Shown here piece after piece: positions 1-64,000 of a stretch of DNA of 64,000 nt. Position numbers and translations under genes: made by a program. Under the pieces are notes generated by a model, which searched no databases, was not told the DNA's origin, and saw only the letters and a program-made list of their open reading frames with translations. The stretch is from Cryoendolithus antarcticus (taxonomy: Eukaryota > Ascomycota > Dothideomycetes > Cladosporiales > Cladosporiaceae), in assembly GCA_002077065.1 (NCBI GenBank), contig NAJO01000001.1, forward strand, positions 1,674,001 to 1,738,000, written 5' to 3'. Each line of letters opens with the position of its first letter. Position 1 is the first letter of the stretch.

Positions 1-81
1 ATGGTCAAGGCTGCTGAGGGAGGAGATGCACTGGCGAAGGCGCATCTGCGGCAGCGAGAAGAGATGGAGAAGTTGGGGTGA
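1..81 (+). CDS. 3' end of a protein-coding gene (partial)
   Basis: An open frame runs from base 1 to a TGA at 79-81, giving 26 residues that are mostly Ala, Glu, Lys and Arg and look like a helical C-terminus. The ATG at base 1 may be internal rather than the true start, because the gene continues off the left edge. The product cannot be identified from so short a stretch. Confidence 0.45.
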   Translation: MVKAAEGGDALAKAHLRQREEMEKLG

Positions 82-507
82 TGATCGGCGGATCTGCCAC
101 AGTATCACAAGCCTCTTCATGCAATATACATAGCGTACTATGCGTGATGGCTCACTCAACTCCTGGGTGTCATCTTGTCACTCTCAGATCGTCTCATTGG
201 AGAGATCCTGGCCCACTACTCGTATCGTCGACAAGCTTTGCTGACATGCTTGGCTATCGCGTTCCGCCATCTACTTCCTCATAGGGCTAGCTTCAGCCGA
301 GGCCGATCACGGTCGAGACAAGGCGAAAAAGCACGACTCCACCTTTTTGCATGCACGGCGATAAGATTATGTATCAACAGCCGATGTGTGACTGGATGAT
401 GCCGTGTCTGGAAGCAGAAGTAGGTTCGTTCGTTCGTTGCACTCTGAATCTCCCCAGATACCTTTGCCACTGAACTTGCTCAGACGACCACCATCTGGGT
501 TACATCA
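82..507. other. Intergenic, no gene seen
   Basis: Terminator side of the partial gene and promoter side of the permease gene at 508. Short open frames here are low-complexity and unsupported. No repeat or RNA gene was noticed. Confidence 0.5.
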
Positions 508-2140
508 ATGGCGAACAGCAAATTGGCCACCGAGGCCACCGCACCTCACGCCCTCCACGATGTCGAGAAAGACATCGCGTCCCCAAAATCCTCAGGCTCA
601 GATTCCATCCGCGAATACAACGCCACAGCAGTCCACCAAGATGGCGGTATACTCTCCAAACTCCGCAATATAGAAGCGACAATGGACCGCAAATTTGGCA
701 TCGAGTCTGAAGCCATAGATCGCAAAGTACCGGAAGAGCGAATAGTAATGACCTGGCGGGAAACCCTCACTTTGGCCACACTCTGGGCTTCTGGCACGAT
801 GAACTTGTCGTGCTTCGCTACTGGATTCTTGGGCTGGGAGTTTGGTCTCAGTCTGAAACAGAACCTGCTGTGCTGTATCTTCGGATCGCTACTTGGTGGT
901 GCGACTTCAGGATCTATGGCTGTATTTGGTGCGCCGACTGGGTTGCGGCAGATCAGTATCAGTCGGTACCAGTTCGGGTGGTGGTTCGCGAAGGTAATAG
1001 CAGCCCTGAACGTGATCCAGCAGATCGGCTGGAGCGCCGTGGGATGTATCACTGGCGGAATCGCGCTGAACGCTGTGGCTGATGATGGAGTCTCAATCGC
1101 GCTGGGAGTATTCATTATCGCCTTCTTCTCGATGCTGGTAAGTTTCGTGGGCTTGAAGGCGATCCTGCCTTACGAGCGTTGGGCCTGGGTCGTATATCTC
1201 GTGGTATTCCTGGTCATTTTGGGGCAGACCGGAAGGTTTGCTACGAATGATCTTGCGCAGGATCCTCTGACTGGTATGAACCTGACGGCGGTGGTACTAT
1301 CGTTACTCAGCATCATCTATGGGAGCTCGAGTAGCTGGGCATTGGGTGAGTGTTTCGATTGCATTGCTATGAGTTTCTTGTGCTAACAGTCACACAGTGG
1401 TCTCCGACTATTACGTCCTCTACCCGACCACCATCTCGCGGCCCAAAGTCTTTATCCTCACCATGCTCGGCATCGCACTGCCCACTGGCTTTGGGATGTG
1501 CACTGGTGCCGTCGTGGCTTCGACCCTTAATGTTCGTGCCGACTGGAGCGAGGCCTACGACAAGAGCATCGGCTACCTTATTCAGGAAGCCCTGCCGCCT
1601 ATTGGGTGGGGTAAATTCATCCTCGTCCTTCTAGTTCTGAGCGGCATCAACTGCAACATCATCAACACCTACTCCGCCGCCATCAGCTGCCAGCAATTTG
1701 CGCGACCCTTCGCAAAGCTGCCTCGATTCATCTGGACAGTCATCTGCTTCGCCGTGATCCTCGCCCTCGGCGTAGCAGGCCGCGATCACTTACTCTCCTA
1801 CCTCCAGAACTTCCTCAGCTTGCTCGGATACATCGCCACGAGCTACTTTGTCATCGTGCTGCTGGAGCACTTCGTCTTCCGTAAAGGCGACTTCAGGAAC
1901 TACGATCTCGATGGCTGGAACATCCCGGCTAGACTACCTCTGGGTCTGGCTGCTAGCGCGACGTTCCTGCTCGGTGTAGCAGTATGGGTGCTGTTTATGG
2001 TGCAGACTTGGTGGATTGGACCTGGAGCTAGGCAGATCGGGGAGTTTGGAGGTGATTTGGCGAACGAGATTACGCTTGGTATTACGCTGATTGCTTATGT
2101 GCCGTTGAGATGGGCGGAGAGGAAGTATGTGGGTCGATAG
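508..2140 (+). CDS. Purine-cytosine permease (NCS1 family, FCY2-like)
   Basis: Exons 508-1345 and 1398-2140 join in frame across a 52-bp intron (GTGAGT...CACACAG, with CTAAC upstream of the acceptor), giving 526 residues. The N-terminal ~75 residues are cytosolic and charged. About twelve hydrophobic segments follow, beginning at the TWRETLTLATLW stretch, with the family signatures GAPTGLRQISISRYQFGWW and FVGLKAILPYERWAW. Length and order match fungal nucleobase:cation symporter-1 proteins such as yeast Fcy2, which import cytosine, adenine, guanine and hypoxanthine with protons at the plasma membrane. The exact substrate cannot be read from sequence. The start ATG at 508 precedes the acidic N-terminal tail usual for this family. 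Confidence 0.93.
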
Positions 2141-2758
2141 TTCACTAGATCACGCAGCAGATTTGTCGAACCAAGTCGCATCTACTGGTTGACTGTTCCA
2201 TGACCCCTAAGATCCACATGTTGGAGTGCCTTCAGCGGACCAGACGATCACACTGTCCACTTGCTAAAACCATGTTCTGTTGTCGGTTGATCATTCAGCC
2301 GGATGCCGATGGCGCCATCGAGGAGCTCACCTCAACTCAAGGCGTACTCCAGTCGCGTGATGTCGTACGTCCAATGTAGTGACCGGATAGGATGGCGGCA
2401 TTGGTCAGTTATGTAGTCGCCCGTGTTGGACATGTGCCCTGGATTGGAAATCACTAAAGCGAGTTGATGCCTTCTTGTTGCGCTTTCTTACAATCTGCTA
2501 CCGATTCAGAGGCGAGATCACTGATACCTACTCACGAGCTCGACTTCACCACAAGGCAATGCTTTGCTTGCATCTGACAGTGGACAAGAAGCGAGCAACA
2601 AGCTTTCTGCCACCCATAATGTTGCGGTTTAAGTCTTTGTTCACTGACATTTCAAGAACTTACTGCCATTCCAACGCCTTGTAAAGGCGAAACAATCGAA
2701 CGGCTCGACGATCTTCGTGCTCGAGTGGTCTGGCTGGTACAGACCAAAGGAACTCATA
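2141..2758. other. Intergenic, no gene seen
   Basis: Contains no convincing coding exon. A 14-bp string, gccattccaacgcc, occurs at 2665-2678 and again at 2762-2775 across the start of the next gene; it is probably incidental. Confidence 0.4.
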
Positions 2759-3082
2759 ATGGCCATTCCAACGCCACACATCTATACCCAAGCATACCGC
2801 CTGTACTCGACTCGGGGCGGTAACGCACGAGTAGACCGCATCGCGGCCACGATTATAGTAACTTACTGTGGCTTCGTCTTCGGTGCACCTTTGATTGGTG
2901 CGGCGTTGGTGAGCAGAAACGCGAAGAGGGACTCGAGATATGCGGAAATGTGAGATCTTCCCAGTTCTAGATTGAGGATACATGCTGACCGAGGCCATAG
3001 GCGACCACTGAGCTTTCGAGATTGTCTCCCGGGTCCTCCGTTGGAGGACTATGCTGGACCGAGGCGGCGAGTGGCAGCATGA
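2759..3082 (+). CDS. Small single-helix membrane protein, function unknown
   Basis: Exons 2759-2949 and 3001-3082 flank a textbook 51-bp intron (GTGAGA, branch CTGACC, acceptor TAG). Joining them extends the frame to 90 residues. Residues ~28-49 form one hydrophobic segment (IAATIIVTYCGFVFGAPLIG) followed by a basic stretch, then a Pro/Arg-rich tail ending RRRVAA. The Tyr/Arg-rich N-terminus (YTQAYRLYSTRGG) would suit a mitochondrial or ER membrane protein, but that is inference. The intron and the sustained frame are the main support; I do not recognise a family. Without the intron the frame would stop at 2953. Confidence 0.55.
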
Positions 3083-3529
3083 GCGGACTTGCGAGGTTCG
3101 ATTTTGGAGTTTGGCGAGAGCCTATTAGCCTGAGCATCAGGCAAGGGCATTCTGAGATCGTTGATCGGGATTAGGATTTCGTTATGCATTGAGCATGTGT
3201 AATGTACAGATGTCGACATATATCGTACAGCGTCTTTTGTTCATCGAGACATACTCAGTCGATCTCCTTCGATCAAGCCTTTGCCCAGCTTCGATCCCCA
3301 ATGTTCAGACATTTCCAACAATACCATTAGTATCACTTGGACCGCATGTTGCATCTCCATTTTTGGGAATCGACCGCGAGATGTGCCTTCTAGAGGAGTA
3401 GATCGGCGAGAGGCGTTGGAGCAAGCAGGGGAAGAGAGAGTCGATCGAGGTCTGAAATCGAGAGCCCGTTGCGAGCCGGTCGTGAAGGAGGCCACTGACA
3501 CTCCGTCTTGCCTGCTTGTTTCCATTCCA
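3083..3529. other. Intergenic (convergent gene ends), no gene seen
   Basis: Lies between the 3' ends of two convergent small genes. Overlapping short open frames on both strands show neither intron signals nor recognisable protein features. Confidence 0.45.
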
Positions 3530-3955
3530 TCAACTGAACCGATCTCCCTTCCGACTCCGATATGGTGCAGCAGCCTCGTACTGGCTCTTTGCGCTCATCT
3601 CGGCTTGTGACTGGTTGACCGGCGCTGGGTCAGCGACCACGCTTGGCTTGATATTTGGCGTTGCAGCCGCGTTTATGCCATCTGCAGCTTTCTCAAGTAT
3701 GCCACTGCTTGCCTGAGCTGGCTTTGACGGTGCACTGTCTTGATACCGCCGTCTGTTCGCCTGCGATGCTATCCGGCGTTCCTCGTTCAAAGCTGCGCGC
3801 TCGTCTCGGTCGGCGTTGATGCTGCGTTTCGCGAAGAAGTATGCGCCTCCGCCGGCGAGGACGAGGATGCCCCAGCCGTAAGCTACTGATGCTTTCTGTA
3901 TTGATGTCAGTGGCCTTATCCCAATGCATTGGGGTGCATAGCCTACAGTGTTCAT
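3530..3955 (-). CDS. DUF4748-like single-pass (probably mitochondrial) protein
   Basis: A 9-nt first exon (3955-3947, encoding MNT) and the main exon 3895-3530 flank a 51-bp intron (3946-3896, GTAGGC...CTGACATCAATACAG). The product has 124 residues. A transmembrane helix at residues ~6-23 (AYGWGILVLAGGGAYFFAKR) is followed by a charged helix rich in Asp, Glu and Arg and a disordered Ala/Pro/Ser tail. The helix plus AKRSINADR motif matches my recollection of fungal DUF4748 proteins, whose role is not established. The intron is a multiple of three, so an unspliced reading also stays open. The very short first exon makes the start uncertain. It is divergent from the XPB gene. Confidence 0.65.
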   Translation of the reverse strand: MNTVGYAPQCIGIRPLTSIQKASVAYGWGILVLAGGGAYFFAKRSINADRDERAALNEERRIASQANRRRYQDSAPSKPAQASSGILEKAADGINAAATPNIKPSVVADPAPVNQSQAEMSAKSQYEAAAPYRSRKGDRFS

Positions 3956-4301
3956 AATGGCAGTTCGGAGATTGGTGGAGTAGCCCAAGGTTCTCAGAAA
4001 AAGGTAAGATTGGACTGGTTAACAATACGGCATCCATGATCGCCGTTCATCACTCTCGAACCATCGGCGGCATCGGGCGTGATCGGGGAAGACTTCCGGC
4101 TGACATGTGAAGTGCCGTCATGACTCAGTCCGTCACTGGATGGGACCCATGCATAGCCAGCCTCACTGTCGCCTCAAGAATCTCTATCCCTTGCTCGTGC
4201 TGTCCATCAGAACCATCCTCGACGCGAACACCTGGGTTGTGCGGTCGCTTACATCATAGTTGTTGGTGACAGGTGACGACGTGCAGGCGACATTGTCCAT
4301 C
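3956..4301. promoter_or_regulatory. Divergent promoter between the DUF4748-like gene and XPB
   Basis: 346 bp separate two genes transcribed outward. No clear TATA box or repeated operator-like motif was seen, so the assignment rests only on gene orientation. Confidence 0.4.
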
Positions 4302-6897
4302 ATGGCGCCCAAACGCAAGGCAGGCGCCGCAAGTGGCCGCCCTTCGAAGCGCACCGCCTCCGGTATCAGCACTCCCGTCAGCGTCTCCGAAGATCAAGAC
4401 TTCTCGATGGGAAGCGAATCTGACCCAGAGGACCACGATGTCACCAGCAAGTACGACAGTCAGTACCCTCTGCTGCGTGCTCTGCTTAGCTTCGTCCCTC
4501 TGACATGAGTGCACAGAAACGGTAGAGAAATTCTCAATTGCCTCGAGCGCGAAGAAGCAGCCTCCGCGAGAGGGTCACGATGCTGCTTCTCATCTCTTTA
4601 CTTCCCTTCGAGACTTGTCTGGCGAGGAGCTGAAACCTGATCATCATCTCAGACCAATATGGCTGAACGCCACGAGTGGCAAGGTAGTGTTGGAGACGTT
4701 CTCGCCGAGCTTCAAGCAGGCGCAGACGTTTCTCATCAACATTGCGGAGCCGCAGAGTCGGACGACCCATATGCATGAGTATAAGATCAACAGTCATAGT
4801 CTGTTTGCTGCGGTGAGCGTAGGATTGACAGAACAGGACATCATTCGCGATCTAGAGCTGTTCTCGAAGTCAAAGTTGCCGGAAAGCATCAAGGACTACA
4901 TTCATCGGAACACACAGTCCTTCGGAAAGGTCAGACTGGTGTTGAAGCACAATCGGTACTACATCGAGAGCTCGGATCCGAGCGTTCTGCAAAGACTGTT
5001 GAAAGATCCAGTGATTGCTCCATGCAGGGTCGAAGAGACCGATGAGCTTAGGACGGACGTGGCACCAAAGATGGGTCAGCTGGTCATTTCGGGCACAAAA
5101 GAAGCAGCAGGGGTGAGAGAAGCACAAGCGCAGGTCGCACGGCAAGTCAAGAGACCAGAAGATGACGATGAGTCTGACGACGAATATGGTGGGCGAGAGC
5201 TGGAGCAGGACATGACCGACTTGCTTCGTGATGAGGACGACGATGAGGAGATTGATCAAGTACATTCCTTCGAGATTGACGGCACGAAGATTCAGCAGGT
5301 TCAGGAGAGGTGTAATGTTGAACTTGGTCTGCCTCTGACAGAAGAATATGACTTCCGGAACGATGACATGAACGCCACCCTCGACATTGATCTGCGACCG
5401 AATGTACAGATTAGATACTATCAAGAGCACGCACTCAGCAAAATGTTCGGCAACGGCAGAGCAAGATCAGGTATCATCGTGCTGCCTTGCGGAGCAGGCA
5501 AGACGCTGGTGGGCATCACAGCAGCCTGCACAGTGAAGAAGAGCGCGATCGTGCTGTGCACTTCGGCCATGAGTGTGGTGCAATGGAAGGAGGAGTTCAA
5601 GAAGTGGTCCAACATTAATCCTGATGACATCGCTATCTTTACCTCTGGCGAGAAGGAGAAGCTCAATCACAAAGCTGGTATCATCATATGCACATATAGC
5701 ATGGTGACCCAAAACACTCGACGAGCGCACGACAGTCAGCTGATCATGGACTTCATCACGAGTCGCGAGTGGGGCCTCATGGTCCTCGATGAAGTCCACG
5801 TTGTGCCTGCGGAGATGTTCAGACGTGTCACGAGTAAGATCAAGACACACTCGAAACTCGGGTTGACTGCTACACTACTCCGCGAAGATGACAAGATCAA
5901 GGATCTTAACTTCCTGATCGGTCCCAAGCTGTACGAAGCCAACTGGCTACAGCTCAGTGAAGAGGGCCACATTGCTCGTGTCCAGTGCGCTGAAGTCTGG
6001 TGCCCGATGACCACTGAATTCTACACAGAGTATATGAACGCTGCTGGCAACGTCAACAAGCAGTTCCTCCTTTCTACCATGAACCCACGCAAGTTCCAGG
6101 CCTGCCAGTTCCTGATCAACTTCCACGAGAAGCGAGGCGACAAGATCATCGTCTTCTCCGACAACGTGTACGCGCTCAAGAAATACGCCGAGGGCATGAC
6201 AAAGCCCTACATCTACGGCGACACCTCCCAGCGCGAACGCGAGCTCGTTCTCGCAAACTTCCAAATGAACGAAGCAGTGTCCACCGTCTTCCTCTCCGAG
6301 ATCGGCGACACCTCGCTCGATCTTCCCGAAGCCACGTGCCTCATTCAAGTCTCCTCCCACTACGGGAGTCGGCGTCAAGAAGCCCAGCGACTCGGCCGCA
6401 TCCTTCGAGCCAAGCGCCGCAACGACGAGGGTTTCAACGCCTTTTTCTACTCCCTCGTCAGCAAAGACACAAATGAGATGTTCTACTCCGCCAAACGGCA
6501 AGCCTTCCTCGTAGACCAAGGCTACGCCTTCAAAGTCATCACGCATCTGAACGGCATTGACAAAATGCCGAATCTCCATTTCTCTACCCAACAGGAGCGC
6601 ATGTCACTACTTACTGATGTGTTACTGCAGAATGAGACTGCCGGAGATGTGGAGGATATCAAGGATGACTTGTTCAGCGATCGGAACGTGGCTAGGAACC
6701 GCGGGAGGAAGGCACTGGTCAAGCGACAGGCGGGGACTTTGAGCAGTTTGGCTGGCGGGGAGAGCATGGCGTATATGGAGTATGCGCGGGGGAGCAAGAC
6801 GAACAAGGAGCTGGCTAAGCAGAGGAACCAGTTCTTTCGGAAGGAGGATCGGGCGAAGGAGAGGAGGAAGAAGGCTACGGCTAGTATGTTGGATTAG
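4302..6897 (+). CDS. SSL2: TFIIH 3'-5' DNA helicase/translocase XPB (Ssl2/RAD25)
   Basis: Exon 1 (4302-4458) and exon 2 (4517-6897) flank a 58-bp intron (GTCAGT, branch CTGACA, acceptor CACAG); the product has 845 residues. The N-terminus is basic and Ser-rich. The family-specific DNA-damage-recognition-like region (HLRPIWLNATSGKVVLETFSP) is followed by helicase domain 1 with the Walker A stretch LPCGAGKT (about residue 375-382), the DEVH box (about 477) and the RED motif (LLREDDK). Helicase domain 2 carries QEAQRLGRILR. XPB is the ATP-dependent translocase that opens promoters within TFIIH and acts in nucleotide excision repair. The first in-frame ATG with good context and the intron set the start. 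Confidence 0.97.
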
Positions 6898-7229
6898 GAG
6901 AGATGTTGGCAGGGCTTCCGAACGATCTTAGTACAGATGGAGGTGCCTCTGTGCACAATGCACAGTTTCATTCATCTACTCGTCCACTCCCCCTAGCTGC
7001 AAGAACATTGTTTAGGTCAGGCCAATCTGTATATTGAATATAGGTTGCGGTGCGGTCCGCGATTATGCAGGTACACCGAGTAAATGTTATCGCCAACTTC
7101 AACCTCGTACGATGAAGGTTTGAGGCCATTGAGTCGCCAGATCTCTTCATCTTGAGCCTTGAAGTCTGTACGTTGATCTTTGACCTTCTCTCAGCCCGGA
7201 CTCGAGCCGTCTACTAGACTCCATACATC
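6898..7229. other. Intergenic between XPB and ERG20
   Basis: 332 bp containing the XPB 3' flank and the ERG20 promoter. No coding exon or repeat was seen. Confidence 0.5.
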
Positions 7230-8333
7230 ATGCCGGCCACTCTAAAGGACTTCGAAGCGGTCTTCCCCAAGCTGGTGGAAGACCTAAAGCAACACTGCGA
7301 GCACTACAAACTCCCCACACAAGCGCTGGATTGGTTCGAGAAGGTACCGCACCCATTGCCTGCTCTGTCCAGTCAGTCTCGTCAGCCATTGACTCACTAC
7401 CAGCCCTAGTCCCTCCAACACAATACCCTCGGCGGAAAATGCAACCGCGGCCTCTCCGTAATCGACACCGCCCAAATCCTGCTCGGCCGTGATCTCACTT
7501 CGGACGAGTACTTCCACGCCGCAACACTAGGCTGGATGATCGAGCTCCTGCAAGCCTTCTTCCTCGTCTCAGACGACATAATGGACTCCTCCAAAACCCG
7601 CCGCGGCCAACCCTGCTGGTACCTCGCCCCGAACGTCGGCATGATCGCCATAAACGACGCTTTCATGCTCGAGAGCTCGATCTACGTGCTGCTGAAGAAG
7701 TACTTCAAGAGCCACGCCGCGTACGTGGAGCTCATGGAGCTGTTCCACGAGGTGTCTTTCCAGACTGAGCTGGGGCAGACGTGCGATTTGTTGACTGCGC
7801 CGGAGGATCATGTTGACTTGGAGAACTTTAGTTTGGAGAAGTATACGTTTATTGTGATTTACAAGACGGCGTATTACTCGTTCTACTTGCCGGTTGCGTT
7901 GGCGCTGCTATATACGGGCAAGGCTTCGGCGGAGAATCTGAAGCAGGCGGAGGATATTCTGATACCGATGGGGGAGTACTTTCAGGTGCAGGACGATTAT
8001 CTGGATAACTTTGCGGATCCGGAGACGCTGGGGAAAATTGGGACGGATATTCAGGACAATAAGTGCTCGTGGCTGGTCAATCAGGCGTTGAGGAAGTGCA
8101 GTAAAGAGCAGAGGAAGGTGTTGGAGGAGAATTATGGGCGGAAAGACAAGACGTGCGAAGCGAAGGTCAAGAAGCTGTTCGATGAGCTTGAGCTGGAGAA
8201 GGTGTATAAAGAGTATGAGGAGGAGAGGGTCGCGGATTTGCGAAAGAAGATCGCGGCTGTAGACGAGAGCCAGGGCATGAAAAAGGAGGTCTTCGAGGAG
8301 TTCTTGAGGAAGATCTACAAGAGATCGAAGTAG
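7230..8333 (+). CDS. ERG20: Farnesyl diphosphate synthase
   Basis: Exons 7230-7343 and 7410-8333 (66-bp intron GTACCG...CCCTAG, phase 0) give 345 residues, the usual length. The first aspartate-rich motif DDIMD lies at residues 93-97 and the second, DDYLD, at 233-237; RRGQPCWY and FQTELGQ are also present. The two aromatic residues (FF) just before the first motif are the bulky chain-length-limiting pair of eukaryotic FPP synthases, so a C15 product is expected. The enzyme condenses DMAPP/GPP with IPP, feeding sterols, dolichol, ubiquinone and prenylation. Another sterol gene, lanosterol synthase, lies 15.5 kb downstream with unrelated genes between. Confidence 0.97.
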
Positions 8334-8524
8334 AGCTGTGTCGATGAGAGCTCTGCACTCGTGAGCCACGAAGTATATGGCCGCTTCACTTCCACCAGTT
8401 CCCAGTCTTTATGTCTGCAGATCTCGTGCTGATGGATCACAGTCGCGTGCAGCTAACGTCAGCTCCTATGCCGTGGAGTTCCCCGCCAACACCTCTCCCT
8501 TCTGACCCTTCTCCATAGGCTCCC

Positions 8525-9367
8525 CTATGCATCCCCTACCCCGTTCCACATCATCCCCTCAACCCCACACTTCCCATCACACGCCCCATCCCCTAGTCCA
8601 CCACTAACATACTCCTCCTCCACATACCACGGTTCCTGCTCATCGTCCGACCAGAAATAGCGATCGCGTCTGTACCTTGGCCGGACTCGACTCCACACGA
8701 GCCTCTCCTGCCTCCAGTCATCTTCGCGCAGCACTTCCGGCGGCATGCGCCGGTCGCCTTCGATACGGGGTGGATTAGTCGGGAGACGGGAGAGCTCGAG
8801 ATCGAGCCGAGAGGCGCGAGAGCGTAGTTTGCGGCGTGGTGGAAGCGGTGTGGGTATGGCTTGTGACGAGGGCGTGCTCCGCGGTGGTGGAGCTAGGGGA
8901 GGTGTGGTTTCAGGTGCTGCGCGGTCTTTGGGGGGTAGCAGCTCCTTGGAGTCCGCGGACATACCGGCATTAGGTGCGTCGGCCGCAGGGATGTTCAGAG
9001 GATGTTCTGCCTTCGCTTCTGGCTCTGGCTTCGGCACAGCGTCCGCCGGCGAAGGATTCGTCTCGGCTGCTGCCTCCTCGTTGGCTGTTGACCGGGCGAT
9101 GGAGCTGACTGGCACAGTGGCCTCCGTCTTGTCGACTACAAGTATGGCGCAAGGTAGGTCTGTCTTGACCTCGGACCCTAAGCCTGCTAAAGCAATTACC
9201 GGAGGAGTCAGATCCGCTATGAGAGGATTGGCCGATCCGTGTCCGTTTGATGGAAGCTGCGCGTGCGCAGGCAGTATGAGCTGTGCGTGATGCTCGGTGG
9301 GTGAGCTGGGCGGAGCAGTGAGAAAGGCGCCCAGATCCCAAGGCTCCTCGCATATCGTGGCCGCCAT
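8525..9367 (-). CDS. Unknown protein, largely disordered
   Basis: A single open frame of 280 residues from the ATG at 9367, chosen for its better start context (G at -3, G at +4). An upstream in-frame ATG at 9493 would add 42 residues. The N-terminus MAATICEEPWDLGAFLTAPP is followed by ~150 residues rich in Pro, Ala, Ser and Glu. A conserved-looking basic/aromatic block (RPRYRRDRYFWSDDEQEPWY) leads to a Gly-rich tail with two Cys. No family is recognised. Coding status rests on frame length and the ordered C-terminal block. It converges with ERG20. Confidence 0.55.
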   Translation of the reverse strand: MAATICEEPWDLGAFLTAPPSSPTEHHAQLILPAHAQLPSNGHGSANPLIADLTPPVIALAGLGSEVKTDLPCAILVVDKTEATVPVSSIARSTANEEAAAETNPSPADAVPKPEPEAKAEHPLNIPAADAPNAGMSADSKELLPPKDRAAPETTPPLAPPPRSTPSSQAIPTPLPPRRKLRSRASRLDLELSRLPTNPPRIEGDRRMPPEVLREDDWRQERLVWSRVRPRYRRDRYFWSDDEQEPWYVEEEYVSGGLGDGACDGKCGVEGMMWNGVGDA

Positions 9368-9493
9368 TGCAGAAAGGTTCCTGGCCGGAAAATGGATGTG
9401 CCGAGTGCGAGGGTGGAAGGAGCAATGTGTAGATGGACGTGGAAGGAAGGAAGGAACAACTTCAGCTGGGAAGCAAGTGCGATCGAGTGACAT

Positions 9494-9866
9494 CGGTGCT
9501 GCCGTTCACGTTGGTTCTAGGCATCATCACTGACTGTAGGCGTCGTCACTGAGTTCAGTCTATCAGTGAAGAAGTCGCCAGTCAAGATTGATGTCGTTGT
9601 TATTTGCTGTTTCTTTTGCAATCCTATGCTAAATGAGAGTGAACATCATCACTTGAGGAAGCGAGTAGCTACTTCAATAGACACTTGTTGATTGATACTG
9701 CTACGCGTTAGTGAAAGTAGAGCAGATGGCGCACTGTGTTAGGGATATCGTTATTCTCGTTGGAGTGTTTACCCTACTACTGTCGACGTTACGCCGGACA
9801 TACCCGATGTAGTGACACTCCACTGCGATCACATTCATTCCAAGTCCTTCGATCGCCAACCTCAGC
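9494..9866. other. Intergenic, no gene seen
   Basis: Between two minus-strand genes; the downstream part is the 3' flank of the WW-like gene. No repeats or RNA genes were noticed. Confidence 0.4.
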
Positions 9867-10648
9867 TCACGACTTCAAGAACGCCATTCTCTTTGCGTTC
9901 TTCTTCTCCTTGCGCTTTGCATTCATCTCCTTGATCTCCTCCTTGCTGTACTTCACGGCCTGCCTCTCAGCTTTGAGACTCTTCCCACTGTTCATGTTGG
10001 CAGCAGCCTGAGCGTCGAAGAACGCCTCCATTTGACGCCCCGACTTGTTGTAGTCGTTATGGCGTTCTGCAGTGACATCCTCGCGCTGGAAGCCACCAGT
10101 ACGTGAGTTGAAGCCAGCAGCGGCGCCGTAGTCGACATTCTCCAGAGTTTGCTGGGCGGTAGTGGACTTGGCAAGGCGCTCACTGTACTTCAGCCACTGA
10201 TGCCAGGCATCGTAGTACTTCGTTGCATCGTATGAACCATGAATGCGGGGATTGTAGCCTTGGTAGGCGAAGGTCTTTGGCTTGGGCTCATCATAGTGTA
10301 GTGGTGCTGTCTGATCGTACGCCTCTTCAGCCTCTTCGGCAACTGTTGTAAGTGAAATGGTCAGTATGACAGTAGCGTGTCCGCGTTGACAATCTTCTTA
10401 CGAATCTTGGGATCTGTTGGCTGCTGCAAGCCCGATGCATGCACAGCTTGATTCGTATAGTCCCACAGCCAGAATTGCTCGCCTGGCTCCTTCTCCGTGC
10501 GCTCGTTCGTCACTAAGTTCATAAAGCAGTAGTCTTGTCCGCATGGCGAGGTGGTCTTATCGATGAAGACTTTGCACCAGGGATAGGTCTGTTGCAATTC
10601 CTTGTCAGTGGTCTGGGTTGCCTGTGCAATTTCCAAGAAAGTTGACAT
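9867..10648 (-). CDS. WW-like-domain protein with basic C-terminus
   Basis: Exons 10648-10402 and 10342-9867 flank a 59-bp intron (GTAAGAAG...TACTGACC...ACAACAG), giving 240 residues. Residues ~22-55 resemble a degenerate WW domain: PWCKVFID, then YCFMNLVTNERTEKEP, without the usual second Trp. The middle holds YNPRIHGSYD, and the C-terminus is a charged helix with many Lys/Glu ending KKNAKRMAFLKS. WW domains bind Pro-rich partners, often in splicing or transcription; a nuclear role is only a guess. An upstream in-frame ATG (10714) or additional upstream exons (see 10990-11241) may supply the real N-terminus. Confidence 0.7.
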
Positions 10649-11609
10649 GGCGTATGATGAGGGAAGACAGGGGCAACTGTCCGCGAGTCTGATGAAAGTG
10701 GCTTCGTGGTGCATCAAATGGATGTTGTCAAGTCAGAGTCCGAAGTAAGATTGCGCCGGCCTAGTGACTGTCGCCGTCGCGGCCGCTGTGGCTTGGCATA
10801 GCTACGGGGGCAAGAGCGATCGAACCTTGGTCGGAAGTCCGGGTGTTGCGTAGAGCGAGACTGACTCAGGCAGTTTCGTACGAATAGAGAGGAAGTCCCG
10901 CGAACACAGGCATCATCGACAAATGAAAAAGCTAAAAACGCTGAGGCGCCGCCAACGCTGCAGGACAGTAACGTAATCGCACAACTTACTATCGTATCAG
11001 GTGTTGCGTCCTGCTACATACTGTCAGCAAGATCGAAGAGGGATCTCTACGACTTACGGAGTAAGCTGCGATGAGACAGTGTCGCGCCAGTGGTGATGTG
11101 AAAAAGTGAAAATCGATGGGATCCAAGTTCATGAACGCTGCTCGTGGCCTGACATACCTGGCCCTGGCTCTCTGCTTGGGCTGTCGTGTCATGCGTCGTA
11201 GCCGTGGCAGGCGCTTCTGCAGTCTCTTTGATATCCGCCATTGCTTTTGCGTTACCATTGCCTCCGAAGAACAGACATAGAAGCGCGTGAGGTGGTCTCG
11301 CAGCCAAGGCAACCTTAGTCATCACCCGCTGTTCCTCCCGAAACCCCGATTTCCACGCGACAGACGTCAAGATCAAGGAGCTTACGCCACATACAGCAAC
11401 AAGCGCGAGGTTCAGCTCACACCATCGCGACTTGGCGCGTCTGTTGCCTAACGGGCGAGGGGCTCGTCTTATTTCCAGGTCGATCGGCGGTGAGTCACAC
11501 GGCCTAGCAGGTAGATTAAGGACAATAGCTGGTCAATGATCACTACGTTCCTTCATCGTCTTCAAAACATCACAGCTTCGTGTTCTAGACACCACAGCTT
11601 AGTATCATC
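10649..11609. other. Gene-poor interval around the divergent WW-like and GFA genes
   Basis: Apart from the possible exons at 10990-11241, nothing convincing is seen. It probably holds the promoters of the two divergent genes. Confidence 0.35.
10990..11241 (-). other. Possible upstream exons of the WW-like gene, or a separate small gene
   Basis: An ATG at 11241 opens 28 codons of Ala/Thr/Glu-rich sequence ending exactly at a CAG|GTATGT donor (11158). A second 24-nt piece, 11013-10990, is bounded by TATGTAG and GTAAGT and continues the frame. Both end in phase 0 and could splice to a site just before the WW-like domain (for example before the codon at 10588). That would require a ~400-bp intron, long for this window. 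Confidence 0.3.
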
Positions 11610-12127
11610 ATGTCTACAGTGGAACGCAAGAAAGTCAATGGCAGCTGCCACTGTGGGTGAGTGATGACCGCTCGCGACATGCCACGACAAAGAGTGGCCT
11701 AACACCATCCAGCTTCATCAGATATACCGCCGTCATCAAGATCAACCCAGAAACCGGCGACATTAGGCCTGCGAACCGCTGCAACTGTAGTTTCTGCCGG
11801 AAAATGTCCACCACAAATCACCATCTTGACGGACCTCAAGACTTCGAGCTCATCAGCCCCGGCTCCGCTGACGAAGTGGCAACATATTCGGGCACTGTGA
11901 AAACCTGTCCCCGTCGTTTCTGTCCCAAGTGCGGCGTTCATGTATGGATGCATGGCTACTACGAGTACGAGGGCACGAAGCACGAGCTCAATGTGATCAA
12001 TCTGGCGACTATCGATCAGCCGCAGGAGGGCGTGGATCTGAGTAAGGTCAAGCCGACGTATAGTAACATGTTGGTTGGGCAGCCGGGTCCGCCGGGGGAT
12101 GTGCCGTTTGAGCATGGGATGGTTTGA
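11610..12127 (+). CDS. GFA/CENP-V-family zinc protein (glutathione-dependent formaldehyde-activating enzyme-like)
   Basis: Exons 11610-11656 and 11713-12127 flank a 56-bp intron (GTGAGT...CTAACACCATCCAG) and give 153 residues. The GFA fold's zinc cysteines are visible: GSCHCG near the N-terminus (split by the intron after CHC-G), CNCSFCRK in the middle, and CPKCGVHVW. Members with this fold carry one or two structural or catalytic zinc ions. Only a few are shown to act on S-hydroxymethylglutathione, so the substrate is not assigned. A second member of the family lies at 52771-53292. Confidence 0.88.
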
Positions 12128-12383
12128 GATGGTAGTCTGAGACAGCAGTCCGGCTCGCATACATCGAGAGGACTGATGCGTTTCTATAGGCTACTAGAGC
12201 GCAGAATGCGCTTGTATACTTCGATCTCCATCATATTACTTCCTGCACAGTTACTGTACCTCCACAAATCAGCCCCCAAATCGCCAAGCGCTCTTATCAA
12301 GGTGATCATGACGTCCGCAACACCTCTATTGGGACTTTGAGCAGATCACTTCCTTCGCGCTCTACCACAGTTCCGATGCAGCT

Positions 12384-13529
12384 ATGTCTCAGCCACCCAA
12401 GCTACACGTGAGGTAGGTGTGATCTCCAACTAATTCTTCTTCACCTTCCTTCCCTTGAGCCCAGCTTGTGAGCATGTCGTCCACCAGTCCAGATCCCCCG
12501 AAACCGTCCCCTTCCTCCACACGCCTAATCCACCGCACAAACCGCACCCTCCCAACCCATGCTCTCCATCTCCTCCTCCGACCCCTCGCCCCTTACCTGA
12601 CGAACCACCGTAAGACCTTCCCTCCAGGCTCGTTTAAGCTCCCGATCCCCTCGTCGGCTCGAAAGCGCGCAACAGTCACCGAGCGCAAAGTGTGCGACAT
12701 CTACTGCTACGACATCGTCGCCAAGTCGTCCGTCTCGAAAGCTATCAGGAACGGCGATAGACGTCCCAAGGGCCCGAAGCGGGTGTACTACTTTGCCGGC
12801 GGAGGCTGGAGGGCACCGCCGAGTGGGGAGCATTGGGGTTTGGTGGTTGAGCTGGCGAAAAGATGTCCAGATACGACTGTGACGCTTGTGTCGTACCCAT
12901 TGGCGCCTGCGACTCCGGCACCGATGGCGTTCCCGATGTTGCAAAAGCTGTATGCTGCCGTGCTGGGGGAGTCGAAGCGGGCAGGAGAGACGGTAATACT
13001 AGCCGGTGACTCGGCGGGAGGCAATATCGTTCTAGCTCTCGCCTTGGCCGCAGTGATACAGCAAGGCGAACCCATTGAGAAAGCACATATATCACTGTCA
13101 GAGCCATTACTCCCCGACGCCATCCTAGCCATAAGCCCCTCCACCGACCTCCGCCGCACGAACCCCGACATCTCCGCCATCGCGCCCCACGACCCCATCC
13201 TCCGCATCCCCTTCATCAAAGAAACAGCCGCCGGCTGGGCCGGGAACTGGTCCACCTCAGATTCCCTACTCTCACCTCTCTTAGCGCCAGACTGGGCTTT
13301 CACCGCTCTAGCGGATCGAGGAGTGCAGATCCACGGTCTCACTGCTGGGTACGATATCCTATGCCCGGATGCTGTGTTGTTTAGGGAGAAGTGCGAGAAA
13401 GCTGGGATGCAGGGGGCGTGGCTGCATTGGGAGAAGCAGATGCATGTTTGGCCTTTGACCTGGAAGTTTTGGTTGCCTGAGGCGAGGGAGGCGAAGCAGT
13501 GGATGGTGGGGGTTCTGGGGAGGTGTTGA
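12384..13529 (+). CDS. Alpha/beta-hydrolase fold esterase (hormone-sensitive-lipase-like)
   Basis: An 8-codon first exon (12384-12407) joins at phase 0 to 12465-13529 through a 57-bp intron with CTAAT and CCCAG, giving 362 residues. If the intron is not used, translation could begin at the ATG at 12474. The oxyanion-hole stretch is FAGGGWRAPP, where many relatives have HGGG. The nucleophile elbow is GDSAGG. The candidate acid is in GYDILCPD and the candidate His in QMHVWPL, completing the Ser-Asp-His triad in the usual order. Related fungal proteins are annotated as steryl-acetyl hydrolase or acetyl esterase; the substrate is unknown. Confidence 0.88.
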
Positions 13530-13865
13530 CGGTTGGAGAGAGGAGCTGTTGTGACTGCGTGATGGGTGTTTAGGTGGTGAGAAAGATGATACCCTTTTGT
13601 TGCGATTGGTAGCGAAGGCGTTTGCGAGCAATTGTTGGATTCAGTTGTGGAATTTGAGAGATCATCGGTATTGGAGCAAAATGTATCATCCTTATCGAGC
13701 TTGACTCCCTTACGACCGTCGTCTTCTCGTCTAAACGTGATGACGAGCTGTGGCTGCTCTGCCTTCAGTAATCTTTGCAGTCCTTGCTCGTCCACCCGCA
13801 ACGCCATCACAATGCACCATCAACTCCCCATGCAACGCAAGTAAATGCGACACGATCTCCCTCGA
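13530..13865. other. Convergent intergenic region, no gene seen
   Basis: Between the 3' ends of the esterase and GLC8 genes. Open frames here are antisense extensions of neighbours. Confidence 0.45.
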
Positions 13866-14812
13866 TCAAGGATCCTCGTCCATTGCATCAAGTTCCTCGG
13901 GGTGCCTGTAATCAAATGTCAGCTCTCACCTCCCTTAGACGGACATGAGCTAGATCGACCACTCACCCCAGCAAATTCTTCACATTCCTCATCTCATAAT
14001 GCCGTTTCCTCATCTCTTCAAACCGCCGATGCTTCACCAGCTCCTCGCCCGTCATACCCTCCTCATCCTCGCCATGGTGTCCCTCATCGCCATCTCCACC
14101 CTCAGCCTGTAACACCACGCTCCTCTCCCCCTCACTCTCCTTCCTACTCAAGCCCTCCATCTCCGGCTCCCCGATATCCAGCCCCGGAATCTCACTCTCC
14201 CGTCGACCAGGCGTAGATCTCGACATATCCAGTTCGTCAACGTTCAGATTCTCAGCGTCTAGACGGGAGAGCTCGGCTTCGTCGGTCGAGGGGTCGTATT
14301 GCCTTGCATACGGAGTTTTCGGCTCATCGATCTTCATCTTCCCGCCCATCTGGCCTTCATTCAGGTACAAATTCGCTTCATCCCATTGCAACCGTTGACT
14401 AGACGCCTCCGCAGTGCCGTTCGTGCCATTCGTGCCATTGCCGTTCTCTGATTGCCGGCGGGAGACGCTGCCACGTGACGGGTTTGAGCTGGTGCGTCGA
14501 TGGCCGCCGGCGTTGATCTCGGTGTTCTTCTGGACGATCTCTTTTTCGGAGAGCTCGCGGTTTAGGCCTGGGCGGTCGGTTGAAGGGGCGGGGGAGTCGG
14601 TCATGGCTGATTCGGAGGGTTGTGCTGGGTGGTGTTCGGATGTGGGGGAGACATTGTCGGGGTGGATGTTCTGGTAGGAGTTTGAGTTTTTGAGGATGCC
14701 TGGGATGGTGTTAGCAAGGCGGCGTTCAACAGGGAGAGCAGATGGTGTGCAAACCTTTGGGCCTTCTAGGTGCCTCCGTCGGCGAGTGTGGTTCATGAGC
14801 GCTGTGTGGCAT
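13866..14812 (-). CDS. GLC8: Protein phosphatase inhibitor 2 (Glc8-type PP1 regulator)
   Basis: Three exons, 14812-14755, 14699-13967 and 13905-13866, all joining in frame (introns 55 and 61 bp), give 276 residues. The spliced N-terminus creates the PP1-binding RPKGILKNS motif. The middle holds [14 protein letters not shown] and the [15 protein letters not shown] block, with the Thr of the PKTPY site that regulatory kinases phosphorylate in this family. The C-terminal helix is [12 protein letters not shown] followed by an acidic tail, [12 protein letters not shown]. Inhibitor-2 proteins bind PP1 (Glc7) and modulate it in glycogen metabolism and mitosis. The remainder is disordered and Ser/Asn-rich, as usual. 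Confidence 0.94.
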
Positions 14813-15358
14813 GTTGACGGTTGTGTAGTGACAGTAGGTAATCACTGTTTGCAGCTGTTGGTGTTTCGACAGAGTAAGTTTTGAGTTGAAGGGCAAGTAC
14901 AGCAGTGACGACGGACGTTACGAAGGTAAGGTATTCACAATCGGTGCAAGCTCCTGCTGAACGACACTGTGAACTTCACGTCATGATAAGCTGATCGTCT
15001 GCTACAGGCTATGTTACCACTTGGAGGAGGCTGGTCATGCATGTGATCCATCACCCGATTCATCGACTCACATAGGACCACCACCGTCATAGCACATAGT
15101 GGGGCACGCCCGCACGGTTACAACCGGAACTCTGTAGAAGTGAAGTAGGATGGTGGGGGCTGGAGTCCTTGGCAGGGCAAGAGACAGCGACATGCACTTG
15201 AGACGATGTTGTGCAAGGAGTAGATAGTAGTCACCCACAACCTGAATGCAGTAAGATTATGCGCCCAGAGCCGCCTAAATATCCACGATGCGCCCCGCCG
15301 TAAATCTTCGTAGATCGTTCACTCATTCCCTCAATATGCACAATGCTTGCTGACCAGC
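14813..15358. other. Intergenic, no gene seen
   Basis: 546 bp holding the GLC8 promoter and the 3' flank of the next minus-strand gene. No repeat, TATA box or RNA gene was recognised. Confidence 0.4.
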
Positions 15359-17479
15359 CTATGACCAGAACCACCCCTTTCTCTTCTGCTCAGCCTTGCT
15401 CTCCTCCCTCATTTGCTGCCTCGACACTGGCTGCTCGTCCTGGTAGGTATGTACGTTCTCATGCGACTCCTCGCTTCCGTCAGCGAATCTCCGCTGAAGC
15501 ACAACCTTCGTCACTACCGTGCCGTCCGCCGAGCGTGTAGTGTGCGTAGTCGTAAGCGCGGACAGGACTTGAGGCCGAGCTAGCTGAGGCCCTGACTTCG
15601 CTGAGGCGGCCTGTGATCGTGCAACCTCGCGTGCGATATGATGAGGACTCCATAGCTCTCCAGGGAGATCGTCCTCATCCTCGTCCTGATCTTCGTCTTC
15701 ATCTCCGTCTTCATCTTCTTCGTCGTCGTCGTCGTCATCCATCGCCAGGGCAGGGCACATCGACAGACGCGAGATTTGTCGACCGAGCTCGTCAGGGCAG
15801 CCAAATTGCTCGCGAGCAGCTTCAGCAACCGCACGACCTAGTTCATCGGGACAGCCACCTTGCTGGCGCATCGCCAATGTAACCTCGCGACCAACAGGAT
15901 CAGGACAGCCACTCTCCCCGCGCATCGCTCGAGCCACCTGTCGACCGACTGGATCGGGACACTTGCCCTGCACGTAGTCGCCACCTTCCTGCCTCGCCAC
16001 CTCTTGCATCGCTCTCTCGACATCGTCGGCGCCGATGTCGGTCTTCAGATCACGCTGCTGCTCGTACATATCAAGCTCCGTCAGCTCAACCCAAGAATCG
16101 AACGATCTCGCTATCTCATCTCGGTCTGCACGGACAAACTCGCGTGCATCGATTGCTTCATGCTTGTTGAGCAGACCCGCATACACGGCCTCCTCGATTT
16201 GCTTCAGGAGCTCATCGTTATCGTTCACAGCTTCCGTCAACGCGTCGATCGCTGCTTCATGAAGTGATTCACCGCTCAGCTGGCCGCGCTTGGCCATTCG
16301 CCTTACATGCCCTATTGGGTCTTGCCTGAAGCTATCATCATCATTGGCTTCCCAATTCTCGCCGTGGATCTGGGGTCTCGCCCATGACAAGGATGTCTGT
16401 GCGGTTTGTTGTCCATGTGAAGCGACGGGCGGTGTCCTCAGCTCAGTGACAAGCTGCTGGAATTCACTCCGCACATCTGTATCCCTGAGCACCCAGGGCT
16501 CGTAATTCACCATCGATAGCTCCCTTAACGAGTATGGATGCTGCCGAAGAGGGAACATCTGGCCGTCTACGCTCGGCAGACTCCTGCCGTTCCTGCCCAG
16601 TAGCGCTTCGTAAAGTGACGGTAGCTGTGGGGGCAAGACCCCCTTGCACTGAAGCGAGAGCATCCAATCCAGTCCTGGCGCCTTCCACGCTGATATCACC
16701 GGGCCGGAGGGTGGACGGAAGCCAGTGCTGTTCGTGGATGTCATAGGTTTGTCCAGAGCTGCCTCAAGTAGATCTTCGAAAGCGTTACGCCACTTCGTAT
16801 CGTAGTCTCCTAGTATCGGGTGACTCTCCAGAACGACAGGCGAGTACTTGTCCCGCTTGAACCAGTCTACGCTCAGCCATCTCCACCCCGCCCCTCTACC
16901 TGCCTTCGCCACAGCAGTGGAAGGTAGGTTCGCATCCGTCTCAGGTTTGTAGTAGCACGCGCCCCCCATGCTAAGCATCGGGTTCCCAAACGCCTCCTCG
17001 ACCGCCTCCTCCCCAACACCGAATTCAGGGTCATCATACAGCCTCGCCATCTTCACCACAGGCACCGCGCGATTCTTCTCGAGACTCTGCCTCAACAACA
17101 TCATCACAGCCGCCTCCCGCTCCTCCTGCATCGGCGTATCCGGTAGCCCTCGCAGCGGACCTGTATGCCGACCAGTCCAGCGTCGTAGCACGGTCTCCTC
17201 ATCCTCTTCCATCTCGGGGGCGAGAGGTGATAGCTCATCGTGCCAAGAGCGGAGATCGTGGGCCATAGCTGATCGGGCACGGTGGAGCCGAGCGTCGACG
17301 AAGTGTTTGAAGGCTATGAACGGGTCCCAGGCTTCTGTCTCGGTATCGGTGGTGTTGGTGGGTGCATGAGAGGCGGGAGGCTGCTGATGACGGTGTTGGA
17401 GGAGGCGTTGGTCGTGGGGTTCAAGGTATGTTCGCCATCGCGCTTGCTGGCGCGTGCTGTGCTCGTTATCGTCCGCCAT
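15359..17479 (-). CDS. Unknown 706-residue protein with 18-residue Cys-Pro-Asp repeats and an acidic tract
   Basis: A single uninterrupted frame from the ATG at 17479. The N-terminal two thirds are globular-looking (Trp/Leu-rich, e.g. GAGWRWLSVDWFKRDKYSP) but match no family I know. Residues ~507-578 hold four head-to-tail repeats starting CPDPVGR or CPDELGR, each exactly 54 bp (Cys codons end at 15961, 15907, 15853 and 15799). A run of about 35 mostly Asp/Glu residues follows. The C-terminus (TVVTKVVLQRRFADGSEES) ends in KRKGWFWS. No signal peptide or membrane segment is seen. Confidence 0.82.
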   Translation of the reverse strand: MADDNEHSTRQQARWRTYLEPHDQRLLQHRHQQPPASHAPTNTTDTETEAWDPFIAFKHFVDARLHRARSAMAHDLRSWHDELSPLAPEMEEDEETVLRRWTGRHTGPLRGLPDTPMQEEREAAVMMLLRQSLEKNRAVPVVKMARLYDDPEFGVGEEAVEEAFGNPMLSMGGACYYKPETDANLPSTAVAKAGRGAGWRWLSVDWFKRDKYSPVVLESHPILGDYDTKWRNAFEDLLEAALDKPMTSTNSTGFRPPSGPVISAWKAPGLDWMLSLQCKGVLPPQLPSLYEALLGRNGRSLPSVDGQMFPLRQHPYSLRELSMVNYEPWVLRDTDVRSEFQQLVTELRTPPVASHGQQTAQTSLSWARPQIHGENWEANDDDSFRQDPIGHVRRMAKRGQLSGESLHEAAIDALTEAVNDNDELLKQIEEAVYAGLLNKHEAIDAREFVRADRDEIARSFDSWVELTELDMYEQQRDLKTDIGADDVERAMQEVARQEGGDYVQGKCPDPVGRQVARAMRGESGCPDPVGREVTLAMRQQGGCPDELGRAVAEAAREQFGCPDELGRQISRLSMCPALAMDDDDDDEEDEDGDEDEDQDEDEDDLPGELWSPHHIAREVARSQAASAKSGPQLARPQVLSALTTTHTTRSADGTVVTKVVLQRRFADGSEESHENVHTYQDEQPVSRQQMREESKAEQKRKGWFWS
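15746..15961 (-). repeat. Tandem 54-bp coding repeat, four units
   Basis: Units 15961-15908, 15907-15854, 15853-15800 and 15799-15746 keep exact 54-bp spacing and share CPD-xx-GR-x(V/I) at the same positions. The first three also share a downstream A-x-R motif before the next Cys; the fourth unit is the most diverged. Confidence 0.85.
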
Positions 17480-17799
17480 GTTTGTTGCACGGGTGTTATA
17501 TCGGTGGCCAGGTCGATGATGCTAACGATAGGTGTGGAGTAGAGGGCGATGCTAGCGCCGTGTTTCATGCGCGTGGCGGGGTCGAGATCGTGGGGTGGTG
17601 GATGGAGCTGTCACAATATCGAGTCGCCTCACGATGGCGCATCTTGTATCGGACCATTCATCGTCGATACACAACCTCATACAGAGGCAGTGTGGTCCCG
17701 ATCATTATGTGCTTTGCGTGATTACAGTTTGTTCAACACTCCAAGCCTCGGGCCTGACGACACAGTGCACTCCCTCTCCCCGTTCACTGCGGATATCGA
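17480..17799. other. Intergenic, no gene seen
   Basis: 320 bp between two minus-strand genes: promoter of the 706-residue protein gene and 3' flank of the bicupin gene. Confidence 0.4.
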
Positions 17800-19458
17800 T
17801 CAAGCGATAATCAACTGCTTCTCCTTCTTCAACGTCTTCACAGCACTCTCCGGAACCTTCAACACACTCGCCACAATACTACTCGGCGTCAACGCCAGCC
17901 ATTGCGTCAAGCTGATGTCCACTGCGCGATCGCTCTTGTAGATCTCGATGAATTGCAGCGTCTGATTTGACGTGTTCTCGATGTAGTGGCCTGAGTTGTC
18001 GGGGAAGACTGCCGTGTCGCCGGCGGAGAAGTCGAAAGTACGAGCGTTAGTCTGCGACGTTGGTTTTTGGGATTGAGATTGGGGGCTTTAAGGGAGGGAG
18101 GGGACGTACGTTGCCGACGAAAGCTGTAGCGCGGGCGGTGCCGGTTAGGAAGTAGAGCCACTCTTCAGCCTGTGTCGGGTCAGCTACGATTCAGACAGTG
18201 AGCGAGCGACAGTCTCTCACATTCGGATGCCAATGCAGCTCTCTCAGCGCTCCAGGCTTCAGCGTGGTGATCGTGGACGCAATCGTCTTCGCTGCCGGGA
18301 AGTTATTCGAGTCCACGATCTTGATGTTCCCTCCACCTCCTGGTGCTGTGATCCCAGCATCCTTGCTTGCGTAGTAGACGTATGATGCATTGCCGCTGAG
18401 CTCGCCGAACGGGTGAGCGATGTCGTTCTCCGCCACTGTAGCATTGAGAATGTAGGGGTTGGTAGCAGGCAATGTGCCGAGGAGGGACTCATCGATGCCT
18501 GTACAAGTGTCAGCGTGTGCCCGCGGTGGATTATGACAATCTGGACTTACCAAGGCTCTTCGCAATGATCCTCTTCGGGGTGTGCGCAAGCCAGTCATTG
18601 ACATTGAAAGTCGTGCCCGGCGCTTCGAAGTTGCCTTCATCGAACACGAGAAGGTACTCGTTCTGATCGTCCAAGCCTTGAATCACATGTGCTTCGCCCT
18701 TGGGGAAGTACTAGACCTCGTGTCAGCTACGCGCTCCTGGGAGATAAGTACGAGTCTACTTACCCAGATATCGCCTACGTTGAGTATGCTGTACTGGTTG
18801 CGGCCATGTTCGTCGACTGCGCCGACTGCTACGCGGCCGCTGTAGACGTAGCCCCATTCCGCCTGGCTCGCTGTCAGCGGATTTCCGGCGCTCCCGTATT
18901 TGAACATGACTCACGACTCTGTGCCAGTGCAGCTCTCGGATCGAGCCCTTTGTCAAGTGCTGCTGCGCTGCGGCAATGTCGCCAGATGCCGGTAGATCCG
19001 TGATGAGCTGTGCGCCTGCTTAGTCTCGCTCTCTACCGGCTTAGTCCACCGGAACTACTCACCTGCTCTCGCACCCAACCTCCATTCAACAGCCTGGTCT
19101 TCGAGCCGCTGAACGACCATTTCAGGTTGGCCACGTTGCCGTTGTCTGTAGACTGAGCCCCCAAGTTGTCCTGGTTCTGAAGGTCAAGGGCTTTGTTTGT
19201 GCCGCCTGCTCGATGTCAGCGATGCGAGTGCGGAATTTTTCGGCGCAGCCGTCTTGTACCTAGTAGAGGCGCACCCTTGCCTTTCCCGTCAATTGGCTGT
19301 CCGTTCGCAAACTGCGGACCATCTCTCTTGACGTGCTCGTACCGCAAGTGCTTGCTAGTAGGCTTCGATGGCAGACTCTTGCCGGCAATGGGCGTTGCAA
19401 CGACCGAGTCGAGCGCGCAGAGTGCGAGTGCAGATGCGAGAATTGAGTGGGAACGCAT
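17800..19458 (-). CDS. Secreted bicupin, oxalate decarboxylase/oxidase family
   Basis: Eight exons: 19458-19260, 19205-19063, 19007-18915, 18862-18764, 18710-18551, 18498-18221, 18169-18110 and 18051-17800. Seven 51-58-bp introns separate them and every junction is in frame, giving 427 residues. A signal peptide (SILASALALCALDSVVA) precedes the mature protein. Cupin 1 has metal ligands H141, H143, E147 and H186. Cupin 2 has H320, H322, E326 and H366, and a Glu at 369 in GHYIEN where Bacillus OxdC has its Glu333. These enzymes bind Mn and cleave oxalate to formate and CO2. The loop after cupin 1 reads NFEAPGTTF instead of the SENS lid, so decarboxylase versus other activity is open. Confidence 0.9.
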
Positions 19459-20070
19459 GTTGGGACTTGGGATTCAAATGGAAAGTCTGAAGGGGTACTT
19501 ACTTGCGCCGACAGCGCGTTCAGAGCTATATGCTGCGCAGCACAGACTACCATCAGCCGTTGTGATCGACGACATAGGACTAAATAATGGCGACAGCGAT
19601 GATGTGCGCGTAAGCGCGTTGGAACCGAGGACTATGTCATCGCGCTCTAGTCAGGCAGAAGATCGTACACTTGGTAGCAAGATTCGATCCGAACGGACAA
19701 GGGACCATGTCGTGCTCGATTGCCAAGGGGCGCGAAGAAGAAGCTTGGGTCGGATACGGGAGACTTGACTGGCGAGCTAAAGCGGAACACGCAGTGAGAT
19801 GCTCTCGGCCAAGACTGGGGCGCATGAGTGAGTGTAGATAGAGTGTAGCGTCGTGGATCAGATGTGGTGTAGATCTACAAAAGGGGGGTGAGGAGGGAAG
19901 TACGCGAGAGGTCATTCAAATGGCGTGCTTTGAGAGGCTTGGCAGCAGCTGCGGTGCAAGCTGTGTCGTAAGTCAAGCGTGCAAGCTGCGGGTTTTGTCA
20001 TCGCATTATTGCATATCGGAGATATCATCTGTACGTGGTCGTATTCGGTACAAAGCAGAGGCTCGAGAAC
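19459..20070. other. Intergenic, no gene seen
   Basis: 612 bp with the promoter of the bicupin gene. Open frames on the plus strand are antisense or unsupported. Confidence 0.4.
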
Positions 20071-20619
20071 CTAGGCTGGAGAAGCTTTCAATCCGATCTG
20101 CACGCGCAATGTCTCGCGTCTCTTTGCTTCGCCGCCTGCGCGCTCGGCTTCCAGTGCAGTGAGTATTTGGTCGATATGGACCACTGAAATATAATCGTCA
20201 TCAGCTAGACTCCATCTCTGGCTTCAGCAGCAACCAGCTAACAGGTTGTCTTCAGCAAGAACAAAGCAGCATTGTTACATACAGTTCAGCTTCTCCAGCC
20301 CTTTGCTGGTAGTAGGGAAGTTCTCCAATGGCTTGCCAGTCTTGAGGCTCACGAGTGGGAGCAGCTTCTCATCGCTGCTGGTCAGCTGGCTGTTGGCTAC
20401 GCGAGCAATGTTGTTGGCATTGACAGCCTTGGTGCGAGTCTCGAGCTTCTCGATGGCTTTTGCTGGGTCGTTTTGAGCGATTGCCGTGACGCTCTCGTCC
20501 GCTTTCTTGCTCGCAGCAGTGCTGCCGGATTCGGAAGGTGCTTTGTCTTTGGATGGAAGATTGGGATTGGGGATGTTGAGGCCTTTAGTCGTGCCTTTCG
20601 TGGATGGGGCTGTAGACAT
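20071..20619 (-). CDS. Small conserved-looking protein, unknown
   Basis: Exons 20619-20283 and 20183-20071 flank a 99-bp intron (GTATGT...GCTGATGACGATTATATTTCAG), giving 149 residues. The first ~45 residues are a Ser/Thr/Lys/Pro-rich disordered tail. The rest is predicted helical, with AKAIEKLETRTKAVNANNIARVANS and, after the intron, VHIDQILTALEAERAGGEAKRR, ending ETLRVQIGLKASPA. The amphipathic helices suggest a coiled-coil subunit of some complex. I cannot name the family. Splicing replaces an immediate stop with a coherent helical extension, which supports the model. Confidence 0.7.
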
Positions 20620-21091
20620 GTTGATTGTGGGGATGAGTGTTACACAGCAGGACGTGAGGCGTGATAATGGTGAGACGACGAAAATTGGTCCCCTGCTGCA
20701 ATGCCTTTTGCATCAGACCACAGCTCTGCCAGGCTTGCCAACATCGCCTTTCAGCTCCCGTCCCCAACGACGAGTCGACAGGGTTTCGTTCCGCTGACGC
20801 AACAGGGCGGTTTTAAGGTCACGGTCGCACAGCCACATCCCCATCTCTGAAACATGTGGCGTGAGCTGACTTGCACAGTCAGCAAAGTGGATCTGATCCG
20901 CTCGATGAGGCAGCTACATATGTAGATTGGGGAGTCGTAGCAACAGGCTGCCAGCTCTGTGTCTGACTGCCGTACGTGACACTGAACATTTCAATCCTCT
21001 TCCACACTCCACCGAGCGCATACAAAATCACCTTCAACACCAGCCCACACCTCTGGTCCTTTACGCAATTGCACACATTTGAAGTCAGAGT
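20620..21091. promoter_or_regulatory. Divergent promoter region
   Basis: 472 bp between the divergent starts of the 149-residue protein gene and the M18 peptidase gene. No specific motif is supported. Confidence 0.35.
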
Positions 21092-23520
21092 ATGGTTCGT
21101 AACGCTGCGTCTATACAAAACCTACGTGAAAGCATGGAGTACTATTCGCCGTCTTCGTCCTCTCCTGCAACACCCAGCGAGCCTCAATCGTATGCCCTCC
21201 AAGGCAACCAGCAACTGCCATATCGATCCAGCCAGCCCATCGCCCAATTGGTCGGCAATGACGAAACGACCAAGCGGTTGATGAACCGCGTGGCGACGGG
21301 CGAAGCTACCGAAGCTGAACATCGCGAGTTCGCCGCTCATGTTCAGCAGACTCAGACGCAACAGGCTCGGGCACAAATCAGGATGCAGCGCCAGCAACAG
21401 CTCACGATGCAACAGCTACAGCGAGAGCAACAGGCGGCTCATGCTGCCTCTACTAGCTACGCTCAACAAATGCAGCACATGCTAGGTAACATGGGCGGAG
21501 TGAACAACGGTGGCAGTGACGCAAGCGCTGCTCCCGTGGAGAAAGCACCGGAGCCAATGCAGACGCAGCCGAACCGTCAGCTTCAGGACTACCAGATGCA
21601 GATGATGTTGTTGGAGCAGCAGAATAAGAAGCGCCTGCTGATGGCCAGGCAGCCTCAAGACGAAGCAAGGTCGCTGGGCGCGATGCATTCTGGCTCCCCT
21701 GCAGTGGACAACATGAGCCTGCCAATGAGCTCGGCACCGGGCGGTAATCATTCTCTACAGGACTATCAGATCCAGCTCATGTTGCTTGAGGAGCAGAATA
21801 AGAATAGAAGGGCAGCGGCAGGACTTGAACCAGTCACGAGCAGTGTGTCGCCACCTGACGGCAACATCACGCTGCAAAGCTACCAGGAGCAGCTCATGTT
21901 TCTAGCATCCCGAGACAAGAAACCTGCATTTCTTGTCTCGAGGGCAGAGCAGGATGCGATTGCGAGTGGACCACCGCCCGCGCGCACTCAGCACCCCGAC
22001 TTGTCGCAACCTAAGGAGCTGCCTCTTCACCATCGCGCCATCCGTGTCAACGCTGAGAAATACACCAAGCCTTTCTGTGACTTCTTGACGGCGAATCCCA
22101 CTGTCTTCCATGCAGTCGACGCCGTCAAGCGTCAGCTCAAAGGCGAGGGCTTCGAAGAGCTCAGCGAGCGCGATAAGTGGCATATTGCAGGAGGTGGCAA
22201 GTACTTCGTCGAGCGTAATGGCTCTTCGCTCATCGCCTTCGTCGTCGGCGAGAATTACGAACCTGGCAACGGAGCTGCTATTCTCGCAGGTCATGTCGAT
22301 GCCCTCACTGCCAAATTGAAGCCCGTTTCAGAGGTCCCGAACAAGGCTGGCTACTTGCAACTCGGCGTTGCACCCTATGCAGGCGCGCCAAACAACACCT
22401 GGTGGGATCGCGACTTGAGCATTGGAGGTCGCGTCATTGTGAAAAATGGTGACAAGATTGAAACGAGGCTTGTCAAGCTCGACTGGCCCATTGCACGCAT
22501 CCCGACCCTGGCGCCGCACTTCGGTGCTGCAGCCGTCGGACCGTTCAACCCTGAGACGCAGATGACACCCATCATTGGTCTTGAGGGTACTGATGCTCGC
22601 GATTTGAGTGAGCCTTTTAGCAAGCCGTCATTCATTGGTACTGCCGACAACAAGGTCGGCAGCTTCATTTCCACCCAGCCGCCACGCCTCGTGCGCGCGA
22701 TTGGTAGCGCTCTGGGCCTCAAGGGCAATAACGTCGCAAACATCATCAATTGGGAACTTGAGCTGTTTGACATTCAGCCTGCTACTCTTCTTGGGCTGGA
22801 CAAGGAGTTCATTAGCGCAGGACGCATTGACGATAAGCTGGTAAGTCTTCTCACGATCTACGTGGATATATCCTATGCATGCTAACGCCCAATTAGTGCT
22901 CTTGGTCCGCTATCCAGGCTCTCATCGAGGCTGACAAGTCTGACACTGCTTCCTCCTCGATCATCAAAGCCGTTGGCCTCTTCGACGACGAAGAAATCGG
23001 CTCCGGTCTGCGCCAAGGCGCTCGAGGCAACCTCTTGCCCTCAGTCCTCGAGCGCGCTGTTGGCTCGTTGAACGGCGGCATTGATGCCGAGCTGATCGGC
23101 CGCACCTACGCGAACTCCTTCCTAGTCTCCTCTGATGTCACCCACGCCGTGAACCCCAACTTCCTCAATGCTTACCTCGAGAATCACTCCCCACAGTTGA
23201 ACGTGGGTCTTGTTGTCAGCGCGGACTCGAACGGACACATGACGACCGACTCTGTCAGCACCGCTGTGCTGCAGAGGTGTGCCGATAAGGTGGGGGCTAA
23301 GCTACAAGTGTTCCAGATCAGGAACGATAGCAGGAGTGGCGGGACTGTGGGGCCAATGTTGAGCTCTGCTACAGGTATCAGGGCTATCGATGCGGGTATT
23401 CCGCAGCTAAGTATGCATAGTATCAGGGCGACCACGGGTGCTTTGGACCCTGGTCTCGGAGTGTTGGCGTTCTTGGGCTTCCTCAATGGATTTGAAAGCG
23501 TGGACAAGGAGTTCAAGTGA
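21092..23520 (+). CDS. M18 aminopeptidase (aminopeptidase I/aspartyl aminopeptidase family) with Gln-rich repeat extension
   Basis: Exons 21092-22840 and 22897-23520 (56-bp intron with GCTAACG and ATTAG) give 790 residues. From about residue 315 the M18 metallopeptidase is complete: GHVDALTAKLKPVS (metal-binding His401 and neighbouring Asp403), WWDRDLSIGGRV, AGRIDDKLCSWSAIQAL, DDEEIGSGLRQGA (catalytic Glu and ligand), SSDVTHAVNP and the late MHSIRATTG His. The GH-x-DALT-x-KLKPVS form is closer to yeast vacuolar Ape1 than to Ape4. The first ~310 residues are an unusual Gln/Met-rich extension with three copies of an LQDYQ...LMLLE motif (residues 164-186, 222-244, 261-283). The extension is in the same exon and frame as the peptidase. 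Confidence 0.9.
21581..21940 (+). repeat. Three dispersed copies of the LQDYQ motif within the M18 gene
   Basis: Copies at 21581-21649, 21755-21823 and 21872-21940 encode LQDYQMQMMLLEQQNKKR, LQDYQIQLMLLEEQNKNR and LQSYQEQLMFLASRDKK. The third is diverged and ends within a perfect inverted repeat. Confidence 0.75.
21911..21940. repeat. Perfect 12-bp inverted repeat (hairpin) in coding DNA
   Basis: cgagacaagaaa at 21911-21922 and its exact complement at 21929-21940 are separated by a 6-base loop. The hairpin falls at the point where the third LQDYQ copy departs from the other two. Confidence 0.85.
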
Positions 23521-23836
23521 AGCGGCGCGACGAGGCATGAGTGGGACTGACGACACAATGAGATCACGGGCAAGTATGCATTAGCTAGCATAATAGAATA
23601 TGAGAATTGCATTCAAGAGAGTCGGGATGCTATCCTAGTAAAATATTGTAGACCCTGTTGTCGTCAAATGCAGGTACGCACCAATCGGAAACGAGCACTG
23701 CAGCGCCGAGGACCGTGAAAGCCAAAATATCAGACCACTTCATGCTCCAAAACCGCTCTGGTACATCCCTTTCCATGCTTCAACCCCAGCATCTGCCGAT
23801 GAACGGGAGCGGTCTCCGCATCCGCGCACCTTCAAC
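23521..23836. other. Intergenic between M18 and ERG7
   Basis: 316 bp with no coding exon or repeat recognised. Confidence 0.4.
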
Positions 23837-26385
23837 ATGAGCCTACGCCGTCGTGGCGAGGCGAAGCAAGCTAATGGCTTCGCAAGCGGACGCGCCAATG
23901 GCCTCGCCAATGGTCGTCTACGCGGCCAGCAAGAAGTGTTGAGTCCGACGGATGCGAAGACTGATCATAGTAGATGGCGATTGCGCGATACTAATGGCGT
24001 TCATACGTGGCATTATCTCGAGAGTGATGAGCAGGTCGCGGCATGGCCTCAGTCGGCTGCTGAACTACACTACCTTGGCCAGGATACAGTGAGTGAACAT
24101 CAGGTTGAATCATACTAAATGTGTTACTGACTAAGATAGGGTGCACCACTCCTCCCAAAAGCCACAACACCCCTACAAGCCGCAGAGAATGGCATCGCCT
24201 TCTACGAACGCATGCAACTCCCCACCGGCCACTGGGGCGCCGAGTACGGCGGCCCTATGTTCCTCATGCCCGGCTACGTGATCACCTGCTACGTGACCGA
24301 GTCTCGCTTCTCGCAAGCCGAGGAGACGGAGATGATTCGGTATCTCTTCAGCGTGCAGAATCTCGGAGCCAAGAATGGTGGCGACGGCGGCTGGGGACTG
24401 CATGTTGAAGCTGACTCCTCCGTTTTTGGGACTGCGATGAACTATACGACTTTACGACTGCTTGGAGTACCGGCTGAGGATCCTAGGATGCGGAAGGCGA
24501 GAGGATGCTTGTATGATTTGAATGGTGCGTTGCTTGGGCCGCATTGGGCGAAGTGGTGGTTGAGTGTTTTGGGAGTGATGGAGTGGGATGTGGTCAATCC
24601 TGTGCCGCCGGAGCTGTGGTTACTGCCGGATTGGGTGCCTATCGCTCCGTATCGATGGTGGTACGTAGAGAAGGCCGTCCTTCAGTTGCCACTGCAACGG
24701 CCCGCTTTCGCTCTCCTCCCGTGTGCTGACGACTGCTTTCCCTTCTTGTAGGATACACATGCGTCAAGTGATGCTTCCCATGAGCTACATCTGGTCGAAG
24801 CAGTGGGTATACCGCAAGGCCGACTCTGATCCTCTGATCCGCCAGCTTAGGCAAGAGCTCTTCACGCAATCACACGACGAGATCAAGTGGGCGAGGTATC
24901 AGAATGCGATCAGTCCAGCTGACAACTATCACCCGAAGACACACCTACTAGACCTGCTCAATTTGATTTTGGTACTGATCTGGATCCCTTTTCTACGCAC
25001 TGCAACTATCGTTCGCAAAGCCGAGGCATTCGCATGGCGACTTATACAGATCGAGGACGCTAACACAGATCATGGATGCTTAGCGACTGTCAATGCACCG
25101 ATGAATACGCTTGCCTGCTTTATCGCAGAAGGGCCAGACTCTTATTCATTCAAGCGCCACCGTCAGAAGCTCCACGAGGGTATGTGGATGACTGGCCGAG
25201 GAATGCTTGTTTGCGGTACGGACGGACTGCAGACCTGGGACACATCGTTCTCGATACAGTCGCTGACTGGCTCTGGACTGGCACACGAGCCGAAGTACAG
25301 ACCTATGTTACTCAATGCGCTCAAGTTCCTAGAGACGCAACAATTTACAGAGCACTGCGTGGGCTACGAGACGTCATCGCTGTACTCCGATCCGCCAACT
25401 GCGAAAGTAAATGCTCAATTCGGGTACAGGCAACCACGAAAAGGCGGCTGGGGCTTCAGTGGTAAGGGCCAAGGCTACATAGTCTCTGACTGTGTCTCTG
25501 AAGCCCTTAAATCCGTTCTACTTCTCCAGACCACGACCAATCCCGATGACCCTTCAAAAAGGATCTTCCCAGAAGTCATGTCCTTTGAGCGTCTCCGCTG
25601 GGCCGTTGACATTATCCTCTCCATGCAAAACGAAACAGGCGGTATCGCATCCTACGAGGCCCGCCGCGGCAGCACGAAGCTCGAAGTTCTCAACGCTGCA
25701 GAAGTCTTTGGGCGTATAATGGTCGAGTATGACTATCCCGAATGTACCACCTCCTGCGTGACAGCTGTCCAGCTATTCCGCCAAGTCTATCCGGACTATC
25801 GCGCAGAAGCCATTGAGTCGTTCATGACGCGTGCTGTGGATTGGATTCGCAAAGACCAACGAGATGACGGCTCCTGGTACGGCAGCTGGGGTATCTGCTT
25901 CACCTACGCTGGTTTCTTCGCACTGGAGTCTCTGGCTACACAGGGCGAGACGTATGAGAACAGCGAGCGAGTGCAGCGGGCTTGTAAATTCTTTCTCGAT
26001 CGGCAGAACGCTGATGGCGGGTGGGGTGAGAGCTACAAGAGTTGTGAGACGGGGAGGTGGTGCGATCATCCTGATGGGAGTCAGGTCGTGCAGACTGCTT
26101 GGGTCGTTTGCGCGATGCTCGAGGCGAAGTTCCCGCAGCGGGAGCCGCTGGAGAGGGCGGTGAGGTTGATGATGGAGAGGCAGCAGGAGAATGGGGAGTG
26201 GTTGCAGGAGGGGATTGAGGGGGTGTTCAACAAGAGTTGGTAAGTCGGGAACTGGTATTGATCGCTTGATGAATACACGCTGACCTCTCTACAGCATGAT
26301 CTCTTTTCCGAATTACAAGTTCATCTTCCCGATCAAAGCGCTTGGTATGTACGCCAAGCAACGTGGCAGCGACATTTCTACATAG
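23837..26385 (+). CDS. ERG7: Lanosterol synthase (oxidosqualene cyclase)
   Basis: Four exons, 23837-24088, 24140-24660, 24752-26239 and 26295-26385, join in frame and give 783 residues. The catalytic Asp lies in SDCVSEALK (about residue 504), equivalent to the DCTAE motif. Here the Thr-Ala pair is Val-Ser; the Asp, Cys and Glu are kept. QW-type repeats are visible, including [45 protein letters not shown] and NGEWLQEG. The enzyme cyclises 2,3-oxidosqualene to lanosterol on ER/lipid-droplet membranes. The N-terminal ~35 residues are a Gly/Ala/Asn-rich tail. The last exon supplies [18 protein letters not shown] and the stop. Confidence 0.96.
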
Positions 26386-26922
26386 TCATGCACAAGCAGG
26401 CAAACTTGCAGGATGACAATTCTTGTTAACCTTGCCTACTCAACTACACGAGGCTCTCATACAACATACGCCTGCGTCAGCACTTCCATCAGGATGCGGG
26501 GTACCGCAGACAGACCCTTTCCACGACCAGCCCAACCTCTTGATCGATGGGGCCAGGTCGGGCATTGATGGGACTGATCCGCGAGGGCTATTGACCGCCA
26601 CGCACTGATGGCGTGTTGCGTCCGTGAAGCATGGTTTAGCTCATTTCTTCGGCGCAGCTTCCTTCACGTCTCGCTTTTGCTGCTCATCTCGGCCGGCGCG
26701 TCTTCCATAAATCTTCTCGAGAGATTGGGCAGTGATCTCGTTCTCTGCCATCTGGTCCACTGCCCATTGCAACGAGTCAGTATCAGACTCTCCCTCTTCA
26801 GAATCAGACTCCCCCAGTTCTGGATCAGACTCTCGCTCTTCAGTACCAGACTGCCTTTCTTCAGTATCACACCGTTCCTCTTCAGTATCAGACTGTCCCT
26901 CGTCAGTGTCAGACTGTCCCTC
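26386..26922. other. Convergent region with minisatellite, otherwise no gene
   Basis: Between the ERG7 stop and the end of the ankyrin frame. The only structure seen is the 21-bp repeat array starting at 26777. Confidence 0.45.
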
Positions 26923-26944
26923 TTAAGTGCCAAACACTCTTCTT
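26777..26944. repeat. 21-bp minisatellite, seven to eight units
   Basis: Units begin at 26777, 26798, 26819, 26840, 26861, 26882, 26903 and (weakly) 26924, with consensus tcagtatcagactgtccctct. Being a multiple of three, the array is open in frames on both strands. On the minus strand it would encode a seven-residue repeat like DSLILKR. It runs into the end of the ankyrin frame of the NLR pseudogene. Confidence 0.85.
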
Positions 26945-29388
26945 CCGGCCGCAATGCGCCTCTTCGGATCTTGGGCAAGCTCATATCTGGCTTTCCCAAG
27001 GTCATGCTGCATGGCTGCAGCTCTGACATGCCGCCACCTTTCACCGAGTGTGTCGGGTTCAGAATCGTCAGCAGCTAACATGGAACCAGCCAGTGAGCGA
27101 TTCAGATAGGCGGCCTGCTCAAATGCAGTATATCCATCATCATGCTCCGGATTTTCCAATGGAAAATGAAACAACCGTACAGAATCCCCTGCTATGTACA
27201 CCGTCTTCACGTCATCTATTGGGATCATAGAATGGTCCCAGTTGCTTCTGGCATTGATGTCAGCCCCATGCGCAAGCAGAACCGCCATGGTGTATTTATC
27301 ATTGGAGCCGATAGCGCGATGGAGCGGGGTCTGTCCATGTGTTGAATTACGAGCGTTGGGATCTGCACCATGCTCTAGCAGTATGCGTACGATCTCAGGA
27401 AGACCTGATGCTGCTACGTCCAAGATGATAGTATCGTGATTGGCGTCGGCACCACATTCCAGCAAATGCGTAAGCACCTCCGCATGCCCTCGTCGGGCGG
27501 CAAGTTTCATGGCCTTGGGCAGGTAAGCGTTTAGATCATACTTGTACTTTCACTGTATGTGGGCGCCAGCGGGTTGTCAACCACCGTGTACACGGCATGC
27601 TGCCGGCATCCCCGGCCGTGAGTAACGACTTCATACCCTCACGGAGGGTAAACATGTCAGTGGGTCCAGCACGCTTCGCGGTCCACAGCAGCCGGCGTAC
27701 GTATGCTGCAGACGGCCGTACGCTGAAAAAACTCAGCTTAGCGACAACGGTAGATGCAAACTCACGGGCTTCCTTAAGGTGCCACATCCAGTTCCGCCGA
27801 TGGTAACCCTAGTCGCTTGCTGCTGGACAAGTGTTGTTCTTACAGAACGAGAACGCCAGACGTCTGGCAGCCAATCTGTGGTGGCACCGAAGTGACAGAG
27901 CGAGTATGCAGTCCTCCGCGAGCTGTGCATGTATCTCTCCAATCTGTTGTGCATCGCTCAGCGTCCCCTGACGAGCATGTTTGGCGGGATCGAAGAAATA
28001 AATTCTCACGGAGTCGTGAACGAGCGCCACCTGCATAGCCGCACCATAGCGAGCCACAGGTTGCTTTAACGGTTGTTGACCATTGCTTTCTTCCAGATAC
28101 TCCATGGTATCTGTGTCGGGTGGTTGCAGTCGCAGGAAGGATTCGCACAGCGAAATACAGTCGCATGTCAATTCCACCTGCTCTTCGACGGATGTTGTAC
28201 TGAGGTGAAGCAGAAATGCCTACTCGCGGACATAAAGGGGTCGCTTCGCGGAAGCCACCCACTGCAACACCCGTCTCACATCGTGTCTATGCGCGACGTC
28301 GATATCGTCCAGTATCCGCTGGAAAAGCCCGAAAAGACCTTGGGGCAGAGTGTGCAGAGTCTTCTTAATTTAATGAACGTCTTCTTTCCTGAGCACGCGG
28401 CCGCCACAAAGCCAATCCACAAGACGGCATCTTGTGCACGCTCAGCTAGATAAGTCTCGAGAGCAATTTCGTGGTCCTGATCTGGCGGGCAATTGTACGT
28501 GATTACTGTGACCACCGCCTCGGCTACACTAAGGGTGTACAGTCTCACGTCCGCAGTGATGGCGGCTGCCGCTGCACCATCCAGGTCAATGTATGCAGCA
28601 TCTCGCAGATCTATCACTGGTCTACTCAAGACCACTGCACGCAATGGGGCCGACGTACTGTCAGTCGATGAGCTCACAAGCTTTCCAGCAACCCATGCTT
28701 GATCACCCGCAACGCACCCATCAAGACCATCGACGACGCAGTAGACCTCTCGGTCCTGCGGCAAGGTACGCAACAGCTTGACTAATATTGCCCACATGCT
28801 TTCCGGCTCACGAACAATTTGCTTGCTCCGAGCTGCAGAGACCATGGATGCGTTGAGACCAGTCAAGAGATCCGGCTTGGCAACGCAGCTAACCAGTTGC
28901 CACAGCATTGCACGCAACATCGTAGCTGCGTTATCACGTTGCGGATCGCCGGCTGCGAAGACATGATATAACACGACAGCGTTTCTTTTTGCAGCTATTT
29001 TGTGAGTCAGAAAGATAGACAGCATCGTCTTGCCTTTGCCGAGACTACCGCGAACATAGAGTAACCCCGGTGGTCCATCTCGCCACGACTGATACGCGGA
29101 ATCGTCTCGGATCCAGGAGCATGTACCTTCAGTTATGGTGCCCTTGAGTCGCTCCAGCTTGACGCGGTCTATGGATGGGTCGGTGATAAAGATGATGTCT
29201 AGCAGATCCCTGCTGGTGTCCGCAGATGGGGCCAGGAAGTTCTGCGTATGAGCGACGTATTGCTTATTGTGCGTGCCATCGCTGATCGTCGCGTTCGTTT
29301 GTTGACCAGCGCCATTGTTGTGATTGAAAGGACCGATCCCAGTCGTCAAGCCAGAGAGTTCAGACGTCAGGTCCTCTATTTCCAACAT
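26923..29388 (-). pseudogene. Decayed NLR: amyloid-type motif + NACHT + ankyrin repeats
   Basis: Frame A (29388 to about 28395) is intact. It has a Gly/Gln/Asn-rich motif at residues 24-54 and a NACHT NTPase with Walker A GSLGKGKT (114-121) and a Walker B-like strand, VYCVVDGLDG. Homology then continues in a second frame: LHTLPQGLFGLFQRILDDID, LVHDSVRIYFFDP, then HLKEAREFAS. That frame is cut by TAA at 28370-28372, TAG at 28220-28222 and TAG at 27809-27811. A further frame change leads to four or five ankyrin-type repeats (27510-26923, e.g. LLEHGADPNARN and GQTPLHRAIG). Skipping all of these with introns would remove conserved coding sequence, so decay is the simpler reading. It diverges from the SesA gene. 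Confidence 0.8.
29227..29319 (-). other. Amyloid-signalling-type motif, N-terminus of the NLR
   Basis: Encodes residues 24-54, including GAGQQTNATISDGTHNKQYV. It aligns without gaps to the C-terminal motif of the neighbouring SesA protein, with 16 of 31 residues identical. Confidence 0.75.
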
Positions 29389-29676
29389 CTTGGACTTGGA
29401 TTATCTCCAGCACGAGGCCGACATTTCTTGGTCCCTAATGAACCAGATACATTCCGACAACTTACTGGTCAGTGAAGCTTCGTGAAGCTGCGACATGGTA
29501 GAAGGTGAGAAGGTGAGCCGGAAAGCTAGCCATAGCAGCATCTTACCGTTGTACTTAGTCCCGGCGACCTGCTTTTTCGCTGCGTCTGGCTGCATCTCGG
29601 AGGTGTGGCCCATTTCCTTTGCCAGGACTGAAACACTGGCCCTCAACCTCTTTTACTGATTACCTTCCCCTCCACG
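29389..29676. promoter_or_regulatory. Shared divergent promoter of the NLR and SesA genes
   Basis: 288 bp separate the two outward start codons. A minus-strand reading beginning near 29616 could add short upstream exons to the NLR (GTAAGATG and GTAAGTTG donors are present), but the protein made would be unremarkable. No TATA box was seen. Confidence 0.4.
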
Positions 29677-30426
29677 ATGTCCGGCGGAGAAGTCATCGTC
29701 GTTTTAGGCGTCATCGCATCCGTTATCTCGATTCTGGACGGAGCCAAACAAATCATCGACGCTGCCCAAGACGTGAAGGGACTTCACGAAGCCTTCCGCA
29801 AGGTCGCTGAGAATATACCGCTGGTGCTCTGTACGCTCAAGAAAGTGCAGCAGGTATTGAGGATGGCCTCCATGAATTCACCCGACACCGCACACAAAAT
29901 GGACATCGATCACTCTGCAAAAGAGGTCAGGCCAGTCTTCGAGAGCTGCCAGACCAACGCAAACGCACTATACGAGATCTTTAAGGAAGTCGTGCCCGCC
30001 GACGAGGATTCCAGACTGGAGCGGTATAAAAAGGTGCTCAGTACAGTCGCGCCCGGGAAGAAGCGGAAGGTAGAGGATTTAATGAAGGAGACCTTGGAGA
30101 AATTGCAACTCCTACACCTGAACCACTTCTTTGAGACTGCAGTCAGCGACATGGGTTTGGTAAACGCAATCAAGGAGCTCGACGCAGTCGAATCATCTCT
30201 ACCAGATGACGAAGAGGGGAAGTATGTCAATACTGGGTCCGGTCCGCAGAACATCCACGAAGGATCGGGAGAGCAGTATAACAACACGATCAGCGGAGGG
30301 GAGAGGAATGTCCAATATGTCGCGAAGCATCAGACCTTCGGCGGACCGCCCAGCGAAACGGAAGGACAGACAGGGATGGACGCGCATCAAGGCGCCCGAA
30401 GTAGTGTCACAGGGGGTGGTTGCTAG
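29677..30426 (+). CDS. SesA-domain putative cell-death effector with C-terminal amyloid-type motif
   Basis: A single exon of 249 residues. Residues 1-~130 resemble the SesA domain of fungal NACHT/P-loop proteins: MSGGEVIVVLGVIASVISIL, then DGAKQIIDAA, GLHEAFRKVAENIPLV and later helices. A Glu/Asp-rich linker precedes residues 185-224, a Gly/Ser/Gln/Asn stretch containing NTGSGPQNI and GSGEQYNNTISGGERNVQYV. This matches the N-terminus of the divergent NLR. In known systems (HET-S/NWD2, SesA/SesB sigma) such a motif lets the NLR template an amyloid fold in the effector, whose N-terminal domain then triggers death. That role is inferred here from domain order and gene position only. Confidence 0.85.
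   Translation: MSGGEVIVVLGVIASVISILDGAKQIIDAAQDVKGLHEAFRKVAENIPLVLCTLKKVQQVLRMASMNSPDTAHKMDIDHSAKEVRPVFESCQTNANALYEIFKEVVPADEDSRLERYKKVLSTVAPGKKRKVEDLMKETLEKLQLLHLNHFFETAVSDMGLVNAIKELDAVESSLPDDEEGKYVNTGSGPQNIHEGSGEQYNNTISGGERNVQYVAKHQTFGGPPSETEGQTGMDAHQGARSSVTGGGC
30256..30348 (+). other. Amyloid-signalling-type motif, C-terminus of the SesA protein
   Basis: Encodes residues 194-224. It shares G-x-G-x-Q-x-N-x-TIS-x-G-x-x-N-x-QYVA-x-x-Q-x-F with the NLR motif at 29227-29319. Confidence 0.75.
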
Positions 30427-31269
30427 ATCATCGTGAATATCTAGGTTGTCCGCCCACTTGCTCACTCAGTCCGCGTTTGCAGCCTTTGGTGGGTACTCTT
30501 TGCCCTCAACCTTTGTCTTGGGTTCGCATTGGCAGCGGTCCTCCAGCTTGACTTGGTCCATGACGCTGGGGATGTGCTATACTCACATTAGTATGATGAT
30601 TGCTTACCATCGGAAGCTGCAATGTACGTTGCCGCAGCCCCACCAGGAAGCTTTGTCTGGCGGACAGTCAGTGAGGTGAATGCAGTCAAAGGGAATGTGA
30701 GAGAGGGTTACTGCAGGTCGCGCAGGTTGCTTTCTTGCACATGATTGGAGATGACTCGTGATGCTACGGAGGCGTGTTCGCTGGTATCGAGGTGCTATCT
30801 CTAGTTGGCAAACAATCTTTGTACAGGTGCGCGTAGTATATGTACGATGCCTCACCGTCGCTCGCAATAAAGCGCGCCAGCTTGCCGTCGCGATTTGCCA
30901 TCCGAGCGATCCGAGGAAGGAGCGGCTGGTCGGCGACTCCCTCCGCGCTTGCTCGGTTTGAATCAAACTTGCAGATGCACGTTACACAGCACAGAGCTGG
31001 TCATTCACAAAACTCGATCTCTGATGGTGCTCGTCAGCTGAACGCCGGTCATCGCTTCCCTATCCCGGGGATTGTGTCTTTTGCATCTTGATGGCTGCAG
31101 CTCGACGGCGATGCCCTTGACCTGACTACATCGGGATCTCGCGGTCGACCGTGGTTTTCACCGAGGCGCGCGTTCCTGGACCGTGACCGGTATTCCAGAT
31201 CCACTCCTCTATCGCAAGGGTGCAGTACTGCTGCCGTCGATCGCAGCGGCTCGACAGCATTGATCCACA
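30427..31269. other. Intergenic, no supported gene
   Basis: 843 bp. A minus-strand stretch around 30780-30960 reads like protein (MANRDGKLARFIASDGEA...) but has no flanking exon support. It may be a relic. Confidence 0.35.
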
Positions 31270-32934
31270 ATGGCAGACACGACACCAATTCGACCTGCTC
31301 CACTAGCTTGTGACGAGTGCAGACGAAAGCACTTGAGATGCAAAGGTGGTGTTCCCTGCCCGAGATGCTCTCTCGAAAGTTTCAGGTGTGCATATACGCC
31401 TTCACGACGTGGTTTGGCACGGCGTAAGCACGGTCTGAGTGATACCAGAACGACACCAGTGCCAGCAGGGAATACCGTGCTCGCGCGGGCACGAGCACCG
31501 GCGTCTCCACCGGAGTCTTTGAACACTGCCGGTAGTAGCCCAGCTGGCTGGCGTGCACAAGGAAGCGGCACAGCCACTGTGAATATATTTACTGGTGGTC
31601 GAGGCGATAGCTTACTTCCCGACGCGGACGATGCCAAGTGCATTGCACTCTACTATAGTCATTTCCACGAAGCGCATCCAGTGCTCGTACCGCAGACGCT
31701 TTATGCTTCGCACGGCTACCCTCCGAATGTGCATCTGGTCGTGACTTTCATCGGAGTGCAGTATGCAGAATCATCAAGTTCGACACTCGATGAATCATTG
31801 CGCGCATCGATGAACCCAATCGATGAGACTCAAGCAAGTAGCGTTCAAGCGCTGCTATTGTACGCCATTGTGCTACACGCTCTACATCGAACAAACGAGG
31901 CTGAGGATTGTCTGGGGCGAGCGGCGAACATCGCACGGCACATCGGCATGAACGATCCAGCATTCGCCTCGAACGCTGCAGGCGGTAATCTGGAGGTTGA
32001 AGAGAGCTATCGAAGGACGTGGTGGGAGCTGCACACTACCGACATCTACGTTGCTGCTCTCCATCGTCGAGTCGCGCCGAGTACGGCCATGTTAAGAACG
32101 ATGCCGCAATTGCCAGGACTATCAGGTCAATACCACAACCAATCGCTTCAAAGCTTCGAAAATCGGGTGTTTGCTTTGGGACCACGAGTACAATACCCCT
32201 CAGCTTGTTACAAGATCGAAGCCTCTCGCATCATCAGCCGTATCCTCTCACTAGATCCCACGCATGCTACTCACATCAGCGACGTCGAAGCGGTTGACCA
32301 CGCAATCGCGAGCTGGAGGCTATATGGTCCGTCCGAACAAACATGCGTAGACAGCCATGGCGATGTCGATGAGTCGCTGTTTCAAGCACATTATCTTATG
32401 CTATGTGCAAGCATCTTCCTGCACTTCCCTCGCAGTGCATTGCCACCCAGAGTGCCCTCGGCCGGCGACATTGCGTGTGCCAGAGCTCAGGCCGTGGAGA
32501 TCTCCAGTCCAGCAGCAGCGCATCACACTGCTAAAGCAATAGCGGCGTCAACAGCTATAGCCAACCTAGCTGCCTTACCATTTCCGCTGGACAGGCACTC
32601 GCCTTTCTTCGTCTGCGGGCTGGTGCTAGGCACAGTCGTGCAGCTTGCAGCAGCCACACTACATCTCCACGATCCGTCACAATTACAGCGACATCGCGAT
32701 CACGTCGTGCTCATGCTAGGTGCCTTGGGCCACCTTGGCGAGCGATGGACTGTGGCCCGCATTGCTGTCGCTTGTCTCAAGGCTATCTCACAGGTCATCT
32801 TCGTAGATCCAACGGTCACGACTATGTCGCAACAACCTCACGCCATTCCCGCGCAATTCGAGAACTTCAGCAACATCGACTGGCTCGACATGTTTACGCC
32901 GGATGAGATACAAGGTACTGTGTGGAATGGCTGA
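31270..32934 (+). CDS. Zn2Cys6 fungal transcription factor
   Basis: A single-exon frame of 554 residues. The binuclear zinc cluster is at residues 14-40 (C14, C17, C24, C30, C33, C40) with the basic CRRKHLRC loop, followed by a basic linker (SRRGLARRK). The middle-homology region of fungal-specific regulators is visible: ALYYSHFHEAHPVL, the helix pair around LHRTNEAEDCLGRAANIARHIGMN and the EESYRRTWWELHTTDIY signature. The acidic-aromatic C-terminus (NIDWLDMFTPDEIQG) may act in activation. It binds DNA, probably as a dimer at CGG triplets. No target cluster is evident among the neighbours. Confidence 0.93.
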   Translation: MADTTPIRPAPLACDECRRKHLRCKGGVPCPRCSLESFRCAYTPSRRGLARRKHGLSDTRTTPVPAGNTVLARARAPASPPESLNTAGSSPAGWRAQGSGTATVNIFTGGRGDSLLPDADDAKCIALYYSHFHEAHPVLVPQTLYASHGYPPNVHLVVTFIGVQYAESSSSTLDESLRASMNPIDETQASSVQALLLYAIVLHALHRTNEAEDCLGRAANIARHIGMNDPAFASNAAGGNLEVEESYRRTWWELHTTDIYVAALHRRVAPSTAMLRTMPQLPGLSGQYHNQSLQSFENRVFALGPRVQYPSACYKIEASRIISRILSLDPTHATHISDVEAVDHAIASWRLYGPSEQTCVDSHGDVDESLFQAHYLMLCASIFLHFPRSALPPRVPSAGDIACARAQAVEISSPAAAHHTAKAIAASTAIANLAALPFPLDRHSPFFVCGLVLGTVVQLAAATLHLHDPSQLQRHRDHVVLMLGALGHLGERWTVARIAVACLKAISQVIFVDPTVTTMSQQPHAIPAQFENFSNIDWLDMFTPDEIQGTVWNG

Positions 32935-33580
32935 GCTGCAGAGCTCATGATACGGTCTTCCACAACCGTTGTTACGATCTCGTGAGCAAAACCACGGCGA
33001 GATCGCATATGACGGGGAACGGCTGAGCCTTCACGAAGCGCATCCCAAGTCGGCGTTTTCAGCAATGAGTATATGCCCCGCAACTAGCTTGTAAGCTTAA
33101 ACATCATCCCTACATGTGCTGATTGCGGCAACTAGCACTGTGCTCGCTCCGAATGCTGCACGGATATGTTCATTGGTATCTTGTTGGGTCGATGCCTGAA
33201 ACCAACAAGTGCCGACCGGGTACTCCAGCGCCGCCTTGGCAGCCCAGATCCCGAATTCTTGGGCACTATTACTATAGCACGACGTGGATTATACAACCCA
33301 CCCAACAGGACCACCCCGGACAGCATTGCAATGCACCAGTATACACTGCTGCGGCATTGCTTGTAATTGGCGCAATCTCAGCATCCTGCCGCTTCCGCTG
33401 CGCCGGCGCTCGGGGACTGTTTCGGGGACTATTGATGAAACGTACCCTAGCATGCTTTATCACAATTTTGGTTTGACTGCGCCGCAACAGTGCAGCTCTC
33501 GTTACAGCATATGCCTACCGTCTCGTTGTTTTACCTCTTGCTGTTCCCCATCTCTATCGAAACTCATGCACTACAACAGT
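32935..33580. other. Intergenic, no gene seen
   Basis: 646 bp. The frame of the next gene is open upstream to 33284, but that part is Cys/Ser-rich, lacks a good start and looks non-coding. Confidence 0.4.
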
Positions 33581-34576
33581 ATGGCCCCCGAACCACCTCA
33601 ATTCCATCTTTCGAACGGAACGGACAGACCGCCAAAGGTCCATAGTATCTACGTCCCTTCGACGAACTCGTGGCAGTACGTCGTCGTTGATCCTTCGACT
33701 CAACGTTGCGTCGTCGTGGACCCCGTCCGAGACAGTTGCAAAGACAGTGCTGTCCTCTCCACAGAGGCCGCGGACAAGCTCGTCGACCTCGTCAAGCAGC
33801 ATGGCTACATCGTCGACTTGATCGTCGAGACACATTCATCGCCCTCGCCGCCTCAAACAGCAGCATGGTACCTTCGAATGCAGTTCGGTGACTGGCAGGG
33901 CGCGCCACCTCGACTTTGCAGCGACGGTACCGTCTCGGCGATGGAGAAGCTGTGGCAGCGGAAGTACGGCAAGACTCGCAAGTTCGTCACGTCCCTGGGA
34001 AAGGCGCTCGAAGACGGCTCGTCGATCATGGTTGGTCGGATGAAAGTGCAGTGTCTGCATCTCGCTGGTTTCGGAACGCCGCATCGTCGTGGTTTCCTGA
34101 TCGGGAACTGCATTTTCGGCGCACACTCGGTGGCACTCCTATCGCAGGTCAGCTGGCGGACTAGCTCGAGCAGTAATCTCGCACAGCAGGACCAGATGAC
34201 TGCTGCTCCGACTAATGCAGAGACTTGCAATCAAGTCTGGTCTTCCGTGCAACGAGTCCTGTCCCTCCCGGAGAGTACGAGGGTATATCTGGAACAGGGT
34301 GTCCAAAGTTCGGACGCTGAGGGACCCTGGCACGACGTCCGACACTGTCGGGCCATGAATCCATATCTTGGTCTGAGTGCTCAGGACCTCTGTATCCGTT
34401 GGGAGGGCGAGAGACAGGCACATAGAGAGCCGGCACAGAGGCGACGAAGTCTTCTGCAGGCTCCTTCTGTGATGCAGAAGATGAGGCCGAAGCCGCCAAG
34501 GAGTCATGGAGCGGATTTCGGGTCTATAGAGCTGGACTCTGTGGAACTGGAGAGGTTGCCGAGGGAGGTGCTGTGA
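33581..34576 (+). CDS. Metallo-beta-lactamase-fold protein lacking metal ligands (probable pseudoenzyme)
   Basis: 331 residues from the ATG at 33581 (A at -3, G at +4); the ATG at 33566 is an alternative. The N-terminus follows fungal ETHE1/beta-lactamase-like hydrolases closely: VHSIYVPSTNSWQYVVVDPS, CVVVDPVRDS, DLVKQHGYIVDLIVETH. The expected HxHxDH becomes H85-S-S-P-S-P, with only the first His left. Later ligand sites are also altered: CLHLAGFGTPHRRGFLIGN, GAHSV instead of GDS, and LEQGVQS where a GHD would be. The C-terminal part (NPYLGLSAQDLCIRWEGERQ) is still family-like. The fold is kept and the metal site lost; function unknown. Confidence 0.8.
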   Translation: MAPEPPQFHLSNGTDRPPKVHSIYVPSTNSWQYVVVDPSTQRCVVVDPVRDSCKDSAVLSTEAADKLVDLVKQHGYIVDLIVETHSSPSPPQTAAWYLRMQFGDWQGAPPRLCSDGTVSAMEKLWQRKYGKTRKFVTSLGKALEDGSSIMVGRMKVQCLHLAGFGTPHRRGFLIGNCIFGAHSVALLSQVSWRTSSSSNLAQQDQMTAAPTNAETCNQVWSSVQRVLSLPESTRVYLEQGVQSSDAEGPWHDVRHCRAMNPYLGLSAQDLCIRWEGERQAHREPAQRRRSLLQAPSVMQKMRPKPPRSHGADFGSIELDSVELERLPREVL

Positions 34577-34768
34577 GTCGTGCTGGGTGTGCGAGGATCG
34601 GCGCAGGTTGCGTGCTTGCGTGGACCGCGTATGCGAGGCGTTGCGGGACGACATAGGTAGCTAGATCGTAATGAGCTTCTCGCCGATATCACGGGGACAC
34701 TCCGTTGCTACGACCAACCGTGCAGGCGCACAGGCGACGTTGAAAGCCAGCAGAGCGATGAGGTAATC

Positions 34769-35697
34769 TCAGGCCACTTCGATGCTACCTTCCGGCACGC
34801 CTTTCGTACTTTTCAACCTGCGGGCGAGGAATTGCATAATCGGCATCATCTCGTCCCGATTGCTCGGCATGCGATCGCCAGATCTGCGGTATCGCTTAAT
34901 CTCGATGTGTTCGAAGTTGCGCTTTAGCTTCTCCTCGGCGGTAGAAGTAATTGCTGACGCACTTGAGCCACCGCATACTATTACAGGAGTCTTGCACTTG
35001 GATATGAGAGCAGCTGGTGCTTCACTGGGCAATGGACCGCCGACGCTGATAATACCGCCCAGCTCTCTCGGTGTTGTGTCATTTGACAACTGGTGTAGCG
35101 CGACTGTACATGTGTCAGCGTAAGTAGTCCAGAAAGCGGCGTGTGAGATAGACTGACTTGCTGTGCTGAGCGCACACATCCCGCCTTGTCCATAGCCCAG
35201 CAAGGTGACCTCACGGTGAGCGTAGCCGCATTTCTCGACTAACATATCATTGATCAAGACTTTGATCAGCTCGGTAGACTCACGAAGCCCAGCGTCGGCA
35301 TCCAGACCTCCATTCGACGAGTCGAAGATGATGTCGTCGCCCCAGTGAGCACCCTCGAGATCTAACAAAGCTTTAGGTCCTCGGATTGCGATGCATACTG
35401 TCTCGGGCAGGTTCATCTGCTTGCCAAGATTGGCGAAGGACTCGTGCCCGTCTCCCAGGCCATGGAGCAAGACGAGTACATTGGTGGGTCTGTCGATATT
35501 AGGTGCTACATGCAGGCTTGGTCAATCCCGTTGTCTCTGATACAGCAGCAAGCGATATCGAGAGTCTCGGATCGTGGCCACTAGCACATGTTCTAGACGC
35601 GTGGAGAAGCCGATGTGGCTGAGCAAAACTTACGTGGTAAAATTGCTAGCTTGACTGTGCTCGGGAAGTCCGCAGGGATTGGTAGACGTCCGGGCAT
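34769..35697 (-). CDS. Acyl-protein-thioesterase-like (phospholipase/carboxylesterase) protein lacking Ser and His
   Basis: Exons 35697-35634, 35505-35158 and 35103-34769 give 248 residues. Intron 1 runs 35633-35506 (128 bp). Intron 2 is 54 bp (GTCAGT...CGCTGAC...TACAG) and in frame, so an unspliced reading would also stay open. VLVLLHGLGDGHESFANLGK and VCIAIRGPKALLDLEGAHWGDD match the APT/LYPLA fold. The nucleophile elbow GxSxGG reads GYGQGG, with Gly127 at the Ser position. The C-terminal GH is replaced by RSGDRMPSNRDEM. I recall related fungal proteins with GFGQGG, so this may be a conserved non-catalytic subfamily rather than decay. It converges with the MBL-like gene. Confidence 0.82.
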
Positions 35698-36304
35698 TGC
35701 TGGTCGAGCTGAACGGGATTGACATCAGCTACTTGGATCATGTAGTGATTCACTGTGGTAGACTGAATGATACCCAGTTAGTATGGTGGAGAGCGGTACT
35801 CTGGCCGTGGCCAGAAGTCTTATCTGCCAAGCACCTGCCGCGCATGCTTGGCCACGCTTGTCTGATTCTTGCTTTCTCGTACCTGAGCTGCGCCGACTTC
35901 ATCCGCGTCTCACCACGACACAGTGAATGGAATAGTGTGTTTGGGGAGTGTTTGGCGAATCCATTTGACACACGCAGACTCTGGCTTCACATTCATGGCG
36001 CCAAACTCGCGTCTCAGGGACAGCTGAGAATGCTGCATTGACTGGCTCATGGCCATACGGGCCTGCGTCCATGGTGGGGGACAGCGCCACGAAAGCAGGG
36101 ATGCATGACGCAAGCTACCGAATTGTCTGGAAGCTTTGGTGGGGTCGGCGGCAGTGCATGAGCATTGGGTGAGGGTATATTTCGACTCGAACTGTTCCCT
36201 TCTTCCTCACCCAACTTCATCATCAAACTCACTTCCATACCACCAACTCACCAACCACTTACTCGACTACCACATTCAACAATACTACTCACTCAACCGG
36301 AATC
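35698..36304. promoter_or_regulatory. Divergent promoter of APT-like and CipC-like genes
   Basis: 607 bp. Near the CipC side, TATATTT (36176-36182) is followed by a pyrimidine-rich stretch, the usual look of a strongly expressed fungal promoter. The rest shows nothing specific. Confidence 0.4.
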
Positions 36305-36806
36305 ATGTTCGGCTTCGGTGATGCTCAGCAAGTAGGTGGACCGACGCGCCAGCACCCTACCGCACTCGATCTGACATACCACAGGACTACAACCAGGTAT
36401 ACAACAATGATGGCCAGCAAGAGAACAAGGCCGAGCTCAGCCACGAGCTCGTTGCCGGTGGCGCCTCTTTCATGGCCATGAAGATGTTTGTACGTCACTC
36501 CTCCATCCCTCCTTCCTCCTCACCTCAACCATCTAACATCAAGATTAGGAGGACCGCCAGCGCAAGGAGGGCAAGCCAGTCTCCCATCAGTTCGCCAAGG
36601 AGCTCCTCGCGGGCTTCGCGGGCGGTGAGGTCGACCGTCTTGCCGAGACCAAGGGCGAGGACGAGTGGGACCGCGAGAAGGCGAAGCACGAGGCCAAGAA
36701 GCGCTCCGAGCAGCTGTACGATCAGCACTACGGGCAGGACGACCAGTACGACCCCAACAACCGCGATGCGCCTAGCCACATCCAGGATAGCTTTGGCGGA
36801 TACTAG
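36305..36806 (+). CDS. CipC-like antibiotic/stress-response protein (DUF3759 family)
   Basis: Exons 36305-36331, 36385-36489 and 36549-36806 join in frame (introns 53 and 59 bp) and give 129 residues. The product is small, soluble and charged: FGFGDAQQ, then HELVAGGASFMAMKMFEDRQRKEG and HQFAKELLAGFAGGEVDRL. A coiled-coil-like Glu/Lys helix and a polar tail ending DSFGGY follow. This matches the CipC family first described as concanamycin-induced in Aspergillus and often abundant under stress or during infection; the molecular function is unknown. Confidence 0.9.
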
Positions 36807-37192
36807 ACTGTATGGCAGCCTGAACACTGAGTTCGTGTGAGCGGCAGAGGTAACGGCAGAGATGATGGAAAACCAGCGGTGTTTGCTTAGTGGATAGCCA
36901 ATGAATGCATCCCTGACACGAAGCTCATCACAATCTTTTCGACATTCGCGACTTGTGCCTCCACTTGACATATGACCTCTGTTACTCGTCGTACCTCGCC
37001 TATGATCATGAGCCCAGTGACGCCAGGCGGTGAAAGCGAAGCTAGTGAACTCGCTTGGTTAGGTTCACCCCATAATGGTAGTGTTGCTTGCCACTAAGGA
37101 TCACTACTGAACACCATGGCCGATTCTTCTGCCCTACCTCGTGAAACCAAGTATGTGCATTTCGCAACTACCATAGATATCTACATCCTGCG
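36807..37192. other. Convergent intergenic region
   Basis: An isolated plus-strand ATG with a plausible donor near 37155 was examined and rejected (see rejected list). Otherwise nothing is seen. Confidence 0.4.
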
Positions 37193-40100
37193 CTAACACT
37201 TTCCTAACAGCGCATCTGCGGCCGCACACGTACTCGTACTCCTCACACTACTACTGCTCCTTGACGTCGACGTGGGTTGAGCAGTAAGCGTAGCCAATGA
37301 CGAGCTGGAGCTCAACGTAACAACCACAATCGACGTGCTCACACTCGTTCTCGTACTAGTACTTGTAAAGATACTGATGCTCGTCAGCGCCCCACTGACG
37401 GACGTCGAAGTCGTCCAGAGACCACCTAGTGGGCAAGTCAGAGCGCCTCCGAGACCAGTGATGCAAGACGTAATAGTCGTCGTGGTGAACAGGGTCGTCG
37501 TCAGCGATGAGGATGGAGATGTCGTCGTCGTCATAGTGACCACCGGTCCCAGCGGCGTGACGTAGAACGACGTAGTCGACAATAGCGTCGAGCTCGTCAC
37601 TCCTGAACCCGCAACAGCCGTCGCAGTAGCAATACTACTCGCCGGACTGCCAGCCGTCGTACTACTTCCCGAGCCACCGTTGATGGGCCCGATGAACCCG
37701 CCTCCTAGACCTCCAGATGCCGTAGCCCCAGCACTGACTGGTACGGAAGCGCCCGCCGACACGCCGGAGGAGCCGGCACTGACGCCTGCCCCGACACTTG
37801 CGCTGAGTCCTGCCGATAGGCCGAGAGATGCGGAAGCACTGCCTTGAAGAAGTGTGGTGCTGCCTGCTGTGAGGGCGCCTCCAGTGCCGGCACCTGCACC
37901 TGGCGTGGCTGTGACGCCGACGGTGGCGCAGCCATTGAGCAGATTGCCCCCGTTTGCGCAGGTAGTCGAGACGCTGGTAGTGAGCGCACTTGCTACGGCA
38001 CTTGTGTGGCCACTGGCTCCAGTTGTGACTCCTGCTCCCGGAGAAGTTGCCGTGGCAGTGGATGATGTGAGCGGCACAATAGACGGATCAGCGGTCTGCG
38101 TGGACCCGTTTGGTCGATCGGCTACAGGGTAGTAGTTCACCTTCCGTATACCCGCGACGAATCGACTGATGGCCGGCGTGAAACCGATGACAGGTCCGCT
38201 GTAGAGGTAGGATGTACCCGAGCCGGCGCCTTGGTTGGCGCCTACATATGTCCAGGCCGTGCATGTGCTATTCGAGGCATCACAGGCTTGGAAGCAGTCA
38301 TTGAACGTGCTTGTGGCGCCTGCTGTACTGAATGGAGCACCGGTCGTGGCGTTGCCGCAGCTGAGAACGTACTCGTTGCCATTTTCCACGATCTCCCGAG
38401 TACCATTCATCTGGCAACGGTAGGCCGGCCGAGATGAGGTTGCGGCGGCAGAGGAGCTGGTGGTCGAAGCGGTGCCTGCGATACCGCCGAGACCCGGATT
38501 CGGCAGGCTTGCGGAGATGGTTGAGGGCAATGTGGCAGTCGACGGGAGAGTCAGAATTGAGGTCAGCAAGATGCTGGACGGTAATGTGACGATCGACTGT
38601 GAGCTCGGCACCGTTGGAGAAGTCAAGCTGAGGCTTGCGCTTGGCAGTGTCGGAGACGTAAGGCTAAGACTTGTGCTTGGCGCCGATGTTGAAGCACCAG
38701 TGGTCTGAGGGGGCGAGCCTCCGGGTAACAGTGTCGTAAGCGGGCTCCCGCTTGGCGTTGTAAATCCGGCGGCAAGCGATAGTGTCGTCAGAGTAGGCGA
38801 GCTGAATCTTAGACTGCCACTCGGGAGAGAAGACAAGCCTGTGGAGTGCGTCGGAGTCGTGATAGAAGGAACAGTAATCCCAGGAGTCCCAACTGATGTG
38901 GACGGCAGCGTGAAGGAGAAAGATGGTATAGTCGCGGACACAGTTGGTACCAATATCGCGCTCAGCGTTGGCGAGGTACCCGTGAGAGAGAGCGCAAAGG
39001 TGCTTCCTGTGGGGAGGCTCAACGATACGCTCGGTACTGTAATGGAGAAAGACAGTATCGTCACAGTCGACAGGCCAGTGTTTGTCACTCCGGTGGGAAG
39101 ACTCAGAGACACACTTGAATCAGTCGTTATTATCCAAGGTATGCTAGGTGTCGCGAGGCCAGACAAAGAAGTCGAAGGTACAGCGATAGATCCCGACGGC
39201 AAAGATACCGTGGGCAGTGTTAGGGACGGATTGCCCACAGTGACACTCGACAGAGAGAGAGTCGGATTCGGCATTGTCGCCGGCAGACTAGTCGTCGGCA
39301 TGCTCAATGTAGGTACCGAGAGACCCGTCGATGGCACCGACGGCGAGATCGTTGGTGCACCAGGAGTAGCGAGGGAAACGGTAGGCACACTAAGCGACAT
39401 ACTCGGGACACCGGTCAACGTTCCGAGCAGACTGCTAGCGTCAGGCAGCGCCGTGCTCAAGAGCGGCGCGAAGTTACTGATCGGCGCTAGGACTGCTGAG
39501 TGCGAGTACGTCGGAATATCGGACACCATACTGATGCTCGTCGCGGCATCATTGGCATTGCCCGCGATTTTCTGGTCAGCTCTCTTACTGACCAGGACGA
39601 CCGTGTTGGTGCCATTGGCGACACGACCGCCAGATCCGCCAAAGCTACTAACGAATGTGCAGACTCCGTTGGCGTACGTGAAGCCAGAACATGTTGTGGC
39701 TGCTGTACACTCGTCGGAGCAGTCAGTGTAGCTGCCTGCGGGTATAGTAGTGATGTTGATGCTTGTAGGGAAGCCGTAATTGCAGGATACTTCGTACAGG
39801 CCACCGCTGGCGTCCAAGTATTGCGCTCCGTCTGCAGCGGGACACGAAAGATCAACGGGTACCATGGCAGTCCAACGGGAATCTGCGGCTTCAGTCCCTA
39901 GCGCTGACTTGAGCCAGCACATTGAGGTAGTCTGGTCAAATGTGACTCCATTACAGCCAGATGTAAAGTCGCACACATTTGCGCATGATTGCGCATTCGG
40001 CTGTGGTACTGATACCGTGTCATAGCCAAGCCGGTTCGTGCTGCACTCGATCTGGTAGCTATGCCCCCTCGCAGCAAGGTAATTCGTCCCATCGTCTCCA

Positions 40101-41143
40101 GGGCAAGTGAAGATCGGCAGTACAGTCGCACTCGGGATCGGCAGGCTAACCGAAGTACCACCCGAGGGCAGGGATACACTGACGGAGGGAAGAGACGTGC
40201 TCGGTATCGCGAATGACGTGACGGAGACGTTGAGGCTGCTGAGCGACAGCGTCGGCAAGGTCAGTGACGGCAGAGGCGAGGTTGGCAACTGCAGCAGGGA
40301 GATCGAGGGTGTTGTCAGCGTTGGCAAAGAGCTGAGAGATAGTGTCGGCACAGCCACAGACACGCTGGGCACGGATAGCGATAAGCTGGGGATCTGTCAG
40401 AGTCATTAGGCAGTGTATTTTGGAGGGAGCAGTGCTGTACTCACCGAGACGCTTGCAACGGTAACGTTGCCGATGCTCAACGAGTCTGTCGGAAGCGATA
40501 GCGACAAGGAGAGACTTGGTAAAGTCGCAGGTACAGTTATGGATGGGAATGTCAGCGATACGCTGAGCGTCGGTAGGCTGAGGCTGAGACTTGTCGATGG
40601 CGCTGTCAAAGATGGCAGCGTTGATAGCGTCAAGGAGAGACTCACATCAGTGCTGGGTCGGGTCAACGTTAGACCCGTTGACAAGCTCAGCGAAGGCTGC
40701 ACAGGCAGCCCCGTTGAGAGGCTGAGGGACACATGGATGGATGTCGATGATAGTGTCAGCGGTGGTCATTCAAGCAATGTTGACGGCAACGATAGGCTCG
40801 GCAGGCTCGGGAATGCCGTCGGTATGGACACACTGGATAGTCCATCAGTAGCGTTTAGCAGTCCAGTCGCGAAGATCGTGACCGTCAAGGCCGGTAATGT
40901 GACTGTCAGAGTGGGCTCGCAGGTAGCTGTTCCTGTCAGTATTGACTCCAATACTCGTGGCCAGCGCGATACCCTGGACCACTTACCACTCGTTGGCGGA
41001 CCAGCGCCCAGCCCGACTGTTGGTGCTGCATTGGTGCCCACTCCAGCGCCTCCATCAGTCACAAATTGAGCAGATTGTGCGTTGACTGCCGAAACCCCAA
41101 GTAGTAAGGAGAGCCATCGTCCTGAGACCCTGCGTAAATTCAT
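37193..41143 (-). CDS. Large secreted mucin-like protein with three Cys-rich PAN/apple-like modules
   Basis: Exons 41143-40987, 40932-40785, 40721-40445 and 40393-37193 give 1260 residues. The first intron (54 bp, in frame) is the least certain because its branch site lies very near the acceptor. A signal peptide (WLSLLLGVSAVNA) is followed by hundreds of residues of Ser/Thr/Leu/Pro repeats such as LPTLSLSSL and VSLSLPTG. Three Cys-containing modules occur, starting CPGDDGTNYLAARG, CPAADGAQYLDASG and YRCQMNGTREIVENGNEYVL. Their spacing (AQSCANVC...GCNGVTF, TDCSDEC...CSGFTY, NDCFQAC...CTAWTY) resembles PAN/apple domains. It is probably a heavily O-mannosylated wall or surface protein. No clear GPI-anchor tail is present. 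Confidence 0.82.
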
Positions 41144-42066
41144 GACTCGGCACGACATCGCCGAGCTTCACGGCTCTCAGCCGAGTCTACCGAGCCGACA
41201 ATGAGACACCAATAGAGACACTCGTCAGCAGAGCCGATCGGCAACCGTATCCAACAGTAGCGAGTGACAGTCAGGGGAGAATGAGAAACGCGTTTCCCCT
41301 GGCGACGCTGGCATTAAGGGAGTGTGATGAGGAAATTAGTAGCGAGCATGATTGGAAGCTGGCATGGACAGGAAGAACAACAAACGTGCACTGTGGCAAG
41401 TGAGATGGTAAGAATGGGTTGATGTAATTACCATGACTCAGGCTATGTGCCACGACAGAGCACCGAGTCTTCAGCTGGGTGGACAGGCTAGCGGAGAGCG
41501 CCCATCGGCCACCGCCACTCACGCGAAAAGCGGTGCCGGTGCCCTAGCCTCGATCGCTACTGGACAGCCTACCTTGAGGAAGTGTGTTGTGAATTCCTCG
41601 AACCATGATCAGTCTGCGAGGCAACTTCGGCGGCTGAGGGTCCCCGCAAGACGCGGAACATTGATCTAACTCGGCATGCCGGAATGCTTGGCCGAGTCGA
41701 GGCTCGTCAGGGGTCGCCCTGAGCTTCGATGTTGGCAAGGTCCCCAATGGAACGTCTTCTCCCATGTCGGCCTAAAGACTACAACTCGCTTCTTCGGCTC
41801 ACTGGGCGCAACGTATGCATCATTGCAGGACCTCTGTCGCGACATGCTCATACTTAGCATTTATGCAGACGGCTGATTCTTGCAGGCTGGCGCTCGGCCC
41901 GGGGCATTCAGGGAGTCGGAAGGATATGGTGGGCGACTTTGCATTCCGATGCCGAAGCCGAGTATGCACGGTCCGATGAGCGTGGCCGATGAAGTCGCGT
42001 GCCGATCGTTTGATTTCGCATGTCAACATTTGACTCTCAGGTAGACGCAGTCTTTCCTCGAATTGC
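41144..42066. other. Intergenic, no gene seen
   Basis: 923 bp between two minus-strand genes; open frames overlap on both strands without intron signals. Confidence 0.4.
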
Positions 42067-42975
42067 TCAGCCATCAATGTCAACGACCAGGCATTTCACG
42101 ATTCCATCGAATATGCCGTGCAAAGAGCAAGCCTCGTACTTCTCAGCCAGCAGATCTCCAGTGGTGTTTCCATTGAGGTTGCCATTGCCATTTGGCATGT
42201 TCTTGCCCTCAACAACAGTACCCTCAGGGTAAATCGGCCGTTCGCCCTCCTCGATCAGCCGAATGAACATCGGATCAATCGGTACACTGCCCAAAAACGG
42301 TACATCGAAGTCTCTCGCCATGATCTCACCTCCACCTTTCGAAAAGACATTCGTACACTCCGAGCAGTTCGGGCACACGTAGCCAGCCATATTCTCGATC
42401 ACTCCCAGAATATGCACTCCGGTCTTGCGGCAGAAGTTGAGCTCTTTCTTCACATCACTGATACTGATCGCCTGTGGTGTTGTAACAATGACAGCGCCTG
42501 CCAATTGCGCGGACGTGGCGTTCTTCAGCAGCGTCTCGACAAGTGAGATGTGCTCGTCGCTGGTGCCGGGTGGCGTGTCGATAAGAAGATAGTCCAGTGA
42601 CTTCCATTGTACATCTGAAAGGAACTGCCGCACCATCGCTGTCTTCTTGGGTCCGCGCCACACTACTGCGTCGCCTCTGTTGGCTAGCAGGAAGCCGAGT
42701 GACATGCATTGTAGACTTCCCAGCTTTTTGCCATCACGCTCTCGTGCCTCGTGTACGGGCACCGGTATCCATCCACCAGGTGCCTGCCTGACTTTGGCGT
42801 CTTCTATACCGAAGAAGCGCGGTATTGATGGTCCAGTGAGGTCCACGTCCAGTACTCCGACAGAGTGGCCTTGTAGGGCGAGTGTAAGGGCAAGCTGCGT
42901 GGTGACGCTGGATTTACCGACGCCGCCTTTGCCGGAGAGCACCAGGACGATGTGCTTGATGTCTGAGAGAGACAT
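42067..42975 (-). CDS. CFD1: Cytosolic Fe-S cluster assembly P-loop ATPase Cfd1 (NUBP2)
   Basis: A single-exon frame of 302 residues. The deviant Walker [10 protein letters not shown] lies at residues 14-22, followed by [29 protein letters not shown] and a CPNCSEC cluster-binding motif about residue 200. Mrp/NBP35-type ATPases form the cytosolic scaffold with Nbp35 on which 4Fe-4S clusters are built. The protein lacks the N-terminal ferredoxin-like Cys motif of Nbp35, which identifies it as Cfd1. An Asn/Gly insertion (NGNGNLNGN) near the C-terminus is a local low-complexity expansion. Confidence 0.96.
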
Positions 42976-43461
42976 GATAATCCAGAACTCTACGTCGAGG
43001 CCATTTGATCAACCGTCTCTTCGCCTCATATATGCCAAGAAAGTTGTGTTGACATTACCAAGCAAAGCACAGCGACTTCGGCTCGGGATCTCGAGAGTGC
43101 ATGTAGGGTTAGGGTTGCGCAAAAGTGTGGTTATACTTTACCCCAAGACGAAACAATATTAATTGTGCACCATGGTTCATTCCAAAGTTGTGCCATGTGA
43201 AGATCGCATTCGATGTTTTCAAGTATGTGGAATATCCTGGGCCAGGATATGGAAAGTGCGGAGCTATGGGGTGCACTTTCCAACTGAATTATCAATCTGG
43301 CTTTGTCGACCACACGAAGAGGTTCGATTGTGGCCGAAGTTATCTACCACGAACACCAACAGCCAAGACACGGCGATGTAAGGCTAGGTAGCAGTTTTGA
43401 CACACAATGCTCGTTGATCCTAGTCCTACCAATGCTACATGCGCTTGCTCTACTCCTACAA
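42976..43461. other. Intergenic with a telomere-like motif
   Basis: 486 bp upstream of CFD1. TAGGGTTAGGGTT at 43104-43116 is two telomere-type units, here probably an interstitial motif or binding site. No gene is seen. Confidence 0.5.
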
Positions 43462-44418
43462 TCACCACGACTTCACAGCATCCAACTGCAAATCCTGCCG
43501 ATCAACCCTCTCACTTGCCAGCTTCACCCACTTCTGAATCGTCCTCTCCACATCCGCAACGTCGCGATCAGCATTGACAATCACCACATCGTTCTCCTCG
43601 TCCGGATGGCCGAGCAGCACCTCGAACAGCTCCCTCACCCTGACCTGCATGTCCGTCCGCTCGTAGACTTCGTCTCCGTAGCCTCCCCTCTTTGCCGCGG
43701 TCTCCGGACTGACATCCAAGAAGATGCACAGATCTGGTCGAGGTAGCCCGACGTCAGGATGTCGTGCCCACTCTAAGCCAAGACCGGGGATCTGCTTCGC
43801 GGCGCTGTAGACACAGCCGGAGTAGTAGTATCGATCTACAATCACCGTGACACCATTTGCGATCCAGGTCGCGATCTGATTCGCGGCCTCCCATCGATTG
43901 GCAGAGAACAGCAAATGAACGACGTGATCCTCGACTTCGCTCTCACCAGCCAAGTAAGCATTGATCATTTGGCCAATTGGGGTCGTCCGATTCGGGAAGC
44001 GAATATGCTCGACTCGCTCGCCGCGCTCTCGTAGACGTTCAGCCAGTAGAGCACATTGAGTTGATTTGCCACTTCGATCGAGACCTTCAAGACATATGAG
44101 TTTGCCACGAGGAGGGTGAGAGTACGAGGCGCTGCGAAGTGAGTTGTAGGATGGTTGGCGTCGGTAAGGTCCTTCTTGTGGCGTTTGCAGCAGGGATGGC
44201 ATGGGGTCATGGTTCTGGTTTTGGAAGCCTGGCGCATAGCTTGATACTACGCGATCGCGTGCTGGATGTGCGGAGTTGTCTGGGGTAGTAATTGCGAGAG
44301 ACAATTGACTTGGTGTTGATCTGATTGATCTCGAGTCGAGTTCGTACACGCCTCCATTGGCGTTGCCATTTTGATGTTCAGCCATAGTCTGTATGTGAGA
44401 GTGTCCGGTGGAAGCCAT
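43462..44418 (-). CDS. CDC8: Thymidylate kinase
   Basis: A single exon of 318 residues. The catalytic kinase begins at about residue 104 with the P-loop ICLEGLDRSGKST. HIRFPNRTTPIGQMINAYL follows, then VDRYYYSG (the DR-Y motif of dTMP kinases) and GLPRPDLCIFLDV. The enzyme phosphorylates dTMP to dTDP for DNA synthesis. The ~100-residue disordered Ser/Pro/Asn-rich N-terminal extension is absent from compact kinases such as yeast Cdc8. The start could be the ATG at 44418, or 44382 (MAEHQ), both in frame. Divergent from QTRT2. Confidence 0.93.
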   Translation of the reverse strand: MASTGHSHIQTMAEHQNGNANGGVYELDSRSIRSTPSQLSLAITTPDNSAHPARDRVVSSYAPGFQNQNHDPMPSLLQTPQEGPYRRQPSYNSLRSASYSHPPRGKLICLEGLDRSGKSTQCALLAERLRERGERVEHIRFPNRTTPIGQMINAYLAGESEVEDHVVHLLFSANRWEAANQIATWIANGVTVIVDRYYYSGCVYSAAKQIPGLGLEWARHPDVGLPRPDLCIFLDVSPETAAKRGGYGDEVYERTDMQVRVRELFEVLLGHPDEENDVVIVNADRDVADVERTIQKWVKLASERVDRQDLQLDAVKSW

Positions 44419-44678
44419 GATTGAGGTAATAATCTCCGGTTGCTGAAGTCATGATGGACTTATGGTAGGAGTTATATTTGGACTCCCCCGTACTTGCTAG
44501 TTCCCACGAGGCTGAGCCAGGTACGGCATAAGCTCCGTGCGCGCGGCGAGGCCTGTGAAGATCTTCGTGATTTTGTGTCACAGTCGCGTGGCTAGATCCT
44601 CTTCTAGACTCGCGTTGATCAAGCAAAGCACTCAACTCTCCAGATTAGGCTAGATTTGGCAACACGATTGACTCAAGG

Positions 44679-46145
44679 ATGGCCACGCCGTCTGACGGCA
44701 AGGCGACTGACGACGACATGTTCAAGATCATCAAGACATCAACAAACGCGCTCGGCCCACGACGCGCCAGACTCGCTCTACCCGGACGAAGAGCCATCGA
44801 AACACCGCACTACCTCGGACTGACTTCACGAGGTATCATCCCGCATGTCTCGCAAGACAATTTCGAAAGCTTGATGGACGTCAGTGGAGTCTACATCGCG
44901 CTAGAAGACTGTATGTGCTCTCCGAATGCCTGAGTTGCGCGCCAGCGCTAACACGCATGCTCACAGTTGATTGAAGTCATAGAACGAGCACCGCAGAAAG
45001 TCCCGGCAATACTCAAGTTCGCGCGGCAGAGACCTGTGGATCCACTAAGACGGTTCGTTGCTTTGCCAGATGAGACTCTGCTGGTCGTCGGAGCTAGACG
45101 GACGCCTCCACTAGCAGCACCTGCTGCGAACAGCAACACTAATACCAGCGTTGCGATCTCCACTGCCATTGGATTCAAGACGCTGAAGGCAGAGGATTAT
45201 GCTGAGGATGTCGAGCTGCTCAAGCCCGACGTTGTCATTGGGTTGGGAGACATCCCGTATGAACGCGCGCTGAGCAGCAAGCGCATCGAGAAGGCAGTGG
45301 ATCGACAGATCCAATGGCTGAAAGACCATGTCACGTCACGGCAGCAAGTCGAAGCCGAAGATGGCACAAGCTGCAAGCTGTTCGCGGCTCTACTGCCAGT
45401 CTCATGTGCGAATCAGCAGTACTACATCGAATGCTTGACGGGTGAAGCCCGGGATGACATACACGGCCTGGCTGTCTATGACCTGGAGACCTTGTCAGAT
45501 CTGCCTGAGAGCTTGTCCGATCTGCCACGGATGGGCTTCAACGATTCGAAGACTCCTCATGACATCCTTAGGAATGTAGCACTTGGGATTGACGTTCATG
45601 CCGTACCGATCCTCACTATCGCGTCTGAAGCCGGCATCGCGCTTGACTTCGATCTCTCGCGCCAGGACAGGAGCTCCGGCATTCTCCCGCTGGGCATCGA
45701 CATGTGGTTAACAGGTCACGCCACAGATCTGGGCCCGTTGGCGAAGGGCTGCACATGCTATGCGTGCACCGACCATCATCGAGCGTACCTGCAGCATTTG
45801 CTCAATGCAAAGGAGATGCTGGCATGGGTGCTCCTGCAGGTCCACAATCACGCGGTCATGGATCGCTTCTTCGCAGCAATCCGACAGTCAATCGACCGAG
45901 GTACATTCGATGCTGATGCTGAGGTATTCGCAAGGGCCTACGAGCCTCAGCTTCCGGCGCAGACGGGTTCTGGACCACGCTTGCGAGGGTACCAGTACAG
46001 GTCGGATCATGCTGGAGAGACGAAGAAGAACCCAAAGGCATATGATGCATTCACGAAACTGGACACGCCTGATACCGTGGGAACGCCGGACGAAGCTGAG
46101 GTTGCGGCTTTGACAGGGTCGATCAGACCTGCAGAAGTCAAGTAA
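44679..46145 (+). CDS. QTRT2: Queuine tRNA-ribosyltransferase accessory subunit 2
   Basis: Exon 1 (44679-44910) and exon 2 (44977-46145) give 466 residues. The only in-frame join that yields the family-like ALEDFIERAPQKVP uses a GTATGT donor and a GAAG acceptor just after the more typical CACAG. The TGT-like barrel is evident: ARLALPGRRAIETPHYLGLTSRG, FKTLKAEDYAEDVELLKPDVVIGLGD, ILPLGIDMWL. The zinc motif is CTCYACTDHH...QVHNH. QTRT2 pairs with catalytic QTRT1 to insert queuine at the wobble position of GUN-anticodon tRNAs; the non-catalytic subunit is more likely given the divergence from bacterial TGT. QTRT1 is not in the window. Confidence 0.9.
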
Positions 46146-46890
46146 AGACAGAGCTGACACTGAGTGCCCACGGGTTGCGAGAAGTACTCGCCAATTACCT
46201 CAGACCTTCAGGTAATGCAGACAGCTCGTTCACAGCTTTGATAGCACCTACGGCTACAGCACGTGGACGCCTTGCAAAAATGGAAAAGTGAGTATCACGT
46301 CCACGTCTGAAGAAGCAAGCAGTCGCTCCCGAAAACATGCCAAGAGGATCCGCCTTACTACGCAGATATGGCGACCTCGTCAAGCATGCAACTACCACGG
46401 GGGAGCTTCCTCATTTCGCTGGTTCAGTAGCCACTACGATGGTGGTATGCTAGTCCTGCTTCTTGGACGTTACATATCATCGGTGCCAGAGTCTTGTCCT
46501 CACTGATAACATCGACATCTTCCAGTCAGAAAGCTTTGCACAGCTCGGGAGCTCGAGTGAGGATATCAAGATGCAGTCAAGCAAGGCAAGGGTGTTTCAA
46601 AAGCTGAGGGCGGCTCCCACAATCGTTGGGGAAGGTCACGATTCATGGCGCATAGCAGAATCTTGGCCTGCCTGTGAATCTGCTACTTCGCTGAGTACTT
46701 TGGAGCTTCGAAACGCGCAGGCGGGACAGGTTGTCCATGTGTTAGACTCGTACTTATACATCCATATCAGAGGGTATACCATGCGCCATCGAAAATCGCG
46801 ATCTACCCGGTGTCGCATCTCATGTCGATCACTCTTCGCACTCATATCGTCCCCATCGCACTCCCATCGTTTCTTATGTCCTCCTGCCCT
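46146..46890. other. Convergent intergenic region, no gene seen
   Basis: 745 bp between the QTRT2 and PMP3 stops. A plus-strand open frame over part of it has no supporting features. Confidence 0.4.
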
Positions 46891-47224
46891 TCAATTGACG
46901 GTCCCATACCCCTGCTGCCTCCCACCACTTTGCACATTATCCGAGTACACTCCCGGCGCCTGGCGATTGTCCACGAAGCCCTGCTGGCGCTCTTCTTGGC
47001 GCTTGTAGTAGACGTACTCGATGTAGAAGCTGCATAATTGTCAGTATCTCGATCTTTGTGGAAGCATGAGAATGGTAAGCTTACGCATGAATGTGTCCTG
47101 GAATGTAGCCGAGTAGCGTGAGACAGATATTGATGAGGATATCTGCACCGCAGCCGGAGACGAGGTAGACGCCCACGGGCGGGAGGAAGATGGTGATGAG
47201 GACGAGGAGAATTGCGGAGATCAT
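46891..47224 (-). CDS. PMP3: Plasma membrane proteolipid 3 (PMP3/UPF0057 family)
   Basis: Exons 47224-47085 and 47029-46891 flank a 55-bp intron (GTAAGC...ATACTGACAATTATGCAG) and give 92 residues. Two hydrophobic helices carry the family signature: ISAILLVLITIFLPPVGVYL and INICLTLLGYIPGHIHAFYI. A polar cytosolic tail follows (YYKRQEERQQGF...QQGYGTVN). These tiny membrane proteins affect plasma-membrane potential and salt tolerance. The first ATG before the hydrophobic helix is the start; longer upstream readings are non-family sequence. Confidence 0.94.
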
Positions 47225-47834
47225 TGTGTCTTCGAGTGTTGGTGTTTCGGTCCTTGAGGGTGTCGTCGCTGTCGCACAGTATGGTCGAGACAGAGCTTTA
47301 GTAATGTGTTCAATGCGGACTTGATTTGGTGCGAGGGAGTGAGATTGCTTGACAGAGCGAGAGGACGTGATTGTCAGTATATGAGACTGATTGCTGCCTC
47401 GAATAGCCGCTTGGTTTCCGCGATCAAGAGCGATGCACCGCCACATTAACATGACGAAATGGTGGCTGAGCGATTCCCCGGCGTGTCGACATCCGGCATG
47501 CAGGTACTGAAGTGATTGACACGCTAAGGTCTAAACAGATTGACGGTGAACTGTGCTTGCAGTGCCTTCAGTCGAGGCTGCAAGTGGACATTGATCATGT
47601 CCAGTAGATGCAGAGCATACATATGCACAGCCCGAATCACATGCAGCCAGTACGCCCTCCGTCGATGCATTCGACTCGCGTTCATTCCCATGTGCTTCAT
47701 ACCTCTTCCCTCAACAATCTTGTAGGCGCTTGGCGATTGTCTCTCTCTTTCTGATCGAGCTCTTCGCAAAGGTCGATTGGGGTGAATACAGGTCAGTCTG
47801 CAATGCTTCTCCGGCCGTCATATTTGGGTGTCCT
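47225..47834. other. Intergenic, no gene seen
   Basis: 610 bp: PMP3 promoter and 3' flank of the mannosyltransferase gene. Confidence 0.4.
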
Positions 47835-49122
47835 TCAGCCTCCAGCGGTGAGCTCGACTTTGTTCGGCGAAGTGTCAGCCCACTCGTTCCCGATGTACTT
47901 GAACCAGTTCGGCCGGCAATCTTCCTTATTCAGCCACGCCTCTCCGTCCGTGAAACGTCCCTTGACGCATCCTCTGCACTTTGGCGAGTTTGGGCAGTTA
48001 AAAAAGGGGATGTGCTGGTAGCCGATGTCCTTGAACCTGTGTAATGTCAGCCTGCGCGCCGTCGGTTGCGAACTTCAAGTCTTACCAGTGAATCTTCCTC
48101 GCATCCTCAAACAGACCCAGCGCAATACTATGCACTGGCGCATCTCCCCACCTCTCATAAAAGAACCCTCCCGCCCGATCAAGATGATCAAAATACGCTT
48201 GATACGCCGGCGACCGCCAGAAGTCCAAATCCGCAATCTCAAAATTACTCCAGAAATGACACGTCGAATACCCCTTCGTCTTGTGCGCATGCTCGGGTCG
48301 CCTCTCCTTGTCAGTCAACCACTTCATCGCATTGTTGTCCGCCAGCAAGTGCTCATTGTCCGCCAAAAACTTCATCGTCTCCGGCCACAACGTCGGCAGC
48401 GACTCTGGACTGTCGTACAGATTCACCGTGAAGCCATACGTCTTGTTATGATCCCGCATGTACCGGAATACATCGTAGTCGACGTCGCAGAAAAAATGGA
48501 CCTTCGGCTCTACCCTCCAGTAGTACTGCATGTCCAGCAGCGCAGGATGCTTGTAAAATAGCCCGCTATTCCATCGGCACATCTGGTGGTAGCTCTTCAT
48601 ATGCGCGTACTGTACTCCTTGCTCCTTGAGGATGTTCGCACTTTCGACGAATAGCTCCTCATTGATCCAGCTTGGCACTGCCCAGTGCTCTTCCGGAATT
48701 GTATGGAAGCGACACTCAGCTTTCGTATGCTTCCGAATCTCTGTCTTGAACTCTTCTGTGAAGGGCACATCGTTTATGAAAGTCCAGGGGTAGTTGAACT
48801 TGTGATTCCATGTCCGCTCCAGGTCTTGCATTGATTGCACGAGGTCCTTCATCTCCTCATTGCGCACCAGCGATAATAGTGTAGCATTGATGCGATCGTT
48901 ATTCTTGTTGTCTGGCGCATAGTTGTTCCCTTGGACTCGGTGCAGAGGTTCTGGGGGTTCGCCAGTGTCGTCCAGATTCGGATCGCGTATCATGTCCGCT
49001 ACCCTTTCCGTGCCTCCCGGGGGTTTCGGAGAACTGGAGTTGTGCATTATGCTATACAGGAGGAGAACGAACAGCGCCATAGTGCAGCCTGCCAGCAGGC
49101 GGATGGGGCGCTGCATCGGCAT
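47835..49122 (-). CDS. Alpha-1,2-mannosyltransferase, KTR/MNT1 (GT15) family
   Basis: Exons 49122-48086 and 48036-47835 flank a 50-bp intron (GTAAGA...ACACAG) and give 412 residues. A type II membrane anchor (LLAGCTMALFVLLLYSIM, residues ~9-26) precedes a short stem and the Golgi-lumenal catalytic domain. GT15 hallmarks are visible: NYPWTFINDVPFTEEFK, MCRWNSGLFYKHPALL, YYWRVEPKVHFFCDVDYD, CHFWSNFEIADLDFWRS and YFDHLDRAGGFFYERWGDAP. The enzyme adds alpha-1,2-mannose from GDP-mannose to O- and N-glycans of secreted and wall proteins. Exon 2 adds the Cys-rich C-terminus (NCPNSPKCRGCVKGRF). Confidence 0.95.
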
Positions 49123-49489
49123 GATGGGCGGTGGTTATCGCAATGAAATTCTGGGTCGATGTATGCTTCGCCGTGCCATTGATCAATGCCTATAGAACGT
49201 CACATCGACAGTAAATCTTACAGTCCTGCTCGTGCGCGGAATACGCATGCCTCGGTCTCCCTTCACATGCATCTTCTGGCGTCTTTGCGAACCCTGGTCC
49301 GCCGAGATGAAATGCTCCGCCGGGGTGCATGACGCCACGTTACGCGTGGCTCGGGAGGGAACCCTAAAGACTCTTAAATCGACAACCCCGGACGCCACAT
49401 GGACGCGCTTGCAACGCGACTGACATTGATGTGCAGGACACTATCCACACCACGCTAGCTAGATTACTGAGAAGGATGCGGCGATCGGT
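49123..49489. promoter_or_regulatory. Divergent promoter of the KTR and GCP5-like genes
   Basis: 367 bp between outward starts. No specific motif seen. Confidence 0.35.
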
Positions 49490-51985
49490 ATGGCTCACGC
49501 TGGTCAGCTCAACGATTTGGCTGAAGGGCTGATTGGCAGCATCACTGCCGTTGGCAAAAAGGACGCGAACTTCGCGCAGCTGAGGTCAATCGCTGTGAAA
49601 GGCCTTCGCGAGCACAGCCATGCTCGGACAAATCAGTTCGATGTCAAGGCCAAGCTTGATGGTTTGGTTGAGAAGTTCGCGGTGCTTGACAGGGACGACC
49701 TCTCCGAAAGCCTGCAAGATCGGCTCAATGAGCTGCCTGCTAGGGACGGGTTCCTGCCGGAGGTCCTCTCACTGTTGATGCTGCTGTCAGACAGGCCAGT
49801 GTTTCATACTAACGTCAATGCCCTGGACAATCCGAACGAGCAGGAAACGGAGACGAAAGCACTCACATGGGCGGAGCTGATTGCAGATGATCCGCCGACG
49901 AACACTGGCCTCTGGGATGATGTAGCACGTGGCTATTATTCGAGCGGCGACGAGGCTGGCAGCGACGATGATAGCGCGCGCACGGCATCAACCAGCGCGA
50001 CATCCATCAATGAATCGAGTGTACACGACTTGGCCAGACAGTACGTGGTGCAGCCGAGCGCTGAGGACCAGGCGGCACTGCAAGTTTTGCACACCGCTCG
50101 CGGTAGCTCGGACGCATCTAAACAGCAAATCATCCCGGAATTCAGCGTCGTGCGTCAGTCTTTGCAGATGCTACGCGGACTGGACACCGATCTGTTCGCC
50201 TTCGATCACATGGGTAAGGTGACTGCTCAAAGACAACAGCGCACCAGCACGGCTACAATCACCACTACCGAAGATGTGTTAGCCAGCTTTGCCGCACTTG
50301 GAAGTAGCCTCGGCTCTCTCAGGCGGTGGACGTCGGTCCAGCAACCTAATTCTTGGCAGCGGACTTGCCAGGCGTCTGTCCGTCAGGTCATATTGCGTTT
50401 CGACGACGTTCTGTCAGCTCTCGAGCATGACTATGTCTGCCCAGATGGCATAGTCACGGTAAGCATAATTGACGTTCTGTACAGAACACAGACATCTGCA
50501 CTGCATCCGTGTGCACTGTCACAGCTGGTGACTAGGGGAGCCCTCAACACCCGAGGGTCTTTCGCTCTACTCGACGTTTTGTATGACTTGGCATGTGCCG
50601 CACAACTGGAGGGAAACGAGGAAGGGCTCGAGGTGTTCAGTCGCGTTCTACTTGACACTGTCAGGACTTACCTTCGACCTATGGCAACGTGGCTGCGCAC
50701 CGGCACGGCTGAAGACAAGAATGAGAGCTTCTTTGTGGAAGAGTCGAAGGCGCCATGCGAGCCCGCGGAGATCTGGCATTCGAAGTATCGACTGCGCCAT
50801 GATGAACATGGGCAGCTCGTGGCGCCAAAGTTCCTTCACAATAAGCTCGCAGAGATCTTCGCTATGGGTAAAGCAACAATGTTTCTCAAGCAACTCAGCA
50901 ACGACGACTTGATCCAGAATTCGACCACGCGAGACGATGCAGAGGACTGTGACGTTATGCTCATGTCTTCTCGCATGCTTAACAGCTCATTCACCCCATA
51001 CTCCCACTTCTTCGACGAGGAACTCGCGGCTTGGATTTCTAACACCGGCGAAGACTGTGCGCCTCGGTTGAAGTTGGCGCTCTTGCATGACCACGGTGTG
51101 TTGGGCACGCTGACCACTCTGAGCCACATCTATTCCTCTGCGGATGCTGTGCACACAGGCTCGTTCGCCGAGGCTCTGTACGAACGCATCGAGCGACGAC
51201 TGGGCACATGGCGCGATGCATTTCTCATAACCGAGCTAGCGAGGAATACCATTGGAAACGGCAGCAGTGTGATTCACAAGGAGTCGCTGACTGCAGTAGT
51301 CGATGGAAGTCCGAATGGCTGCAACGGCGTTGTTGCTGCTCTCGAAAGTCTATCGCTACAGTACTACTTCACGTGGCCAGTACAGAACATCACTCGTGAG
51401 AGGACATCGGCAATCCACGCGCGAGCTCTCACGCTGCTGCTGCAGACACTATATGCCCAACGCTACCTACGCAAGCCGTTTACGACATTGCGGCTACTCT
51501 CCTCACAAGCGCAAGGGCCCGCTTCCGAAAGTGCCTTGAAGCTCGGTCAAGCGCTCATGGCATTCTGTGATGTCTTACATACATATATCACGACCACTGG
51601 CAATGTTTTGACTGCTGAAGCTCACGCCGAGATGGTCCGGGCTACTGGTGTCGACGACATGGTCGAAGTCTACGCTACGTACATAGCCCGCGTCGAGCGT
51701 GCGCTGCTGCTTGGCGCCAATGTCAAGCCCGTACGAGATGCCATAGTGTCGAACTTTGCGCTGTGCGAGAGATTCGTCTCACTCTGGGACGAGGTTTCGC
51801 GTATCAGAGACCACACTGAGGCCGATGGCCATTTTCCACGACTTCAGGAGATCGATGACTTCAGGCGGGAGTACAAGGCTTCATTGTCGTTCGCCACAGC
51901 TGGCGTAAGAAGCCTGAGTCGTGTGGGTGGCGAGGCTGCTATGCTTGAGATGCTGGCAGATCGGCTCGAATGGCTGGCCGACTGA
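49490..51985 (+). CDS. Gamma-tubulin complex component, GCP5-like (Spc97/Spc98 family)
   Basis: A single exon of 831 residues. The order is typical of GCP5/Mod21-like proteins: an N-terminal helical region, a low-complexity insert (SSGDEAGSDDDSARTASTSATS), then the GRIP1-like part (EFSVVRQSLQMLRGLDTDLF, FFVEESKAPCEPAEIWHSKYRLR, APKFLHNKLAEIFAMGKATMFLKQL). The C-terminal GRIP2-like part follows (LQYYFTWPVQNITRERT...YLRKPFTTLRLLSS). Such proteins are lateral subunits of the gamma-tubulin ring complex at spindle pole bodies. The choice of GCP5 over GCP4/6 rests on length and recollection. Confidence 0.85.
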   Translation: MAHAGQLNDLAEGLIGSITAVGKKDANFAQLRSIAVKGLREHSHARTNQFDVKAKLDGLVEKFAVLDRDDLSESLQDRLNELPARDGFLPEVLSLLMLLSDRPVFHTNVNALDNPNEQETETKALTWAELIADDPPTNTGLWDDVARGYYSSGDEAGSDDDSARTASTSATSINESSVHDLARQYVVQPSAEDQAALQVLHTARGSSDASKQQIIPEFSVVRQSLQMLRGLDTDLFAFDHMGKVTAQRQQRTSTATITTTEDVLASFAALGSSLGSLRRWTSVQQPNSWQRTCQASVRQVILRFDDVLSALEHDYVCPDGIVTVSIIDVLYRTQTSALHPCALSQLVTRGALNTRGSFALLDVLYDLACAAQLEGNEEGLEVFSRVLLDTVRTYLRPMATWLRTGTAEDKNESFFVEESKAPCEPAEIWHSKYRLRHDEHGQLVAPKFLHNKLAEIFAMGKATMFLKQLSNDDLIQNSTTRDDAEDCDVMLMSSRMLNSSFTPYSHFFDEELAAWISNTGEDCAPRLKLALLHDHGVLGTLTTLSHIYSSADAVHTGSFAEALYERIERRLGTWRDAFLITELARNTIGNGSSVIHKESLTAVVDGSPNGCNGVVAALESLSLQYYFTWPVQNITRERTSAIHARALTLLLQTLYAQRYLRKPFTTLRLLSSQAQGPASESALKLGQALMAFCDVLHTYITTTGNVLTAEAHAEMVRATGVDDMVEVYATYIARVERALLLGANVKPVRDAIVSNFALCERFVSLWDEVSRIRDHTEADGHFPRLQEIDDFRREYKASLSFATAGVRSLSRVGGEAAMLEMLADRLEWLAD

Positions 51986-52770
51986 AAGACGATGACCGGC
52001 TCGCCGGAGCGGTTGGTGTCTCACACACTCCCGGAAGGAAGGCGGCCCTTGACACCGATGCGAACATCACACTGGGACATGAGCTTTTCGAGGCTTCGTA
52101 CGTCTGGGGCGAACGCGGCTACTATTGTGTATTTGAGAACCTACACCTTTCTATGGTGCATGCGGTAGCTGACTTTTGCAGCATACAAGGAATTCAGTCT
52201 GTGCCTCCACTGCAGCAGGATCATGGTACACCTGCGTTCGACTACGCGCTCCTTTCGTGCCCGACCATCGAACCACTTTGCGGACAGTGAGGAAACAGAA
52301 CTCATGTGTGACCTTCATACGTGTCGCCGTTATGGTTCTACTTGGGATGATACTCATACTAGACTTGAACGGATACAAGGCTCCCGAATGAAGGCGCGTC
52401 GAAGACGGCCGGCAACGTGATGCAGTGGCTACGGGTAGTCCAGTGCGAAAGATACAACAGGAAGCGGATCGGGGGATTGACTACGAGCGTCGCCGGCTCG
52501 AGGACCGACAGCGTCAAGGGAGCTTTTTGGAATGGGCCAGACAATGGATACTGTAGTATGCGTAGATTATACGAGCCGTCAGAAGATTCCATCTGAGTTG
52601 TATCAGGCCATGCCGTAAACATGTCGTCGGAGACATATTGCTTTCCTTTGCCCCACTGAGGCTAAGCTTTCTAGATGTCCACCAGCATGAATACATGCAT
52701 CTCAGGAACAGATCGTCTCCGTTCCCTCTCATCTCCCTCGATCTGAGTAGTAGCAGAAGCACTCGCTCCC
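51986..52770. other. Intergenic, no gene seen
   Basis: 785 bp. Open frames that overlap the end of the GCP5-like gene or run antisense have no protein-like character. Confidence 0.4.
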
Positions 52771-53292
52771 ATGCCTCCCCCAGTCCCCTGGCCCGAAGAA
52801 ACAGGCGTCTGGGCAACCTACGCCCTGCACTGCCACTGCGGCGCAATCCGCTACAACATCACCATCTCGCCACCCCTCCTCGAATCCCAAGCTGAAGGTA
52901 AAGGCATCTACACCGCCCAAGAATGCCAGTGCTCTCACTGCCTACGGCAAGGGTACACTTCGTGCCATCCCCTAGCCAAGAACGTGGAGTTCACCCAGGG
53001 ACTCGAGCATCGCAAGGAGTACCGCTGTGGGAGGGGCATTTGCCCGCACTGGTTTTGTGAGAAGTGTGGGTGTGTTTTGGGGAGTGATTTGACGGCTATT
53101 GAGAAGATGTTTGGGGGTGAGGCGAGGAACACGATTAATGTAAGTTCACTCTAGTTGATTAGTACGTGTGGCGAGGGTTTCTGCTGACTACAAGGCTAGC
53201 TTCGCATGCTGAAAGACATTCCGCTGGATCAACTACGCATTGAGAAGAATCATGTGATGAAGGGAGCGCCGCCGGAGTATCACGTTGAGTGA
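52771..53292 (+). CDS. GFA/CENP-V-family zinc protein, second copy
   Basis: Exons 52771-53139 and 53200-53292 (60-bp intron with GCTGACT and GGCTAG) give 153 residues. The zinc cysteines are in LHCHCGAIRYN, CQCSHCLRQGY and the CPHWFCEKCGCVLG block. It differs strongly from the paralogue at 11610-12127 in N-terminus, spacing and the extra Cys after the third pair. The two are therefore old relatives and not a recent duplication. Substrate unknown. Confidence 0.86.
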
Positions 53293-53618
53293 TGAGCCGA
53301 GTGCGTTGCTGCTGCTCGTCCCCTCTGCTCACTGGAGAGCTAGACTAGTTTTATGCTACTATCATCCACACCACGAGTGTCTATGTGCGTTCAATGTTTC
53401 CAGGGGAAGCCATCTCGAAGTCGAAGCATCACGTCTAAGACTTTCAGCTCTCGCCAGTGCACCGCTCGCATGTTGACCGTCGCTTGAAAGAACAAGGACG
53501 CAGTAGCAACGGCTTCATGCCATCGAGATCACCTTCCGGTTCGGCAGAGCTACACCATCGTATTGCGTCTATGGCGATAGATCGTCGATTACATCCGTGC
53601 TGTCGTCATTGAGTTCCT
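53293..53618. other. Convergent intergenic region, no gene seen
   Basis: 326 bp between the GFA and AACS stops. Confidence 0.45.
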
Positions 53619-55834
53619 CTATAGCTTACTCTTCACCTGACCCAGCTCCTCAACTTTCGCGAACTGGTAGTAGAAGTTCAAGCACTCCTTGTTCGCTAAG
53701 GTATCCGAAGGCTTGATGAGCTTCCCAGACACAATCTGCTTGACCGGCAGCTCGACCTTCTTGAGATTGATCGTAGTCTACAACATCATGTGTTAGCGAA
53801 GAATCACGATAGCCGGGCAAATCTGCAGGAAGACTCACAGGTATCTCCGGTGTCTCGAAGACATACTTCGGGACACATCGCACGCCTGCGTCCTTCGCGA
53901 TCGCCGCTTTTACACGCTTCACGAGGTCTTGCGTGTATGCTTGTCCCGGCTTCATGAGCAAGAATAGCATGACGCTCTCATCCATGTCTTGCGGTCGTCG
54001 CTGGCCGACACATATGCTGTCTTGAATCTCGTTTGGAAAGTTGTGGTCTAGCACGTTGTAGATCTCCTGTAGTCACACATCAGCACTCCACTCTGATATC
54101 GTCGCTCATATGAGGAACACTTACCGCACTCCCAAACCTCACTCCACTCGGATTTAACACCCCGTCCGCCCGTCCATGCAAGACCGCCTGCCCAGTCACA
54201 GGATGCAAGCTAATGAAATCACCGTGCGCCCATACATTGTCGAACCTTGCGAAGTAAGCGCTGTGATACTTCTTTCCGTCCTCATCGCCCCAGAACTTCA
54301 CAGGCATAGTCGGGAAAGCATTTCTGCAAACCAGCTCACCGCTCTCACCTCTTGGTACCGCGACGCCAGTATCGCCATCCGAAGCGTTGGGGTCGAAAGC
54401 TTCGACGTCAAGACCTAGCGCAGCAGTCTGACACCCGCCTGAGTAGAGGGGTTTGAGGGGGGTGTCCATTACTAGACAAGCTGCTAAGTCCGTTCCGCCG
54501 GAGATATTGCAAAGATGCGTATGGCTCGGGAAGCCGTGATCGTAGAACCAGTCGAATTGCGCTTCTGAAAGCACCATGCCAGTGCTCGTTACCCTCCGCA
54601 GATGCCCTAGATCGGCAATATGTCGAGGTAGTATTGGCGGCTTAGCAGTAGCAAGCGTCTGCATATACCGCGGACTTACGCCCCAATCCGTCACCTTCTG
54701 ACTCTCCAACAATTTCACGAAGGTCTTAAGATCCGGCTGGAACGGCGAGCCATCATACAGCACAGCCCTAGAGCCATGCAACATCGAGCTGCAGGAGACG
54801 AGATACATTATCCAACCTGTCGTCGTGTACTGCAGGACTGTTGCATCGGGCCCGGCGTCGCGGTGAAGTTTCCCTTCCTTCTTTGTGTTCAAGATGACGC
54901 CGCCGGTGGAGTGGACGATACATTTTGGCATACCGGTCGTGCCGGAGGAGTAGACTATCAGGAAAGGGTCGCCGAAGGCGACGCGCTCGAAACGCAGTGT
55001 CGAGTCACCCTTAGCTGCCTTCCTGAAGCTCTCCAGCGTCTCTGTTCTCGGCACGCCAGCGACGTCTTCCGGTCTGTCTTGCCAGCGAGGTTGGCTCACC
55101 AAGCCGTCGAACTCACTCACGCCCTCCATGCCAGACACGATCTCAGCCATCTTTGACCTCAAATCGATAGTCTTACCGTTATAAACTGCCCAATCGTCCA
55201 TGAACACGTACCGCGGCCGCGTCTGCCTCAGTCGATCTAGAACCCCTTTCGTCCCCATGTCAGTAGATGAGCTACTGAAAAGTCCTCCCAGCGCCGTCAC
55301 AGCGTAGAACACGACTAAAGTGTCGATCGAATTACTCGCCACTACCGCCACGCGATCGCCCTTCCGCACGCCTCGAGCTCGCATAGCATTAGCCAGCTCG
55401 CCTGTCCGCTGGCGGATCTCACGCCAAGTACAGTCTCGCACCTCTGTGCACCCTTCCCTGACTTCCGTGCACGCCACGCCCTCGTCTGGCTTGTCGAGAG
55501 TGGTGGCCTTGGACGTGTCCTTGGGGTCGGCGGAGAATAAGACGTTTTCCGCGAAGTTAACCTTGACACCCTCGAACCATTTGGGGATCGAGTCGATGCG
55601 GGCTGAGGTGTCTATGATTTTGGAGTAGGTGCCGGAGTGGATCATGGGGTAGGTTTTGAAGACTTCTTCCCAGAAGGTGGCATTGGAGGATATGGACCAG
55701 GCGTGGAGGTCGTCCCAGGATTGCAAGCTGGTGGAGTGTTTCTTGTTGATCTGTTGCATGAACTTCCAAGCATTTGTAGATCTGGGGTCGGGGTGTTCCC
55801 AGAGCTTCCTGGGGAGGGAGGGCGTGGTGGCCAT
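53619..55834 (-). CDS. Acetoacetyl-CoA synthetase
   Basis: Exons 55834-54125, 54066-53839 and 53777-53619 (introns 58 and 61 bp) give 698 residues, the expected size. ANL-superfamily motifs are present: YSSGTTGMPKCIVHS (P-loop), a GGTD motif near the adenine site, HGDFISLHPVTGQAVLHGRADGVLNPSGVRFG (hinge and A8 core), and a C-terminal domain with VPKYVFETPEIP and QIVSGKLIKPSDTLANKEC. The N-terminal FWEEVFKTYPMIHSGTY and the WFEGVKVNFAEN segment are AACS-specific. It activates acetoacetate to acetoacetyl-CoA in the cytosol, for lipid/sterol synthesis or use of Leu and ketone bodies. Exon 3 replaces an early stop with the family C-terminus. Confidence 0.93.
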
Positions 55835-56260
55835 GATGGAGCTTCGGAGCGTATAGTACTTGACGGCGACTTTGCCCTATAGGTAGGAAACGAGACAGTT
55901 TTCGCGCCAGAAACACTCTCGAGAGCAGGAAACGGTATTACAATGATTGCAAATCTGCAAAGCCGTACACGGCTACATGTACTCCAGTGGGGTTCCGTCT
56001 CGTGTACTTCGGCTGTCGGATCATGTTGGAGTGGGGGCGTCTGGCAGCATGATATGCCAGGAGATACATGTATCGGTCTTGATTATTCGAGACCGCAAAA
56101 CCACTGCGGGACTATGCTTCCATGTCGCTGGAATGGGTGAAATTCAACAGTATGAGGTGTCATGATCGGTGCTAGTCAGAAGACATAAAGCTAGCTATTC
56201 ACGACCACCGAAACATAGGACCTTCGCATGTGTCATATCGACATTTATACATCTACGTAT
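55835..56260. other. Intergenic, no gene seen
   Basis: 426 bp: AACS promoter and 3' flank of the nitronate monooxygenase gene. Confidence 0.4.
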
Positions 56261-57471
56261 CTACAACTTCGACGATCTCCCAATGTCATATATCGTCGCC
56301 TCGCCCGGAGCCTTCCCGTGCTCGCTCTTCGGATTCGCGGTAGAATCATGGATGGGCTTGCCCTGAATATCAGGCTCCGGCTGCTTATCAACAATGAGAC
56401 TCGATGCTTTCTGCAGCGTCTCGATAGCTTCTGTCTCGATGCGACCGACGAGATCGGCACATGTGGGTATGTCGTGGATGAGGCCGATGACTTGGCCTGC
56501 CGTCCAGACCTGTCATGTTTGTCAGTGATTGCAAGCTCAAATATTGAAAGAGCAGAGCTTACGCCATGATCTGGATCGCCATTCAGGAACACCTGCCGGC
56601 CTCTCGCGCCGGAGACATAAGGTGCAATCTCCTCGAACTTGCCTGTTGTGCTCTCCCTCTCTACCTTCATAGCCTGCTCGGTAACCTTATTCTTGAACAG
56701 CCGGCTCGTATTCGTCCATCGTCGCAGTACGAGCTGCGTATCCGTCTCCTGCGCCTTGACAATGCTCTCCTTGATGTTGTTGTGGATCGGTGCTTCCACA
56801 GTGCACATGAATCGCGTGCCCATGTTGATACCCTCAGCTCCTAAGCTGAGCGCTGCTGCCAGCCCTTGCCCATCTGCGAAGCCACCTGAGGCGATGAAGG
56901 GCACTTTCATCGTTTGTCGAGCGCGGGAGAGGAGGATGAAATTCGTGATGTCGCTCTCGCCTACATGGCCAGCGCATTCGAAACCGTCGATTGAGAGGAA
57001 GTCTACACCCAGCTTCACAGCACTCAAGGCGTGGCGGATGGTCGTGCACTTATGCAAGATCACACACGGCGGGTTCGCCTCTTTCAGCATCTTGATTACC
57101 GGTCCCGGGCTATTGCCAGCGGTCTCGACGATCCTGATGCCCTCATCTATGACGACCTGGGCATAGGCGGGGTAATCTGGTGGGTTGATGGAGGGGAGCA
57201 AAGTGATGTTCACGCCGAAGGGGAACTTGGTCATCTTCTTCGTCTTGCGGATCTCCTTGCGCAGATCTTCGGGCGTGGGTTGCGTCAGGGCTGTGAGAAT
57301 ACCGAGACCACCTGCGTTGGAAACGGCGGAGGCGAGCTCGGCGTAGCCGACCCACATCATGCCGCCTTGCACGACGGGGACTGCGTAGTGTTAACGTCCG
57401 TTACCAGGACTGAGACTGTGCGACTCACCTCTGATCCCCAGCTTGCGCGTGAGCGCTGTATTGAACGGCAT
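56261..57471 (-). CDS. Nitronate monooxygenase (2-nitropropane dioxygenase-like), peroxisomal-type C-terminus
   Basis: Exons 57471-57429, 57380-56563 and 56509-56261 join in frame (introns 48 and 53 bp) and give 369 residues. The FMN TIM barrel is clear: VPVVQGGMMWVGYAELASAVSN, GGLGILTALTQ, FPFGVNITLLPS, DGFECAGHVGE with the catalytic His, FIASGGFADGQGLAAALSLG and GTRFMCTVEAP. The spliced C-terminus ends Ser-Ser-Lys-Leu, a canonical PTS1 peroxisome signal, visible only in the spliced product. The enzyme oxidises alkyl nitronates with O2, producing nitrite and carbonyls, and may detoxify propionate 3-nitronate. Confidence 0.92.
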
Positions 57472-58571
57472 GTTCGCGGTTTCGCTCCCAAGGTCCCTGA
57501 GCTGTTCTCGCCGGATCTGCTGGCTGGTTCGAGAGAGAAGAGAAATGATCAAAGAGAAGAGCTGGAAGAAAGAAGACTTGTCCTACCGTCTATAGCATTT
57601 AGTGAACACTAAACATCTCCTCCGATCGAACTCATGTCGTGCTGGAGGAGCTGGCACAACCGTAGGTGACCTCGGTAGTCTCGACTCACGGGTATAAGCT
57701 CGGACCTCCAGCATATGCAGACACTCTCGGCCGTAAATCTTCCTTTCAATGCTCTCAAAGATAATCGACAATACAATTAGACAGGTCTGTGTTGCTGGTG
57801 ACAGGAAGCAGCTATTGTCAAAGACTCGGATCCTGCGCAAGCCAAGAGTCGCCTGTGCTCGCAAACGATGGCCTCAGTGGCGAGGACCAGCGTCCCACCA
57901 TGAGCATCTTTCGCTGTTCGCCCAATTGCACGGTGAGAGCAATGACTACCCATCTTTCTGTCACACAACAGTTTGCGTCTTCGTGCCATGGACCGATGCA
58001 TGCGCAGCCTTGTCGCTGTGAGTGCTTCAAGGATCTCGCGTCGCACATGGCCAATGTCGCACAGGAGCTTATTTTCAAGCTTGCCTTTCCGACGACACCC
58101 TCCCAGCGACCTCGTCGAGCATCCTACGACATGCCGCGATAACGTTGTGCTCGTATCCTCGCGCGCGAGCTGCACACCGTCCTTTGACATGTAGGCAACA
58201 CAGGGTAGGACTGAAGTCTCTCTCGTTCCTTCCTCTTCTCGTTTAGGCAGCATCCGACTCACTTTGGGCGAGAACTTGACGAATTTCTTATCTCAATGCT
58301 GTTACAGCTACACCACACATTCTTATTCTGTGAGAGCCAACATCTGTCCGTTTCGCCACTCTCTGCGATCACAGGCTCAGCCGCAGATACGAAGGGGTGT
58401 TTGCTCCTGTGCGTCGTCTAAGTATGATCGAGGGCGGAGTGGCAAACTGCCAGCGGACGATCCGATAGTATCGTCAGTTCGGCGAGTATAAGACGACACC
58501 TCCCTCTCCTCATCAGTAAGCAATACATCAGCAACATCAACGGAGCAGCTACCTAGTCCACCACCGACACG
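57472..58571. other. Intergenic, no supported gene
   Basis: 1.1 kb. Several overlapping open frames of about 60-160 codons on both strands share no intron signals and look random. The right end is the promoter of the small secreted protein. Confidence 0.4.
58487..58494 (+). promoter_or_regulatory. Possible TATA box of the small secreted protein gene
   Basis: GTATAAGA lies 85 bp before the ATG at 58572, with CT-rich and CAA-rich leader sequence between, typical of a strongly expressed fungal gene. Assigned on sequence alone. Confidence 0.4.
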
Positions 58572-58979
58572 ATGCTCACAACTATCCTCTCCCTTCTGGC
58601 CTTGGCCATGACCTTCCTCACGTCGGCAGCTCCCTGGCCCCAAACCACTGGCTCCGCTCCAACAACCCCTCTCACAACGAGCATAGACTACTATCAAGGC
58701 ACCTCAACCGACTCGTCCTGCGCCTCTCAACTCGTTGCTAGCGGCAACATCACGGAGAACTGGTGCATGACTTTTCGTACTTACGCTGCTACGATTACTC
58801 ATCTGGAAGACCGGGACTGCACATTGGTACTGTACAAGGGGAGTGCGAGCTGCGGTACAGAGGGAGGTGAAGTCGAGCATATTGGTCTGCCTGCTGGGTA
58901 TGACACGACGTGTGTGGTCAGCGATGTGTTGGACGGAGGGATGAACCAGAAGGCGAGCGGGATGTGGAGTTGTGGATGA
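58572..58979 (+). CDS. Small secreted Cys-rich protein (effector-like)
   Basis: 135 residues in one exon. A signal peptide (LSLLALAMTFLTSAA, cleavage likely near residue 20) precedes a Thr/Ser/Pro-rich linker. A compact domain with six Cys (SSC, NWC, DRDC, SASC, TTC, WSC) suggests three disulfides. No domain is recognised. Size, secretion and even Cys number fit the loose class of effector-like or wall-associated fungal proteins. Nothing shows host interaction. Confidence 0.8.
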   Translation: MLTTILSLLALAMTFLTSAAPWPQTTGSAPTTPLTTSIDYYQGTSTDSSCASQLVASGNITENWCMTFRTYAATITHLEDRDCTLVLYKGSASCGTEGGEVEHIGLPAGYDTTCVVSDVLDGGMNQKASGMWSCG

Positions 58980-59904
58980 AGTCGCAATTCTTGAATGTCA
59001 TCTCTGATGGTCGGCGGTACTCTGCGTCTCATTAAGAATGCGACTAGTACTGGGTGGTGTACGGTGCTTCTGCAGTCATGCACAGTCGATCATGTCGTGC
59101 AGGTGGTGGGATATGGCTTGGCGGGACGTTGAGCAAAAGGCCCGACTTGAGCGTGGCTCTACCAGGGTGATCCACCCATTGTCTCGATGCAGGTTTGGCT
59201 TGCGGGGCGAGGCGTGGAGAGAGCTGTCTTTGCTCGGAGATTTGTAGCTCCAAGTAGCTGTAAAGGTGGTACTAGGAATGCATCAGTGTCTTACCCATCG
59301 GTCTCCGTATGTCCCATCCAAGTGACATTTGGAGACGTAGCTTGCCCAGCCAACGTCAGTCAGCCACGCTAATGTGCTGTAGTCCTCCACATCGTGTCCA
59401 CGTCCACGTCCAGGGCATGGCCGATCAGCCGTCCCTCGTGTGGAGAAAAGCAATATCTCCATGTCGTTAGTGCAGTGCTGTGGGAGCGAGTGGGTTCATC
59501 CATCATGTGGCCTCGTCTGTGCGGAGTTCAACGTCATTTGCCAGACTTTGTGAAGCTTGAGCTCTTCTTCTACCAGCCTCTTCGCTCGGTAAGACATTCA
59601 ACAGTATTACACCTCACCAATACTCGTTGTGCATGGAGCTGCGAAGACGGAGCACCTTTCTTCCATTTCTAGTATTGACCTGATCGCTTCAGAGCGACGC
59701 TCACAGTGGGACGAGACGCAGAAGGTACGTGAGGTTTGGTATGCCATTGACTTCCGCAGCTTGAGCTTCACCCCAGGAACATCTCTCCCCGCTTTCGACA
59801 TTCACGTGTCACAACCATGCGCGATGCGGTACTGACACAGCACCTCTAGTAGTCCGTAACCTCCCGAGACTACCATCTCCCACCACGCTCATTCGACACC
59901 TACA
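58980..59904. other. Intergenic, no supported gene
   Basis: 925 bp separating the secreted protein and glycogen synthase genes. Short frames only. Confidence 0.4.
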
Positions 59905-62257
59905 ATGGCCGAAACACCCCGCCGCGACGTGCGCAACCACGTCCTCTTCGAAGTCGCGACCGAAGTCGCCAATCGCGTCGGCGGCATCTACTCGGTCCTC
60001 AAATCGAAAGCGCAAGTTACCACGGCCGAGTATGGCTCCACATACACCCTTCTCGGCCCTCTCAACCGCGCTTCAGCAGCTGTCGAAGTGGAGGAGATCG
60101 AGCCCAAGGATCCGGCTATGAAGGCTACGATCCAGTCGATGAATGAGCGCGGTATTCAGACGCTTTATGGGCGGTGGCTAATTGATGGCGCGCCGAGAGT
60201 GTTACTGTTCGATACGGGGACGGGGTATTATAAGCTTGATGAGTGGAAGGGGGATTTGTGGAGTACGGCTGGGATTCCGAGTCCGCCTGATGATCATGAG
60301 ACGAATGAGGCGATTGTGTTTGGGTACTTGATTGCGTGGTTCTTGGGCGAGGTATGAATGATCTGGCAGCGAAGAGATGTTCAGCACTGACAACCGCAGT
60401 ACGTCTACCACGAGAAAGAACGAGCTGTCATTGCACAATTCCATGAGTGGTTGGCTGGTGTTGCTCTACCTCTCTGCAAGAAGCGGAAGATCGATGTGAC
60501 TACCATCTTCACCACTCATGCCACCCTTCTCGGCCGATACCTTTGCGCCGGCTCAGTCGACTTCTACAACAACTTGCAAAACTTTGACTGCGATGCTGAG
60601 GCAGGCAAGCGAGGCATCTACCACCGCTACTGCATAGAACGTGGTGCGGCGCATGCGGCGGATGTCTTCACTACTGTCTCCCACATCACAGCGTACGAGA
60701 GCGAGCATCTCCTCAAGCGGAAGCCGGATGGAGTGCTGCCGAATGGTCTCAACGTCAAGAAGTTCAGCGCGACGCATGAGTTCCAGAACCTGCATCAGAC
60801 GAATAAGGAGCGGATCAATGATTTTGTGCGCGGACACTTCTACGGCCACAACGACTTCGACCTGGACAAGACACTGTACTTCTTCACTGCGGGACGGTAC
60901 GAGTACAGAAATAAGGGCGTGGACATGTTTATCGAGTCGCTTGCACGCTTGAACCACGAGATGAAGTCAGCCGGGTCAGACATGACAGTCGTGGCATTCA
61001 TCATCATGCCCGCGCAAACCACCTCGCTCGCAGTCGAAGCTTTGAAGGGTCAAGCAGTCATGAAAAGCTTACACGACACAATCGGCAACATCGAAAAGAA
61101 TATCGGCAAGAAGCTCTTCGACAAATCCATCGCTTGGAAAGAAGGCCAGGACCCGCCAGACGACAAAGACCTCCTCTCCCCGCAAGACAAAGTCATGCTC
61201 CGTCGCCGCCTCTACGCCATGAAACGCTACAACTTGCCTCCCATTGTCACGCACAACATGGTCACAGACGCCGAAGACCCGATCCTGAACCAAATCCGCC
61301 GATGCCAGCTCTTCAACCATCCCACCGACCGCGTGAAAGTCATCTTTCACCCCGAGTTCCTCAACTCCGCCAACCCCGTGCTACCAATGGACTATGACGA
61401 CTTTGTCCGTGGCACCCACATGGGCGTCTTCGCATCTTACTACGAGCCCTGGGGATACACTCCAGCAGAATGCACAGTCATGGGCGTGCCATCCATCACC
61501 ACCAATCTCTCGGGTTTCGGATGCTACATGGAAGAGCTGATCGAAAACGCGCAAGACTACGGGATATATATTGTGGATCGGCGGATGAAGGGCATCGACG
61601 ACAGTGTGAACCAGTTGACGTACTTCATGCACGAGTTTACGAAGAAGAGTAAACGGCAGAGGATCAATCAGCGGAATCGCACGGAGCGATTGAGCGATCT
61701 GTTGGATTGGAAGAGGATGGGTATGGAGTATGTCAAGGCGCGGCAACTTGCTCTGCGACGAGGTATGCTACTCCCCCTCCCTGCTTCATCACCCTGCGAT
61801 ACTAACGAGATGTGCGCCAGCCTACCCCGACTCCTTCACCGACGACATGGACGAACCCTCCTTCTTCGACGAAGGCAACGTCAAGCTCACGCGGCCCCTC
61901 TCCGCCCCCGGCTCCCCCCGCGAAAGAAGCGGCATGATGACCCCTGGCGACTTCGCCTCTCTGCAAGAAGGCCGCGAAGGTCTGTCGACTGAAGACTACA
62001 TTGCGTGGAAGCTGCCTGAAGAGGAGGAGACGGAGGAGTACGCGTTCCCGCTTACGCTTAAGATGAAGAGTAAGGGCGGGACGCCTACGGGTTTGGATGG
62101 CGCGGCTGGGGGGAGTGGGGCTGTTACGCCGGTTACGGCTAGTGTGCTGGCTATGGGGATTAATGGGAATGGGACGGGGGCGGGACATGGGGTGGGGAGC
62201 CATGGGGTGGGTGCTGCGGTGGGGAGTAGTGTGTTGCCGCCGAATGCGGGGGTGTGA
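59905..62257 (+). CDS. GSY1: Glycogen [starch] synthase (GT3)
   Basis: Exons 59905-60351, 60400-61762 and 61821-62257 join in frame (introns 48 and 58 bp) and give 748 residues. [25 protein letters not shown] starts the UDP-glucose-binding Rossmann domain. VDVTT-like [81 protein letters not shown] and the C-terminal Arg cluster [20 protein letters not shown] (glucose-6-phosphate site in this family) follow. It extends glycogen from UDP-glucose. The Ser/Pro-rich tail ([13 protein letters not shown]) contains the usual regulatory phosphosite region and then an unusual Gly/Val/Ala-rich end. The PP1 regulator GLC8 is also in this window. Confidence 0.96.
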
Positions 62258-63013
62258 GCTGTGCGTTGAGTGTGAATGTGCGGTGGTACTGAGGGAAGAT
62301 CGTATGGGGAAGGTGGAAGTGTAAAGTTGGTTGGTCTTGTTATTGCGTGTCCTATACCTGGTGTACATACTGCTGCTGACCCTTTCCTTCACGTTTGGAC
62401 ATACAACAGTTCCTGGCACAAAGATCTACCAGTCATGCGGCCGACCGGAAGGTGGGGATTCACGCTGCTGGTGTCAAGCTTGCTGACTGGCGGATGTAGA
62501 TCTGTTCTAACGAGCTGCGCAACACGGGTCACTGGACTGGTCACAGCAGGACGAAGTGCTTTACGGTTTGTGGATCGGCGCATCGCTCTTGTGCTGATGG
62601 CATGAAAATATAGGAGTGTGTGACGTGGTGCACATTACCATTGTGAGCGTCTTTGGGCAAGGTATGACCTTCGCTAGCTTGAAGTGGACAGCAAAATCAT
62701 GGCCTCTCGATACGCTGTTGTAAGTCGGCGGTGAAGCTGTGTGTGGGAGTTGCAAAGCTGGATTACCATTGGGAGACTTGCTACTGGGTGGTCAGCAAGA
62801 ATTGCTCTCGAAAGTGGAATATTCGAGGACATCATCTCGTCTCTGCTGATATTGATAAAACGCACCCGGTACCTCTCTCTTGCCGATATTCTTTCCTTCT
62901 TCTTCATCACACCAACTCACACTGACAACCACTGCCAACTATATCGACCACCAGCTTCAACGAGCAGTAACTGCGCCGACTGCCACTTGCGCCGACAACT
63001 AACTGCGCCGACC
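62258..63013. other. Intergenic, ending in three 16-bp repeats
   Basis: 756 bp. Nothing coding is seen. The last ~40 bp, just before the next ATG, hold three evenly spaced tgcgccgac copies (62972, 62988, 63004). Confidence 0.5.
62972..63012 (+). repeat. Three 16-bp-spaced direct repeats at a start codon
   Basis: tgcgccgac starts at 62972, 62988 and 63004, exactly 16 bp apart, the last copy ending one base before the ATG at 63014. It lies in the presumed leader of the secreted repeat protein. Confidence 0.75.
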
Positions 63014-64000
63014 ATGAAACGCCCCGCCGCCACGGCCCTCGTGGTCCTAGCCCTTACCAGCCTGGGCCTCGCCGCTCCACTGGCAACTCCTGCGTCTGCG
63101 AGCTTGACGCCCGCTTCTCAGGTCACCCACTTCCAACTTGTGCCAGCTTCGCCAACCACCACTCAGGACTGGAGCGGCTGGATCGAGGCGCGCAGTATTC
63201 CTGCCGCGCTGACTAGGGAGGGTATGCCTACTGGGACTACGCCAGCGGCTCCCGAACCATCGCACCTGTTGAACGCCGATCTCGAGAAGCTCGTCCAGGC
63301 CGTCAATACCTTCCACGCTGAGGGGAATGCGGTCGTCAACGTCGAGGCACTCAAGCAGACTCTTCTCGCTCGCCCGGAATTTGCCGCTATCCATGATACT
63401 CTGCAATCCTTGACCGGAACAGACCTGCATGCCTTCATCGACCACGTCACCGGCAAGTCAACCCCAGACGCACCTTTGAGGCCTAGAGACGACGGCTTCA
63501 AAGGGCTCAGGGGTCTTTGGCTCAATGCTGTCGGTAAGTGGGAGCACTTCATCGATCCAGGCACGTCAAGAATCTCGATGGGCAAGGACGGCATGCCGGA
63601 ACAGAAGGGCAATCTGGCCCCTCGAGAAGACGTTTTCGCAAGGCCCATAGGCTCTTGGGTCAACTTGGTTAATAAGTGGGAGCATCTCATCGACCCGGGC
63701 ACGCCGAGACTTAAGATGGGCAAGGACGGCTTGCCTATGAAGCCGGATGCGGCTAAGCGCGGTGTCGATGGTGCTGCTACTAGCGCTGACTGGAAGTCAG
63801 TGCCGGTGGTCTCTGAGTACGATGTGGCGCACTCCAGGCTGATGAATACCAAGAGGGGCATGCCCATCGAGATTGGATCTACTGTGCCGTTCTCTGCAGC
63901 CGCGACGGTCACCGCGACGGGCGCAGCAACTACGCTGCTCACTTCGCTGCAGCATCCTACGCCGTTCCTCGTTGCCACCAGCACAGCACCTGCGGAAACT
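63014..64000 (+). CDS. Secreted protein with 46-residue tandem duplication (partial, runs off the window)
   Basis: Open from the ATG at 63014 to the window end (329 codons, no stop). A signal peptide (ATALVVLALTSLGLAAPL) is followed by an Ala/Thr/Pro stretch. A helical segment (LNADLEKLVQAVNTFHAEGN...FIDHVTG) leads to two 138-bp repeats, 63482-63619 and 63620-63757. Both contain W-x-N-x-V-x-KWEH-x-IDPGT and MGKDG-x-P. Lys-Arg pairs follow (AAKR|GVDG and NTKR|GMPI), suiting Kex2 cleavage of a secreted precursor. The family is not recognised; the 3' end is missing. Confidence 0.75.
   Translation, partial: MKRPAATALVVLALTSLGLAAPLATPASASLTPASQVTHFQLVPASPTTTQDWSGWIEARSIPAALTREGMPTGTTPAAPEPSHLLNADLEKLVQAVNTFHAEGNAVVNVEALKQTLLARPEFAAIHDTLQSLTGTDLHAFIDHVTGKSTPDAPLRPRDDGFKGLRGLWLNAVGKWEHFIDPGTSRISMGKDGMPEQKGNLAPREDVFARPIGSWVNLVNKWEHLIDPGTPRLKMGKDGLPMKPDAAKRGVDGAATSADWKSVPVVSEYDVAHSRLMNTKRGMPIEIGSTVPFSAAATVTATGAATTLLTSLQHPTPFLVATSTAPAET

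Follow-up and report, generated by a model that had tools for sequence, protein, structure and literature searches.

A probable amyloid-signalling-type SesA/NLR gene pair with a divergent sigma-like tag and interrupted NLR copies in Cryoendolithus antarcticus

Two neighbouring genes of Cryoendolithus antarcticus diverge from a short intergenic region and carry a common terminal segment, one at the N-terminus of a NACHT/ankyrin NLR and the other at the C-terminus of a SesA protein. Do they belong to the amyloid-type signalling pairs of filamentous fungi, and is either half still intact? An earlier note had taken them for a pair of this kind, which the domains, the common tag and the layout of the window (the whole 64 kb of DNA analysed; Table 1) now support. 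We think it likely that the locus is an amyloid-signalling-type NLR/effector pair with a divergent sigma-like tag, in which the NLR copies are interrupted and SesA is probably orphaned.

Table 1. Features of the SesA/NLR locus, in window coordinates
Feature	Position	Strand	Details
SesA effector gene, 249 aa, single open exon	29677..30426	+	translation; Pfam SesA PF17107
SesA domain, residues 13-146	29713..30114	+	Pfam; all-helical in AlphaFold2 model
Sigma-like tag, SesA C-terminus, residues 186-224	30232..30348	+	21/39 identical to NLR tag
C-terminal extension of SesA past tag	30349..30423	+	among three closest relatives, window copy only
Divergent intergenic region, start codon to start codon	29389..29676	.	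288 bp; 289 bp in second copy
Open 5' part of NLR pseudogene: tag, NACHT, out-of-frame tail	28279..29388	-	370 codons
Sigma-like tag, NLR N-terminus, residues 16-54	29227..29343	-	35.8 bits, profile of 78 foreign SesA tails
NACHT-type domain NPHP3_N, residues 88-256	28621..29127	-	PF24883 102.1 bits, E 4.8e-29
First change of NLR coding frame	within 28324..28369	-	tblastn with P0093: frame -3 match to frame -2
Remnant between NACHT and ankyrin parts	27809..28222	-	tblastn
Ankyrin-repeat remnant of NLR, again in first frame	26926..27549	-	Ank E 6.4e-18, Ank_2 E 3.1e-16

The effector belongs to Pfam SesA (PF17107; 104.6 bits, E 5e-30, cut-off 26.3), as does its counterpart at a second locus of the same genome, C62 (112.5 bits), and its database relatives number 91 proteins at E <= 0.001, itself counted. 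The AlphaFold2 model is a helical bundle, with mean pLDDT of 82-94 per 10-residue block over residues 11-150, and the N-terminus is a hydrophobic helix (top 17-mer residues 6-22, mean Kyte-Doolittle 2.5). The top structure-search matches are designed and unrelated bundles. Foldseek returned no match at E <= 0.001 and no HeLo or MLKL among the best 50 of 746 matches at E <= 10, which does not in itself show their absence; a second structure search, with 997 chains aligned, likewise had no HeLo or MLKL in its best 50, only generic helical bundles, and a sequence search of solved structures gave one match (E 0.19, molecule sc-apCC-8). Kinship of SesA with membrane-targeting HeLo and HeLo-like domains is described in the portions of PMC5485727 and PMC12258605 consulted. 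The C62 protein and that of Oleoguttula end in GGPGH right after the tag, and the collinearity of the window with pieces of C62:384001-452000 stops at window position 30347.

The ungapped match of NLR residues 24-54 to SesA residues 194-224 claimed by the earlier note, 16 of 31 identical, was reproduced, and the positions confirm start codons 288 bp apart in opposite directions. The 31 residues are the core of a longer match, which takes in NLR 16-54 and SesA 186-224 (21 of 39 identical). A tag profile was built on 78 foreign SesA tails, fungal and metagenomic, with this genome and Oleoguttula excluded, and run at E <= 10 against the six-frame translation of the window. It found exactly two matches in the 64 kb, the SesA tail (51.0 bits) and the NLR N-terminus (28.8 bits), and no unrelated G/N/Q-rich protein. 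A common tag on neighbouring genes is the layout of NLR/effector amyloid pairs.

At E < 1e-6 (E-values of a small set) the same profile matches 29 of the 130 NLR sequences compared; these represent 28 NLR genes or clusters, two sequences coming from one gene. Twenty of them stand among 120 listed homologues, one being the C62 gene of this genome; the others are the window NLR, the C62 N-terminal piece and all seven of seven additional NLRs, a biased set because its search was seeded with a tagged N-terminus. The tag subclass occurs on most of 81 SesA tails (the 78 of the profile and the three closest), and its two forms, NNTISGG-like and Y.QSG-like, are each found among SesA and NLR tags alike.

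To which class of motif does the tag belong? The earlier note had pointed to sigma and guessed at a separate subtype, and both suggestions find support: NACHT_sigma (PF17106) matches the SesA tail below its cut-off, and neither tag reaches that cut-off. On the window SesA the match covers residues 182-207 and profile positions 3-27 of 42, at 21.9 bits against a cut-off of 27.6, and on the C62 SesA it scores 18.9 bits. Among 49 SesA proteins scanned, 16 match at E <= 0.1, and the window protein, one of these, has the best E-value of all (1.9e-4), so that none of the 49 reaches the cut-off. The NLR N-terminus gave no Pfam row at E 10, a search in which the HMMER filters remove most matches above about 0.1. 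In the part of PMC3321046 compared, the sigma motif is a threefold repeat of A and B submotifs in the order AAA, ABA or ABB. The first two submotifs of our tag (GSGPQN and GSGEQY), which align to NACHT_sigma positions 3-27 of 42, are A-like, and the third (SGGERN; SGGMQN in the second NLR) is merely B-like; on our own reading the order would be A-A-B. Identity with the PP motif (PF17046, 'Ses_B') was considered and rejected, that profile giving no row for SesA at E 1 or for the NLR N-terminus at E 10; elsewhere in the genome it matches C87 alone at E <= 1. For the HET-s/HRAM class, which has five HRAM subclasses, the profile compared was Pfam HET-s; it gave no row for SesA or the NLR tag. An alpha/beta hydrolase at 34769-35521 (-) was considered as a SesB partner and is not counted as one, since it is an Abhydrolase_2 whose end, by eye, carries no tag.

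The receptor half is in a different state. From its ATG at 29388 (-) the NLR frame is open up to a TGA at 28276-28278, and the tail between the first frame change and this TGA is out of frame. Further on, the middle remnant is flanked by in-frame stops (TAG 28220-28222 and TAG 27809-27811) and by itself matches no Pfam family at E 1, and the ankyrin remnant is 38% identical to the ankyrin part of the second copy. The domains of a fungal NACHT/ankyrin NLR are thus present in an interrupted gene. With two frame changes and several stops, and its break downstream of NACHT, the window NLR is a pseudogene, which the first reading of the locus had overlooked. Chance indels are rare in Illumina MiSeq data. 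The published assembly was sequenced on this platform (PMC5502844). Such breaks are not peculiar to this locus: a genome-wide scan, which placed the NACHT-type domain of the window where Table 1 has it, shows a stop within 7 of the 36 NPHP3_N matches, C62 included.

Absence of the tag or of the linkage in orthologues, which the earlier note had said would refute the pair, was looked for, and C62 keeps both. There the genes have the same order and orientation, and the NLR has an in-frame stop at a different place from the breaks in the window. The working pair that the earlier note assumed is therefore not borne out in this window, with its own NLR a pseudogene and that of the second copy bearing a stop. 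The SesA genes of both copies are open, as are NLR codons 1-98 from the start codon, tag included. With the NLR N-terminus as query, the genome gave at E <= 10 the two NLR N-termini, the two SesA tails and nothing else; no third tagged NLR was found by six-frame searches, which take no account of introns and give scores to the top candidates alone. In Oleoguttula the adjacent locus tags LTR95_015219 (NLR) and LTR95_015220 (SesA), with a longest contig of 5810 bases for both, indicate that the linkage is kept. The NLR model there (P0096) starts inside the tag (tag-profile E 0.03). This single pair of adjacent locus tags is the evidence of linkage outside this genome; when the SesA and NLR lists were compared by eye for recurring longest-contig values, only C62 and Oleoguttula recurred.

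Comparison of the two copies shows that the SesA tail is under strong constraint. Over residues 182-224 there are 11 synonymous and 2 non-synonymous differences, and the 39-residue SesA tags differ at one position with dS of about 0.56; dN/dS is 0.036 for the tail against 0.165 for the SesA domain. The NLR values are about 0.33 for the tag and about 0.26 for NACHT, both below 1. Pair-specific co-evolution of the tags is not supported by their rankings. With the window SesA tag as query, the window NLR falls outside the best 15 of 129 NLR N-termini; the window NLR tag ranks its own SesA fifth of 91, and the C62 NLR tag places its own SesA tied for second.

Could the common segment be a mere Gly/Asn/Gln-rich stretch, uninformative on signalling? 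In both segments G, N and Q are abundant and charged residues few, and we nevertheless hold this to be very improbable. When the SesA 31-mer was shuffled 20,000 times with its composition kept, 16 identities were never reached (maximum 9), nor were they when the SesA tail was shuffled 500 times and compared anywhere along NLR 1-70 (maximum 11); a chance or low-complexity origin is rejected on these grounds. Moreover, in dozens of proteins the profile finds ordered matches, located at the C-terminus of SesA proteins and the N-terminus of NLRs, and in the SesA tail synonymous sites have changed while the amino acids have hardly done so. The stop in the C62 NLR may also be read otherwise, for the deposited gene model B0A48_00903 places it in a 48-nt intron, which would leave that NLR unbroken. 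The deposited protein (P0095) omits the residues surrounding the stop, and an in-phase GT...AG reading of the stretch is possible, its 48 nt counted by eye. These omitted residues, however, form the start of NPHP3_N, and the window copy, P0096, P0141 and P0156 have them as coding sequence (nine sequences were compared, one being the C62 piece; the pattern missed P0154, P0166, P0170 and P0219). P0095 also drops another long ankyrin stretch relative to P0093, and the window copy is broken regardless, so we regard an intact C62 NLR as unlikely.

We give about the same small weight to a pair whose truncated NLR products are still in use, triggering SesA, restraining it or serving as decoys for it, namely a 370-codon product with tag and NACHT in the window and a 98-codon product in C62, where the tag is followed by no more than the beginning of the NACHT region. 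The open first 98 codons in both copies and the NLR dN/dS values below 1 are as such use would have it, but these values average in time that preceded the breaks. A free tag beside an intact SesA might be expected to harm, and the Walker B stretch reads DGLDGC in the window copy versus DGLDEC in the second copy and Oleoguttula, as expected of decay; the acidic residue (E in DGLDEC) we take to be functional. With both NLR copies interrupted at different places and both SesA genes open, the receptor arm has probably been lost or reduced to tag-bearing fragments, leaving the SesA proteins orphaned. A more adventurous reading, to which we give slightly less credence still, is that the receptor half was disabled separately in the two copies while the tagged effectors stayed open, as an escape of a hybrid or duplicated fungus from NLR-driven self-killing, with SesA left NLR-less and possibly prion-like. 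If so, its tag would be a sigma-like subclass that the compared parts of the literature do not describe. We found no publication on the C. antarcticus genome with duplication.

A SesA protein, a NACHT/ankyrin partner and a sigma-related tag on both make this a sigma-like SesA/NLR pair. Such amyloid-type pairs are known; what appears to be new, judged from sequence, is a variant with a sigma-like tag below the NACHT_sigma cut-off. In the ancestral state, ligand sensing through the ankyrin repeats would lead the NACHT NLR to oligomerise, the N-terminal tags, brought together in this way, would fold into a beta-arch amyloid and serve as template for the SesA tail to fold likewise, and the templated SesA, with its helical bundle and hydrophobic N-terminal helix, would disrupt the membrane and cause cell death. 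Oligomerisation of the NLR, amyloid templating by the tags and membrane killing by SesA are what we infer. With this locus the range of sigma-type signalling comes to include black fungi, rock-inhabiting ones among them, and their environmental relatives, and the two tag forms on SesA and NLR sides provide a ready set for cross-seeding specificity. The loss of the NLR from both copies offers a natural setting in which to ask how an amyloid-tagged effector behaves once its receptor is gone, and whether such pairs have to be disarmed when a genome is duplicated or hybrid. A passage of PMC9535773 poses heterokaryon-incompatibility genes as a question in connection with stable hybrid black yeasts.

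Among the nearest known systems is the s locus of Nectria haematococca, where, in the excerpts of PMC3321046 compared, sesA and a NACHT-ankyrin NLR (het-eN) share the sigma motif, together with sesB. Both loci have a C-terminally tagged SesA next to a NACHT/ankyrin NLR tagged at its N-terminus, with tags of G/N/Q-rich submotifs of the GxGxQFNxx and GGTQN kind. Unlike that system, ours has no tagged sesB that we could see, misses the NACHT_sigma cut-off and has an interrupted NLR, and its tag, A-A-B on our reading, has a divergent third submotif, SGGxxNxQYxAxxQxF. In the GDQN motif pair of Fusarium oxysporum Fo5176 (KAI8417719, a probable NLR, and KAI8417720, a SesA-domain protein; from part of PMC12261475), a non-canonical tag is likewise common to an NLR N-terminus and a SesA-domain C-terminus. 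By eye and from the printed pattern only, the spacing NxxxGxQ....GxGxQ also suits our SesA tail, whereas the remaining signature, GDQNxVSxxxxQxN, does not suit the tag. HET-S/NWD2 (HET-s/HRAM motif) and PP-motif pairs, as outlined in the section of PMC9815663 compared, resemble our locus in layout and proposed templating mechanism but use other effector families and motifs. All-in-one SesA-NACHT NLRs also unite SesA and NACHT in one pathway, and in this genome SesA matches adjoin NPHP3_N on the same strand at C116:3627, C128:815174, C13:78686 and C75:319902; in our pair, by contrast, two separate genes encode effector and receptor, and the tag links them.

As judged from the sequences, the segment shared by the NLR and its divergent neighbour SesA (the tag) is a family feature and not a coincidence. 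The ungapped match of 16 of 31 residues described in the earlier note is exact and forms part of a longer one of 21 of 39, and shuffled sequences come nowhere near the 16/31 match. The coordinates likewise bear out divergent genes with start codons 288 bp apart, and the NPHP3_N domain of the NLR scores 102.1 bits in a Pfam search. SesA homologues number 91 at E <= 0.001, the query included, and in 86 of these the tail region covers 35 residues or more. After removal of P0001 and P0003 from this genome, P0004 from Oleoguttula and the misaligned or pattern-lacking P0057, P0082, P0085, P0091 and P0092, 78 tails entered a profile, and each of three loose submotif patterns is matched by 70 to 77 of them. 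At E < 1e-6, the profile has matches in 29 of the 130 NLR sequences scanned, always inside the first 60 residues. These 130 comprise 120 listed of the 201 matches of a search restricted to the 7993 candidates with most shared words, seven new sequences from a second search and three pieces of this genome; positives make up 20 of the 120 listed and 7/7 of the second search, the latter rate being biased by the use of a tagged N-terminus as the query. Across all six frames of the window, the two tags are the sole matches of the profile. Sorted by regular expression, the form NNTISGG occurs in 15 of 91 SesA tails and 23 of 129 NLR N-termini (one of the latter, P0207, without a profile match), and the form Y.QSG in 66 and 7, respectively, with 10 SesA tails having neither.

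Coordinates of features in the window (plain numbers) and elsewhere in the genome (contig C or sequence piece L)
Feature	Position	Strand	Remarks
SesA gene	29677-30426	+	249 codons, open, complete SesA domain
NLR gene start	29388	-	288 bp from SesA start; N-terminal tag, NACHT-type NPHP3_N domain, ankyrin remnants beyond
NLR, first frame change	between 28324 and 28369
NLR, second frame change	near 27455-27513
NLR stops	28220-28222; 27809-27811
Near-repeat frame	26641-26922		one frame, near-repeats of EGQSDT/EERQSGT type (by eye); just beyond ankyrin remnant
Squalene-hopene-cyclase-like frame	24669-26243		SQHop_cyclase_C E 1.3e-33; adjoins NLR remnant; kept in second copy too
Polyprenyl synthetase frame	7410-8330
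Second-copy NLR, in-frame TAA	L009:4366-4368
Match to PF17046	C87:176835-176888
HELLP/PNT1-like pair	L051 (G000:C87:171500-181499) 827-5416		frame interruptions may be introns or breaks
SesA matches directly adjoining NPHP3_N matches	C116:2950-4004; C128:815174-816445; C13:78686-79665; C75:319902-320978	same strand for both
Short SesA-like stretch	C148:13677-13784		64% identity to SesA residues 114-149

Cryoendolithus antarcticus and Rachicladosporium antarcticum are presumably names of one fungus, and the assembly scanned here comprises 46.97 Mb in 149 contigs (the window being G000:C1:1674001-1738000). The published genome of R. antarcticum CCFEE 5527 was obtained with Illumina MiSeq and MaSuRCA and has 47.4 Mb in 267 contigs (PMC5502844); the exclusion of cold-adapted species from Rachicladosporium is the title subject of PMC10739867.

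A second copy of the pair lies on contig C62, with the gene order and orientation of the window and a 289-bp gap between the starts; the database entry for its SesA protein is B0A48_00904 (C. antarcticus). Window positions 1-30347 are collinear, with gaps, with C62:387340-419621 in a DNA alignment of ten pieces at 69-90% identity, mostly 82-88%; the NLR/SesA stretch stands at 69% with its ankyrin part mostly unaligned, and one 797-aa frame in the block is listed with 100% protein identity between the copies. Duplication of the whole block at mostly this identity, with a dS of about 1 for one gene, suggests an old hybrid or genome duplication. Protein counts above expectation are reported for R. 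antarcticum in PMC11412873, and PMC9535773 discusses stable hybrids in other black yeasts along with their incompatibility loci. Within the fetched C62 pieces, collinearity stops at the final SesA codons, and the window SesA carries an extra C-terminal tail that is absent from the C62 and Oleoguttula proteins. The gene at window 49463 has its protein counterpart (75% identity) at C62:70729-73239, distant and on the opposite strand, which makes the SesA 3' end the probable site of a rearrangement breakpoint; this seems to sit inside the last codons (window 30347-30426), where it would have added about 25 codons to the window copy.

The window NLR is interrupted by frame changes and stops that leave an open product of tag plus NACHT. 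In the second copy, the TAA splits the NLR into a 98-codon tag-bearing piece and a 761-codon NACHT-ankyrin piece. The deposited model bypasses this codon via a short in-phase GT-AG stretch, but splicing there would cost the NPHP3_N domain its first residues, and we judge the modelled intron to be probably an annotation artefact. Broken NLRs are not rare in this genome, since 7 of its 36 NPHP3_N matches, the C62 copy among them, hold a stop. What stands out is an NLR broken at both copies of one locus, with SesA open in both and no further NLR with the same tag found in genome searches.

Between the copies, the tail is the part of SesA under the strongest constraint: of the differences in its 43 codons, 11 are synonymous and 2 non-synonymous (dN 0.020, dS 0.56), compared with dN 0.158 and dS 0.958 for the SesA domain and dN 0.245 and dS 1.21 for the linker, although such ratios average over time that is probably mostly before the NLR breaks and are therefore no proof of selection after the loss. 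The corresponding values are 0.265 and 0.81 for the NLR tag, 0.42 and 1.59 for the NACHT part, and 0.059 and 1.05 for the neighbouring cyclase-like gene.

The PP motif PF17046, termed a misnamed SesB in PMC12261475, exceeds its cut-off at one place in the genome, on C87. There, a HeLo-like (PF17111) frame is followed by one stop codon and a frame ending in the PP motif, and a TPR NLR-like frame runs divergently from them, with a similar PP stretch upstream of it (by eye). Counting this locus in addition to the sigma-like pair, the genome therefore appears to contain two pairs, each of a different amyloid class. The four same-strand loci on C116, C128, C13 and C75 are likely all-in-one SesA-NACHT NLRs.

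The SesA domain is modelled as a helical bundle (helices 3-29, 33-67 and 71-105, plus shorter ones), the best of five models reaching a mean pLDDT of 74.4 and the other four 53.5-62.2; two short strands are predicted in the low-confidence tag (202-205 and 213-216). The 50 matches listed for each structure search with this model are generic bundles. SesA has been described as a remote homologue of HeLo and HeLo-like domains (PMC5485727), and the categories have been merged in annotation (PMC12258605); the HeLo domain of HET-S targets the plasma membrane (PMC12881547).

The earlier note had likened the motif to the sigma class, perhaps as a separate subtype. The resemblance holds as a partial NACHT_sigma alignment (profile positions 3-27 of 42) at 21.9 bits for the window SesA and 18.9 for the second copy, but both scores fall below the cut-off of 27.6 and the Pfam scan gives no row on the NLR N-termini of this genome. 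The two SesA tails are the only genome-wide NACHT_sigma matches at E <= 10 (E 0.005 and 0.016). In a scan of 49 SesA proteins that included the one from the window, 16 match at E <= 0.1, and the three foreign tagged NLRs scanned give 18.1 bits (P0166), 9.7 bits (P0141) and no row (P0154). On sequence grounds, the tag is sigma-like and is not filed as NACHT_sigma. The titles, abstract openings and text passages searched yielded no published report of a sigma-type pair in C. antarcticus. By analogy with HET-S/NWD2 (PMC9815663), the oligomerised NLR would template SesA. For the sigma motif, three repeats of the types GxGxQFNxx and GGTQNINT have been described (PMC3321046). The tag here, in our reading, has two A-like units followed by a divergent B-like unit; another non-canonical tag of a SesA/NLR pair, GDQN, was reported from Fusarium oxysporum in 2025 (PMC12261475).
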